Below, in pieces: positions 1-64,000 of a stretch of 64,000 bases of DNA. Origin of the DNA: Spisula solida. Lineage: Eukaryota > Mollusca > Bivalvia > Venerida > Mactridae. The stretch covers positions 7,896,501 to 7,960,500 of the forward strand of contig OX365952.1 of NCBI GenBank assembly GCA_947247005.1, written 5' to 3'. The notes below the pieces were generated by a model. It made no database searches. It saw nothing but the letters and a program-made list of their open reading frames with translations, and had not been told where the DNA came from. How positions within the stretch are numbered: the stretch's first letter is position 1; each line of letters begins with the position of its first letter. The position numbers and the translations under genes are program-made.

Positions 1-1320
1 AAGATTTTGAAACCAATTTTTGCATGGTTTAGACAACAGAACATCAGATGTTCTTATTATATTGACGATTCATTGAATATGAACAAAGACAAAATTTTAT
101 GTAAGAGTAATTGTGAGATTATGTTGGGAACTATGAAATCGTTAGGGTTTACGTACCATAAATGATGGGAAATCTATTGTGGTACCCTGTCAAAGAATTG
201 GATTCTTTGGATTTATTATTGATTCAGTTGAATTCAAGGTATTTTTAACTGATGAAAAAATTCAAAAAATAGTTAAAAAACCAAAATAGTAGTAGTAAGA
301 GAATTGGCTTCTTTTATTGGGTTGATTATCAATGCCTTTTATGCCAATTTTGAAGCTAGGTTGCACTATAGAACCTTGGAAAGAGATAAGATCAGAGGGC
401 TTGGTAGAGATATGGATTTTGAGAATAAGGTTAGGTTGTCTAATGATAGTAAGGAAGAACTACAATGGTGGTTAATTAATGTAGAGACTAAGAATGGTTG
501 ATTTATTAGACCAAGACCTGTGGATATCATTTGTCGCACAGATGCTTCTCTTGAAGGATTTGGAGGAGTTGATATGAATTCTTACTTGCATACTAATGGT
601 AGATGGACTGTAAGTGAATCTTGTCATGCAATTAATTATTTACTATATATAGTTGTTGGCAGTTTTTTATACTATTCAGTCGTTATATCATGATGTTATG
701 GATGTACATATTGAGGTTCAGTCTGATAATGTATGTGCAGTTGCTTATATAAATGATATGGGTGGCATGAATTCTATAATTATGGATGAGTTAGCTAAAC
801 AGATATGGCAGTGGTGTATAGAACGTAACAGTGTTTTGTCAGCTATCCATATACCAGGAGTAGATAATGATTTAGCGGATTATTACTCAAGAAATTTTTC
901 TGACTCCACAGAGTGGATGCTTAAACCAGAAATCTTTTAGAGATTATGTAGACAGTGTTTTACACCTGATATAGATTTGTTTTCATCTAGATTAAACAAA
1001 CAAGTTAATAGGTTTGTTACTTGGTTTCCAGAACCAGGGGCGGAATTTGTTAATGCTTTTTCTCAATCTTGGAATAAGTATTCCCCTCTTTTATTTCCTC
1101 CTTTCAATTTGATAGGTAAGGTTATAAATAAGGTTTGTGAGGATAAGGTAGAAGAAGCATTATTGATTGTTCCTTATTGGCCTTCTATGTCCTGGTTTCC
1201 ATTGTTGTTAGAGAATTTATGTTCTTATCCTATCAGGCTGCCAAGGCACAGAGATTTATTGTCACTTCCTCACAACATGATGAACCATCCATTGGGCAAG
1301 AGACTGAAGATGTTCGCAGT
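1..1320 (+). pseudogene. DIRS retrotransposon RT-RNase H (decayed, 5' end outside window)
   Basis: Conceptual translation shows the end of a reverse transcriptase with the catalytic box YIDDSLN (about 55-80). A frame change near 165 leads to a conserved RT tail (GFFGFIIDS). Next comes an RNase H start (ICRTDASLEGFGG, about 530-570) and an RNase H end (VQSDNVCAVAYINDMGG, then IHIPGVDNDLADYYSR, 710-890). The block at 977-1320 (DLFSSRLN, WFPEPGAE, VPYWPSMSWFPLL) is the linker usually found between RNase H and recombinase in DIRS elements. Stops or frame changes occur near 165, 290, 500 and 640-700, so it is inactive. RT plus RNase H followed by a tyrosine recombinase, with no DDE integrase, is diagnostic of the DIRS order. 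The 5' part lies left of the window. Confidence 0.85.
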
Positions 1321-1329
1321 TATTATATC

Positions 1330-2281
1330 CGGGAATCACTTCAGAGTCTAGGGCTTTGTAAAGACGCAGCAGAATTCATCCTCGAGTCATGGGCTCCAGG
1401 GACAAAGAAGCAATATCAACATGCTTGGACTAAGTGGTGTCTGTGGAACAGTATCAGGTTTGGAGATCCATTTCATGCGTCTGAAGCATTAGTGGTGAAT
1501 TATTTATTTTACTTGTTTAAGCTTGGTAGGTCCTATTCAGTTATTAATACACATAAGGCAACATTGCTTCAGACTTTACCATTTTTTGGTAATAGCTGGT
1601 GTAAGGAATGTAAACTTATTCAAAGATTTATGAGAAGCGTTTTCAGGAACAAGCCCCCTAGACCGAAATATTTATTTACTTGGGATGTATCAATCGTGTT
1701 GAAGTATCTTAAGGCGTTGATGCCTTTGGAGAAGATTTCCATGAAGTGTTTGACTTATAAATGTGTGGCTTTAATTGCTTTAGCTACAGCTCCTAGAGAA
1801 CAAACGTTAGTTTCTATGCATATAGATAATATGTTCATTGAGCAGCAGGTAGTTGTTTTTTCTTCAGGATATGTTAAAGGTGTCTAGAGAGGGACATGTT
1901 TATAATTTAAGGATTGAACATTTTCAGGATGAATCGTTATGTGCTATGCACACCTTATTACATTATTTGTCTAGGACAGAGAAGAGTAGGTTGTCTAGAT
2001 ATGTGTTTATATCTTATGTTACTTTTAAGGCAGTGTCGTCTAGTTCTATAGCTAGATGGTTGAAAAGTGTATTACATTTATCAGGGATAGATCCTAATAA
2101 GTTTAAAGCTCATAGTTTTAGAGGGGCATCAGCTTCAGCAGCTTATAATAAAGGTTGTAGTTTAAGTAGTATTTTAACTACAGCGGATTGGAAGAATGAT
2201 AAAAACTTTAAGAAATTTTATTTCAGACAATGTGAAAAGAAAAACAATACATCTTTTACTGATGCTGTTTTTCAGATGTGA
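1330..2281 (+). pseudogene. DIRS tyrosine recombinase (one frameshift)
   Basis: This would integrate the circular DIRS cDNA without leaving a target duplication. The N-terminal SAM-like part is readable (SWAPGTKKQYQHAWTKWC). The first catalytic arginine is in TAPREQTL (about 1790-1805). The reading frame changes by one at the T-run near 1855-1861, then continues to a stop at 2279-2281. The second half has the HxxR box (HSFRGAS, about 2109-2130) and a terminal tyrosine in NFKKFYFR, the R-H-R-Y set of tyrosine recombinases. Only one frameshift breaks an otherwise open frame, so this copy is younger or better preserved than the RT portion upstream. Confidence 0.85.
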
Positions 2282-2480
2282 TGTGTTGCAGTGAATTTAT
2301 GGAACTTGTAGACTTATATTAATATTATGATAATAATTTAAGTTCTTATATATGTTTTATGATATCTTAGATAATAATCTATGTTTATTAATTTAAGAGG
2401 GTATTAAATAGGTATACATTTTATTTGTGTTTTGTTGACTTTGAAGATGCTATACATGTGAAAGCCAAAGGCTTTGTGAA

Positions 2481-2897
2481 AAATAATGGCCCCTCATCCA
2501 AGCTTTAGTGCAGGATGAAGGGCATTATTTGAATAAAGCCGGAGGCTGAGCATGTATTTACCCTCCCTTTAGTTTGATTTTTGGTTTATGAGTCATTTAG
2601 TTTAAGGATATGCAGTGTGTATTGGTTTTATTTTATTTCAGCAGTTATTTTATGGTGTTTGCCCACCCTAGTGTATACATGATTGCATTATTAACAAAAC
2701 TTATCGTTTAAGTGCGAGTATTTGGGCAAGGTGCGCGCGCATTTGTGTATTACACGGCGTAGCGGTTTTTTCTGCGTATCGTTAAAGTTGCGCCCGCTTT
2801 TCAGTAGGTCCAGAAAGGAATGCTATACATGCTCAGCCTCCGGCTTTATTCAAATAATGACCTTCATCCTGCACTAAAGCTTGAATGAGGGGCCATT
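2481..2897. repeat. inverted repeat at DIRS 3' end (internal complementary region / terminal repeat)
   Basis: The arm at 2481-2553 is matched in reverse complement by 2819-2897, with few mismatches over about 72 bp; the shared core contains CTTTAGTGCAGGATGAAGG. About 265 bp of spacer separates them. A short direct repeat TGCTATACATG lies at 2448-2458 and 2821-2831. In DIRS elements an internal complementary region near the 3' end is complementary to the terminal repeats, and this arrangement fits that (inference). The right end of the element is therefore placed near 2900. Confidence 0.65.
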
Positions 2898-2899
2898 TT

Positions 2900-3600
2900 C
2901 TGACCTACCTTCTTTACCTATATTTTGGCATGTTACCAGAAACCAAGTTTTTAGTCCTTTATATGCATGCACAGAATGAACAGAAGTGCTTAAAGCATGT
3001 TATATTGCAGAATAAAAGTACAAGTGAATTACTGTTTTATAATTGTCTTCACTTTTACCAATAATCAGCTTAACACAATTGACAATAGCAGACTTTAATA
3101 GTACATGTGTAGGTGTTATTTGCTAAGAACTGTTTAAGTACAACCATGCATATTTCTTTTGTAAATGTTAAAGTAAACAATTATGAAGAGGCTATTAAAG
3201 CTGCTCATCAAATGGTGGTCATTAAAAACTTGGACATTGTTTTACTTACTGTACCAGTATATAAGGTAAGTCTGGGTCATGGGCATTACAGATGGACCAA
3301 TTTTGGCATTGAATGCAAATCAATGCAAATCAATGCCTTTAAGCTTTTATTTTTCATTTATGAGCTTTGTTCCGTGGAGAAAAACGGTATTATTGCATTA
3401 CGCTACTCAGGTTATCTGCATTCAGGCGCCTGACAATGATCAAATATTCATGGAATGTAATGCGAGTACATTTTTTGTATTAAATACTATAAATATTTAT
3501 ATAATATAATGAAATATCAATTAATAATTCAACATTTTCCAGCCGTAATGATAATATTCTCTGTATTCTCATACGGTAGTCACTAATAAAAGTACATTTA
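2900..3600. other. intergenic, no feature apart from the 3113-3267 fragment
   Basis: AT-rich sequence following the DIRS end. No repeat family shared with the rest of the window was seen. Confidence 0.5.
3113..3267 (+). other. possible orphan exon or decayed coding fragment
   Basis: An open frame reads ISFVNVKVNNYEEAIKAAHQ and on to VLLTVPVYK, then meets a perfect donor (AAG|gtaagt at 3267/3268). The composition looks protein-like, but I recognise no family, see no partner exon, and cannot define a convincing acceptor. It could be an exon of an unseen gene, a transposon remnant, or chance. Confidence 0.2.
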
Positions 3601-3866
3601 AACAAGAGATATTTATTTTGTAAAATAGGTATACCCCCATGGCAGCCCAATAGTCAGAAATGGTAAGGTCACAGTGACCTTGACCTTTGACCTATTGACC
3701 TAAAATTCAATAGAGCTCATTTACTTTTGCTGGCCAACCTCCATGTAAAGTTTGAAGATCATAGGGCAAAGTGTTCATGAGTTATTGAACTGAAACTATT
3801 TTGTCTACAGACAGACCGACATGTGAGAAGCAATATACCCCCTCATCAAAGATAGGAGACATAATT
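3601..3866 (-). repeat. HINE-like repeat, T(G/C)ATGAGGGGG subfamily
   Basis: Read on the minus strand it starts near 3866 with ATTATG and a short hairpin around GAGG/CCTC. It carries the tract about the drug-like phrase 'toggle' of GTCTGTCTGTAGAC and the TTGACCT-rich interior. It ends with a TATTTTACAAAATA hairpin followed by CTCTTGTT (AACAAGAG at 3601 on the plus strand). The same family recurs at 22386-22636 and, degraded, at 7010-7400. Confidence 0.6.
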
Positions 3867-3870
3867 ATGT

Positions 3871-4440
3871 TGAAACAACATTTCAATCAAGTTAAGAGCG
3901 CTATACCATATTTCTCAAGAATACATTTGCGTAAATGCCTAAGCAACTATACGCTAAGTGCCTTGTATGTTTGCGTATTTCATAAATATTTCTCTTAAGC
4001 TTATAATGTGTAAGTGCATTTTATGTAAACATCTATATCTAAGGTAATATTTAACATTAATGGATGTCAGACTTTGCAAGAAAATGTAGGCGGCACTTTT
4101 AAGAAACAGGCATCTATATAATACAGATTAATCAGAACCTGACTGACTTTGCATGTCCTTTATAAGTAATTGTTTCACTAAAATGACCTGGGCATTTGCT
4201 CATTCATAATTGCCATTTTGCACCAAAGTAGGATTAACAACAGCGTTCAATGAATAGTGCACTCCACAACTCTCAGTGCCATGCTTGGATAGTATTATCA
4301 TTGTTTGTTCAAGACAAAATGGTTTATATAGCTGCAGCATTACTCTCTTCTGTGTAGAGGTTGGGGCTTCAGTCCAAAAGGGCAGATAATTTTTACAAAA
4401 TGCTTGATAGAGTTACCTAACCCTGTGTAGGAGTTGGGGT
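3871..4440. other. intergenic, nothing recognised
   Basis: AT-rich unique-looking sequence without a supportable frame or repeat. Confidence 0.4.
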
Positions 4441-4459
4441 TATAATGGTGAACAAGTAT

Positions 4460-4540
4460 ACCGAGGGCTTGGTGCTAAACTATGGTAACTACATCAATTT
4501 CTATAGGCATGTACCATAGTTTTGCACTAAGCCCTCGATA
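4460..4540. repeat. short foldback element
   Basis: Two arms of about 30 bp (GAGGGCTTGGTGCTAAACTA at 4463-4482; its near complement at 4513-4537) surround a loop of about 20 bp. This is a strong DNA or RNA hairpin; a minimal foldback transposon is the simplest reading. Confidence 0.6.
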
Positions 4541-4660
4541 CGCAAAGTATCAAAGCAATATGTGAATGGAAGATACCAGAGGTAAAAATCTTGTACCTAA
4601 ACTCAACATTAGCATAATACGCCAACCCTCAGGTGACTGCAATAGCACCCCTTCTTCGAA

Positions 4661-4871
4661 TACTGTAAACCAATTTACTTTTGTGAATACTAACTTTCAC
4701 GTTTTGCTGATTGTTGGCATATTTATGACTACAATCTTTCGCGTTTTTAAGTTTCCTGCAATGTCCATATTAATGTTTTAAGCACTTTCGCAGCGACTTA
4801 ATTTCGCAAATTCTACAACTCGCAAACTCTGCGAAACTAAATCACTCGAACCAATTTTTAGGTTTACAGTA
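4661..4871. mobile_element. MITE with TACTGTAAACC termini (TA target, Tc1/mariner-like)
   Basis: The ends are inverted: TACTGTAAACCAATTTA on the left and CCAATTTTTAGGTTTACAGTA-type sequence on the right, giving terminal repeats of about 16-20 bp. Both ends begin with TA, consistent with a TA target duplication. About 210 bp, non-coding. Confidence 0.6.
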
Positions 4872-6021
4872 GAGGCCGTTCTAAGGTGTCTTCTGTAGGA
4901 AATATTTCATGATTGAAAATCATGGCAATTTTTCACACAAAAAACAAATCAGTTTCCCATTGGTAACAAATTCAAAAAAAATATTCCCAAAGTTAAAAAA
5001 AGCTGAAATTGCAAATGGCATTTTGCAATAAAATTCAACCAGACATCAAGCCACTCACCTGAAAACCTCCTTCCTTTAACTCCCACTAAACAACACAAGT
5101 ACTTCTGTATTCTAATCAAACTGGCCCAACTTTCTCTCTATACTGTCAGAATACAACAAGGAAATATCGCTCTATTGATCACAGATCAGCTTCAGTATTG
5201 TTTTCGTACAAAATCCCCGAAATAATCCTACAAGAAAACAATGTATCCACTTCAGGCAGGAACAATTTAAAACAATATGCCAACTGAACAAAGACAGAAT
5301 CAAAATCAGATAATAACTTGGTCCCGTGGTACTATATGAAAATAGTTTCCAGTAGAAGACGAGCAATCACACAAGACTTGCTATATGGACATATAACGTA
5401 CAGTACAGTGGTAAGGTATTGATATTAAAGGTAACTGACTAAGGAACCAATAGCGGCAGTTAGCAGGAACATTCGAGGAACAATATTAGGTATATACAAT
5501 CTTGCTGTAGGGACAATTACCCCGAGATTTTCCAATAGTTTATAATGATTATTATATAGAAACATTGGAACTCATTCTGGGATACGCGTTCATGTTATTT
5601 CTAAGTACATAGACTTTAAGCTAATGTTTATAGATAAAAGTGAAGCTATTTTCGTGTGTGTGTTCCATTACAATTAGCCGATATTGATTTTGGTATTGGT
5701 GTTATAGAATCAAAGCGATCAAGGTACAAAAGTCACGATGTAGGAACAGAGACAGTCTGAACATAGTATGAAAACACTTTAACTTGTGTTAAAGGCTTTT
5801 TCTTGCAGTTTCTCCCGGGAGTGGTATGGGGTAAAAACAATAAAATATTCCCCAATATTAAAATAATTTTTTAAAACTTTAAGTATATGGGCAGTATATA
5901 TTACAGGGGCGTAGCTAGCAATACAGACGTACACACACTTTGTGTAACATTAATTTGAAAAGCAAAAACATAAATATGGCCAAAAATGGCTTTAAAAACA
6001 AAAGCTAAGGATGTTAGTCCT
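4872..6021. other. intergenic, nothing recognised
   Basis: AT-rich sequence; the small open frames here lack family resemblance, splice logic or signal sequence. Confidence 0.4.
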
Positions 6022-6025
6022 TTAA

Positions 6026-6487
6026 AGGGACTGCCTCACGTATTGGTGTATTGCAAAAATAAAATTAAATTGTCAAATATTCATGTAATTTTGGAATAGT
6101 TGTCTGTATATGCCATAAACAACCACATTGACATAAAAAATAACTTGGGAAACATCGGCATTTTGTAAAAAGTTAGCATTTTTACAGCCAAAATTCTACA
6201 GGGTATTACCCTAGAGAATTAGCACTACTATCACTTAAAATTGCCTGAAATTTGTTTCCATTCAATAAAAAACGAATTGCGAAATGAACAGAATACCTCA
6301 CAGATGTTTTGGCTTTAGTTATATCTGCGATATTTTCAAAAGGAAAAATACCGAGTGCTGAATATCAAGAGTGATTTAAATTACTTATGCCATAAATCTT
6401 TCAGTGGCTTTCTTTTACATAAATACTAGGTTAGGTAGGAAAATTACGTCATATAAAAATTTTAGCCCGATATGTGAGGCAGCACCT
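6026..6487. mobile_element. MITE with TTAA target duplication (piggyBac/Kolobok-like)
   Basis: TTAA at 6022-6025 is followed by AGGGACTGCCTCACGTATTG. The right end is the inverse (TATGTGAGGCAGCACCT) followed by TTAA at 6488-6491. TIRs are about 22 bp with a few mismatches. Internal sequence is AT-rich and non-coding. TTAA duplications are typical of piggyBac and Kolobok; no transposase is present to decide. Confidence 0.65.
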
Positions 6488-6491
6488 TTAA

Positions 6492-7009
6492 ATCCGAAGG
6501 TGAAGATTTTTTAACATCCAAACTCTGCATAAAACTGCACCATTTTCATTCAAAACTTGAAAAAAAATCTACGAGAGGGGAAATTCATGAACAACTCCAG
6601 GCTAGCCCATCCCTACCCCCCACCACTTTCAGGCATACATGCATTGCATCGACTTAAGCCTGGCTATGCCCTTGTATTATATTTGAAACAATATTAAAAA
6701 TGCAAACAAATTATAGATCTTTGAGCTTGTTCAGGAGTTATAGTGAATTAGAAGAATAATACAACATATCGAGGGCAGATAACTCTTACATAAAGATGGT
6801 CACATGAATTTTTGCATTTTTCTGTTTCTGATACCACACTTTGTATATATAATTACAAATTATGGACACATTATATTATAGGGTTTTTCTCCTCCTATCT
6901 CGCAAGAAAATACATCAAACACCTTTAATTGATAATGAAATAATGTCATTATACCTGTATTAGTTCATAAAGTACAAAGGCACTGCATAGTTAAGCCCCA
7001 TTCTTCGAT
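6492..7009. other. intergenic, nothing recognised
   Basis: AT-rich, with no convincing frame or repeat boundary. Confidence 0.4.
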
Positions 7010-7400
7010 TTAGAGAGGGCATAATTCACTCGCACATGTTGGCCTGTTGGTAGACTGAACGATTTTCGTTCAGAACTCAACAATGCTTGGTCTCCAGGGA
7101 TATGGAACCATTACATGGAGAATGGTCAGCAACTCCTATTTGATTTTTAGGTCAAAGTTCAAGGTCGTCGTAACCTTTAACATGAATACAGTAAATGGAC
7201 CAAATGGTTTCTGATCAATAACTCCAGAAATGGTTGGGCCAAGGATCCTTTCAATTTTATAGAGAGGTTGGTTATGTGCATCATCAAAAGTTGACCTCTA
7301 GTGATTTTGAGGTCAGTAGGTCAATGGGGTGCCATGATCTTAAACATAACAGACTATTGGGCAGCCATGAGGCATAAATGTTTTACGAACATCTCCTGTT
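7010..7400 (+). repeat. HINE-like repeat, degraded copy
   Basis: It shares its interior phrases (agtaggtcaatgg, ccaagga/ccaaggatcctt, gggcagccat) with 3601-3866 (inverted) and 22386-22636. It ends with the hairpin ATGTTTTACGAACAT followed by CTCCTGTT, a one-base variant of the CTCTTGTT terminus. The 5' hairpin is not preserved. Confidence 0.55.
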
Positions 7401-7433
7401 ATTTTCATGGGCATAAAAGAGCAATTTCCACAT

Positions 7434-7449
7434 GGGGGGGGGGGGGGGG
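7434..7449 (+). repeat. G16 homopolymer
   Basis: Sixteen consecutive G. Similar C-runs occur at 22391-22401, 47140-47156 and 62599-62616; lengths may be unreliable in an assembly. Confidence 0.9.
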
Positions 7450-8061
7450 ACATTGGGTGTAGGCCAACTCACAAAGTTATAAGAAAACAATGGAACAATT
7501 AGGTGTATTTTGGGCATTCTTGGTTAGTTATTTGGTATTAAAGCAGCGCAGGTGTATAGTCTTTATTTAATGAGTTGTCAGACTTATTCTTGTGCATGAC
7601 CTTTTATGGGGAGGGGCTTAGCATTAAGCTATTTGACAGAAATGGCAAAGAACAACGTTAATCTGAATAGCATGCCACACAATTTAGGCAGCTCTTTCTG
7701 ATCTATACAAAGATGTGTAATATTAAACAAAATATTGAGAAAGATGATTGAAATAAATATAAAACTTAGAGAAACCCCAAAGGAGTGTGGACATTCTCAA
7801 ATTGTTTACTGCAGCCCATGGGTTGGACTGAAAAATCAACTTACCCAAGGACTAGATTTACTTGCCGAAGAAAACACAAAATTCAAGTTTCATTCATTTA
7901 TTTATCTAGTCATGCAAGCATGAGCGTACTATATTCACCATGTAACTGATACAATTATTGATCATTAAATCATTTTTGGTCGGTATTTTAAGGATATGGC
8001 ATTTAATATTATTTTCTCGTGATAATTTGCACTTCCCCCTTGGCAAACCAGGTGAGCAAAC
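7450..8061. other. intergenic, nothing recognised
   Basis: Small open frames only; none has recognisable content. Confidence 0.4.
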
Positions 8062-8333
8062 CGCCTCCTCGATAGCCTAGTTGTCGAGCGTTCGCTTCCA
8101 GTGCGGGTGGTCTCGGGTTCGATCCCTGACCGCGTCATACCAAAGACAAAATAAAAATGATACATTGTACCAAAAATTCCCTTGCTAGACGCTCAGCATA
8201 AAAGGGAAACTGGCTTCTCTTCTCACATACCCTTGTGGCGATGGATAACATCAGGAATGAGGTGTCGAGAGTGATTAATATAAGTTGGAAAAACTTGTTT
8301 CACAATCGACCTTAAATAAATTAGTATAAATTA
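8062..8333 (+). mobile_element. tRNA-derived SINE, copy 1
   Basis: The head contains pol III boxes: A-box-like TAGCCTAGTTGTCGAGCG and B-box GGTTCGATCCC. The conserved body (GGTACC/TGTACCA, TTCCCTTGCTAGACGCTCAGC, GAGGTGTCGAGAGTGATTAA) and tail (CGACCTTAAATAAATTAG) follow. The copy at 29760-30020 matches over its whole length; a third, interrupted copy is at 24815-25205. Confidence 0.85.
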
Positions 8334-8790
8334 AACCAGGTAAAAAAATCTACTTGCCCGCTGGAAAAAAGCCCAAGTCGGGCAAGTCGGACAAGTCGGA
8401 CATAGGAATTTCCCACCATCATTGAGCATGAAGCACCTGTACTGAATCCACGGTTTGCTTCTGACACATCATCAAGTCTTTGACAGTTTCACAATAATTG
8501 TTGATCTTAGAATAAACCATTCTCGTTCACCAGAGTATTCTTCGTCCGAAGTCTGGGAACTTGACTAACCACTGATGTATGAGGATGAGAATAAACAAAT
8601 GTTGCTGATTGAATTAAATCAGTTTTAAAAATTTTGAGATACATATGTAGCAGTATTGGGAATGTTGACAGTTTCTGGAACTACTTGAATGCGGATTCAC
8701 ATAGCAGTCAAAAGGCGGTTCAGGTTGCATTAAGAAATGGGCAATGGTAGTATTGAGAGGCTTAAGGCCTCCCAAAAATTATGTATGACA

Positions 8791-9640
8791 CTCAAGCGAT
8801 TTAAAAACGCACCACTTGTGAAATGTCAATTTAATTGTTGAAAACATTGTTCTATGGTTCTTTGACTTCAGGTAAATAATCTTCAGTCGATGGACAATGT
8901 GTTATGCTATACTTATGTCACTTAACGAGTTTGAAATAAGTTATGCTATTATTAACAGGGTGACCCATGTACATGAACGTCACAATATCTAAACGGGAGA
9001 AAATCCTTGTACAAAATTATTTACCTCTTCATTGGCAATGATGAAAGTAATAATGCAATAGTATATTTTTAACTTATCCGTTGACACCCTGCATTCATTT
9101 AACATTGTGTGCAGTCATGGGGAACCGATTCAAGTGATGCAACATGTGTTCATGTTGACCCCTGGCTCAGAGTCATACCGTTGGACTGGGCTGATCGTAG
9201 TCGGTCTTTGACTGTTTCATTCGCAAATAATCGCTGTTCTAAGCACACACTCGTCGTTTGGTGGCAGCTGAACCGCCCTGCTACGACACCATATGGCTCA
9301 TTTAAGCTTGTAGCGAAACCGAAAGCATCCGAACAAATACACGGCCAACTGAAACTATTGTTTATGTTGTTTTTTCAGTGTGTACGCATACAGCGTACAA
9401 TTTCAAGCGAATATCGATCCGAGACGTGAAAACGATCGCGGTGCATGTGCAAAGCATGCAAAACCAGAAAAGTTGTGCTCCAGGGGGCTATTCCAAATTA
9501 TAATGTTTCTATTTTCGTTGCCTTGGTTAAAGGTTATAAGCTGGAGATATACGCTAGACAATGAATTTTTAGGAGAAAATTAGTTTTGACAAAATTCGGT
9601 TATTTTTTATACTGGTGCGTTTTTAAATCGTTTGAGGGTA
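8791..9640. repeat. inverted-repeat-bounded segment with CpG-richer core
   Basis: The arm CTCAAGCGATTTAAAAACGC (8791 on) recurs inverted as GCGTTTTTAAATCGTTTGAG (9617-9636). The enclosed about 850 bp includes a stretch (9110-9470) visibly richer in CpG than the surroundings. Its 106-codon frame has no recognisable content. A non-autonomous DNA transposon is likely. A second small pair CAGGGTG/CACCCTG at 8956 and 9085-9091 may be a nested MITE. Confidence 0.4.
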
Positions 9641-9649
9641 TAATATTAC

Positions 9650-10226
9650 TTGAAGGATACCTGTAGGATGATCTTGGGCTCTGTTACAAGTAAGGACAGT
9701 GTCCTTTTTAAGTCCCCCTCCTTGTAGACTTGATGTAGCACAATCTCGTATGGTTAGTCACAATTACATCCGATTATAGATACTGGTCACAGTTTGATAT
9801 GTATGTGGCACTCAAACAGTCATCCAATTAACAGAGCAACAGATAAGGTTTTAGTAAATTGAATATTTTACCCTGAGTTTCAATTTTGTTTGGGTTTTGA
9901 CAAATTTTAATTGGGTATTAGATAAAACTCATAGGGTAAAAGATCTTTTATGTACTATTTTTCACAATAACATCATTTTCTATAAGGGTATTTCAGATTT
10001 TCTTTTTTTTTTCTTACTCCCTCCTCCCAAAATCTATCGGTTTTTTAAAAAAATTAATTGGGTAATTACCCAAATACGCAGTTTATCTGTAGCTCTGGTC
10101 TGATGATTATCATTCTACAAACCAAAGCCTAGTGCTGCTGATCTCTTGGCTCAGAGTCAATTTGTTTATTAGTATCATGTCACTGTAAATCATAAATCAC
10201 GGAAGCAACAAAATAAAATTAAATAA
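9650..10226. other. intergenic, nothing recognised
   Basis: AT-rich sequence with long T-runs near 9990-10010; no supportable feature. Confidence 0.4.
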
Positions 10227-10885
10227 AACAAGAGCCAATTTCACATGGCCATCCCCCGCAGTAGTTTGTTACTAACGGGTGTTTAACCAAAGGGAGATAA
10301 TTTCAAAACTTGGATACATAGAGTTATGGTCCTTGGTCACTGCACTTGTCCTAGTTGCCACTAATTCACATATCAAGTTTCAAGTCAATACCTAACATAG
10401 CTTTAAAGTTATGCTCTGGACAAATTTTTATTTTAAACTTAAATAAAGGGCGATAATTCAAAACTGGGCTACATAGAGTTATGGTCTGTACATAGTCACT
10501 GCACTTCTCCTAGTTGCAATCTTCTTATATGTAAAGTTTCAAGTCAATCAATTGAAAAATATTATAAAATTCAACGAAGGGAGATAATTCCACGATTGGG
10601 CTACATAGAGTTTACTGTTATGGTTCTTGGTGACTGCACTTCTCCTAGTTGCCACCTATTCATATTTCAAGTTTCAGATCAATACCTTCAAGTTATGCTC
10701 TGGACCAAAAACTATTTCCAAATTAAACAAGGGGAGATAATTTCCAAAACTGGGCCATATACCAGTAAAGTTATGGTTCTTGGCCACCGCACTTCTCCTA
10801 GGTGTCATCTATACACCTATCAAGTTTCAAATCAATACCTCAAATAGTTTAAGAGTTATGCTCTGGACAAAATATGGGGCGGATG
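10227..10885 (-). repeat. HINE-like element with four tandem units, 5'-truncated
   Basis: The left edge AACAAGAGCC plus hairpin GCCAATTTCACATGGC is the inverse of the family 3' end (hairpin then CTCTTGTT). Inside are about four diverged direct repeats of about 130-150 bp with AAGGGAGATAATT, TTATGGTCCTTGG, CACTTCTCCTAGTTGC, AAGTTTCAAGTCAATACC and GTTATGCTCTGGAC. The same family lies in the opposite orientation at 23676-24599. Confidence 0.65.
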
Positions 10886-11475
10886 GGCGTAATAATACTA
10901 TTACTGTATTTATAATCAAATATTGAATTCATCAGACAAAAACAGAACACAATGTTAGAGAACTAAAAATGTCAAAATTAGAAAAACTTCAAAAGGGGCC
11001 ATCACTCTGTCATGCATGATAAATCAATTACAAGTAAACGGTATGCACTTTATCCACATATGGCTAGATATTTAAAATGTGTTGTTTTTGTTAGTTATTT
11101 ATGTTAACTAGATTATAAACAATAATTGCAAATCGGATTAATCCTAACCTCACCATAATTCTTGGAAACTCAAGAGCTTGCTTCCTGACCAATGCTTACA
11201 TCATTGATATTTTTTGACAACATTTTAATTATAGACGACATGTTATTCACAAAACTGTCTTGAATATTGAAGTAATGATTTATATGTCTGTTAAAAATAC
11301 AAAGGGACTTCATGACAACACAGCATTTGTAATAAATAATACTATTTTAATTCAATGATATAAGCGACATTGTAGAACCAAAACAAAACAACGGCTCGTG
11401 AGTTTTGTCCAATTTTGCTTGATGTTCGTGGAACCGGCCAGTGTCAGAAAATAACGACGTATTCACGAATTTGAC
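10886..11475 (+). other. upstream region of ERI1, no defined promoter motif
   Basis: About 590 bp before the ERI1 start codon. No TATA box at a persuasive distance; the last 100 bp is somewhat richer in CpG (ccggcc, aacgacg, cacgaa), as expected of a housekeeping promoter. No repeat recognised. Confidence 0.4.
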
Positions 11476-11520
11476 ATGGCAACAAGCGACCTTCCTATTG
11501 AATTACCTACTGAACCTCTA
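11476..11520 (+). CDS. ERI1: ERI1 exon 1 (start codon)
   Basis: ATG and 14 further codons, MATSDLPIELPTEPL, ending in CTA|gtaagt. Phase 0. Confidence 0.75.
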
Positions 11521-14500
11521 GTAAGTTTCGCTTTCATTTAAGCTGTTATCTGCAAAGTCGCGAAATCTGATGACATTGCGATTTTCATTTCACTCATTGA
11601 CAGTTTTTGAGGCGGTTAAGGGGATGAAGGTTAGTTTAATGTGTGAATATGTTTTCTTTATAATACTTACCTAGATCATATGTGGATAGCATCAACAATG
11701 ATGGCAGGAATCGCCCATTACCATGGAATCAATCTGATGGAAAATTCACCCCACCGCAAGTTACTATAGTTCATTCTTTTCATACACTGTCGTTCTTTAG
11801 GATAGTTTACCAAGCCCCATAGTCCTCCAGTCAGACCTAGAGGGGTTTAAGAATGATCTTAGCCGCTCCTTTATCTCAAACCTCCACTGATTATGTGAAC
11901 AGTGAACAGTAAACCTGAGAAGTCAAGTCGACCTTATACTCCTTGACTTCTCAAAAGCCTTTGATATGGTCAACCATGAAAAATTACTCTACAAACTTCA
12001 CTATTATGGAATCAGAGGAAATACTCTGAGATGGATCAAAGGCTTTCTAGATAACAGATCACAGTCTGTAGTTGTCAATGGCTCCACATCCAGCACCATA
12101 CCAGTCTCCTCAGGTGTTCCCCAGGGTTCGGTCCTAGGACCGCTTCTATTTCTCATTTACATAAATGACCTCCCTGAGTCAGTTCAATCTTCCAAAGTGC
12201 GTCTCTTTGCTGACGACACAGCTATCTATCTTGCTCTTTCTGTTGCCTCTCACTCCAGCGTACTCCAACAAGACTTAAACCGGCTCCAACAATGGGAAAC
12301 AAAGTGGGACATGAAATTTAATCCATCAAAATGCCAAGTCATCCACATCACCAAAAGAAAAACAGTCATCCCAACACAATATACACTACATAACACAATC
12401 TTAGAATCAGTAACTTCAGCAAAATACCTAGGAATTACAATATCAAATGACCTCAATTGGAACACACACATAAACAACATCACAAAGAAAGCAAATCAAA
12501 CACTAGGATTTCTCAGAAGAAACATAAAAGTACATTCAGAAAAACTAAAAGCAACAGCATACAAAACACTTGTTAGGCCCCAACTTGAGTACAGCTCCTC
12601 TGTCTGGTCCCCACATACAGCTACCCTCATTGAGCAACTTGAGGCCATACAGCGTAGAGCTGCTCGTTGGACCAAGCGAGACTATAGTCGTACGTCCAGT
12701 GTCACAGACATGATGACTACCCTAAACTGGAGACGCCTTGACCAACGACGTATCGACCAACGACTGACTATGCTACACAACATCTTACATGACCGGGTTG
12801 CTATCCCACGTCCAAACTGTCTCATCCCTAGCACCCGGTCCTCACGCACATCACACTCTCAGACATTCCAACAGATACATGCAAAAACAGACTACTATAA
12901 ATTCTCCTTCCTCCCTAGAACAATAATACACTGGAACTCCCTACCCCCTGACATCATTGACCTTCCCACACCCGAGTTCAGCACGGCTGTTAGCCGTATT
13001 GAACATGCCTCTCCCTAAATAATACCTGCCCTGTTTTTAACCTATTTTTAACCTTTCTTCTTTCTCACATCTTTTATACTTTTATTTCTTATCCTTATTA
13101 ACATTCTTTGTCAGTTTGACGCGTGTCAAAGCCTAAGTCCCCAGCAGGGGTTTGGCTATCAGGAAGATAGATAGATAGATAGTTGTTTTAAGCAGCTTTT
13201 AATCTAGGCAATGTTGGCAGTGTCTAGTCATCCGGCAGCAAAATTATTGAAGTTTTCTTTCAATACTTTTATATTACTTCTATCTCACACCTGCCGTGCA
13301 CCTGCTAGTTCACCCATTAGGGGCATCAGCATTATGAATAGAAAGAAAGGAAAAGGCACATCACTCATCAGTATGATTGTAGGTTTCTTATTCTAGCTTA
13401 TAATATATGAGGCAACAGATCGTTACAGAAGGGCAGAATTAATTTCACAATTATTTAATTTACTCCTGCATCAATGCCATCACACATCTGGGTTGAGGCT
13501 AAAATTGCCATGCAGGATCAATGCAATTTTTAAGATGTCCCTTATGTCTAAAGAGCTCCTCACTAAAATTTGTGGAAATTGCATTTGAAAAATATTATAA
13601 ACTGTTTCATAGCCACATAGAACTAGGGTTTGTAGATTAACAATTTTACGGAAAGCTCTTAAGTACCGAGAACTGGATAGGGCTTTGTCACTTGACCACT
13701 GCACCAACCTCTGATAATGTTATTATAGATGATATGAACATGGGTAAAAGCCGTTTCTGGCATTCTGTATTGTCTACACTAAAAGTAGACTACTCTTGTT
13801 TGGAAACAGAACAGTTTCTGGAACAAGAAACTACTCTGGATGGAAAAATATTTCCTCCACTTCAATTAAGTGTCTTAAATAATGTTTATCATACATCCAA
13901 ATGTGATTTACCTGGATCTTTGAACATCTTCTTGGCCTTTAGCTATCTTGGCTCCTTGAATAAAGTTTATCTCATTGAGGTTTCGAAGCGAGTGCATCAT
14001 CAACACACTGGTTTTAACTTCCTTGGATTCCAGTTTTCAATGTTAAGTGGAGTTTTTGAACTGGTTTATAGATGTTGCAGACACCTAGATTCGGTCTTCT
14101 GATTATATATAGTTCGGAACATGTCTTTATCCAAGTATTCAAACGACCGGTGCACAAGACCAAGAATTATCTGGGATTTCATTGTGATGTTTTTAACTGC
14201 TCCTCAAAGTTGTCTTTCTCAGATGAAACTGAACTATCCTTGTTTGATCATTTTCCATTTGCATCAATCATATTTGGATAATAATTATTACTATAGTCTG
14301 TGTCCTTAGAACCCAAATACATCACTGTACACTTATTTGTGATAAATTCCAGTAGTTACACCAATTGCACAAATTGTCTAGATTGTTATGCAGTTTGACA
14401 CATTTTGATTGGTCGAAAACACTAGAGTAAATCTCCTGTCGCAGCACACATTTAATATTATTTAATGTTTATGTTAAACAAGTTATCTATTATTTGTTTC

Positions 14501-17500
14501 AGAATGAGTTGGAGACAGGCACTAAACCTAAGGTATACAAGGATGGAGAATACAATGATCCGTTATACAAGAAATTATCCAAGATCAATGGTGAAGTAAA
14601 TAAATTAACTAAGGTAGAACTACAGGGTAAACTGAAGGACTTTGGGATGGACCCTAGGTATGATATTTGATCATAGAAGACTGTAATTAAGTGGTTTTTA
14701 AGGTTGGCATCATGGTAATTTTGCCAAATTTACAAAATTTGCTTCGTAAATTTGTTCAGATTTTCCGCTCTACTATAAGAAATAGAAAATTATATCACAA
14801 ATAGTTCCTCAGACCAAATGTATGAAAAAGATAATATTAGGTCGGACAGGGAAGGCAGCACTCAACTTAACCAGTCGAGCACAGAAAACATGAAAACATA
14901 CAAGGCACAATGCCCAACACACAACCGAACAAGAAAATGATCCACCCTAGTCCCAGCTGTCAAAAGTCTGAATGAACTAGTTTCAGCAATCAAAAGCTGA
15001 ATGCCCATGTAGAATGACCTATAAAAACATACAAGGCACAATGCCCAACACAATTTAAATTATGGTAATTTTATGACAGGCGGAAATATTCATTTATACA
15101 GTAATACATTGAAATTCAGCTATTAATACCACTTAAACTATTGTCACGTGACCATAAGGGTATTTGCAATTGTGATGTCTTAAATTCAGAACAAAAATAG
15201 TCTGCTTAATTAAGACCGATTTTATTCGGATTTGATTAAGACCACCTTATAAGTGACCAGTTAGTATGACATAACTAGCACTACTGTGGTCACTTCTCTT
15301 TCTTATCCCCTATCTTTGCATTTCAAAATGAATTTACTTATTACTATAATGCTTCTAGATCGGATTTTAGCTGTAAAAAAAGTCAACAAAATAATTATCA
15401 AACTTAAATAATCGATCAAAAGTCATCAAAACTCTGAATTCATCATTTTGACCAAGGCCACTTTCATGCAGAGCTTGCTACATTTACGGTAACTATACTG
15501 TTGTTTTTGTGCTTTTCATGCTCTGTCTTGGTGATTTAAGAATATCTTGTTACTGTGTGTTTAAGGGGCCTGAAAGAAGTTCTCAGAAAAAGATTGAAGA
15601 ATTATTACAAACGTAAAAATTTACGGAAAGCCAAGATAAAGATTCAGGGGAAGACAGCGTATGACTACCTGGCAGTGATTGACTTCGAAGCCACTTGTGA
15701 TGAAAATAATCCAAGCTACAGACATGAGATTATTGAGTTTCCTATTGTTCTTATAGATGTTGATAAAATGGAAATAGTAAGTGATACATAGTAGTAGTAA
15801 GTATGCTAATACTAGGGATGCAAAAGTACTAGAATTGATGCTCGATTGGTTACTCGAAAAAATCTGCCGCAATAGTGTAGCAGTAGAGCACTGACTTGAA
15901 GTGTGAGAGGCCAGACTGCATCATACCAAAATTGTTGTAAAATATTCTGATCGAGTACATGTATGTACTCTGGTAGTCGAACGAACCCAACGCACACAGT
16001 TCACACTGTAACTGGAGCTTGAAATTTAAAAGTAGCCACTAGGAGACAGCAAGCCTATCTAGAACTCTTGCAATTCAAAAAATCAGCATCATTAGCCTAG
16101 TAGTAGCGTGTCTGCTACAAGTGTGAGAAGTCTCAGGTTAAATGGCAATCAGCAACATACTGAAGATGTTAAAACTGGTGCTGGTTTATTTCCCTTGCTT
16201 GGTTTGCCTTGTATAAGGATAATGTGACTGGGTAGTCTGCATATGAATGAAACACTGTTGACCAATGGGACTGCAAACAATATTTAAGATAGAAATACTT
16301 ATAAAGAATGAAAATAAAATTATAAATTTGCTTGACATTGCTTGAAATTTCATTTTTAACTTGTAGATATCTACATAGTATACGATTGATTTAACTTAAA
16401 GCATTTGTTTTGTTGTTTCATAACATGGAATATAAAATATTGTACAACTTTGTTTTAGGTTCAGAAATTTCATGAATATGTGAAACCTCTAGTCAACCCA
16501 AAGCTGACACCATTCTGTACAAAGCTCACTGGTATAACTCAGGTAAATATATACTTGGCCCAGAATGACAATTTATTCTTACACTCGGCACTACCAGGTT
16601 CATAATGACAACTCATTCTTGCACTCGGCACTAGGAGGTTCATTGTGACAATTTATTCTTACACTCTGCCCTACGAGGTTCATTGTGACAATTTACTCTT
16701 ACACTCGGCCCTACGAGGTTCATTCTGACAATTTATTCTTACACTCTGCCCTACGAGGTTCATTCTGACAATTTATTCTTACACTCGGGCCCTACGAGGT
16801 TCATTGTGACAATTTACTCTTACACTCTGCCCTACGAGGTTCATTCTGACAATTTATTCTTACACTCGGCCCTACAAGGTTCATTCTGACAATTTATTTA
16901 TACACTCGGCCCTACCAGGTTCATAGTGACAATTTATTCTTACACTCGGGCCCTACGAGGTTCATAGTGACAATTTATTCTTACACTCGGGCCCTACGAG
17001 GTTCATAGTGACAATTTATTCTTACACTCGGCCCTACAAGGTTCATTGTGACAATTTATTCTTACACTCGGCCCTACCAGGTTCATAGTGACAATTTATT
17101 CTTACACTCGGCCCTACCAGGTTCATAGTGACAATTTATTCTTACACTCGGCACTACCTGGTTCATTGTGACAATTTATTCTTACACTCAGCACTACCAG
17201 GTTCCTTGTGACAATTTATTCATACACTAGCTTCTGAATCTGAAGGGTCATTTTGATACTTTTGACCTAATTTTACCAATTGATAGGCGAAATACCCATG
17301 ATTTTAAGAGAAAAAAACCTCTTCAAACAAAAATCTTGGGGTCAAAATGTGGCTTTTTGGGAATTTCAAGGGTCACAACCCTTTTTCCTGAGTCAAATGG
17401 AAACCCTGAACTATAGCTTTACATTCTCTATCATTGAAATGAATGTCCATATTCATACACCTACAATAGCAGTATTATGGTCATGTTTTTACACTCAATA

Positions 17501-20500
17501 AGATCATTCTTAAAACAAGTGTCAAGATATGTTATTCCCCCACATGCATGTAGCGAGTTGATTCTGTGCTGGATGGATCTCACAAAGTTTGTCTGCGCTT
17601 GTATTCCTTAACAATTGGTCAGATTTAAATGAACATTCTCAGTAATACTTTGGAGCCTAGTTGTTCATATTGTCACAAACTTAAGGTTGACTATTTTTGC
17701 CCGAGTTTTTGTGTGAGTAGGAGACATAATGTTTTTGTGTCAAAAACCCTTCCAGTTAATTCCATTTCTCATCTACTCTCATTTAATTAATCACGAAACA
17801 ACTAAAATCCGCAGCCATTTCTCTGTAACTAGCTGGTAGAATTTCATGAAACTTAAACTAGCATACTGGGATGATGCCCGTCAAGTTTTTTTTCTGATCA
17901 ATAAATAATTCTGGTTGCCATGGCAACCGATTGGAAAAACTTAAAAAAATCATAAAAAATCAACCACTGGCCAGATTTCAAAATAATTTTACAGAAATAG
18001 TTGTTGGGTGACCTTCTTACAAAATTGACATTTTTATCATGATTTGTCAAAAAACATGGCTGCCAGTTGATGGGGCTCATTTTCCCTTATATATAAATAG
18101 TAAAGTCTTTAAAAATCTTCTTCTAAAAGTACTGGTTGAATTTCATTATGAATTATTAACAATGTTCATTTGCTAATCCTCTATAAAAATAGCTAAAAGA
18201 ATTGAAATCTATAAATAACTCTGGTTGCCATGGCAACCGATTGGAAAAACTTTTAAAAACCCATATAAAATCAACCACTGGCCAGATTTCAAAATACTTT
18301 TACAGAAATACTTGTTAGGTGACCCTCTTACAAAATTGACATTTTTGTCATGATTCGTCTAAAAACAGTGGGTGGGGCTCGTTTACCCCTATATATAAAT
18401 AGTGAAGACTTTTATCTGCAGACTTGATTTCATCACAACTTGGTAACAATATTTCTTGAGTGCTCCATTCTATGAATAGCTAAATAATTGAAATTCATGC
18501 AGAACCATGGCAACACAATCAAGGTCCTGTTTGAATATTGTTTTTCTAGTTCAATGTGCTCAGGTGAGGGATACAGGGCCATCTTAGTACACTTGTTTTA
18601 TTCAATTTGGTCAATTTTCCTTAGAGTTACTGCCCTTGTACTGCCCTTGGTTTATTAGCTCACCTGTCACAAAGTGACAGAGTGAGCTTTTGTGATCACT
18701 CTTCGTCCGTCATCCGTCCGTCTGTCTGTCTGTCCGTCGTCCGTCCACAATTACTTGTGTAGACACTAGAGGTCACAGTTTCAGCTTAATCTTTATGAAA
18801 CTTGGTCACAATGATCATATCAACAAAATCTAGGTCAATTTCGATATCGGGTCATCTGGGGTCAAAATCTAGGTCACAGGGTCAAATCATAGAAAAACCT
18901 TGTGTAGTCAGTAGAGGTCACAATTTTGGCCTAATCTTTATGAAACTGGGTCACAATGATCATCTCAACAAAATCTAGGTCATGTTCGATATCGGGTCAT
19001 CTGGGGTCAAAAACTAGGTTACAAGGTCAAATCATAGAAAAACATTGTGTAGTCATTAGAGGTCACAATTTTGGCCTAATCTCTATGAAACTTGGTCACA
19101 ATGATCATCTTAACAAAATCTAGGTCAAGTTCGATATTGGGTCATCTGGGGTCAAAAACTAGGTCACAAGGTAAAATCATAGAAAAACCTTGTGTAGTCA
19201 CTAGGGGTCACAATTTTAACTTAATCTTTATGAAACTTGGTCACAATGATCATATCAACAAAATTTAGGTCAAGTTTGATATCGGGTCATCCGGGGTCAA
19301 AAACTAGGTCACAAGGTCAGATAATAGAATAACCTTGTGTAGTCGCTAGAGGTCACACTTTTGGCCTAATCTCTATGAAACTTGGTCACAATGATCATCT
19401 CAACAAAATCCAGGTCAAGTTCAATATTGGGTTATCCGGGGTCAAAAACTAGATCACAAGGTCAAATCATAGAAAAACCTTGTGTAGTCAATAGAGGTCA
19501 CAATTTTGGCCTAATCTTTATGAAACTTGGTCACAACGATTATCTCAACGAAATCTAGGTCAACTTCGATATTGGGTCATACGGGGTCAAAAACAAGGTC
19601 ACAAGGTCAAATCATAGAAAAACCTTGTGTAGTCACTAGAGGTCACAATTTTGGTCTAATCTTTATGAAACTTGGTCACAATGATCATCTAAATGAAATC
19701 TAGGTCAAGTTTAATATTGGGTCGTCCAAGGTCAAAAACTAGGTCACATGGTCAAATCACTTCAATATGTCATTGGGTCTAAATGTGATGTAAAATATAA
19801 AGCATAAGACAATATAAAAACCTTGTACATGCAATAGAGGCTACCATTAGGGGTGCATGAACTACTAGGACAGGTGAGCGACCTATGGCCCTTTGGGCCC
19901 TCTTGTTGACTAATTTCATCTAATAACTAGCGGGTAGAATTTCATGAAACTTAAAATAAATATGAACAACTATACTGTGATGATGCCGGTGAAGTTATTT
20001 TTATCGGTCAATTTTCTGTTGAGTTATTGCCCTTGATTTAGTGACAATTGTTGTCTGATGGAAGCTTACATTCCAAACTGTGCAATGAAATACTGATAAC
20101 CTGTAGGCGGGGGATATTAATTCAACGAATTTGCTTGTTTTTATTTATGGTCAATTAGAATTTCAGATACATTGTAACTTTAAACGTTGATTTTTAACTT
20201 TTAAAGGTACAGTTTGAATTTTCTGGTCAAAGGGAGGTAACTCTTCCAAAATTGCATTTTAATTCAAAAAGTGAGTTATTATAAACTTAAATTGGGCTTT
20301 ATTCTTATCATTGGTTTCTTTATTTCTGTCTCCATGATAAAAACATACACTTGAACATGAACTTGATTAGGAAAGAGGATACATAGCTGCATTAACAATC
20401 TGATAAACACCCGATGAACACTCAACAAAAACGTGTGACATTAGCTTTTGCTGATGGCATCATTTGTTTATTCTGTTTGTGAAAAGTGTTGTCAAATTGT

Positions 20501-23500
20501 AATAAAATCAATTGAATTGTAATTCCATATATCCCAACTGCATATGTTGATAATTTAAACAGGATCAAACACGTATTGACCGAGTTGGGTAAATATATAC
20601 ATGCACACTTATAAGATTGGTTAAGTGTATATGCATACACTACAGCCAACACTACTCTGAAAAGAGATGAGCTAGAATGTGTACAAATATCATGTGCTTT
20701 TTTAGACAAATTTCGAGAATGATCTCCCTTGATTTGGTGAATTGTTCGTTTCCATAGTCAGGTTGACCCCTCTTTATCCTCATGATAGGTAAATAACTAG
20801 TTATGGACAAGTTTACTGAAATACCTGGCATCTATGGAGTAAAGGGTTGAGGTGAGATTGAACTTCTACAAATGGTCGTTTAATCCTTATAATTCCAACC
20901 TGACACTTAATCACTTAATCACATAAATATCAATGAAAACATTAAATTTACTCCCATGATATTGTCAAATGAGCTTGATTTAATGACATCATATACGTGA
21001 CATCACCATGACGTGATGTTTGGTGAATAACAAAAGCTAAACAAAATATGGTTAAGATGCACTGCTCCTTATGTTAACACAAAATTCTTCGTCAAAATTC
21101 AGCTACAAGAGCTAGTTGTTCAGCTGTGATGGCCTTTGCAGTTTGACTTACCGTAATCCATCTACTTTCATCTTGGATGTTTACATCAGTAATGTCCGAG
21201 GGTCCCAATAGGTGTAAATGGAGGATTACTGATGTGTAAGCATCAAGTCTTAGCCAATCAGAATGCAGGGATTTGCTGACTTCGGAATTATACATGTATG
21301 AATGGTGTAATCTTGTTTACAGGAGAAAGTAGATAAAGCTAGCGTGTTTCCCGATGTTCTATTGAAAGTGGAAACATGGCTACAAGATAACAAGCTCGGA
21401 GCAGAGAAATCATTTGCTGTTCTAACTGATGGGTAAGTTAAGTAGTGTGACATGCGCAGATTCAGCTATTTTTCTAAGGGGAGGGGGTCAGCTATTTTTT
21501 CTCAGGAAGGGGGTACAACCAGATTCTCAGCCTTGACATACTTGTCTCAGATAAGCAGATTTTGGCCTAATATCATGGGGAGTCAGTCTCTCCTTGAAAC
21601 CACATTTTGGCAAAATATATGCTTGTTTCAATGACAAGTTACTGTTTATTTGCTAAAAAGGTTGTTGTGTGCAACCCAGGGAAGAATGTTGGGTATATTG
21701 CTTTGCACAGTCAGTCTGTTAGCTGGTAGACAAAATGATTATTGATAAGTAACTACACTTTAGAATTGTATAGTCTAGGACTCTCAAATTAAATAATAAA
21801 CTTTGCGGGTCAGTCATTACCAGTTGGTGATTATCTAGTTAATAGTTAAGATGAATTTTACACGAGTTTCCCTAGGGGCTCAAAATTAAGGGTCATTTTG
21901 AAACTTGTGTCCTGGATTAAATCTTGTAAAAATCCTGAGGGTCTGAAAATAGAAAATGTAGCTTTTTGAAAATTTTAGGTGTCAAAGGGCCCACTAAAAT
22001 GTAAATGGTAAAAAAGGACCCCTGTTATACTGTACGGTATTTTGTTTATTTCAGTCCATGGGATATGTTCAGGTTTATGTATTACCAATGTAAGGAGAGT
22101 AAGTTAGAAATGCCGGTATGGTCTAAAAAATGGGTGAATATCCGGAAAGCTTACTGTAACTTCTACCAGTGTGGACGAGGTGGAATAGAGGTCATGTTGA
22201 AGAATTTAGGTAAGATATGTATTGTAAAATTGTTAATATTCATAGGGGATTTAATTGCGTGGATTTCCTGGATGACCTTAATCACAAAATGAATAATTAT
22301 ACCAATGACGTGATCATTCCTCCCAATGTTGTTCTTCATCTGCCACCCTTTCTTTCAGGTGGGCAGTCCAGTGTAGAGAGCATTGTTATGCCCCCCCCCC
22401 CATCTTTGATGAGGGGGTATACTGCTTTGCATATGTCAGTAGACCAAATGGTTTCCATTCAATAACTCAAGAACGCTTTGCCCTAGGATCTTCAAACTTT
22501 ACATGAAGGTTGGTCATCAATAGTAGATGACCCCTATCGATTTTGAGGTCAGTAGGTCAAAGGTCATTAGACCTTTACTATTTATGACTATTGGGCTGCC
22601 ATAGGGGCAACATGTGTTTTACAAACACCTCTTGTTGGTGATTCTGTTTGACTTCATTATCATCACATGTCCTAGCCATCGAATATGTCTTTAATTTGTT
22701 TTCGTTCCAACACTGTTTTTGCTTTGTAGGTTTATAGCGTTACTTTTGTGTTTTCAATTCTCTGTAAAAAACTAAATTATGCCCCTTTCTGAAGAAGTGG
22801 AGATATACAGCTTTGCCCTGTTTATGTTCTGTTGGTAGATAGCCATATATAACTAGGAACATTTTTGAGAATATTGTCATTAGTATGTTAGTATGTAGAT
22901 GACTTTTAGATATAAACCCAAATTCTTTGAAGCCAGCAGGTCACGGTCATTATAAGTGACCCTTAGTGCAACATGGGTATTTCAAATTTTGCAAACCTGA
23001 AAAAAAGTCCTGAAGTTCTGAAAAAATTCATGCTTAAGTTTATCTGAGCTATGTACGCAGTGTAAACTTTTAATTTCTTACTCTAATAGCTTCATTTAAT
23101 ACCAGATAGATTAGATTAATGGTATATCGATCTAGAATATAACCTGAAAAAATTACATTCTTCTGAGGTCAGACAAATAAACTATTTGAACTTAAACATT
23201 AGGATCAAACTTTTTAACACCCTGTACATGTATTACAAACTTATGTTAGGTTAAATTTATTGATTATAACTGTATATGTCATGCTTTTATACAACAGGTA
23301 TGACATTCGAGGGATCACCACACAGTGGTATAGACGATTCTGTGAATATTGCTAGAATTGCCCTCAAGATGTTAAATGATGGATGTGCTCTGTCTCTGAA
23401 CGAGAAACTTGTTGTGAAATACAATCCCCGTGATTCTAGTAGTTCAAGTGTTCGGTATGAACCTTATAAGGATACCAGTCTAGGAGAGGATTCCGACGAA

Positions 23501-23659
23501 GAAGAAAAGAGGAAAAAGAAGGAAAAAAGAAAAGAAAGAAGAGAAATGGACCAAAAGATGGCGAATCAAATGGAGAATTTGAGTGTAAATGATGTTGATT
23601 GGTGTGAGGAGGATGGTTTAGATGACCTGTTGAACTATTATAAACTACAGCAGTCTTGA
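11476..23659 (+). CDS. ERI1: 3'-5' exoribonuclease 1 (ERI1/THEX1), complete, seven exons
   Basis: Exons 11476-11520, 14503-14657, 15566-15776, 16459-16542, 21323-21432, 22055-22209 and 23298-23659 join into 1122 nt (373 aa) with GT-AG introns and compatible phases throughout. A SAP nucleic-acid-binding domain lies around residues 43-82 (NGEVNKLTKVELQGKL...KEVLRKRLKNYY). A DEDDh exonuclease domain follows: D106 and E108 (VIDFEATC), D201 (FAVLTDGPWDMF), H262 and D267 (PHSGIDDSVNIARIA). A C-terminal acidic/basic low-complexity tail (DSDEEEKRKKKEKRKERR) lies near 328-350. Family members trim histone mRNA 3' ends, 5.8S rRNA and small RNAs, and curb RNAi. Length is close to vertebrate ERI1 (about 350 aa), and all five catalytic residues are present. 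The start is the only in-frame ATG of a short first exon that ends on a perfect donor. Introns are swollen by repeats. Confidence 0.95.
11890..13182 (+). mobile_element. 5'-truncated Jockey/I-group LINE in ERI1 intron 1
   Basis: An open frame, coding from about 11927 to the stop at 13016-13018, starts inside the RT domain (DLILLDFSKAFDMVNHEKLL). It contains SGVPQGSVLGPLLFLIYIND and the catalytic FADDT, then the C-terminal region (LEAIQRRAARWTKRDYSR). About 150 bp of 3' UTR ends in a GATA tetranucleotide tail (13164-13182) rather than poly(A), as in some Jockey/I-superfamily clades. A longer copy with the same layout and tail is at 42276-44501. The N-terminal endonuclease is missing. The frame is intact, so the insertion is fairly recent. 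Confidence 0.9.
13183..14502. other. ERI1 intron 1, right part
   Basis: AT-rich. On the minus strand 13707-13480 a weak frame ends ILHGNFSLNPDV, reminiscent of the LLxGDxxLNPGP motif before LINE endonucleases; it is too degraded to call a LINE 5' fragment. The 136-codon plus-strand frame at 13692-14102 has no recognisable content. Confidence 0.3.
14503..14657 (+). CDS. ERI1: ERI1 exon 2 (first half of SAP domain)
   Basis: The acceptor tatttgtttcag precedes AATGAG. It encodes residues 16-66 plus two bases of R67, including NGEVNKLTKVELQGKL. Donor CCTAG|gtatga. Confidence 0.92.
14835..15052 (+). repeat. interspersed repeat (GACAGGGAAGGCAGCACTCA family) in ERI1 intron 2
   Basis: Shares GACAGGGAAGGCAGCACTCA, ACTTAACCAG, CGAGCACAGAAAACAT and AGCACAATGCCCAAC-type phrases with 49620-49810. 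Inverted, weaker traces (CTTTTTGACAGCTGAAAC) occur at 51610-51760. The boundaries are not clear. Confidence 0.55.
15566..15776 (+). CDS. ERI1: ERI1 exon 3 (end of SAP, Exo I motif)
   Basis: The acceptor tgtgtgtttaag completes R67. It encodes residues 68-137, with GLKEVLRKRLKNYY and the catalytic pair D106/E108. Donor GAAATA|gtaagt. Confidence 0.95.
16459..16542 (+). CDS. ERI1: ERI1 exon 4
   Basis: 28 codons (residues 138-165) with VKPLVNPKLTPFCTKLTGIT, the conserved 'P.L..FC..LTGI' segment of DEDDh nucleases. Acceptor tttgttttag, donor ACTCAG|gtaaat; the minisatellite begins 14 bp downstream of the exon. Confidence 0.95.
16556..17228 (+). repeat. minisatellite, about 17 copies of a 40-41 bp unit, ERI1 intron 4
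   Basis: Repeated unit around GACAATTTATTCTTACACTC then GGCCCTACGAGGTTCATTGT. Copies start about every 40-41 bp from 16567 to 17211. Length variants come from an extra G (GGGCCC). It begins directly after the donor of exon 4. Confidence 0.95.
17530..18500 (+). repeat. HINE-interior-like repeats with a duplicated 190-bp block
   Basis: The block at 17914-18110 (CTGGTTGCCATGGCAACCGA, TCAACCACTGGCCAGATTTC, tataTATAAATAGT) is repeated at 18222-18412. The left part (TTTGTCTGCGCTTGT, GGAGACATAATGTTTTTGTG) recurs at 26150-26340. Confidence 0.6.
18657..19907 (+). mobile_element. HINE/Pearl-like element, AGCTCACCTG subfamily, seven tandem units (ERI1 intron 4)
   Basis: The 5' end is a near-perfect hairpin AGCTCACCTGTCAC-AAA-GTGACAGAGTGAGCT (18657-18688). 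It is followed by TTTTGTGATCACT and a GTCC(G/A)TC-rich tract, then seven direct repeats of about 144-145 bp (starts near 18901, 19045, 19190, 19335, 19479, 19624). The 3' end has the subterminal inverted copy CAGGTGAGC, the palindrome GGCCCTTTGGGCCC and the terminus TCTTGTT. Subterminal inverted repeats, a central minisatellite and a 3' hairpin are the hallmarks of Helentron-associated HINEs such as bivalve Pearl; the assignment is inference. Confidence 0.75.
19908..21322. other. ERI1 intron 4, right part
   Basis: AT-rich, with no supportable feature; small open frames look random. Confidence 0.4.
21323..21432 (+). CDS. ERI1: ERI1 exon 5 (Exo II motif)
   Basis: Residues 166-201 plus two bases of G202; FPDVLLKVETWL and FAVLTDG with the catalytic D201. 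Acceptor cttgtttacag, donor GATGG|gtaagt. Confidence 0.95.
22055..22209 (+). CDS. ERI1: ERI1 exon 6
   Basis: Residues 203-253 (PWDMFRFMYYQCK, KKWVNIRKAYCNFY, GIEVMLKNL). Acceptor gtttatttcag, donor TTTAG|gtaaga, phase 1. Confidence 0.95.
22386..22636 (+). repeat. HINE-like repeat in ERI1 intron 6
   Basis: Starts TTATG plus a C11 run and the hairpin CCCCCATCTTTGATGAGGGGG-type, then TATACTGCTTTGCATATGTC. Ends with the hairpin GTGTTTTACAAACAC followed by CTCTTGTT at 22629-22636. Same family as 3601-3866 (opposite strand). Confidence 0.7.
22637..23297. other. ERI1 intron 6, right part
   Basis: AT-rich, nothing recognised. Confidence 0.4.
23298..23659 (+). CDS. ERI1: ERI1 exon 7 (Exo III motif, stop)
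   Basis: Begins LGMTFEGSPHSGIDDSVNIA with H262/D267, runs through the charged tail and ends YYKLQQS at a TGA (23657-23659). Acceptor ttatacaacag. Confidence 0.95.
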
Positions 23660-23675
23660 TAACTTACAGAGTTAT

Positions 23676-24599
23676 TATCCCTCGCCGAAAGGTGAAAGGG
23701 ATATAGTAATGGTCTCCATCCGTCCCACATTGTTGTCCAGGCCCCAATTCCATGAAAAAACTTAAGATATTGCTAAGCTTAGACTGCTATTTTAAACAAC
23801 ATACTCTTGCTCAGGTTAAATGACTCAAACTTAAGTCTGTTATAACAAGCTAAAGTACAGAGTTCATTAAAGTTTGTTATTGTTGAATTTCCATGAGCAT
23901 TTCATACATAATCACATACCATATATCATTTTTTACCAATGAATACACTGTTCTGGTAGCAATCGTCATCTCATGCAAGGTTATAATTGTAGTCATATAA
24001 TATATATAAGTCTTAGCAGAGAAGTGCTGTGACCAAGAACCAAAACTCTGTTTAGTCAAGTTTTGTAATTTGTCTCCCTTTATATATTTTTAAAAAACTT
24101 TGTGTCTGGAGCATTAATCCAAAAGTATACTAGTGATTAACTTGAAACTTATAATTAAAGTTATAAGTAAATAAGAACCATAACTTACCTGGTACCATTC
24201 TTGAATTATTTCCCTTTATTTAATATCCTTATTCTTTTTCCCTCCATTTTTTTGTCCAGAGCGTAACTTCAAAACCATTCAAGTGATTGACTTGAAACTT
24301 AAAATATGATAAGCATATAACAGCTAGAAGAAGTGCTGTTACCAAGAACAATAACTCTGTCTGGTTCTGTTATTCAATTATCTCCCTGTATCTAATTTCC
24401 TAGTTGTCCTTTTCTTCTTTTTTTGTCCAGAGCATAACTCCAAAACTATACATTGGAATGACTTGATACTAAAAGTGTTAATAGATGGACGCTAGGAGAT
24501 AAGATTTGATCAAGAAACATAATTTTATCTGGACAATGTCCTGTAAGGAGTTTTAAACATGTACGACGGGGGATGCCATGTGAACATGGCTCTCGTGTT
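23676..24599 (+). mobile_element. HINE-like element in the probable ERI1 3' UTR
   Basis: It begins 17 bp after the ERI1 stop with the hairpin ATCCCTCGCC-GAAA-GGTGAAAGGGAT. It contains tandem units with TTTGTCCAGAGC and AACTTGAAACTTA, and ends in the hairpin GCCATGTGAACATGGC then TCTCGTGTT. A segment with AGGCCCCAATTCCATG at 23738 looks like a MITE inserted in its 5' half. The first polyadenylation hexamer past it is at 24654. Confidence 0.7.
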
Positions 24600-24653
24600 A
24601 CTTGATATATGCAAGTATAATATTATGTGCCACACTTTATATTGTGTTCCTTT

Positions 24654-24659
24654 AATAAA
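24654..24659 (+). terminator. candidate polyadenylation signal of ERI1
   Basis: AATAAA about 1.0 kb after the stop. It lies just downstream of the HINE-like element and is followed by TG/T-rich sequence (24680-24720). If used, the entire repeat is part of the mRNA. Confidence 0.45.
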
Positions 24660-24814
24660 ATAATAATTCTGAATGTTAATGATTTGTCTGTTACTTTCTG
24701 TATATTGTGTTCATTTTTAGATTACGAGGTTTACGTATTACACCACCAATGTATATACATGTATAGTCTGCACTGAATTGATGCAAAATGTAGGAAACTT
24801 CTATTATCTTGTAT

Positions 24815-25205
24815 TTAACCCCTCGATAGCCTAGTGGTAGAGTGGCCACTCGGATTCAGGATTCTAGTGCAGTAGGTGCAAGGTTCGATCCTAGCCCACA
24901 TAATACCAAAGATGTAATTTCAAATTGGCTTTTGTGATAAATCGTATTTCATCTGTTCGTCATCCATCCCTCTGTCAACAATTTCTTGTATAGGTCACAA
25001 TTTTGGCCTAATCTTTATAAAACTTGGTCACAACGATCATCTCAACAAAATCTAGGTCAAGATCGATAAAATTTAGGTACCAGTAATTCCCTTGCTAAAA
25101 GCTCAGTGTAACAGGGAAATACTATTATTTCTCTTCTCTCATACCCTCAAGGTGATGCTTACAATCAGTAATGAGGTATTGAGAGGCTGATTAATATAAG
25201 TTGCA
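24815..25205 (+). mobile_element. tRNA-derived SINE, copy 3, interrupted by a HINE fragment
   Basis: The tRNA-like head at 24820-24910 (TCGATAGCCTAGTGGTAGAG, GGTTCGATCC) and the SINE body/tail at 25078-25200 (TTCCCTTGCTAAAAGCTCAG, GATTAATATAAGTTG) are separated by about 140 bp that matches the CTCACCTG-family interior (CAATTTTGGCCTAATCTTTA, CTCAACAAAATCTAGGTCAA). Confidence 0.7.
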
Positions 25206-25350
25206 ATCACTTAGTAATTGTACAGGAGTGTGCAATGAGTTCAATCATGCCATGAACATGGTGAAGGTATCGAACCTTAACATATCACTTTTGAGGTTAA
25301 ATAGGCTACAACATTCACCATTGAAGACAGAGGTCATTGGCAAATTAGGC

Positions 25351-25493
25351 CACAGGTGACTGTATCATTGATCAAGAGTAAACATTGTTTTACAAAATTT
25401 ATTTTATCTTAGTAAGGTTCATAACACGGAAAATTGAAAAGACAGTCAGTGTGTATATAAATCCATCTCTTTATCAATGATACAGTTGCCTGT
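25351..25493. mobile_element. MITE with CACAGGTGACTGTATCATTG termini
   Basis: The left end CACAGGTGACTGTATCATTG and the right end TCAATGATACAGTTGCCTGT are inverted repeats of about 28 bp. Same family as 30972-31086; a half copy lies at 32584-32697. Confidence 0.75.
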
Positions 25494-25696
25494 TAGTTAG
25501 ACAGGGATAAAACTGAATGGCCACGTACTACAACTGTCTCTGTTGAACGCAGAAAAAAAATCACTAGACTTGGATGCAAGATTTGAGGTTTTACATTGTG
25601 TGTAATTAAGCACCCAAATTCTGGAAGTTCAAAGGACAAGGAAATCAATTTCCATCAAAATGAGGGTAATATAAGTTGTTGAAAGATGCAAACAAC

Positions 25697-25953
25697 TGAC
25701 CCCGATCTCCTGAAGCATCTCAAGTTGAAATCTCAGCTCAAATTGAGATTTTGCTCAAATCAGAGTATAAATTGTAGATACATCAGAAGTTCGTAATCTT
25801 GACATTTTACTGTAATAAACTCAGAATATAATGGATGCTTTGTGATGCTAATTTTGAGTCAAACCTATCATGGAAATTACTTCAAACATGAATGACAGTA
25901 TTTGAGATTAGATTTAGCTCAAGTTCAGATGCTTGGGGAGATAGGGGCCTGGT
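25697..25953. mobile_element. MITE with GGCCCC...GAAGCATCT termini, copy 1
   Basis: Left end CCCCGATCTCCTGAAGCATC; right end GATGCTTGGGGAGATAGGGG, inverted to it. The internal text (CTCAAATCAGAGT, TTTTACTGTAATAAAC, TTTGAGATTAGATTTAGC) matches the copy at 60711-61195. Confidence 0.75.
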
Positions 25954-26149
25954 CATGTCAATGCCAAGATGGATAGAGGCAGAAATTATGTCCATGAGAG
26001 GATACATGTATTATTCGACGCTCAAACTCAGCTGTTTATCATAAAACCGTTTTTTAATCATAAACAGACATAATAATGGTCAGACAACAGGGATTAATAA
26101 AAGTTGAGTTTCTTACTTTATATGTCTTCCACATAAAGTGGGTGAAACA

Positions 26150-27115
26150 TACTGATTTGGTTTTGGATGTCTGGATGGATGTCTGTCTGTCACAACGTTT
26201 GTCTGCGCTTGTTGTCCATGATTAATCACATGAAAAGTTCATACAAAGCCTAGTTGTGCATATTGGAATTTTAGGTGGGATGAATATTGCAAGCATTATT
26301 GGCCATTTGTTGGAGACATGTTTTTGTGTCTATAAGTTTGTACATGTATAAAATTTGAGATTTCCCTGTGTTTATAGTTAAATGCTGTGTAAATGTTTGT
26401 GGTAAATAAATTGTCAAACATTAAATAAAAGGAAGTGTCAAATATAATACAAATACCACAAACATTGATGCTTTTTCGTTTATATGAAATCTTGAGGGCA
26501 TATTATTTAAATACAAGTCCCCGTCTTGGTAAGTCACAAAGATCTACAGATAGTGGATACAAAACTAAACTTTTCAAGATGCAGATAGCTCAATGTGTTT
26601 TTGTGGTACTGGTAAGTCATTTTCTGTCTTTGATATTTTTCTTTCCTGCGACATTTCCCTGTTGAATTTTTCACTGTTACTTCTTAATATCATCAGCAAT
26701 AAGATTCTCAATTAAAAAAATTGAATTTATCATGATGTAAAATAGGAAATTGAAATTTTACTTTTGTGATGGGTCTGAGTCCGTCTGTCCATCAATCGTC
26801 AACAATTCATTCAAACTTCTCCTAAACTACTTGGCCAATTTTGATGAAACTACTAGAATGATTCTAGGATGATCCTATTTCATATTCCTATTTTTAAATC
26901 ATTCAATAAAAACATGGCTGCCTGGGGCGGGGTTTGTTTTCTCAATAAGAACTTGAAATTCTTCTCCTCAAAAATTGCTAGCCTGATTTCAAAATACTTT
27001 CACAGATATGTTTACTGGGTGACCGTCTATAAAATTTCTAATTTAGTGTTTATTCCCTAAAAAACATGGCCACCAGGGGCAGGGCTAATTTCTACTATGT
27101 GACTGCGATGTATTA
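26150..27115 (+). repeat. HINE-interior-like repeats upstream of and over exon 1 of the secreted-protein gene
   Basis: 26150-26340 matches 17540-17750. 26765-27090 carries the CAACAATTCA, GGTGACC and ACATGGC(T/C)GCC...GGGGC phrases seen also at 18050, 27600 and 28250. Boundaries are vague and the intervening 26400-26660 is not repetitive. Confidence 0.45.
26579..26611 (+). CDS. secreted protein exon 1 (start, half of signal peptide)
   Basis: Eleven codons, MQIAQCVFVVL, then CTG|gtaagt. Confidence 0.6.
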
Positions 27116-30100
27116 CTTTTAGCTCATCTGATTTTTTAAAAAAGATGAGTTATTGTCATCACTTGATCGGCGTCTGCGTTGCAAGGTTAAGTTTTGTGTT
27201 TAGGTAAACTTTTCTCATAAATTTCTTCTCAGAAACTGCTTGCCTGATTTGAATATAATTACCAAAGATCAAACACATAATGGGCGAAATATAAACCCAT
27301 CTTCGCTATATTTGACCAATGGTTGCTTTAAATTAATCAAAATATCTCGAGGTTTAAACGCATTAAATATTCAAGATGGTGGCGATAGCGGCAAAACAAT
27401 CAGAACGGTCTGTTCGGCATTTATCGCTACTGATGTACGCCGATCGCCATATTTCTTTTCAAAATGGCGGCTCCTTATAAAAGGAAACTAAGCTAAGTGT
27501 CATTTCCATTCTTCCGTATTCTTTGATAATTCCATATCTATGTTGCTTGGCTGACCCTCTACCAAATTCCGAATTTTAATGTTGATGGTTGAATAACATG
27601 GCGGCCAGGGACGGGGCTTCATCTCAGAAACTGTTGCCTGATTTCAATATAATTCCACAGGATTGTTCCTTGAGTGACCCTCTACCTAATTTCTGTGTTT
27701 ATGTGTTGAAAAATAATCACTTCCAGGGGTGGGGCTTGAACATGTTTACGTTGGTAGACTTGGTACTCAGGTGAGCAAACTAGGACCATCATGGCCCTCT
27801 TGTCTCATACACTATGGGTGCTATTGTTTGCAGTTAATACCTGACCATGTCAAGCAAGACCCATACCTCTGATCTGCCTTTTTCAAGAGTTATTGCCTCT
27901 TTCCTGATAAGAAGATATATTGGTGAAGTTTTATGTTTCGGTAACCTTTTCCATAAAAAACTAAGCTATTGCTATACACATTTGCACCATCAATACCTCA
28001 CCTTTTTTAAGCAAGACTCATAACCCTGCCCTACTTTATGCAAGGGTAATGGGCCTTTTTAGCTATCCTGAGCACATAGTGCTCAGTGTGAGCTATTGTG
28101 ATTGGTCTGTGTCCCTCGTCCGTCCTTCGTCAACAATTTTTTCAAACATCTCCTCATTAACTACTTGACCAATTTTAAAGAAACTTTTCTGGAATGATGA
28201 TAGGATGGTCCTCTTTCAGATGCATAATCTTTATTATAATTTGATAAAAAACATGGCCGCCAGCGGGCGGGGCTTGTTTACTCAATATGAACTTTGAAAT
28301 TCTTCTTCTCAGAAACTGCTGGCTCGATTTCAATATAATTTGACAGATATGTTCCTTTGGGGCCCTCTATGAAATTCGTAATTTCAACATTGATTTTTTT
28401 ATGTCCACCGTCCGTCGTCCATCGTCCGTCCTCCGCCGTCAACAATTGGACTGATAACACTCTAGAGGTTACAGTTTTAACTTAATCTTTATATGTTTGT
28501 CACTATGAAATATAAGTCAAGTTTGTAACTAGGTCATCTAGGGTCAAAAACTTGGTAAAATCAAAGAAAAACCTTGTTAACACTCTAGAAGTCACATTTT
28601 TGACATAATCGTTATGAAACTTGGTCACAATATGAACCTCTATCAAATCTAGGTCAAGTTTGCAACTTGGTCACATGGGGTCGAAAACTAGGTCACAAGG
28701 TCACATTGAAGAAAAACCTTGTTAACACCCTAGAGGTCACATTGTTTAATGAAAGTTGGTAACAATGTTTGTCTCTATGAAATCTAGGTCAAGATCGTAA
28801 CTGGGTCATCTGGGGTCAATAACTAGGTCACTAGGTCAAATCAAAGAAAAACCTTGTTAATACTCTAGAAGTCACACCGTTGACATTATCTTAATTAAAC
28901 TTAATCACAATGTGAAACTCTATGAAATCTAGGTCAAGTTCGCAACTGGGTCACTAGGGGTCAATAACTAGGTCACTAGGTCACATTGAAGAAAAACCTT
29001 GTTAACACTCCAGATGTCACATTTTTACATAATATAAATGAAACTTGGTCACAATGTGAACTTTTATAAAATCTAGGTCAAGTTCATAACTGGGTCATCT
29101 GAGATAAAAAACTAGGTTACCAGATTACGTCAAAGAAAAACCTTGTTTAAGCTCTAAGAGGTCACATTTTTTACCCCATATATATAAAACCTGGCCATAA
29201 AGTGTGTACGGTATTCGTAAAATCTACATCAAATATTAAGGTCATATCAAATACTGATTCTGCCTTAACTGCTAGTCATCAGGTGAGCGATTTAGGGCAA
29301 CAATGGCCCTCTTGTTTAAAGATATTTCTTGTTTGTATATGATTGAAACGACTAGTACAATCTTTCATTCCAGATTGTAGTGGTTTGTTTGGTTAATTTG
29401 ACTGTCACTTTTGATGGTGTAGACTGCTCAGATCTTAGCACTGACGTAAGTACAAACATATTTATAATAATAAACATATTCATTTTCAAACTGGCTGTTA
29501 CACAGTGTTGTTTCGGCCGACCAGTAATTAATTATTCAATCAAAGAGCAGATCCATCAATTTGTCAGACGGATTGGACCAGCTAATTGTTTCCAAGGGGT
29601 CATTGGACCAGCTCTGGAAGGGAGAAACATTTAGCCCTTACATTCTTGTCGCATTATAATATAATTTTAGATTAGACCACATTTGTGCCGACATTCCAGA
29701 ATGGGGGAGTGGATCCAGCCTTGGGCTTAGCTTAATTAGGTCTGAATCTCATAATCAATGCTGCTCAGTAGCCTAGTGGTTGAGCGTTCGCTTCGAGCGC
29801 GGAAGGCCTCGGGTTCGATCCCTGGCCGCGTCATATCAAAAAGTAATAAAAATGGTACCAGAAATTCCCTTGCTAGACGCTCAGCATAAAAAGGAAACTG
29901 GCTTCTTTTCTCTCATACCCTCATGGCGATGTATAAAACCAGGAATGAGGTGTCGAGAGTGATTAATATAAGTTGGAAAAACTTGTTTCACAAACGACCT
30001 TAAATAAATTAGTATAAACTAATGCTGCTCGTCCACTCTTCACATACTCTTGTAATTACAAATTGTCCCTTTGGCACAACAAGGTAAATTGTTCTCACTT

Positions 30101-30843
30101 TATAGTAACTGTATAATGAGATACAACCTTGTTGCGCCAAGGGGACAAAATGGGAATGTCAACAGTTAAAATGCTTCATATGCCTTTGTTTCAGCACTTG
30201 CTACCTTGTGATGTAGACAAGGTGTGTGTTTGGAACAAGTGTAGATGTCCTGGCAAACCATGGTGCCGTCTGATATGCTCAAACGACCCACGACAAAAGT
30301 GCACTGGTCTGCACAAGGGCGATGTAAGTGTATTTTATGTTTTATGAACTTATAGAAGTACAAGTATTAGCATCATCCATGTTAACAGGTGGCACGGTGG
30401 TCGAGTGGGTAATGCTCTTGAATATGGATTGAGAGGATCTCAATAATTCAGTGTTTTGGGCATTTGGGTCTTACACAATTTGAGATTAAAGGGACAAGCA
30501 TTTCCATGTTATTCATGTCACTTTGGTCCCTATTGATAGGGCTTATCAGTTACCAGGAAAAATACCTTGTTATGTCAATGCATACCAAATGCATCACATG
30601 AAATTATGAAAATTTTGCAGCAGTTATTAGACAATATTTTAATATTTGCACGATGTTATCTTCGGTTTTGTTCAGTAAACGTAATATAGACACGAATATT
30701 GAAATTCTTGACCGTTATTAATGTTAAATCTTTTATATTTGTAGTCATGTACAAACCTGAAAGTTCCAAGTACGTGTGAAAGAAGTAGAAAGTTGCGGTT
30801 GGTGTGCGTCCCGGATCAAGAAATAATTACAGGTCCTGCTTAG
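26579..30843 (+). CDS. small cysteine-rich secreted protein, four exons (unrecognised family)
   Basis: Exons 26579-26611, 29374-29445, 30195-30323 and 30745-30843 join in phase 0 to 333 nt (110 aa). The first three exons end on perfect gtaagt donors, and acceptors are ttccag, gtttcag and tttgtag. The N-terminus (MQIAQCVFVVLIVVVCLVNL) is a strong hydrophobic signal peptide split by intron 1. The mature part has 11 cysteines, including KCRCPGKPWC and ICSNDPRQKC, plus basic segments (CERSRKLRLVC). No transmembrane segment follows. A secreted disulfide-rich peptide (host-defence, shell-matrix or signalling type) is possible but not shown; I do not recognise the spacing. An upstream in-frame ATG exists (from 26435), but only the 26579 start gives a signal peptide. 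Confidence 0.65.
27121..27803 (+). mobile_element. HINE-like element, AGCTCATCTG subfamily
   Basis: 5' hairpin AGCTCATCTGATTTTTT-AAAAAAGATGAGTT, then ATTGTCATCACTT. The interior holds ATGGCGGC and GGGGC phrases in three diverged units. The 3' end is CAGGTGAGC...ATCATGGCCCTCTTG. Lies in intron 1 of the secreted-protein gene. Confidence 0.65.
28061..29316 (+). mobile_element. HINE-like element, AGCTATCCTGAGC subfamily, about five tandem units
   Basis: 5' hairpin around CTGAGCAC-AT-AGTGCTCAG flanked by AGCT/GAGCT, then ATTGTGATTGG and CGTCCGTCC tracts. From about 28440 direct repeats of about 140-147 bp (ACCTTGTTAACAC phrase near 28567, 28714, 28850, 28997, 29139). The 3' end is CAGGTGAGCGATTTAGGG...GGCCCTCTTGTT. 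The left 330 bp resembles 27121-27480, so it may be a recombinant of two subfamilies. Confidence 0.65.
29374..29445 (+). CDS. secreted protein exon 2
   Basis: 24 codons: IVVVCLVNLTVTFDGVDCSD then LSTD; acceptor tttcattccag, donor CTGAC|gtaagt. Completes the signal peptide. Confidence 0.65.
29760..30020 (+). mobile_element. tRNA-derived SINE, copy 2 (intron 2 of secreted-protein gene)
   Basis: A-box-like TAGCCTAGTGGTTGAGCG and B-box GGTTCGATCCC. Body and tail are as in 8062-8333 (TTCCCTTGCTAGACGCTCAG; CGACCTTAAATAAATTAG). Confidence 0.85.
30057..30152. repeat. foldback hairpin just upstream of exon 3
   Basis: TTGTCCCTTTGGCACAACAAGGT-type left arm (30060-30083) and ACCTTGTTGCGCCAAGGGGAC-type right arm (30125-30146) around a loop of about 40 bp. 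Probably a miniature foldback transposon. Confidence 0.6.
30195..30323 (+). CDS. secreted protein exon 3 (cysteine-rich core)
   Basis: 43 codons from HLLPCDVDKVCVWNKCRC to KCTGLHKGD with seven cysteines; acceptor ctttgtttcag, donor GCGAT|gtaagt. Confidence 0.7.
30745..30843 (+). CDS. secreted protein exon 4 (stop)
   Basis: 32 codons plus TAG: SCTNLKVPSTCERSRK...PDQEIITGPA; acceptor ttatatttgtag. Three cysteines. Confidence 0.65.
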   Translation, partial: SCTNLKVPSTCERSRKLRLVCVPDQEIITGPA

Positions 30844-30971
30844 AGTCGTCATCAGATTTAAGCAGACATTTTTTTTAAGCAGCCAATATCTTTTAATCCC
30901 TATGATTATTTAAAACATATAATAATTAATCTAAACATTTGGTCAGGTTTTATCTATCCTCTGGGTAGGCT

Positions 30972-31086
30972 CACAGGTAACCGTATCATTGATAGAGTAA
31001 AAAATAAATTATTTTATAAATTTTATGTTACATCTTTCTAAGGTATTATAAATTTTTACTCTTTATTAATGATACTGTTACCTGTG
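30972..31086. mobile_element. MITE (hAT-like) with 8-bp target duplication
   Basis: 115 bp. TIRs CACAGGTAACCGTATCATTG and its inverse (ending GTTACCTGTG) span about 32 bp. GGTAGGCT flanks both ends (30964-30971 and 31087-31094). An 8-bp duplication suggests a hAT or P-type transposase source. Confidence 0.8.
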
Positions 31087-31094
31087 GGTAGGCT

Positions 31095-32583
31095 GTTTAT
31101 ATTATTGGAGTAAATTTGATTTAATAAGCATATTCCCATTGTCCTTTCAAAAGAATGTTTGACTCAACTTATAGCAATATAAATAAAGTAACATCAACTG
31201 GACTTATTTGTTTGAACAGTGTTTATTTTATTCTGACTTATTTAACCTATCACATAACAGTATTATCTTGCCACTTTAAACTAAAACTCTGATCTTATGC
31301 TCGTTCAAGTTTGACGAGTCTCAGTTTATGTGGTTTACTAATACAGTATAAGAACTCCAGAGCGGTCCTCTGTAGAGCAACAACATCTCTATGATACAAA
31401 ATTTCCCTAAGCCTATATTGACTTTAAATAACCCCTGTATAACAAAAACCTCTTAATAACGGCCAATATTGCAGCTCTCAACAGGTGTTGCTCTTCAGAG
31501 GTTGCACTATACTATAAAAGATACTTAATAATTATGTGGTGACACTGGTCAGGCCCCATGTTCACAAAGAATCAGTTTTCAGTTTGCTATTTCTTTTAAA
31601 TACTATGACTTATGTACAGTTATGAAATGTTATGTGCCTTAGCAGTTACAGAATATCGAAACAGTTTCTAGATAACATATTACGACCCTTGCAAACTTTA
31701 TTATCTTATAAAAAGAGATTAATTGTTCTTGAGACCAAAACTGACCTGAGACTTTCAGGCTAAAGCTCGAAAACCCAGCTTCAATTTGTTAAGCACAATA
31801 ATTCTCTTTACACTAAAACTTATTCAGTTTTCTTTGAAAGTGAAGGAGATTACTTTTGCTACATTGTTACCTCTACTTAAAAGAAATAATCTTTCTATCA
31901 ACATCATGATTTGTATTTGAAATAAAATAAAATGGAGCTTGAGTCTGAACCCGATAACCAATTCTTTGTAAAAACAGGGTCAGGGCATCACATAAAAACA
32001 GAAATTTTAGTAAGTGCCTCCTATGTAACTGACCAGAAACTTGTGTAGAGAATATTCTGCCCATTTGTTTAGTTTAAACATATTTATTTTCCCAAAAATG
32101 TACAGTATACATACATTTTAATATTCAATAACACAGTTTATGGAAAAAAGGATTAGAATGGAAGACACTTGGTCTTGTTAAATTCTTCTCCAAGGTTAGA
32201 CTTTCAGTTTATTATTGTTTGTTGAAGGTTATCAAGCGAATTCCATTGCTTCTCGATTCAATGCAAGTAATACATGCATGGTCAATTATGCTAAAACTAC
32301 CGATAAAACACAGGCACATATTCATTATTTCATTTATTTTTTTTATCTAAAAAACATTTAACAATTGTTGGTGTGATAAATGTATGGGTCTAGATAAACA
32401 ATAAATTCAAACACGTAACATGTTCACGACCGTCACATATAAGTAAGTTATTAAAGTCGGTCAAACCACGCATGTTAATTAACGTGCGTGGTCAAACTGT
32501 CAACAACAAGCCGAAGTTTCAAAAGTTATCAGTACATTTCCGTTTATAAATGATGATACAAGTTTTAATATGAAACAAACATG
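31095..32583. other. intergenic, nothing gene-like
   Basis: AT-rich. A diverged segment beginning GTCAGGCCCCATGTTCACAA (31550) with related inverse near 31730-31760 may be another MITE. A short inverted pair ACGCATGTTAATTAACGTGCGT lies near 32470-32491. Confidence 0.35.
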
Positions 32584-32697
32584 CAGGTCACTGTATCACT
32601 GATGGAGAGTAAAATCATTAATGTTTTTTTCGTAAAATTTATGTTGCCTTAAGGTTAGACTACATAATTTTTACATAAAATCCATTATTCTTAGAGG
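32584..32697. mobile_element. half copy of the CAGGTxACTGTATCA MITE
   Basis: GCAGGTCACTGTATCACTGA and AAAATTTATGTTGCCTTAAGG match 25351-25493. The right TIR is absent; the sequence stops at the left end of the 7.3-kb element. Confidence 0.55.
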
Positions 32698-32922
32698 CAG
32701 TGTGGCGAATCACGTGATCTAACGAATAACGTTGGTAGTCCGAAAAATGGCGTCTTCCGTCGCAAAAGGTGAGTTTTTTCTTGATTATCACAAGCATACA
32801 TTTAAGATGGTTATATTATATCGCCTAAAGAATATCTGATATATATATAAACACTCGGGAATTGTCGATTTCGCTGTATCTTTCGCTGTTTTTAATTGAT
32901 GCTCGACCAAACGTATTTTCGA
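32698..32922 (+). repeat. left TIR of the 7.26-kb element
   Basis: Contains the E-box-like CACGTGA (32711-32717), the ATG at 32747-32749 and the donor after 32768. Near-identical inverse at 39735-39959. Confidence 0.85.
32747..32768 (+). CDS. putative first coding exon in left TIR (MASSVAK)
   Basis: ATG plus 19 nt ending AAAAG|gtgagt, phase 1. The next acceptor on this strand that I can see (atctttcag, 35851) would give an immediate in-frame TGA, so on this side it would act as a leader before the ATG at 35860. Confidence 0.35.
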
Positions 32923-33201
32923 TGCAGTTTTCAATAAATAACGTTTGCATCAAATCCATATTCCTCTCTATATATAATGAACTAGTGAAACATCGAAGAC
33001 ATTTTGCATTTATTTGTTATGCATAATGTATTGTTTAGGTTAAGAAAGTACTTTATTTTAAAAAATCCTGGAATTAGTGATTTTGCGTCAGAATTAAGAA
33101 AATAATATCGTTTTCAGTCATTATGTAATGAATAACGTTTGCGTCCAAAATTAATTCTGTAAGGTGCTACTGATTTCCAACGCCATGTTGTAACTGTTAT
33201 T

Positions 33202-35636
33202 TATGGAAGCCCTGGAGGGCACTTTTGACTTAGGTGTTGGGACTTGTGACTTATGACTTGTGACTTAGAACTTGTGACTTATGACTTGTGACTTATGACT
33301 TGTGACTTACATTCTATAAATAAATCTGCGCGCACTTCCTTGGACAGCGTGGATGGTGAAGCATGCTGTCTGAATCGGAATTACCTGATAATAGTCTATA
33401 GTGAGTCAGGTAAGTCGGCATTAGTTTTGTTTGAATGAAATCGTCATTGTTGAAGGCATCGAACCGTTATTCTGAATTGTTAACACCATTAACTAGAATA
33501 CCGTTCATGTAATAGCATAATGTCACATGGCATAGTTGTGTATTATACGTGTACATGTACATACAGAATTATAATGGTTTGCTTCCTTTTCGCTATTATT
33601 TTTGCGTCTCATTTGAGACAGATAGTTCGGATCATACATGGTGCAATGAATTAGATTTTAAGTTTTGTTTATGTAATAAGAATTATATGTTCTTCTACAT
33701 TTTTCCAGGTGAAGAAACGTGAATATCCGTGCTGCGTGTGTTTGTTCGGTGCGTTTGGTTCGACAAATGGTGTGGCGCAAACCTATTTACCTATATAGTC
33801 TTTAAACCCAGCAAAGCAACCGGCTCAAATGTAAACTTGGCAATTGTGTGACACTATGGGCTAGAATAGATTTTGAATGTGGTTGTGTTATGTAACATAA
33901 TGGTGAAGTAGAACATTATAAGGTTTTCCGGACAATTCCAAGTAGTGGATATCAATACATTTACATTTATGGCGCCTACGAACTAAGCTTTTCATGATAG
34001 CTTTATAGTATCCGTATACGTTTAATTTCATAGACGTAATGTCGGACAGACATGTTTAGAAATAATACGCCATTTTGTCATGTTTTGAAATACATGTAAT
34101 GCAACAGACTCAAAGTTGTCATTTGCAAATGTGTTTTTGTCTACAGTTCATCATTTACAACATAATACTGCATTTGTGTTAACTCTGTATACAATATAAA
34201 GCAAAGACCAAAAACACTGTCAATTTCATGATTAAATATCATTCCAAGAGTTTGGCTTCAATGGATACTGATAACAAACGAAGGATAACAAACTCATATT
34301 AAATTACAACATTGATTATAATAACACTTATTATGATATATTTTGCTGTCTATAATTTTATCAAAGGTAGAATGTATTTTACACGTCTCAAGTCCCAAGT
34401 CCCAAGTGATAAGTCATAAGTTACAAGTCACAAGTCACAAGTTATAAGTCTCAAGTCACAAGTCACAAGTCACAAGTCACAAGTCTCAAGTCTCAAGTCA
34501 CAAGTCACAAGTCACAAGTCACAAGTCTTAAGTCACAAGTCACAAGTCACAAGTTATAAGTCTCAAGTCACAAGTCACAAGTCACAAGTCACAAGTCTCA
34601 AGTCACAAGTCACAAGTCAAAATCTTAATTGAAATGCAGAAATAAACCAGACGTTATAACCATATTAGTGCTTTACTATACGAATAAATGAAGCATTAGA
34701 CATACATGTCAAAATTAATAGAGCAACATACACATAAAATTAATATACTAAAGTGGCTCGGCATAACAATACCGACTAACAACATGCCATACTTAGTTAT
34801 ACAAATATTTTTAATCATGGCATATGCTGTAAATGGGTGAACTTCTGTTTGGAATTAAACACACGCCCTTCCAACATCTCAAAATCAATTGGAGTACATG
34901 TATATCATCAAGGTTTTTGTGTCGAACTCTATCATGGTACAGGGTTTTATGGATCCTTTACCATAAACATTCTTATTGTGTGTCACTCAGTCCAGATCGG
35001 TTTGTATTTCTCTGTCGACCATATCAACCATAACTTCCATTTGAGTATATGTAGGTTCATAATGAGACAATAATATTTATGCTCAACTTGTGCGTATATG
35101 CATTTCTGTCCATTAAAGTAGTTGTTCTCAGCTTTTTATGCAATATTCCACAAGAGATATTTTCAGGATTCCACGACATATATTTAATTTATCTCCACCT
35201 GCAAAAACAAACAAACATTTTAATTACACTGGTCATTCTTTTCCCTCCCCTTAACCAAAAGATTTGTCAGGATTGTGACGCTAAAATTATAATAAAAAAG
35301 TTGGAAATATATTCTAACTTTGTATGCAATAACATATCGATAAAGAAGAATTTTAAACCTAACTCTTATGTAGTAGAATGATTGTAAATCCGTTTAACAA
35401 TTGTTATTTAATCAAACAACTAAAACTGACTTACCTGTCTTGCTGAAAATATAAAAATCCGATTCACGTATCATCCGTTTTTATCCACGTTATTGTTACA
35501 CGTAAGGGAAAAATAAAGCATGCAAATATATTTATAGTTTGTTTGGTCACAACTCCTAAGTCACAAGTCACAAGTTATAAGTCACAAGTCATAAGTCACA
35601 AGTCATAAGTCAAAAGTGCCCTCCAGGGCTTCCATA
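33202..35636. mobile_element. nested 2.4-kb element with heptamer subterminal arrays
   Basis: TIRs TATGGAAGCCCTGGAGGGCA and its inverse extend about 30 bp (to TTTTGACTTA). GTTATT is duplicated at 33196-33201 and 35637-35642. Each end carries an array of 7-bp units (GTGACTT on the left at 33225-33310; AAGTCAC/AAGTCAT on the right at 35555-35612), and a third, longer array lies at 34385-34622. I see no transposase frame. Removing the insert restores a continuous left intron of the host element of about the same size (643 bp) as the right one. Confidence 0.8.
34385..34622 (+). repeat. AAGTCAC heptamer array
   Basis: More than 30 tandem 7-mers of type AAGTCAC, AAGTCTC, AAGTTAT, the same motif as the subterminal arrays of the surrounding element. 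Confidence 0.95.
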
Positions 35637-35851
35637 GTTATTAACGCTAGTTAGATGCTGTGTACGTAAACACATAAAATGCATACATTTATACACCTAA
35701 GCGTACATTTTAACACAATACATGAAGTCCGTACCTAAATGTCTAGTTTGTTAACATTAACAATTATTTGTCAGAACAAACCTATCCAAAGGTTTCTGTG
35801 CTATCGCATGTTATAATTTTCTATAACTAAGCATTTTTTATAATCTTTCAG

Positions 35852-36233
35852 ACTGAAACATGCCGTCCAAAGCAAAATCAAACCTATCGCTGAACAGGGT
35901 AAAGCGAAGGAGATACACAATACAGAAGACACTCACGACTTTCCTTAAAATAAAGAAGCCATTGGTTAAAGCGTTACCCCTGAAAAAGAACTTTTGTCTC
36001 CAAGAAAACATACTTTTTCATTGAAGAGACTTATTCAGTCGCCTTTTGATAAAACATTAAATTTAGACAGGAAACATACACCATCGAAATCCCCTCTGTC
36101 CGAAAGGGTTAAAAGATCGTTGAACAAGGAATTTCCTCGCCAAGCCATAGCAGACTCTAATGTCTCTAATACTTGTGATATAATTTTTGACATAGTAGAG
36201 GATTATGAAAATGATACGTGTGTCTCTGGTTAA
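35852..36233 (+). pseudogene. basic Ser/Pro-rich coding exon with one frameshift (unrecognised)
   Basis: After the acceptor taatctttcag the ATG at 35860 opens MPSKAKSNLSLNRVKRRRYT. The frame shifts once near 35985 and continues SPRKHTFSLKRLIQSPFDKT, KSPLSERVKRSLNKEFPRQ and an acidic end (FDIVEDYENDTCVSG) to the stop at 36231-36233. About 124 residues are readable in all. Repeated S-P sites in a basic context suggest a nuclear or phosphorylated protein; no family recognised. It mirrors the position of the zinc-finger exon on the other side of the 7.26-kb element. Confidence 0.4.
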
Positions 36234-36239
36234 AAGTAG

Positions 36240-36430
36240 TGTTTGTTGTCAAGGATGTTTATGTGACCACCTTATACCGAAGGCGAAATAAAAATGGTAC
36301 CAGTGATTTGTTGATTGACGATCAGATAAAAAAAGTGCGGGATTATTTGCTCTCATTGCAGCAGAAACGACTTGTCCAGAGTAATTATTACAGGTTTCAC
36401 TACCGATATAACATACACTAGGACAACTAC
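36240..36430 (+). repeat. SINE-body-like fragment
   Basis: AATAAAAATGGTACCAG at 36286-36302 matches the joint after the tRNA head of the SINEs at 8062 and 29760. The following sequence (GATTGACGATCAGAT, GTGCGGGATTATTTG) differs, so this is a relative or chimera. Confidence 0.3.
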
Positions 36431-37117
36431 TTGTATAGTTCATTTGTAAGACATCAAGCCATAGTTCAATGGTTTTAAACTCTTAATTTATTGTTTAATT
36501 TTGAAATCTGTATTTACAGATACATAAACATGATCACAGATAATCATCAAAATAATATGGAGATCATTATATAAATCACAGGCATTTGCATCAAATCATA
36601 ATATAAATATTTTGTAAAATGAAATTATCGTTTGCAAAGTATATAACAAAGTATTCCAATAGTAGAAACGAATGAATGAAAATAGTTTGAACTCACAAAA
36701 GAATTGTTAAATTCTATTGTAACGATCATGCCGCTCAAATCCGATATGTATGTTGCAAATGGCATAGATCATTGCTTGAACAATTTGCTCAATGTATTCA
36801 ACATGTGTATATGACCCTTTGATAAAGTTCTTATGTATCAATTTATACATGTTGACTTATACCTTTATGTTTTTGTTACTTAAAACGTCACAGTACGATG
36901 TATGCCTAGTGAAAATTAAAATATATATGTACATGTATAACACAATGATTTGCGTTTATTTGTCAATTTTGAATTTATTGGCTTAAAAAATATAAAAAGT
37001 ACGAAAAGAAAAACAGAAGAAAAAACACTGACTAATTAGACAGAACTAACTTGTGTTGTGTAATAACATTTCTAATAATCCACCAAACTAACAATATCAG
37101 TACAGCAAAATCAGCCT
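36431..37117. other. AT-rich interior of the 7.26-kb element
   Basis: No frame or repeat that I can support. Confidence 0.4.
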
Positions 37118-37441
37118 TACGAAAGACCGGTACTGACAGTTTAACTTCACGGATTCACAATTTCAGCTTCATAATTGCAACTTCACGGTTTCGTGATTTC
37201 AACTTCATTAATTTACAAACTTATCATCTTCACGAGTTCACAATTTTAACTTCATACATTCACGATTTCAATTTCAAATACTAAACGATTTCAACATCGA
37301 GAATTCTTGAAATTGAAATCATGAAGTAGAAATCGTGTATGCTTGACGTTGAAAACGTGAATTTGTGTAGTCAAAATCGTGAATTCATGAAGTTAAAATC
37401 GTGTTTTCATGAAGTTTAAATGGCACTACCGGTCTTTCGTA
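37118..37441. mobile_element. long foldback element with AACTTCAYGATTTC units, TA target
   Basis: TACGAAAGACCGGTA at the left and TACCGGTCTTTCGTA at the right, with TA at both borders (37118-37119, 37440-37441). Both halves consist of short units such as AACTTCACGG, TTCACGATTTC and TTCATGAATTCACG, inverted relative to each other, so the whole 324 bp can fold back. Confidence 0.75.
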
Positions 37442-37791
37442 TATCCATAATGTGCTTAAAGGCAATAGTGCTAAGATGAAATCTATATCAAGAGCGCTCC
37501 CCTTAGTTTTCGGTTTGTAAAAGTTTATTTAAACTAGTGAACAAGTACATTGTATTTAAACCGTCTTGAAAAAGTATCAACCACGTACATTTCACGGAGA
37601 CCAACTTTTTGAAGCAAGTTTCATGATGATCGAGTTTTCCCTAGAGACCAAGTGACCTAGTTTTTAACTTGTTTCAACATTCATGTACAAAAACGATCAG
37701 AACAAATTACAAGAGCAGATGAAAAGTATGGCGTCAATGTAAAATTTAAACATACTAGTAGTACATGACGGAAAGACGACAGACACCCAAA
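37442..37791. other. element interior between foldback and LTR element
   Basis: Short HINE-like phrases (GACCAAGTGACCTAGTTTTT) near 37640; otherwise nothing. Confidence 0.35.
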
Positions 37792-37935
37792 TGTCACAGG
37801 GTGAGAAAAATGTGCAACCAGACCGGGGCTCGAACCCGGGACCCTTCGCTTACAGGGCGAATGCTCTACCGACTGAGCTAGCCGGCTGCCTACACACGTC
37901 CTCACCCATACTGTGAACAGGTTCAGACCGTGACA
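37792..37935 (-). repeat. TRIM LTR, inverted copy
   Basis: Exact inverse of the two plus-strand LTRs as far as I can read. Confidence 0.9.
37815..37887 (-). tRNA. tRNA-like sequence in LTR (anticodon loop CCTGTAA)
   Basis: See 38091-38163; identical on the minus strand. It is probably part of the LTR element and not an independent tRNA gene. Confidence 0.5.
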
Positions 37936-38042
37936 TACTCCCCCGTCATAATGAAATTCGTCCCGAATTTCTGACAGGTCTAGAGAACAAGGTAAACATG
38001 ATCTCGGAGAAATACAGTCACGGTCCCCCGTTGGGCGCCATA

Positions 38043-38186
38043 TGTCACGGTCTGAACCTGTTCACAGTATGGGTGAGGACGTGTGTAGGCAGCCGGCTAG
38101 CTCAGTCGGTAGAGCATTCGCCCTGTAAGCGAAGGGTCCCGGGTTCGAGCCCCGGTCTGGTTGCACATTTTTCTCACCCTGTGACA
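38043..38186 (+). repeat. TRIM LTR, middle copy
   Basis: TGTCACGG...CCTGTGACA, 144 bp. Internal domains lie on both sides in opposite orientations. Confidence 0.9.
38091..38163 (+). tRNA. tRNA-like sequence in LTR (TGT anticodon if read canonically)
   Basis: A full cloverleaf can be drawn: acceptor AGCCGGC/TCTGGTT (one mismatch at the base), D arm GCTC/GAGC, anticodon stem TTCGC/GCGAA with loop CCTGTAA, T arm CCGGG/CCCGG. Pol III boxes are excellent: A-box TAGCTCAGTCGG and B-box GGTTCGAGCCC. The anticodon position reads TGT (threonine), but the usual U33 is C, and no CCA logic applies. It lies centrally in an LTR, so a role as internal promoter of the element is inferred. Confidence 0.55.
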
Positions 38187-38188
38187 TT

Positions 38189-38206
38189 TGGCGCCCAACG
38201 GGGGAC
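38189..38206 (+). promoter_or_regulatory. primer-binding site of the TRIM
   Basis: TGGCGCCCAACGGGGGAC, the complement of a tRNA 3' end with CCA, two bases inside the LTR boundary. The inverse copy lies at 38022-38039. Confidence 0.8.
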
Positions 38207-38293
38207 CGTGACTGTATTTCTCCGAGATCATGTTTACCTTGTTCTCTAGACCTGTCAGAAATTCGGGACGAATTTCATTATGACGGGGGAGTA

Positions 38294-38437
38294 TGTCACG
38301 GTCTGAACCTGTTCACAGTATGGGTGAGGACGTGTGTAGGCAGCCGGCTAGCTCAGTCGGTAGAGCATTCGCCCTGTAAGCGAAGGGTCCCGGGTTCGAG
38401 CCCCGGTCTGGTTGCACATTTTTCTCACCCTGTGACA
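38294..38437 (+). repeat. TRIM LTR, right copy
   Basis: 144 bp, same as 38043-38186; followed by CAAA. Confidence 0.9.
38342..38414 (+). tRNA. tRNA-like sequence in right LTR
   Basis: Identical to 38091-38163. Confidence 0.5.
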
Positions 38438-38441
38438 CAAA

Positions 38442-38670
38442 CATCCTAAATATTCACATTGAGTACTTTGTATTATTGTAATAGATAAACAACTTTTAAA
38501 CGAATGTAGAAAGACAGTAAACTCTACCCGAGGACTCTAATTAGAAATATAACGAATACAACACTGTCATATGGGAAGACAATGAAGGAATCCCTGTTAA
38601 ATGTGCATACAATCATTAAAACAATACTCATTAAAAGCAGTATTTAAGCAACATATCGACAATCACCCAT
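38442..38670. other. AT-rich spacer
   Basis: Between the TRIM and the zinc-finger pseudogene; nothing recognised. Confidence 0.4.
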
Positions 38671-39203
38671 TCAATCACTCTTATGATGCTTAGTAGTATG
38701 GGCACTGAGTCCACTCCTGTATTTGTACGTCTTTCCACAGACATAGACAGATAAGCTGTCTGCAAGTGGCTGCTTTAAATTATGACGGTCCAGCTAATAC
38801 AGGCATCCCTGTATAGATTGCGTCGAAATGGTTTGACTACCCACAGACACTGCACCTGTGCTTTTTTCTCCGTTATGTTTGGAGTGTTGGTCCTTCATCT
38901 TCGATGAGTCCTGCTCTTGATAATCACACAGGATACATTAATTTTAAAGATGAACAGTTTCTTTTCACGTCTGATATGACGAAGCAGTTCAGTATTAGTA
39001 GCAAACGCGCTATTGCATATACTACACACATAATGTTTAGTCGCACCGTGTACACTACATCTATGCTCCGTTATGCTACCGTGGGAGAAGAAATGCTTAC
39101 CACAGCAAACTCGCACCTCCCGTGTGTCTCCTTTCGTGATGAGTCAAGTTACTCTTTCTCGAAAACGAATTTCCACACGTTGGACACATGTTTAAGGTAG
39201 GTT
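38671..39203 (-). pseudogene. decayed C2H2 zinc-finger exon of the 7.26-kb element
   Basis: Minus-strand frames show successive C2H2 fingers: CPTCGNSFSRKSNLTHHE (first, intact), then after a one-base frame change CCGKHFFSHGSITEHRC and CSICNSAFATNTELLRHI. More degraded ones follow (HRCSVCG, and VCGKTYKYRSGLSAHTTKHH before a stop at 38671). At least three frame changes and internal stops mark it as a pseudogene. The first finger is in frame with the MASSVAK exon of the right TIR across a 685-bp intron. A DNA-binding role in transposition or regulation is only a guess. Confidence 0.65.
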
Positions 39204-39734
39204 CTGAAAAGTTAAATAACGGCGCAATAAATATATGCATTGCGTAATATAGATTTATATACAATGCACATGTAATGAAACGTTCTCAATAAATTAGGTG
39301 ACTTTCATCAAAATTTGGCTAACCGGAACGTTAGTGCAAACGCTTACATTTGAATAATAACATGTATTTAAATTTCCAATTGGATACGTTGTAGTATTTA
39401 TAGGAATGATAAACGCTCTTGAATGCGTTAAATGTATAATTATGCATCGGCATATAGTTAACTTACACTGGAACAGTTGCATGATGTTTACATTTCATCA
39501 AGAAGATTTTATTCGATTTTTGATGAAAACGGTATTCATTTCATAATGACTACAAACGATATTATTTTCTTATTTATGGTGCAAAATCACTATTACCCGC
39601 ATTTTTGTTTTCTAAAAATATTTCTGATAATAAATACAACTATACACACAACATATGAATACAACATTTTCTTTAAAGTTCACTTGTTGCAAATGTACAA
39701 GAGAGAAGAATAAATTTAATGCGAACGTTATTTG
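39204..39734 (-). other. putative intron of the right-hand gene of the 7.26-kb element
   Basis: AT-rich, bounded by the MASSVAK donor (in the TIR) and the acceptor at 39204. Sequence at 39700-39735 still shows weak similarity to 32923-32960 inverted. Confidence 0.35.
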
Positions 39735-39959
39735 TTTAAAATACGTTTGGTCGAGCATCAATTAAAAACAGCGAAAGATACAGCAAAATCGACAATTCCC
39801 GAGTGTTTCTATATATATCAGATATTCTTTAGGCGATATAATATAACCGTCTTAAATGTATGCTTGTAATAATCAAGAAAATACTCACCTTTTGCGACGG
39901 AAGACGCCATTTTTCGGACTACCAACGTTATTCGTTAGATCACGTGATTCGACACACTG
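39735..39959 (-). repeat. right TIR of the 7.26-kb element
   Basis: Inverse of 32698-32922; the first-exon segment is identical to the left one. Confidence 0.85.
39889..39910 (-). CDS. putative first coding exon in right TIR (MASSVAK)
   Basis: Same sequence as in the left TIR, on the minus strand. Its phase-1 donor joins in frame to the acceptor ttatttaacttttcag before 39203, giving MASSVAK-E-PTLNMCPTCG, a zinc-finger start. Confidence 0.5.
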
Positions 39960-39961
39960 AG

Positions 39962-40070
39962 GGGTGTACTAGTGGTCTAGTGGTAAGGGCTACTGACTGC
40001 TGATCTGAAGGGTGTGGGTTCGATCCCTACTCCATGACGGTCAAAAAGTGAAATGCTTTTCAGTGTTTCC
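39962..40070 (+). mobile_element. tRNA-derived SINE, second family
   Basis: A-box-like TAGTGGTCTAGTGGTAAGGG and B-box GGTTCGATCCC, followed by AAAAAGTGAAATGCTTTTCA. It abuts the right end of the 7.26-kb element. Confidence 0.6.
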
Positions 40071-40292
40071 CACCTAACATAACTAAACTTACTAACAGTC
40101 TTTCGGACGAGACGAGACCAGCACGCAATGGCAACACTGTATGAATTTAAAGGTAGTATTTAACATGGTGTTCTTACAATATACATCGTAAACTTAGTTT
40201 GTGCATTGTTACAACTATGGCAACAGAAACATTGAACATAGCTTCAAACCGGTGGGGGGGCTTCTGTATTCCTTGCAATTCTAAATGACTTT

Positions 40293-41214
40293 AGCTCACC
40301 TGTCACAAAGTGACAGTGAGCTTTTGTGATCACTCGTCGTCCGTCCGTCCGTCAACAATTGGCTTGTGTAGACACTAGAGGTCACAATTTTAGCCTAATC
40401 TTTATGAAACTTGGTCACAATGATCATCTCAACAAAATCTAGGCCAAGTTCGATAATTGGTCATCTGGGGTCAAAAACTAGGTCACTAGGTCAAATCATA
40501 GAAAAACCTTGTGTAGTCACTAGAGGTCACCATTTTGACTTATTCTTTATGAAACTAGGTCACAATGATCTTCTCAACAAAATCTAGGTCAAGTTCGATA
40601 TAGGGTCATTCGGGGTCAAAAACTAGGTCACATGGTCAAATCATAGAAAAACCTTGTGTAGTCACTAGAGGTCTCAATTTCAACATTATCTTTATGAAAA
40701 TTGGTCACAATGATCATCTCAACATAATCTAGGCCAAGTTGATATTGGGTCATCTGGGTTTAAAAACTAGGTCACTAGGTCAAATCATAGAAAAACCTTG
40801 TGTAGTCACTAGTGGTCACAATTTTGACATATTCTTTATGAAACTTGGTCACAATGATCATCTCAATAAAATCTAGGTCAAGTTCGATATTGGGTCATAT
40901 GGGGTCAAAAACTAGGCCACAAGGTCAAATCATAGAAAAACCTTGTGTATTCACTAGAGGTCAATGTTTTGGCCTGATCTTTACGAAACTTGGTCACAAT
41001 GATCATCTCAACAAAATCTAGGTCAAGTTCGATATTGGTTCATCTGGGGTCAAAAACTAGGTCATTAGGTCAAATCATATAAAAGCCTTATGTAGTCACT
41101 AGAGGTCACAATATTGGCCTAATCTGTATGAAACTTGGTCACAGTGATCATCTCAACAAAATCTAGATCAAAGTCGACAGGTGAGCGACCTAGGGCCCTT
41201 TGGGCCCTCTTGTT
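40293..41214 (+). mobile_element. HINE/Pearl-like element, AGCTCACCTG subfamily
   Basis: 5' hairpin AGCTCACCTGTCAC-AAA-GTGACAGTGAGCT; six or so units of about 143-145 bp; 3' CAGGTGAGCGACCTAGGG, palindrome GGGCCCTTTGGGCCC, TCTTGTT. Very close to 18657-19907. Confidence 0.8.
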
Positions 41215-41360
41215 TAATGCGTACGACTCCATATAACAGAATGATAAATGACGTTTCTTTAATTCATTATATTCAATTATTGATTAATTATTGTAGGAAA
41301 ATCATAGACAAAATTCGGCTTAAACTTCAATATGGGTTTATGTGATGTAAATTACAAGGT

Positions 41361-41868
41361 ACTCTCCAATTGCCTCGCCCGAAACAACATCGTTTCTAGG
41401 CTCTGCACTATCGCTAGTGTATTTGCGTTATTGTTATTTTTAGACAGGAGAATCCAAAACCAGCGTACAGCGAGGCAAATTTGATAATGTAAACGGGGTT
41501 TAAATGCATTATGTTAAAAGAATGACTTGTATTATATATATAAAAAAACTCGCACTTTCAGTTTATCATATTGATAATAAGTTAATAACTAATAAAAAAT
41601 GACCAGTCGAAAGAATCATGAAATATTTAAACCTCAGGCAGAGTGTGTGTGTACTCGTTTAAACCCTTCATGGTCACCACTAAACTCTCTGCTATACCTC
41701 TCTCTCTATACATACAAGTAAACTTTCATCAACCAATGAAAATGTGTATCAGGGTTCACAGCAGTTTTGTAGAGTTCAAATATCAAAATATTCTAGTATT
41801 TTAAGCAGCGTGTGAATGGTAACGGTTAAGTGGAAACCAAAGCGCTGTAGGGAGCGTAATTACAAGGT
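41361..41868. mobile_element. 508-bp insertion with 11-bp direct repeats (MITE-like)
   Basis: AATTACAAGGT occurs at 41350-41360 and 41858-41868. The paralogous locus at about 49526-49545 has the sequence once, uninterrupted, so this is an insertion. The ends ACTCTCC and GGAGCGT give a weak 7-bp terminal inverted repeat. A 9-11 bp duplication would fit a Mutator-like source; no coding content. Confidence 0.65.
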
Positions 41869-41985
41869 TGGTTGTTAAGACAATATGAAAACCTTGTACA
41901 TGAATTAGAGGCTGCATTTACTTGATTACCATTAAGGGCCTGCAGGAACTACTACAACAGGTGAGCGACCTAGGGCCCTCTTGTT
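41869..41985 (+). repeat. HINE-like 3' end fragment
   Basis: ACCTTGTACATGAATTAGAG...ACAACAGGTGAGCGACCTAG...CCCTCTTGTT resembles 19820-19907. Confidence 0.65.
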
Positions 41986-42275
41986 GAATTTTACGATCTA
42001 TTGAAAATGCCAATTCGTCAATTTCGCATATATTTAACGTGTTTTGTCGTTTCATGGTTGTAATTGTTTTTGATGAAAAACACCCTAGTTTCAATGTCAT
42101 GATAGTCAGTAACAAACACATAAAATTTCGTGCAGAAATTTCTATGAAGTTTGGTTAAATTCCATCAATTGAGGAGGTGTTGTTGAGAGGAATTGTTGAC
42201 GGACGGACGACGACGGAAGCCGGACAACCGTAGCGAACGTCTGTTTAAGGTAGATCTATAGCACTCGTACAACAA

Positions 42276-44317
42276 ATGTATTATATATGCATACACAATC
42301 ACAATATAATGGTTACACAAGCACGCATCAAACCACTCATTGATAGACAAGTTCCCAGAAACATACAATTATTTAACAAGGCAAATTGGGACGACTTCAT
42401 ACACTTCATTAACATCTCAAAGGTCAACGTCATTAAAGATGCAGATGCTATCCCAGTAGAGGATCTCTGGATCAGGTTTAAAAACACCATCAACGAAGGC
42501 ATTACAAAGTTTGTCCCAACCAAAAAACTCGGAAGCAAAAAGCTCTTGCCATGGGTCACACAAGACATAAAAAGGTTAATAAGAAGAAGGGACAAATTCT
42601 ATCAGAAAATGAAGCACCAGAAAGGTCAAACTAAATACACAGATATGTTGGAAAAATTCAAGACCATCAAACACCTCATCCAGAAAAAAATAAAAAAATC
42701 CTGAACAAGCAATTCCAATCAGTCTTTTCAGGTGTCTCACCTCTACCCCTGCCCCAGCTTTGTAGGAATGTCCTTGGGAACTCCAAATACCCGACCATGC
42801 CCGAAATAGAAATAGACCCAAATGGTGTCCTTAAGTTACTCCAAAACCTAAAAGTGGATAAGGCTGCTGGCCCGGACTTGATCAAGCCTATAGTACTAAA
42901 GGAACTCCGCCATGAGATCCTTGATATCATATCGCTTATCTTCCAAAGATCCCTGAATACTGGTCAACTACCGTCCGACTGGAAGAAAGCAAACGCAGCC
43001 CCTCTATTCAAGATAGGTGATAATAGTGACCCTGCTAATTATCGACCTATATCACTCACTTGCATTCTGTGTAAACTCCTTGAACACATAATTGCATCCA
43101 GCCTATCCACTCACTTCACCAAACACAACATTCTCTATGAGCTTCAACACGGGTTCCGTGAAAAACGGTCCTGTGAGACTCAGCTCATAGAGTTAGTTGA
43201 TGATCTAGCTAAGGATCTCTCCTCAGGTAAACAATCTGACCTTATCTTATTAGACTTTAGCAAAGCGTTTGATAAGGTCAACCACCAGAAACTACTATAC
43301 AAACTCCGAGAACACGGTGTCCCCAGTCAAATTCTATCCTGGATCGAGTCATTTTTAGTAGGCCGATCACAGTCAGTAGTGGTAAATGGTCACACTTCTG
43401 ATCAGGTTCCTGTAACTTCAGGTGTCCCACAGGGGTCCGTCCTGGGACCATTGCTCTTCCTGCTTTATATAAATGACCTTCCTGACAAACTCACTTCCCA
43501 GGTACGGCTGTTTGCTGATGACACAGCTGTTTACCTCGTAGTCACCTCCCTCTCAGATTGCCATGCGTTACAAAATGACTTGCTAAAACTTGAAAACTGG
43601 GAAAGTCAATGGGATATGGAATTTAACCCCAGTAAGTGTCAGGTTCTCCATATCTCAAGGAGCAGAAACCCAATCAAATTTCCGTACATGCTCCATGGTC
43701 AAACTCTTTCCTCAGTCACAGATGCAAAATACCTTGGCGTCGACATCAGTGATGACCTCAGATGGAACACCCACATAAACAGAATAACAACACAAGCAAA
43801 CAAAACACTAGGCTTCCTAAAACGTAACATCAAAACAAAACATGAAAACATAAAATCTCTAGCATACAAAACACTAATAAGACCACAACTAGAATATGCA
43901 TCACCCGTTTGGTCACCACATACACAGGTCAACATTAACAAGCTGGAAATGATACAAAGACGTGCTATTAGATGGGTAAAAAATGATTACTCCCGATATA
44001 CCAGCGTATCGGACTTACAGAATACACTAGGATGGAGCTCCCTTGAGAACAGACGCCTTTCCTCCAAGTTAGTCTCATTCTACAAGATTTGTAATAATCT
44101 TGTATGTACATCTCACCCGGCCTATTTAGAAGTCCCCACCAGGTCGACAAGGCACATGCACCCCAATAGTCTCCGCCCCATTCATGCCAACTCGGACTTC
44201 TTCAAGTTTTCCTTCTTTCCCCATACCACAATCCTGTGGAATAGGTTACCTTCCCACATCGCGACCCTGACTGATCTTGAATTATTTAAGCAGTCAGTGG
44301 CCAGGATTTATCAGTGA
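42276..44317 (+). CDS. LINE ORF2 C-terminal half (reverse transcriptase), one frameshift
   Basis: The first frame (42276-42704) is the linker between endonuclease and RT (ANWDDFIHFIN, LPWVTQDIKRLIRRRDKFYQ). A single base change of phase in the A-run at 42687-42700 leads into the second frame, open to the stop at 44317. RT motifs in order: LLQNLKVDKAAGPD, NYRPISLTCILCKLLE, LLDFSKAFDKVNHQKLLYKL, SGVPQGSVLGPLLF, FADDTAVYL (catalytic), FNPSKCQVLHI, KYLGVDISDDLRWNTHI. A conserved C-terminal domain follows (LEMIQRRAIRWVKNDYSR). One indel from intact, so a recent insertion or an assembly error in a homopolymer. Confidence 0.9.
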
Positions 44318-44501
44318 AACCCGGCAGTTGTTTTTATCTTATCTTTTACCTTTTACTATTTTTAACCATGTCTAGCTTCCTCATCGCTTCCAGTTTTTTT
44401 ATCTTCACTCTTTTACTTTTAACTATCCGACGTGCACCATGCCAATAATACTCGGAAGAGGCGTTAGGCAGTAAAGAAAGATAGATAAGATAGATAGATA
44501 C
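42276..44501 (+). mobile_element. Jockey/I-group LINE, 5'-truncated, GATA tail
   Basis: The 3' UTR of about 180 bp ends in GATA repeats (44480-44501), as in the copy at 11890-13182. The 5' end abuts an inverted HINE fragment (GACGGACGGACGACG near 42200), so the endonuclease is missing. Confidence 0.9.
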
Positions 44502-44523
44502 ACGTATTATCTAACAACATTAA

Positions 44524-45903
44524 CACTGTGGACATACCACGTGACAAAATGCTGTGTGGGTGGGCTCAAAACGGGTGAAAATCGCTCGACTCAGGTAACA
44601 TTTTTCCTTTTTATTTTCTTATTACTGGATGAATTTTCATGAAACAAAGACGAGAGCCGTCTCCTTGTCGAGATACACATTGTGCAGTTTCAAATATGTA
44701 CCAAAATCCCTTTATTTTCTCAGAAAGTGCAACCGCGCATTTCCAAAACTGAAAGCGTAATGCTGTGTTGGTGAGGAAAACATATAAAAATGCCAAAATG
44801 TGCGGTTCTTCACATTTTCTATTGATTCTGTGGACAAACTATCGTGCGAGGCGTTGTATTTTATGTTTATACGACTAGAGAGACATTTGTTTTGTCAATG
44901 TATGCTTATATTCGAGACATTTTTTAAAAACAACAAAATGCTGTGTGTGTGAGCTATTTCAGAAATGCTGTGTGTGTGAGCAGTTTCAGGAATAATGCGT
45001 ATAATGAATATATTTCTCCTCTCCCTCACTCGATATTAATTGGTAACATATATACTTAATACATTAGTTAATGCATTGCTACTTATTGCATATATTTTAC
45101 TAGCCAGGTCATAGTTTCTAATTAAACCCATCCAATTCTGTTTCCTTAAGCAAAACTTATTCTTACCATTCATGCCCTTGTAAACTTTTTTTGACGGACA
45201 GCAGCTTTGTCATTTAGCTCTATTACAGCATAGTTTTCAAATGGCCTGTTGATTTATGATAGTTTTGCTTTATTTTCAGGACCATTCTTTCGATTCAAGC
45301 CAGGTCAAGAATAACGGGGCGAAAACGCGAAGAAACTTTGTATTTTTGTCCTCCGATGTTCATTATGTGGTCTATCGGAACAAGCCCATAGAAAAGACTA
45401 CAAGTTATGGCCAACCACTAGAAAGAGCATTGGCGGGAATAGCGACTCGCATTTGATGTTCATATGTCAAAACTAACCAAAGTTCAAATACAAAGATATC
45501 TATCTGCTTAAGTACTTGTTTGTTTGTTTATCACTGCTAACTTGTTTACATGTGCGAGGGGTGATCCAGAATTACGTGGACATTTGCTCTTAAAAGTTTA
45601 TTTTAGGCCAGCTTGGAATGGATGAAATTTGGTACACTTGTGCAATAAATATCAATATTACATCGTATACAGATGTGTCGGAGATAATGTTGCAATGAGT
45701 GGACACATTGCTACACACAGTTCATCATCGTTCCACACATCTGGCAGATTGGGAAAGGTGTATATATAAACACCAAAGAAGTCTTAAACCTAGGTCCCGC
45801 TGAGGAATTCGTCATGGGCGATAAGGAATAACACATAGTTTCTCCGGTGGTTTCCGATTTTTTTTGTAGAACCTGTCTACGAAGCTCCTATTTGTCATTG
45901 GGA
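44524..45903 (+). repeat. left arm of the 4.4-kb palindromic element
   Basis: Contains AATGCTGTGTG(G/T)GTG repeats near 44550, 44937 and 44965, and the exon-like frame 45280-45456. Confidence 0.85.
45280..45456 (+). other. exon-like frame in left arm (unrecognised)
   Basis: After a good acceptor (gctttattttcag) the frame reads DHSFDSSQVKNNGAKTRRNF, VFLSSDVHYVVYRNKPIEKT, and ends LERALAGIATRI at a TGA. The copy in the right arm (48012-48188, minus strand) differs by two amino acids only. It could be a terminal exon of a gene read from the centre of the arm, or chance conservation within a young inverted repeat. Confidence 0.3.
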
Positions 45904-46576
45904 GACAGTTTGACCGATGTACACTTAACCGATTTAAAAATGCAACAGTGGGTTTTGAAATATTTAGGCTAGTTTATGTGCTTAAATTTTATTGAAATTT
46001 TACAGGGGCCAAAATCAATATATGGAGTCAAATATGTGCAAATGTTATTGTAAAACCAAACCACGAAAAGTACTGATCGACAATTTACACGCTGCAACCT
46101 GCTATGCAAATCAGGCGTCTGTGTCTCATTTTAACTGGTACATAGTCTCATTGGCGGGAAACTATGAAGTAGTAGAATGTTGTTCCACTCATCTATAATG
46201 AAAACACGTAACCCTCTAAATGATCTAAAGTTTCTGCTTGATGTACTTCCTGACGACTTTCTGTGTCTGCCTTCAAATTTAGCTTCACTTGTAAAAATGA
46301 CCTCCACAGTCGTAACATGAGCTGTCAGTAATTTTTTTGCCGATCTAGCATACGCTGCATTGTGTCCGGTGGTTAAGATTATACATTTCCTAGGTCTATG
46401 GCATCTGTTGAAAACTCGTAACCGGAAGTTGATAATTGAAAATGTAAGGGCAAATAAGAAGACAGAAAAAATAAGCGATTTTCATCATGGGTCAAAATAA
46501 ACATTTAACAAAATGTTATGTAATGTATGTTACTGTAGCGGTAACAAACCAGTCCCCAATTACCATGACAATAAAG
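45904..46576. other. centre of the 4.4-kb element, left part
   Basis: Contains a 68-codon frame at 45992-46198 (KCYCKTKPRKVLIDN); not recognised and not supported further. Confidence 0.3.
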
Positions 46577-46677
46577 AAGCGAAAATGGCGATGGATTGGC
46601 CATACCCTCCGGAAGGCCCCCAACAACATTGTCCGCTAATCCCTTGACTGGAACCCTCAAGGGAGGAGGAAGAAATG
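46577..46677 (+). pseudogene. LINE (RTE-like) C-terminal remnant
   Basis: KRKWRWIGHTLRKAPNNIVR, a stop, then SLDWNPQGRRKK: the conserved C-terminal segment of RTE-type reverse transcriptase ORFs (RWIGHxLR...WNPQGxR). Confidence 0.6.
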
Positions 46678-47095
46678 ATGTGCAAGTCTATATATCATTG
46701 CCAGACCACGGTTTTAAACTACCTTGCCATGACGACTAAACGTCAAATATCTACTTAAAGCATGTCAATAGCGCAAGGATATTATGTATCCTAAAAGCGT
46801 GGCACAGTATGCAACGCACTTCAAAACTTAATTGATGTTTTTGGTCGGGATATAATTGTCCTAAAATGTGTCGGTCAAATCGTCACGTCCAGTGGTTTGT
46901 TCTGGCGGCATTTGTAAATCATGAAAATGACGCCAATATGACGTAATGGGTAAAATTGAAATATTTTATCGCGGAAAATCATACCAGGCATACGACTCGC
47001 GTCCCACTTATTGATTTATACTCTAACAAATTTTAAATCATAATTCATACAAAAATATCAACCCCAAAAATCGTTGCATTTCTAAATCGGTTATG

Positions 47096-47568
47096 TGTAT
47101 TACGCTGTGAATCGGGAGTTCTCCTGATGCCTCCCGGTACCCCCCCCCCCCCCCCCTCCAGAAGCATCTCCAATAAATAAAACGAATATTCGGGGATTAA
47201 ATCCCAATATTTCATCATGTCTCGGATAATTCACTGGGATGCCCCATTCCCAGAGAATCTGGGTACCTTGGGTATGCCTCCCCGAGATATTCCTGAGATT
47301 CGGGGATGCCAACCCGGATATTCCCGACATGAAATCGCAAGTCCTCGAGACATCTGGTACCTCTCTCAGACATCGGGGAACATCACTCAGACATCGGGGG
47401 AACATCCCGATTTTTTAATCGGTAGTAAATCACCAACTGCATCGGTGATGTACTACCGATTGAAATATTGGGATTTAATTCCCGAATATTCGTTTATATT
47501 TATCGGATATGCTTCTTTGTGTTACTGGGAGGCATCATGAGATCTCCCGATGTGTTTCCGAAGTAATA
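47096..47568. repeat. nested foldback element in the centre of the 4.4-kb element
   Basis: ATCGGGAG, TGATGCCTCCC, AGAAGCAT and ACGAATATTCGGGGATTAAA on the left (47110-47205) recur inverted at 47458-47562 (TTTAATTCCCGAATATTCGT, ATGCTTCT, GGGAGGCATCA). The loop itself has several GGGAT/ATCCC and CCGAG phrases. Open frames here are by-products of the repeat. Confidence 0.7.
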
Positions 47569-47574
47569 CATCGG

Positions 47575-48944
47575 TCCCAATGACAACTAGGAGCTTCGTG
47601 GACAGGTTCTACAGGTCGGGAACCAACGGGGAAACTGTGTTATTCCTTATCACCCATGACGAATTCCTCAGTGGGGCCTAGGTTTAAGACTTCTTTGGTG
47701 TTTATACACCTTTCCAAATCTGCCACATGTGTGGGACGATGATGAACTGTGTGTAGCAATGTGTCCACTCATTGCAACATTATTCCCGACACATCTGTAT
47801 ACGATGTAATATTGATATTTATTGCAAAAGTGTACCAAATTTCATCCATTCCAAGCTGGCATAAAATAAACTTTTAAGAGCAAATGTCCACGTAATTCTG
47901 GATAACCCCTCGCACATGTAAACAAGTTAGCAGTGATAAACAAAACAAACAAGTACTTAAGCAGAAAGATATCTTTGTATTTGAACTTTGGTTAGTTTTG
48001 ACATATGAACATCAAATGCGAGTCGCTATTCCCGCCAATGCTCTTTCTAGTGGTTGGTCATAACTTGTAGTCTTTTCTATGGGCTTGTTCCGATAGACCA
48101 CATAATGAACATCGGAGGACAAAAATACAATGTTTCTTCGCGTTTTCGCCCCGTTATTCTTGACCTGGCTTGAATCGAAAGAATGGTCCTGAAAATAAAG
48201 CAAAACTATCATAAATCAACAGGCCATTTGAAAACTATGCTGTAATAGAGCTAAATGACAAAGCTACTGTCCGTCAAAAAAAGTTTACAAGGGCATGAAT
48301 GGGAAGAATAAGTTTTGCTGAAGGAAACAGAATTGGATGGGTTTAATGAGAAACTATGACCTGGCTAGTAAAATATATGCAATAAGTAGCAATGCATTAA
48401 CTAATGTATTAAGTATATATGTTACCAATTAATACCGAGTGAGGGAGAGGAGAAATATATTCATTATACGCATTATTTCTGAAACTGCTCACACACACAG
48501 CATTTCTGAAATAGCTCACACACACAGCATTTTGTTGTTCTTAAAAAATGTCTCGAATATAAGCATACATTGACAAAACAAGTGTCTCTCTAGTCGTATA
48601 AACATAAAATACAACGCCTCGCACGATGGTTTGTCCACAGAATCAATAGAAAATGTGAAGAACCGCACATTTTGGCATTTTTATATGTTTTCCTCACCAA
48701 CACAGCATTACGCTTTCAGTTTTGGAAATGCGCGGTTGCACTTTCTGAGAAAATAAAGGGATTTTGGTACATATTTGAAACTGCACAATGTGTATCTCGC
48801 CAAGGAGACGGCTCTCGTCTTTGTTTCATGAAAATTCATCCAGTAATAAGAAAATAAAAAGGAAAAATGTTACCTGAGTCGAGCGATTTTCACCCGTTTT
48901 GAGCCCACCCACACAGCATTTTGTCACGTGGTATGTCCACAGTG
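47575..48944 (-). repeat. right arm of the 4.4-kb palindromic element
   Basis: Inverse of 44524-45903 with scattered substitutions. Confidence 0.85.
48012..48188 (-). other. exon-like frame in right arm (unrecognised)
   Basis: Inverse counterpart of 45280-45456; F to I and G to D are the only residue changes. Confidence 0.3.
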
Positions 48945-48949
48945 ATTAA

Positions 48950-49169
48950 ACTGAGACTCAGTCAGAACTTAAGCTCGTTTTTAAAGGCTGATTCCTAAAG
49001 AGAGAGATAATATAGGCTACATATTGATGCCCAATCCTTTAATTGATGCCCAATCATGTTCGTCATAGTATATTAAATTTACACACATTCTGTATATACG
49101 CGTAGTATAACGGGTGGAAAAGTCTATCAACACGTATGTATACACGTATTAGAAGTTTAATATACACTA
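48950..49169 (+). repeat. copy 1 of a 110-bp local direct repeat (49061-49169) and flank
   Basis: TTACACACATTCTGTATATA, CGCGTAGTATAACGGGTGG, CACGTATGTATACACGTATT are repeated almost exactly at 50423-50533. Confidence 0.85.
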
Positions 49170-49595
49170 TTACGAAACTTGGTCACAATGATCATCTCAA
49201 CAAAATCTAGGTCAAGTTCGATATTGGTTCATCTGGGGTCAAAAACTAGGTCATTAGGTCAAACCATATAAAAGCCTTATGTAGTCACTAGAGGTCACAA
49301 TATTGGCCTAATATGTATGAAACTTGGTCACAATGATCATCTCAACAAAATCTAGGTCAAAGTCGACAGGTAGCGACATAGGGCCCCTCTTGTTTAATTC
49401 GTACGACTCCATATAAAAGAATGATAAATGACATGTCTTTAATTCATTATAATCAAGTATTAATTAATTATTGTAGGAAAATCATAGACAAAATTCGGCT
49501 TAAACTTCAATATGGGTTTATGTGATGTTAATTACAAGGTTGGTTGTTAAGACAATATGAAAACCTTGTACATGAATTAGAGGCTGCATTTACTT
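49170..49595 (+). repeat. duplicate of 40981-41925 lacking the 508-bp insertion
   Basis: Starts TACGAAACTTGGTCACAATG inside a HINE unit, passes the 3' end CAGGTAGCGACATAGGGCCC and continues into flanking unique sequence (CGTACGACTCCATATAA, ATCATAGACAAAATTCGGC) up to ATTTACTTGA. This shows a duplication of the HINE element plus its downstream flank. Confidence 0.85.
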
Positions 49596-49619
49596 GAGAG
49601 AGATACTATAGGCTAAAAG

Positions 49620-49930
49620 TTTATATTAAGTCAGACAGGGAAGGCAGCACTCAACTTAACCAGCCGAGCACAGAAAACATTAAAAACACACAAAGCACAA
49701 TGCCCAACTAAACAAGCGCAGATCCGCCGAAGTCCAAGCGGTCGAAAAGTATAATAAATTATAACTAGCTGAAACAAAAGGCGGAATGCCTACGCTGAGT
49801 GACCTAGTTACAACAGTAAAACTGCTGAACTACATAGTTTAAGCAGCCTTTAGTCTCAAAAGTTAAATGACAGTATTAAAACGTTGAAAGGTCCGTATAG
49901 TCGTATGACCTACTTTCAATTAGTAAAATA
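49620..49930 (+). repeat. interspersed repeat (GACAGGGAAGGCAGCACTCA family), copy 2
   Basis: Matches 14835-15052 over its first about 100 bp, then diverges but keeps the AGCTGAA...GAATGCC and GTGACCTA phrases. Confidence 0.55.
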
Positions 49931-50025
49931 AGTATTGATGCCCAATCCTTTAATTGTAGTTAGAAATAAAATATTTATTAAACAAAATAAGTCTGATGAG
50001 TCTCAGTTTAAATAATGTGGTTTTT

Positions 50026-50416
50026 AGCTCCACTATTCGTAGAATAAGGGGAGCTATTGCAGTAACCCGAGCGTCGGCGTCGGTGTATCACTTTTGTTAA
50101 AGTTTAGGAACAGGTTTTTAACCTCTTATATTCTCTAAGTCCTTTGAGATATTGCTTTAATTCATACTTTGCATACTTGTTTGCCACCATGACCCCAACC
50201 CATGTACAGGAGTAGGTAACTCTATCAGGCATTTTGTTAAAATTATGCCCCCTTTTTCTACTTAGTGCAAATAGTGCAAATGTTAAAGTTTAGGTACTAC
50301 ACAGCAGAGGTAAATGCTGCTGTTATGAAGCATTTTGTTTTGAATATATAGTAATTGTACTATCCCAGTATGGTGCTGCGAATAGTGTAGCGCTCTGTTC
50401 GTGGACAGCTCTTGTT
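50026..50416 (+). mobile_element. HINE-like element, AGCTCCACTATTC subfamily
   Basis: 5' hairpin AGCTCCACTATTC-GTA-GAATAAGGGGAGCT then ATTGCAGTAACCCG; the interior has GTTAAAGTTTAGG(A/T)AC twice; the end is GCGCTCTG...CAGCTCTTGTT. Confidence 0.65.
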
Positions 50417-50422
50417 AAAAAA

Positions 50423-50533
50423 CGTCATAACTTATATTAAATTTACACACATTCTGTATATACGCGTAGTATAACGGGTGGAAAAGTCTATCAACACGTA
50501 TGTATACACGTATTAGAAGTTTAATATACACTA
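50423..50533 (+). repeat. copy 2 of the 110-bp local direct repeat
   Basis: See 48950-49169. Confidence 0.85.
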
Positions 50534-51913
50534 ATATAGTCATTCGTGAACTGAATTTGCTAACCGGATCAATGAAACAGACGTGTATGGTATTGATTGA
50601 TATTGGGTTGACATTGCACCACAAGATTGGGTTTTATATAAAGTGGTGACATTGCACAACGAGACTGTGTTTTATACCGGTTATATACCTGTTTCAGGAT
50701 ACATATAAGGTGAGCCCATTTACAACTACTTTTTACTGTGTGAAGCTATGTCACAACTTAATATCTAAGTAAGATTTTAAACAAAAGAGTTAAACTACGA
50801 AAGGAAAATTCGTTCAAAATTCATTCCATTGTACATATTGTATTACTTTTGACATCAGTTGACACACAATCGGCATTGTGATTTTAAAACGCAGACGCTT
50901 ACTACAGACGATATTCAAAGAAAACACAGACAACAAACACAGAAAGGAATAACGCAGACTATAAAGTATTACGTATAGATCTATAGGTTACTTTTGCATG
51001 TAATAATACTACTTAGTGATACGTGTAGAATGATATTTTCAGTTGCATTTTCTTTACAACGATTTTAGTTACAAAAGTTTCATCCAACGTGATTACGCGG
51101 TGGGAATTGATAAATTTAAACAAAACGGGTTCATATGGGCCTAATAATTATATCTAAAATATTTGTTTTAATCTGCGTTTAAACGTGGGTGTTGACTTTT
51201 TCAATGTTTTAATAACCGACGTTTGCCACAAAGAAAGTGGGGATTTAATAACGAGTTGCACGTCGATAGTTTACTTGTATTGAAATCCTACAATAAATGA
51301 CAAAGTTACTGTTTGCACAAGCTTTCTTAACTGTGGTTGTACTTTATCTTTAAACTACTAAAGTGTTACCTTGAGTTCTCGACCCTGGAGATATTAAGTT
51401 ATTAACTTCACCCATGAGCGAATACTAATGTTGAGAAAGCGTGAAAATAGAGATCATTATTGAAAATGTAGTGCTCAATACATTCATTCTAGCAGCACAA
51501 ATCTGTGACACACTTGCTCTTCAAATGTCATAATGGCAAATGTTCACAATTCCATGCATCATATTTGTGGTTACTAGATACTTGCTACGTAACGGACATT
51601 CAGATATTTATAGCTGAAACTAGATCTTTCAGCTTTTTGACAACTGGGACTTGCCACGGATATACACTATATTTCGGTGGACTTGCACTTTCGACTTTTT
51701 GACAGCTGAAACTTTGACTTAAGTTAATTTTCTCGTTCAGTTGTGTGTTGTGCATTATATAGTGTTTCCTGCGCTCAGCTGTTTCAGTTGCATGCTGCAT
51801 TTCCCGTCCGATCTTTTATTTGCAGAAACTATTATGTGTTCTTTATTATGTGTTCTTTATTACAGGCAATAAACTTCATTATCGAACGAAATATGATGTG
51901 ATAACAAATCAAC
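50534..51913. other. upstream region of the TRIM-like gene
   Basis: AT-rich. An acceptor-like tctttattacag ends at 51865, 48 bp before the start codon, which suggests an upstream non-coding exon, but no partner donor is evident. 51610-51790 is an inverted trace of the GACAGGGAAGGC repeat family. Confidence 0.4.
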
Positions 51914-53719
51914 ATGACTGAAGGTGGTACATGGCTGGGCTCATGGCTGAGATCATTCAGGAATGCATTCAGTTGGCTTAAAGCATCTGAGACATCTGGT
52001 GGTGCTGATGAATCATTTTGTGACCCTTGTAAAAGTGACGGTGAACGGATATATGCGGAAGGTTATTGCCAACCCTGCGACGAATACTTGTGTGGAACTT
52101 GCATTGAAGTACATAGAAAACAAGAGATCACTAAAGCTCATGTAATCTTGGACAAGGAACACATGCCTAGTGGGCAAGGATCCGTAGGCAACCAAGATAT
52201 CTATGTTGATGTATGCAAAACACATCATCCTAAAATCATACGATTTAACTGCAAAGCTCATGATGAACCTGGTTGTGGACATTGTATGACCCTAAAACAC
52301 ACGACCTGCACGACAGACATGATACAGGATGTTTCTGATGGTTTCCAGGAAACCGAAGAATTCATTGATATAGATCAACAACTCCAACAGCTTTACCAGG
52401 AACTTCATGAAATGGAAGATGAGCTTAACAACAACTTAAAGAACTTGGATACATCATACAGCAACATTCTACACAAAGTTGAATCAGCTCGTAAACAAAT
52501 AAATAAATACCTAGATCAAATACAGACACAAATAACTGATGAAGCTGCTCAGATGAAGACAAAAGACGAAAAGGAACTGAAAACAATACAAGCAGAAAAT
52601 CAAACGATGAAAGCAGAAATTGAAGGCATGCTTAAAACATTGTATGACTCTGATGCTAATGTCAATTCACTATTTGTAACAATCAAGCAAGCCAAACACA
52701 GCCTGGTTACCATGGAAAAGAAGGTCAACGAAATTAATCAATCACAGCAAGAACAACAACTACAATATAAACTTATTATTTCCAATGAGATAAAACATAT
52801 AGTTTCAGCTAAAATACCACTTGGAAAACTGTCAAGGAAAGCCCTACCACAGAAAATCAGGACAAAGACACAAGATGAAAGCACACCAAAAACAACTACA
52901 CTAGATACTACAGCAACATACAACAGAAGCATTAATGTGAAGTGTAGGACAGATAATAAGGACTGTTTACTCAGAGCCTGTACACTTCTCAGTCCCGACA
53001 GAATGGTGGTCACTGACGAGAACAATCAGAATGTTAAACTAATAGACACAAGTAACAATACAGTACTATTAACGTACAGTACATCAAGTGGACCATGGGG
53101 AGTAGATGCACTCAGTACAAATACGATTGCTGTTGCACTCCCTCGTGGGAGTAAAATACAAATACTTGATGTGACATTACCAATAAGCGTACAGCGTGAG
53201 ATAAACGTCCAAGATGCTTGTTTCGGTGTTGCATACAAAGACGAGAAGTTTGCCGTCAGCTTTATGGATCCTGCTGCTCGAGTTGACATACTAGATATAC
53301 ATGGCAAGGTATTACATACGATAGAACCACCGGATGAATTACTACAGCGACCCTTCCATATCATATTTGGACATGACAACGATACTGTAATAGTATCAGA
53401 CTTTCATACCAACGAAGTTAGTGTTATTACATTTAGTGGAGAATTGTTCCCTACATACACACATGATAAATTAGGACATCCAAATGGGATAGTGCTTACA
53501 TCAGATGGTGTAATGTTTGTATGTAACTGGGGTGGTAGACGTATACATGTTGTATCGCCAGACTTTCTGACCAGTAAAATCATTATCCATGATGACGGCC
53601 ATGTAGGTCTTCCTGGGAGTTTAACATACTGTGCGGTGAATCAAACACTGTATATTTGCAATAGTGTGGTCTATGGAAGGCTGTACAACCAAATACATGT
53701 GTATGATTTGAATGTTTAA
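51914..53719 (+). CDS. TRIM-like B-box protein with C-terminal beta-propeller, intronless
   Basis: 601 aa. After a tryptophan-rich N-terminus there is no RING. A first B-box spans C36-H76 (CDPC...CQPC..YLCGTC..VH). A second spans C101-C132 (CKTHHPKIIRFNCKAHDEPG, CGHC). A long coiled coil covers about 145-295 (QQLQQLYQELHEMEDELNNN). A low-complexity linker (TPKTTTLDTTATY) is followed by an NHL/SMP30-like propeller of about 250 residues (GPWGVDALSTNTIAVALPRG, GHPNGIVLTSDGVMFVCNW). Bivalves have large expansions of such genes, related to TRIM45/56/71 and linked to innate immunity; without a RING a ubiquitin-ligase role is not assured. The single coding exon hints at expansion by retroposition or tandem copying. 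Confidence 0.9.
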   Translation: MTEGGTWLGSWLRSFRNAFSWLKASETSGGADESFCDPCKSDGERIYAEGYCQPCDEYLCGTCIEVHRKQEITKAHVILDKEHMPSGQGSVGNQDIYVDVCKTHHPKIIRFNCKAHDEPGCGHCMTLKHTTCTTDMIQDVSDGFQETEEFIDIDQQLQQLYQELHEMEDELNNNLKNLDTSYSNILHKVESARKQINKYLDQIQTQITDEAAQMKTKDEKELKTIQAENQTMKAEIEGMLKTLYDSDANVNSLFVTIKQAKHSLVTMEKKVNEINQSQQEQQLQYKLIISNEIKHIVSAKIPLGKLSRKALPQKIRTKTQDESTPKTTTLDTTATYNRSINVKCRTDNKDCLLRACTLLSPDRMVVTDENNQNVKLIDTSNNTVLLTYSTSSGPWGVDALSTNTIAVALPRGSKIQILDVTLPISVQREINVQDACFGVAYKDEKFAVSFMDPAARVDILDIHGKVLHTIEPPDELLQRPFHIIFGHDNDTVIVSDFHTNEVSVITFSGELFPTYTHDKLGHPNGIVLTSDGVMFVCNWGGRRIHVVSPDFLTSKIIIHDDGHVGLPGSLTYCAVNQTLYICNSVVYGRLYNQIHVYDLNV

Positions 53720-54491
53720 ACAAAAGCAATGCAATGCTTATTACGCATCCTCAAGTCATGTGTTTATATAAGATTTCAGATTTTTATCAAAGATCTACAG
53801 TTACAATATTTACCCTTTAATTCGGAATATAGAAAGTGATTTAATAACTTTACAAAGTTTCATAAACTCAGCTTGGTAACTGATGGATTTCAAATTCCTG
53901 TGCCCCAACCAACTTACCAAGTTATGACAGGATCCAGAATTTTAATGGACTGACTTACAGAGTGTAAACCTGGTCCCCTGCTGTTGAAAACCGGTAGGGG
54001 ACTTAATAAAGATTCCAACACGATCCGCGGATTAATCCATTAAACATAGAGCCGACCTGGCCATTTATTATTACTCCCATAAAACATGGTATCAAATTGG
54101 CTGTTACTATTTATCACGTGACCTATTTATGAATGAGCGTAAACTTTATAGTAAAAACTAAGGACCGCGAGAATCCAGTGTTACAGCTAAGACGCATCTA
54201 TTTTTAGAAACTCCAATAAACTCTCGAAACAAAGATTCATAAAAACTTCTGATAATCAATTCATTTATATTTTTTCATTTCATGAAATAGATACACTATA
54301 CTCGTGTTATTGGAATTGTTTAAAATGTGTGATTTCCTTAAGAAAATTACGAAGGTCGTTTTCATTAACGAGGGAGGTAATTGTACCAGCTAATAAGCCA
54401 CATAATTTCAGCGTGGAATTATGTTAAATGGGTGAAAATGGAATACGCGCAGTTAAATAGTGTGGGATATTGTCTTGTTTAGAATCAAAAT
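53720..54491. other. downstream of TRIM-like gene
   Basis: AT-rich; no canonical AATAAA close to the stop. No other feature seen. Confidence 0.4.
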
Positions 54492-54650
54492 AATAACTCT
54501 GTTCTTGTATTTTGTCGGTGATTAAAACACAGGCACTCGTTCGGATGCGGAAAATCAAATCACTCGTGCTACGCACTTGATTTAATTTTTCCGCATCCGA
54601 ACTCCTGCCCATGTTTTATTCACTGACAAAATACGCAACAGATTTTATTT
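54492..54650. repeat. long hairpin (arms about 64 bp)
   Basis: Arms include GTATTTTGTCGGTGATTAAA / CACTGACAAAATAC, CGTTCGGATGCGGAAAAT / TTTTTCCGCATCCGAACT, AAATCA / TTGATTT, and outer CTGTT / AACAG. Loop ACTCGTGCTACGCACT. Probably a foldback MITE. Confidence 0.7.
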
Positions 54651-55010
54651 CTTAAATAAATCATGGTATCCAAACATATAATACAAACCATTCTAGTTTA
54701 TAAATTTTATTTAGTACAAAAACATTTACAAAATACTTTTATATCATCAAGTAAACTCAAGAAATTCAGCTGTTGCAAATAAATTCAAACTTCAGCACAT
54801 AATTACATGTATACATACTATACAAACAGGCTCAATGTGCTAGATGCAATATGTGATGAAGTCCATAAAACCTGTCGATTTGTGATTTTTCTTAAACTAC
54901 TAAATTTCATGAATGATAACACTTTTCATTGATAATCAATAACACAATTCAAGTTGCTATTATAAGGTCAAAGGTCTTACTGACAAGCAAAAGAAGATAA
55001 TACTTTTGCT

Positions 55011-55130
55011 TCCACAGCTCAATGGTTAGCGTGCTTGCCATCTGATCTGACCCCAGTTTCAAATCCGGGTGGAGGCACTCTTATGCCTTGGAATATTTAA
55101 TCAAATTTAATGTAATCCACACAAAATGCT
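55011..55130 (+). mobile_element. tRNA-derived SINE, third type
   Basis: CAGCTCAATGGTTAGCGTGC as A-box region, TTTCAAATCCGGGTGGAG as a degraded B-box, then a short unrelated body. Confidence 0.45.
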
Positions 55131-55159
55131 GTAATGCATGACATTATAATGTAATATTG

Positions 55160-55376
55160 CAACAGTTTCACACAATGTACTGACATTATATAGACGTATA
55201 TGTCACACTATGTACTGACATTATATAGACGTATATGTCACACAATGTACTGATATATAGACATATATATGTCACACAATGTACTGACATTATATAGACG
55301 TATGTCACACAATGTACTGACATTATAGACATATATGTCACACAATGTACTGACATTATATAGACGTATATTTGAT
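55160..55376 (+). repeat. minisatellite, about six copies of a 31-38 bp unit
   Basis: Unit CACACAATGTACTGACATTA then TATAGACGTATATGT; shortened variants occur in the middle copies. Confidence 0.9.
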
Positions 55377-56046
55377 GCAATGGCAAATGTAGAACAATGC
55401 TTACAGAGAAAAATTATCACAGGAAATAAATGAAGCATATAATGCCCACTTTCGTTACTTTATCAAGACTTGAAAATCTAATGACGACACACTTAGAATA
55501 TGGACAGAAGTTTGACATGATGTTAGGAGACATCACATACTAGAATACATCCAAGATAATGAACACATTTAAAGGCTTTTCACAGCCAACAAATAAATGA
55601 TTCAGAACAGTTTTCTGCACCAAGAATAGGTGCAAGAGATGTAAATAGTGTGTGACAATATATCACACCAACTTGGAACTTACCAAGATACATTCTAGTA
55701 ACAATTGTGATTGTATACATTTGTACTGTACAATCATATAGTTATGCTAGGCAAACAATTTTTGCATTTAATCAGCTTTTGAAGTTTATAAGAGCATTAT
55801 GTTTTTGCAAATTTTTATCAAACTAACAAAAACGACAGAAGTTAAACCCATGCAAACATATATGATTTTATGGTATCTGGTCATCTAACAATTGAATTGT
55901 AAATATTTAAACTTCATTGAATAGGTGACCAGTCATAGAATTAATTTAATAATTCTAATACTTCAAGCAGGAAATAAATAACATCTTAAAAATGGACAGC
56001 ACATTTAGTTGTAAAAATCACACAAATTTATTAATGTTTTATTATT
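55377..56046 (-). other. probable CCT7 3' UTR and flank
   Basis: Immediately downstream (on the minus strand) of the CCT7 stop. The hexamer AATAAA (TTTATT on plus, about 56027-56032) lies too near the stop to be sure; nothing else recognised. Confidence 0.35.
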
Positions 56047-56264
56047 CTACATGGGTCGTCCCCGTCCTCTGCCCATACCACCAGGTCCTCCTTGTTCCCC
56101 AGCTTGTGGATTACGAATAGTCTCGTCAACGGAGAGAATAAGACAGGTAGCCTCGGATGCTGCGGTAATAGCGTTTATTTTAACTACAGAAGGTTCCCAT
56201 ACAAAGCCATCATAGTTATCAGCGATATCTTCGTTCCTAATGTCGACACCGTACCATCTACCTC
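56047..56264 (-). CDS. CCT7: CCT7 last exon
   Basis: [20 protein letters not shown] to [11 protein letters not shown] and TAG (56049-56047); acceptor tacgtattccag. Confidence 0.95.
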
Positions 56265-59200
56265 CTGGAATACGTATACACAGGGTTAGGCACACAATAG
56301 ACTAGAAGGGTTTTCGACACAAAAAGTGTCTCTTACAAACAGTCATTACTCTGGCAAAAATCATCTGACATTATGCACAAAAGTAGGCTAAAAGAAATGC
56401 TAGTGTTTTTTTTCTATGTGTGCCTTTGTATGTCATATTTATGAGAAGAGGAAATGTTTATGAATTTCTCAAATTTCAGCATTATTTACACGTAACCAAC
56501 TCAATTTTTTATACAGCAGCCCATCAAATGGTTATTTTCCCATTTAGATTCAAAACATTAATCCCCAATATGGTAAAAAACTAGCCGCCAAAACTATCAA
56601 AGGGGACAATTGGTTGAAACCAGATACATCAAATTGTTAAAATATATTCAGAAAATTTTGGAAAATCTAGCAACCTACTTATAAATACGACAGAACATAA
56701 GTCAGTAATGCTGTAACAGGGCTCGCGCTGTCGCGGGCCAATCGGGCCAATGGCCCGAAGAAATCAAAATTGGCCCGAAAAAAATCAAATTGGCCCGAAC
56801 CATCGAAAAGTATGACTTTACAAATATTGGAAAATCCAGTTACTAAAAATAGCACGCTCGAGATTTTTTCTAGACTGGTTTTACAATCAACTGTTACGGG
56901 CGACGCTAAATGAACGAAAACTGGTAGACACAGTCCACGTGTCATAAAATTAGGTCAATAAACAGCTTGTTAAACAAACAAACTATACATGACTGTGTTT
57001 ATGACAGTTAGTGAGATAATTAGCGGATGATTGTCTAATCAAAGGCGGCCTGATTGACTGATGAAAGAAATTGTCGATTGACCGTCACGGGGCACGAATA
57101 TGAAATGCGATAAACGCATGATCCTAGCCATAAATCAGGTAATTATTGATCGTATTTTTCAACATTGAATTATTCAGTCTAAATCATTATATTACCATTT
57201 AAAAAGTTTTTTTACGCCAGTTTATCCAGGGAATCGTATTTATTTGTGAAGAAATTGACGTGAAAAAAACAGCGGATCACGTGACTTCATTTTCGTGCAT
57301 TTTCTAAGCTAAAATAACGTTAGTTTTGGTGTTTTACCCGATAAATTAACCCATAAACATTGTGTGTGGATAGCCTTTGACGTTTTAAAACATAATTTGA
57401 CTTATATTCCTCGAAAATCTCGACGGTCAACTTTTTAAGAAAATTTGTCAATTCTGAAGTGACCGCATTTTCGGATATTCGTATTTTCGGACAATGCAGT
57501 TTTTAAGTAGGGTTGTATAGCCCACACACACTTACATCTTTATATTTTCTGTTAAATTTTGTATTGGTCTTATTTTTTTCAGATTCAACAGTGTATTGTG
57601 ATAAATGGTGGATCAGCTGTGATGTCAAGTCTTCTAGATGTCAGGATGCCAACAAAATCTGTCACAGGCTTCTAAACAAGTTTCCCACTTAAACCTACCA
57701 ATTTGCAATTGTTCATGATCACACTTTATGTGGACTTGTGTTGGAACTTAGCAAGTCTGTTGGTCAGCAGCAGAAGCTGCTTCAAAGACAGAACTTTGCT
57801 GACTGGCTACAGCATATCGCACAAGGGATGTAGACTTTAGTCTCAAGTTAAAAAATATCTTCACAAAATTTATATAACTTGTGTGTCAAGTCCCCTCGCA
57901 AAAACAATGTGTCATCATCAAGATAGAACTTGTACCCATATAGTTTATACTAATTTAATTATTGTTGGTATCATTTTGAATCATTTAGGATGCATGTTTT
58001 AATGCCACTTTTGAAATGTCACTTTGTGTTGTGCTATAGAGAATAAACGTGAAAAAGTTCTAAAATGCTATTTTGTTTCTGTCATTCATTATACATATAA
58101 CTTTTATAAGTTTCTTAGACATGGAGATACAGGAAAAAATAATAACTTAAACAGAAGTCTACATTCATTGAATCATTCAAATGAACAACAACAAAATTTC
58201 ACATAGAAAACAAACATACATGACTATACATCTTTGTCAAATTGATAAAGTTTTATACTATTAAAATAGTTACAATTCAGGGTTTCTCAAGACTGAATAT
58301 AAGGTGAAATGATATATCTCATAGTGGATTTTACTGTTCTCAAACAGCAAAATAGCAGGAGCTTCCGGGGGCCTCTCCCCCAGCCAAGGCTTCGCCCTGG
58401 ACCCACCGGGGGCCCTCGCGGCCCCCTGGCCCCCAGCCGCTATTACGGTTAAAAAATTGGCCCAACAGAATTTTGAGCCAGAGCTAGCCCTGCTGTAATC
58501 AGCCAGTGTCCTCATTAAGTGAATGTTCCACACGACAGGCTCTATAGCCTTCAGTCCACTACTTTAAATAATCATAGGACACTTGCATGTTGTTACATTA
58601 TAAATGAAATTGATCAATTCTTTTAAAACATATTTTTTACTTGGTACTCGTGTTTTAGGTGAAATGGATATTTTTGAAACCATCATTTTGGTAAAAAATT
58701 TCATCGACCATTTAGAACCAAAAACCAATCACATTATTATGTCATAACAGTCTATAGATTATATGACCATACACATAGGTAAATGCATTAATTAGTTGAA
58801 TTTATTTTGAAAATTTCAGTAAAACATACAAAATATAGTGCTGAAAAACTGTGAACATTCAGTATAGTGGCATTAAAATACCACAGAAGATTGAACTGAA
58901 ATAACTGCGGAACCTCACAATGATGTAATCAGTAGGTAGTGTCCTCATTAAGTGAATGTTCCACATGAAAGACTCTATAGCCTTCAGTCCACTACTTTAA
59001 ATAATCATAGGACACAATTAGGATGATCATGTAAACATGTAGTTCCATCAGTCAAACAAAGTAGAACAATTAAAACACTGCCCTCATTTGCTAAGTTTTC
59101 CACATGCTTGGCAACAAGCCTTTAGGTCCACTACTTTAAACTAATCACAGGGCAGCGAATCAATGTTACATACTGGAATAACAGCAGTTATGCTTGTTTT

Positions 59201-62200
59201 ATTGTGATGAACAAGAACAAGACTGAATTGATGAATATCAAAGGGCAGTCTACTTGATAAACTATGAGGCAACAATAGTATTTCCTGTTTTATTGTGATC
59301 AGCAATGAACAAGACAGAACTCAGAAGAGATGGTGTGGCAAACCCAACTTACAACTGACAATCAGTACCATCAGTACAGTGACACAGTCTGGTCACAGTA
59401 GGCTAAAATGTTAGTGAAACTTTGCACTGAAAACTAATAACAATTGATCGTGACCATCACATGTAAGATTCCTACCTTGAGCGTGGCTCTGTCGCAACTT
59501 ATTCAGAATATTTGTTGCATCGAAGCCAGCATTTTCACACAGCTGTCGTGGAATAATCTCGAACGCTTTCGCCATTGCTCCAATCAGTAATTGTTCCTTG
59601 CCAGCAATTGTCCGTGAACAATCTCTCAAATGTTTGCTTAATTCCATTTCAATAGCTCCACCACCTGCAACAGAATGGTCAATAGAGATTAACTAGGGGT
59701 TCCAATATAGCGCTTGCAAAAAGCAAGTTAAATTTTTCAAAGTGGAAATTTGTGTTTGCAAGTTAATGTCCTTGCCAGTCCTAATATTTTGAAAAGGAAA
59801 AAGAAGCCTGTCATGGAAATTTGCACTCTTTTAGCTATACACCTTTCCTGTTCAGTATAGGTATATATACATTGATAGATGAATACTGTATTTTATTCTC
59901 CACGTAGTTTGATATGGAGGCATAGAATTGTGGGTTTGGATTAATTTTGAGAGCTTGTGTAAATTTGTGATTGGCATAAAATAGTAAATTTCGAGCCCGT
60001 AACCGCTGTCTTCAACCCATTATTCCAATCCATAGAAAACTCATTTTACATCCCTATACCATGACCATCACCAACCATTTTCGATTCAAGATTATGGAGG
60101 GTGGGGTACTAAAATATATGCTTAACAAACTATGATGCCACAATCAAACATGGCAACAACTCTCATGAAAGCATTGATAACCAAGACCTTTCACCCTATC
60201 CTTTGATCAGAACGACCAATAGATCGGGTTAAAGTCATGGTCGATTTTATATTCCACATTCGTAACACTAAAATAGCCACGGGCTAAACAGCTGACTTCA
60301 TGTGGTACTTGATGCAGTGACTATTTAACAGCTTCACTAACAGGCAGTTAATACTTACTGCTTAGGTTTCTGGTTAATCTAAGTTTCATAAGTTCTCAAG
60401 TAAAATACATAATAGTTAATAACTATGAATTTACATATCTAAGCTAGAAGGATTTTTGATGCAAACACGTTTATCTCCCACAACAGGCAATAATCATCTG
60501 ACCAAAAATTCCTGACAATATACATTACTAGACTTGGTACCATGTGGTCATGTGAAGTTTCATTGAAATCGGACCTATACTTAAGGAGAACAAGCATGGA
60601 TTCTATATAATTCTATATCCATCCCAGACAGACTTGCAGCACAAAATCAATATATCGGCCCCTATTTTATGTGGGAGACAACAGTTAACTGCAGGGGGTA
60701 TCAACAATCCTAGGCCCCATTTCAAGAAGCATCTAAAGAAGAAATCTCAACTCAAATTGCTCAAATCAGAGTCAGAATTTTAGATGGATCTGATTTTGAG
60801 CTCTTAAAATTTTACTGTATTAAACGCAGGATGATGTTTCTGTCTTGTGATGCCAATTTTGAGCCAAGCCTCTCATGGAAATTATCTCATAAGACACATG
60901 ACAATATTTGAGATGAGATTTAGACACATAATAATACTTGAGATGAGATTTAGACACATGACAATATTTGAGATGAGATTTAGACACAATAATACTTGAG
61001 ATGAGATTTAGACACATGACAATATTTGAGATGAGATTTAGACACATAATAATACTTGAGATGAGATTTAGACACATAACAATATTTGAGATGAGATTTA
61101 GACACATAATAATACTTGAGATGAGATTTAGACACATAACAATACTTGAGATGAGATTTAGCTCAAGTTGAGATGCTTCGGGAGATTGGGGCCTGGATTC
61201 CAATCTTCAAACATGTCCTACATAGATTAGCTAGAGATTAACATACCGGCTACAACTGAATCGTTTTTCATGGCTCGTCTTACAATCATGATAGCATCGT
61301 GTAGAGATCTTTCTGTTTCTTCTATGAATTGTTCAGCTCCACCACGTAATAATAACGTACACGTCCTCGCTTGTGGACAACCAGTGAACAAATTATACCT
61401 GTAGTAATGTGAACACAATATGTCATTGTACATTTTAATTAAATTCCATAAAACAGTATGCAAAAAAAGTTTTAGTGTCAGACTGTCAATTCTCTCTTCA
61501 TACCGCAATCCTAATATGTGTCATAATCTTGTTCATTCGAGTTTAACACTGTTTATGAACAGTTTTTCAGTTACATACACTGTCCATGACCAGGAATTGA
61601 ATCTGTTTTTTTCAAGCAAGAGAAATACTTGTATGATGTGTCCATAGAGTGAACCCTGCCGTCTTATGCTCAACATATAGATGACCTACCAGTAGGTTAC
61701 TGATGCAGTTCAGCAGAAAATGTTCAAATCTTATATTCAACCTAAGAAGTTTATACTTCCATTGCAATTAGGGTACAAGTGATGCACGCTCTCCCTTTTA
61801 TGCTGAGTGCCTATCATGGGTGATACTGCAACCACATCTATTTTATCTTGGGTATAACACGGCCTGGGATCAACCCCAAGACCATCCGAAAGTCAAAACT
61901 CCAGCACTGTGCTATTTTAGGCCCAATTGCATGGTATAATGATGCTTCAGCTGAATGTATTACCTTTCACCTCCTACTTGGATTTCTTCAAACTTAGCAC
62001 ATGTACCTAGTACATTGCCTGTGAGATTACTGACTGATGTTTGTATAGAACCACCACAAGCTTTCATTGTTCTCTTCAAATCTTCATCCACAACACGACC
62101 GGCACAAAACATATCTCTGAAATATACATAACATGCTCGTGTTACTATTTGTTTGTCAAAAGAACTGTCCATTTCCAGTATTATAATCAACCAAAAAGAA

Positions 62201-63717
62201 TGGCTGCGATCCAAAATGGTTATTTTGGTGTTTGAATTTTTTTTATTTTTGCTATTTTAATGCTTTCGAACTACATTAAAATCCAAGACAAAAAAATTTC
62301 ATACCTTTCCCATGTAATTATTTTTGGCTAACTTTTTTATCATACCATATAAAACTTTTATCAAACAAATGAAGATGTGACTGTTCAATGAAATATTTTT
62401 ACTACTAATCCAAAATAAGTTTCTAACTCAGTAACTGGCCATACCAATTTTGTCACTGATTTTTTTTAGTAATTCTTTGTATGAAATTAAGACTTTTTGG
62501 ATGTTTCTGACGTTTTGTAAGTCAACAACTTGAAATGCCAGAAAATTATTTGAAATTTCACACCTTTACCACACAAAACCCATTTTCCATGTCAGATTCC
62601 CCCCCCCCCCCCCCCCATGTATACAAAGCCTGTTTGTTCGCTGCCAAATTAGAAAGAATTGATATTATCTATCACATACCTGTCAGCAAAATATTGAGTT
62701 GCTACATCACCAATAGGTAACTTTGATAATGCTACTTTAGCTCCACTCTTATAGATTTTCTCTAGTTTATCATACAAGATTTTCCATTCTGCATCAACAA
62801 TAGCTTGATATTCCTGCAAAACAAACATACAAATGTGCTTAAAACAAGTAGTTTATTTCATTTGAATTTCTATTAAATTTAGGATCAGTTTAAATTTAGT
62901 CTTTGTTAGTTGATGCAAACTTATTTGATGTAGATTGAGAAACAAGTTCTTCCAGAATTTATGTTAATTACTGTTTAAGACCTCATGGACCATGGTATCT
63001 AAAGCAAGCATCTCTTTTTACTGCAGAGTGCCTAGCAAGGGTCAATGCTGGTACTTTTTTTACTTGAGCAAAAATTCTTCGGCAGAAAATTTCTGTGTAA
63101 CCAATGTTTGCAGCAGGTGAATTAAATTCATTGAGTGCTTTTATTTCATTCATGTAAGTTGATCAAATCAGTACTTCTTGAATTAATTACCTACCAGTAT
63201 CATTGGGTACCATCTCACTCAATCCAGAATTGGATTTCTGGCAGGTCTCTATGGGAGTCAAAGAATTGGTAACCTGTTGAGCTAAACTTTGCCTCATCTT
63301 GCATCCAATTTGTTGCCCGACTCCAATACAGACCTGACAGAAAACTGATTCGCATGTGACAGACAACTTAAAACAGCTTCAATGATGAGGGACATGATCA
63401 CAGCCATGTCCCTGAAGAACAAGCCTGCTCACCCTTATTGTTCAAGTGACAGCCAAGCTTTCTACTGAGTGAGATAGGCAGACAGATCGGCTTCTAGATT
63501 CACCAATATGTAGTACATTCCATAGATACAATAAAATCACAGCACAACCTACCTCTACATTATCTACCCTTATTTCTGCGTTTTCTTTCTCTGCTTTCAA
63601 TTCAAGTTCTATGTTGAGTAAGGCTATTTTAGGATCAGTATACGTCTTAGGCTGCATTTCAAAACCGGCATAACTGAATGTTTTCTTGAATGCAACACCA
63701 TCAACCAGTCTTGAATC
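56047..63717 (-). CDS. CCT7: T-complex protein 1 subunit eta (CCT7), 3' six exons; 5' part outside window
   Basis: Minus-strand exons in order 63717-63553, 62813-62680, 62116-61964, 61398-61247, 59664-59476 and 56264-56047 join without frame conflict into 1011 nt (336 residues and stop), the C-terminal three fifths of a protein of about 540 aa. Diagnostic segments: [119 protein letters not shown] (nucleotide-binding loop), [40 protein letters not shown], and a Gly/Arg-rich tail [13 protein letters not shown]7 is one of eight subunits of the cytosolic chaperonin that folds actin and tubulin. The part present covers most of the apical and the second half of the intermediate and equatorial domains. 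Introns carry MITEs, a hAT-like element and three structured repeats. Confidence 0.96.
56717..58492. mobile_element. hAT-like non-autonomous element in CCT7 last intron
   Basis: The ends CAGGGCTCGCGCTG and CAGAGCTAGCCCTG are imperfect TIRs starting CAGGGC, typical of hAT. CTGTAA is duplicated at 56711-56716 and 58493-58498. Inside: a tract of GGCCCGAA repeats (56750-56800), a CpG-richer block at 57200-57500, and an exon-like segment after ttttttcag at 57582 ([20 protein letters not shown], then HRLLNKFPT and a stop). A GC-rich patch of GGGGGCC type lies at 58357-58440. No transposase found. Confidence 0.65.
58506..58582 (-). ncRNA. candidate structured RNA copy 1 (C/D-box-like, CCT7 intron)
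   Basis: On the CCT7 sense strand the 77 nt begin GTGTCCTATGATTA and end AATGAGGACAC: a 7-bp terminal stem, then a C-box-like ATGATTA and a D-box-like ATGA adjoining the stem. Internal CTGA and hairpin AGGCT-ATAG-AGCCT. The layout resembles an intronic C/D snoRNA with non-consensus boxes; function not shown. Confidence 0.4.
58939..59015 (-). ncRNA. candidate structured RNA copy 2
   Basis: Same length and same terminal stem as copy 1; internal substitutions turn the AGGCT/AGCCT hairpin into AGGCT/AGTCT. The adjoining plus-strand TGTAATCAG is shared with copy 1, so the repeat unit is slightly longer than the stem-loop. Confidence 0.4.
59078..59155 (-). ncRNA. candidate structured RNA copy 3 (compensated stem)
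   Basis: Terminal stem CTGCCCT/AGGGCAG replaces GTGTCCT/AGGACAC: the outer pair G-C becomes C-G and the fourth pair T-A becomes C-G, so pairing is kept. GTGATTA and AATGA keep their positions next to the stem; TTTAAAGTAGTGGAC and ATGTGGAA are conserved. Confidence 0.45.
59476..59664 (-). CDS. CCT7: CCT7 exon
   Basis: [20 protein letters not shown] to [11 protein letters not shown] plus one base of G; acceptor ctgttgcag, donor CTCAAG|gtagga. Confidence 0.95.
60125..60237 (+). repeat. 113-bp direct repeat, copy 1 (CCT7 intron)
   Basis: ACAAACTATGATGCCACAAT, CAACAACTCTCATGAAAGCA, TTTGATCAGAACGACCAA; matches 63888-64000 with about five differences. Confidence 0.9.
60711..61195. mobile_element. 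MITE with GGCCCC...GAAGCATCT termini, copy 2, with internal minisatellite
   Basis: Left AGGCCCCATTTCAAGAAGCA, right GATGCTTCGGGAGATTGGGG, inverted. About nine tandem units of 29-31 bp (GAGATGAGATTTAGACACAT) occupy 60895-61160, where copy 1 (25697-25953) has a single unit. Confidence 0.8.
61247..61398 (-). CDS. CCT7: CCT7 exon
   Basis: [20 protein letters not shown] to KNDSVVA plus one base of G; acceptor attactacag, donor GCCG|gtatgt. Confidence 0.95.
61399..61963. other. CCT7 intron
   Basis: AT-rich; nothing recognised. Confidence 0.4.
61964..62116 (-). CDS. CCT7: CCT7 exon
   Basis: [20 protein letters not shown] to [10 protein letters not shown] plus two bases of R; acceptor tatatttcag, donor GAAAG|gtaata. 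Confidence 0.95.
62117..62679. other. CCT7 intron with C18 run
   Basis: Contains the homopolymer C18 at 62599-62616; otherwise AT-rich and featureless. Confidence 0.5.
62680..62813 (-). CDS. CCT7: CCT7 exon
   Basis: [20 protein letters not shown] to TQYFAD plus two bases of R; acceptor tttgcag, donor GACAG|gtatgt. Confidence 0.95.
62814..63552. other. CCT7 intron
   Basis: No repeat or frame that I can support. Confidence 0.4.
63553..63717 (-). CDS. CCT7: CCT7 exon (first in window)
   Basis: 55 codons, [20 protein letters not shown] onward to RVDNVE; acceptor atactttcag, donor GTAGAG|gtaggt. Confidence 0.95.
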
Positions 63718-63887
63718 CTGAAAGTATAAATGTATAGATCATGAAGTCATGCAATACAACAGAGTACACAACTTGAGTATTAAATGCTTCCAATAGTGCC
63801 ACAGGTCAGGTCTTTTTCACCCAGTATTACAATCTTTAAAGGCATTATTTTCTCACAAATTTACAAGGAGCTGTGTATGTATGCTTT

Positions 63888-64000
63888 ACAAACTATGATG
63901 CCACAATCAAACATGACAACAACTCTCATGAAAGCATTGATAACCAAGACCTTTCACCCTATCCTTTGATCAGAACGACCAACAGACTGGGTTAAAGTCA
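63888..64000 (+). repeat. 113-bp direct repeat, copy 2 (runs to window end)
   Basis: Counterpart of 60125-60237; may continue beyond the window. Confidence 0.9.

Follow-up and report, generated by a model that had tools for sequence, protein, structure and literature searches.

A Helenus-type TRIM arranged as a head-to-head dimer with a common central LTR

The DNA at positions 37792-38437 of the window, the whole stretch of 64,000 nucleotides that was analysed, is a head-to-head dimer of two retroelement units with a common central LTR, and not the one element that an earlier note had placed there. Its parts lie in the order LTR(-), internal part(-), LTR(+), internal part(+), LTR(+), and it is because the two 107-bp internal parts run in opposite orientation that we read a dimer rather than a single element. 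The best explanation is that a Helenus-type TRIM was inserted as a head-to-head cDNA dimer, which we consider probable. Taken by itself, the identification of a real and young Helenus-type TRIM is close to certain. This kind of element, a TRIM with a tRNA in its LTRs, is already published as Helenus; only the joining of the copies is unusual, and the central junction is the part worth following.

The three LTRs are each 144 bp long, run from TGTCAC to GTGACA and show zero differences in an alignment, just as the earlier note had described them. Repeat comparison places LTR B at 38043-38186 (plus strand), as the common centre of the dimer, and LTR C at 38294-38437 (plus strand); LTR A, identical to both, occupies 37792-37935 on the minus strand. 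The same comparison delimits internal part 1 (37936-38042, minus strand) and internal part 2 (38187-38293, plus strand), which are identical at 106 of 107 positions and differ solely at the central junction. One unit measures 395 bp and consists of an LTR, a 2-nt spacer, a PBS, the internal part, the polypurine tract GGGGGAG, the dinucleotide TA and an LTR; the two polypurine tracts, read from the sequence, are found at 37938-37944 (minus strand) and at 38285-38291 (plus strand), the latter followed by TA. A non-coding internal part of 107 bp had been noted before, and its length and lack of coding capacity stand (there is no open reading frame of at least 150 amino acids at the element, and a gene would not fit into 107 bp), but there are two such parts in opposite orientation. 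The whole is a near-palindrome with 264-nt arms that are 98% complementary, where both PBS ends face LTR B and both outer ends are U5 ends. By direct reading, CAAA stands on either side of the entire dimer (37788-37791 and 38438-38441), forming one 4-bp target site duplication; given the local base composition, the chance of such a flank match is about 0.006 at this one locus. Identical LTRs fit recent movement, as had been proposed, and we take the element to be young.

The PBS, TGGCGCCCAACGGGGGAC, does not directly follow the LTR, as was claimed earlier, but starts 2 nt past it. Sequence comparison locates it at 38189-38206 (plus strand) in internal part 2, after the spacer TT, and at 38023-38040 (minus strand) in internal part 1, where the spacer is TA. 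Integrase trims two spare nucleotides from each LTR cDNA end, and the 2 spare nucleotides present at each internal end are what it would trim off. This 2-nt trimming of cDNA ends is described for HIV-1 in a portion of PMC1905944. The PBS is of the tRNA-Lys type: in a by-eye comparison, 16 of its 18 positions are identical to the tRNA-Lys1,2 PBS printed in a passage of PMC1084362. A short motif, GACCGTGAC, overlaps the PBS end at 38204-38212, is mirrored in internal part 1 and is the reverse complement of LTR positions 2-10; judged by eye and by a fold of the 395-nt unit, the PBS region could pair through it with the start of the 3′ LTR in RNA.

Every LTR contains a tRNA-like sequence with intact A- and B-boxes, which bears out the earlier description. 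ARAGORN calls tRNA-Thr(TGT) in all three LTRs (37814-37887, minus strand; 38091-38164 and 38342-38415, plus strand) and makes no other call in the window, while the Rfam tRNA model matches the same three sequences at 51.5 bits each, against a gathering score of 29, and matches nothing else in the window. Each of the three has box A, TAGCTCAGTCGG, and box B, GGTTCGAGCCC. A covariance alignment (positions in our own numbering) reveals a non-standard acceptor-stem pair, C7-U66, and a C at anticodon-loop position 33; the sequence is thus not a canonical tRNA-Thr cloverleaf with U33 and a fully paired acceptor stem, even at an overall 51.5 bits. U33 of the tRNA anticodon loop is near-invariant, and its replacement together with the C7-U66 mismatch would argue against a working tRNA. 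A promoter role fits these sequences because the promoter boxes are kept while the tRNA is imperfect, although a simple promoter-only view is weakened by a score so far above the gathering cut-off, and the tRNA may still be a working one. When the LTR is treated as RNA, its fold is more stable than 200 of 200 shuffles (z = -4.0), and the lowest-energy fold is a long hairpin without a cloverleaf; the isolated 74-nt tRNA-like sequence folds close to a cloverleaf.

Downstream of the tRNA-like sequence lies TTTTT, which resembles a pol III terminator and starts 4 nt beyond the ARAGORN tRNA end in every LTR (read from the sequence at 37806-37810 on the minus strand, element position 126-130, and at 38168-38172 and 38419-38423 on the plus strand). 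The sense strand of the 395-bp unit holds no further run of at least four T. Since the 5′ LTR has its TTTTT as well, a full-length pol III transcript needs read-through. Judging from the sequence, most pol III transcripts begun in the 5′ LTR should stop there, and genomic RNA would depend on read-through or on a different promoter. The terminator-like run within the 5′ LTR is therefore the puzzle of a pol III TRIM.

We assign the element to Helenus on three described structural features, each of which it has: LTRs that contain a tRNA-derived sequence with both boxes, A and B (three of three), a small LTR element without coding capacity that has a PBS and a polypurine tract (unit of 395 bp, internal part of 107 bp), and a 4-bp target duplication (CAAA/CAAA, one locus). 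The consulted text of Kojima 2024 (PMC10886601) defines Helenus as TRIMs with tRNA-derived sequence in their LTRs, found in fungi, animals and a plant, with 51 families from pteriomorphian bivalves and, for this TRIMp3 group, lengths of 311-1263 bp. It also gives 4-bp target duplications for animal Helenus families, lists tRNA-Lys among the bivalve primers, counts seven bivalve families able to encode tRNA-Thr, argues for a promoter role of Helenus tRNA sequences in general and proposes Gypsy as the helper; it treats pol III transcription and Gypsy mobilisation as unproven. The present element agrees with that account in unit size, boxed tRNA in the LTR, PBS, polypurine tract, tRNA-Lys primer, tRNA-Thr and 4-bp duplication, and differs from it in being a head-to-head dimer; the assignment is by description. 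In the main text of that paper, the word 'tandem' is present and the words 'inverted', 'dimer' and 'head-to' are absent. The earlier note's reading of a TRIM with tRNA-derived sequence in its LTRs thus suits the anatomy, whereas its proposal of a new animal analogue of Cassandra gives way to a match with a published group.

The evidence on how the two copies were joined comes from the central junction. On the plus strand, the left copy ends in ...GGGCGCCA, the exact PBS end. Next comes TATGTCACGG, which is the right copy's U3 end, TA retained; string comparison assigns the dinucleotide at 38041-38042 to the right copy's untrimmed U3 end, adjoining the left copy's PBS end. The 32-base string predicted by cDNA joining, consisting of PBS end, TA and U3 end, is present as an exact match. 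During reverse transcription of LTR elements, synthesis of the first cDNA strand halts at the PBS boundary, and the 5′ LTR is gained only afterwards; one partner accordingly resembles this halted intermediate and the other a full cDNA. Autointegration was considered as the origin of the dimer and rejected, as the junction retains TA whereas integrase joins trimmed ends; the same argument speaks against integrase as the maker of the inner join.

A cDNA origin would involve the following events. The tRNA-like pol III promoter would drive synthesis of an RNA that runs past the TTTTT in the 5′ LTR and ends at the one in the 3′ LTR, giving a repeated R region of about LTR positions 40-130. A tRNA-Lys would prime at the PBS, and the proteins of an autonomous Gypsy element would copy and insert the TRIM. 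One cDNA would have halted at the PBS boundary, still lacking its 5′ LTR, and a second, full cDNA would have been attached to it through an untrimmed U3 end, either by end ligation or by the reverse transcriptase jumping end to end. The joined product, with two U5 ends, could then have been trimmed and inserted by integrase with a 4-bp duplication, and the LTR ends, which mirror each other over 6 bp, may have aided integrase in using U5 ends.

The strongest competitor begins with a tandem Helenus array, LTR-int-LTR-int-LTR, produced by template switching or by recombination between LTRs; one complete unit would later have been inverted at its TGTCAC...GTGACA ends, with one point mutation in addition. 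The identical order of parts results when it is the first unit of the array that is inverted, and tandem TRIM arrays are on record: the texts consulted report them for Helenus LTR-11_DR (PMC10886601), as long arrays for bivalve TRIMs (PMC6934838) and, together with a discussion of template switching, for Cassandra (PMC7215508). However, the inversion predicts AA instead of TA at the junction (plus strand), and this string is absent from it; the inversion must also have been exact at both LTR borders and be followed by a mutation at that very base. The two predictions differ by one base, which is the sole difference between the copies. If a random mutation had produced it, the probability of the only change in 251 positions (107 internal and 144 LTR) falling there, and with that base, would be about 1/750, a figure that assumes TT in single elements as seen in internal part 2 alone. 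The junction argument is that one base, so its support would be lost if a subfamily had TA ahead of the PBS or if the base arose by point mutation, and the dimer evidence is from one locus. On balance, we judge the inverted array to be an unlikely origin.

An assembly or library artefact, in which a single element became a fold-back chimera, is a good deal harder to reconcile with the data. Fold-back chimeras are a known type of artefact, and the layout here is nearly palindromic, with long and highly complementary arms. Yet a fold-back read would have mirrored the flank too, while the outer flanks here differ and nonetheless carry matching CAAA, and the break points fall exactly at the PBS and LTR ends; we hold such an artefact to be very improbable. 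A small group of ordinary tRNA-Thr genes within duplicated DNA, with no retroelement, would account for three above-threshold tRNA calls and is scarcely credible given the exact LTR borders, the PBS, the polypurine tract, the 4-bp duplication, and a C33 and C7-U66 mismatch that are unusual in a working tRNA.

The head-to-head dimer can be compared with three known systems. Plant Cassandra elements are likewise gene-less, with LTRs that include the pol III promoter of a small RNA gene, and form tandem arrays, but their LTRs contain 5S rRNA, whereas here the sequence is tRNA-like, the duplication is 4 bp and the window is of animal type; no 5S rRNA-derived sequence is present, as Rfam returns only tRNA across the whole window and for LTR B at E-values up to 1. 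The biv-TRIM elements are also small, gene-less LTR elements with tandem copies in bivalves; in the consulted part of PMC6934838, the authors could not identify a canonical PBS, in contrast to the clear PBS here, and we set the two apart by description. In retroviral 2-LTR circles, LTR cDNA ends are joined without integrase, by end joining. Integrase-independent joining is the shared feature, and the difference is that here a PBS end meets a U3 end, head to head, in an inserted product. Among the titles and abstract openings listed from open-licence literature, none describes a head-to-head LTR or TRIM cDNA dimer, and two of the papers use 'head-to-head' in other senses; this is weak evidence of absence.

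The group to which this young element belongs was not described until 2024, and the joined structure seems to record a PBS-halted cDNA, a reverse transcription intermediate that normally leaves no genomic trace. We offer as a tentative conjecture, with the odds against it, that head-to-head dimers arise regularly as by-products when very short pol III LTR elements are reverse-transcribed. It is similarly speculative that the reverse transcriptase or an end-joining enzyme links a PBS-stalled cDNA to its partner's untrimmed U3 end and that integrase accepts two U5 ends. If dimers do arise in this way, they would record an otherwise unseen step of LTR reverse transcription, and their tRNA-like promoters, facing both ways, could yield double-stranded RNA. 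A frequent dimer would tell how very short LTR elements multiply in arrays, and a host outside Pteriomorphia would widen the molluscan range of Helenus.

A sensitive blastn search found no further significant copy of the LTR or internal part in the window (next best E at least 0.06). No helper element was found in the window either, and the PBS core, with up to 2 mismatches allowed, occurs twice, both times inside the dimer. None of the five element patterns matched a viral contig collection, from which the element's own or near genomes may have been left out. In a genome contig collection with the same possible omission, GTGACANNTGGCGCCCAACG had 2 matches, which are taken as chance because only the 20 positions of the pattern itself align with the element in both.

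The G+C content of the window varies from 33 to 40% in 4-kb steps. Two reading frames, at 11966-13018 and 42797-44317, encode RVT_1 reverse transcriptases, of non-LTR type by look. For the second, 7957 of 7971 candidates scored were matches, and the 120 matches listed include five labelled Candidatus Thiodiazotropha, one labelled Sedimenticola and two named only 'hypothetical protein', the others having no name. Candidatus Thiodiazotropha is tied to lucinid clams, and the relatives with these two bacterial labels are probably animal host DNA in symbiont assemblies, which makes a bivalve the likely source of the window. A 601-aa protein at 51914-53719 has a B-box match just below the cut-off (23.8 versus 24.1 bits) and 2 metagenome matches, and a 236-aa reading frame at 1177-1887, without a Pfam match, resembles a tyrosine recombinase fragment by eye. 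Arrays with a related-looking unit of about 145 bp lie at 18754-19759, 28503-29171 and 40363-41171. Just left of the dimer, at 37118-37441, lies an inverted repeat, diverged and with short repeats inside it, which may be an older mobile element of a hairpin-like kind.
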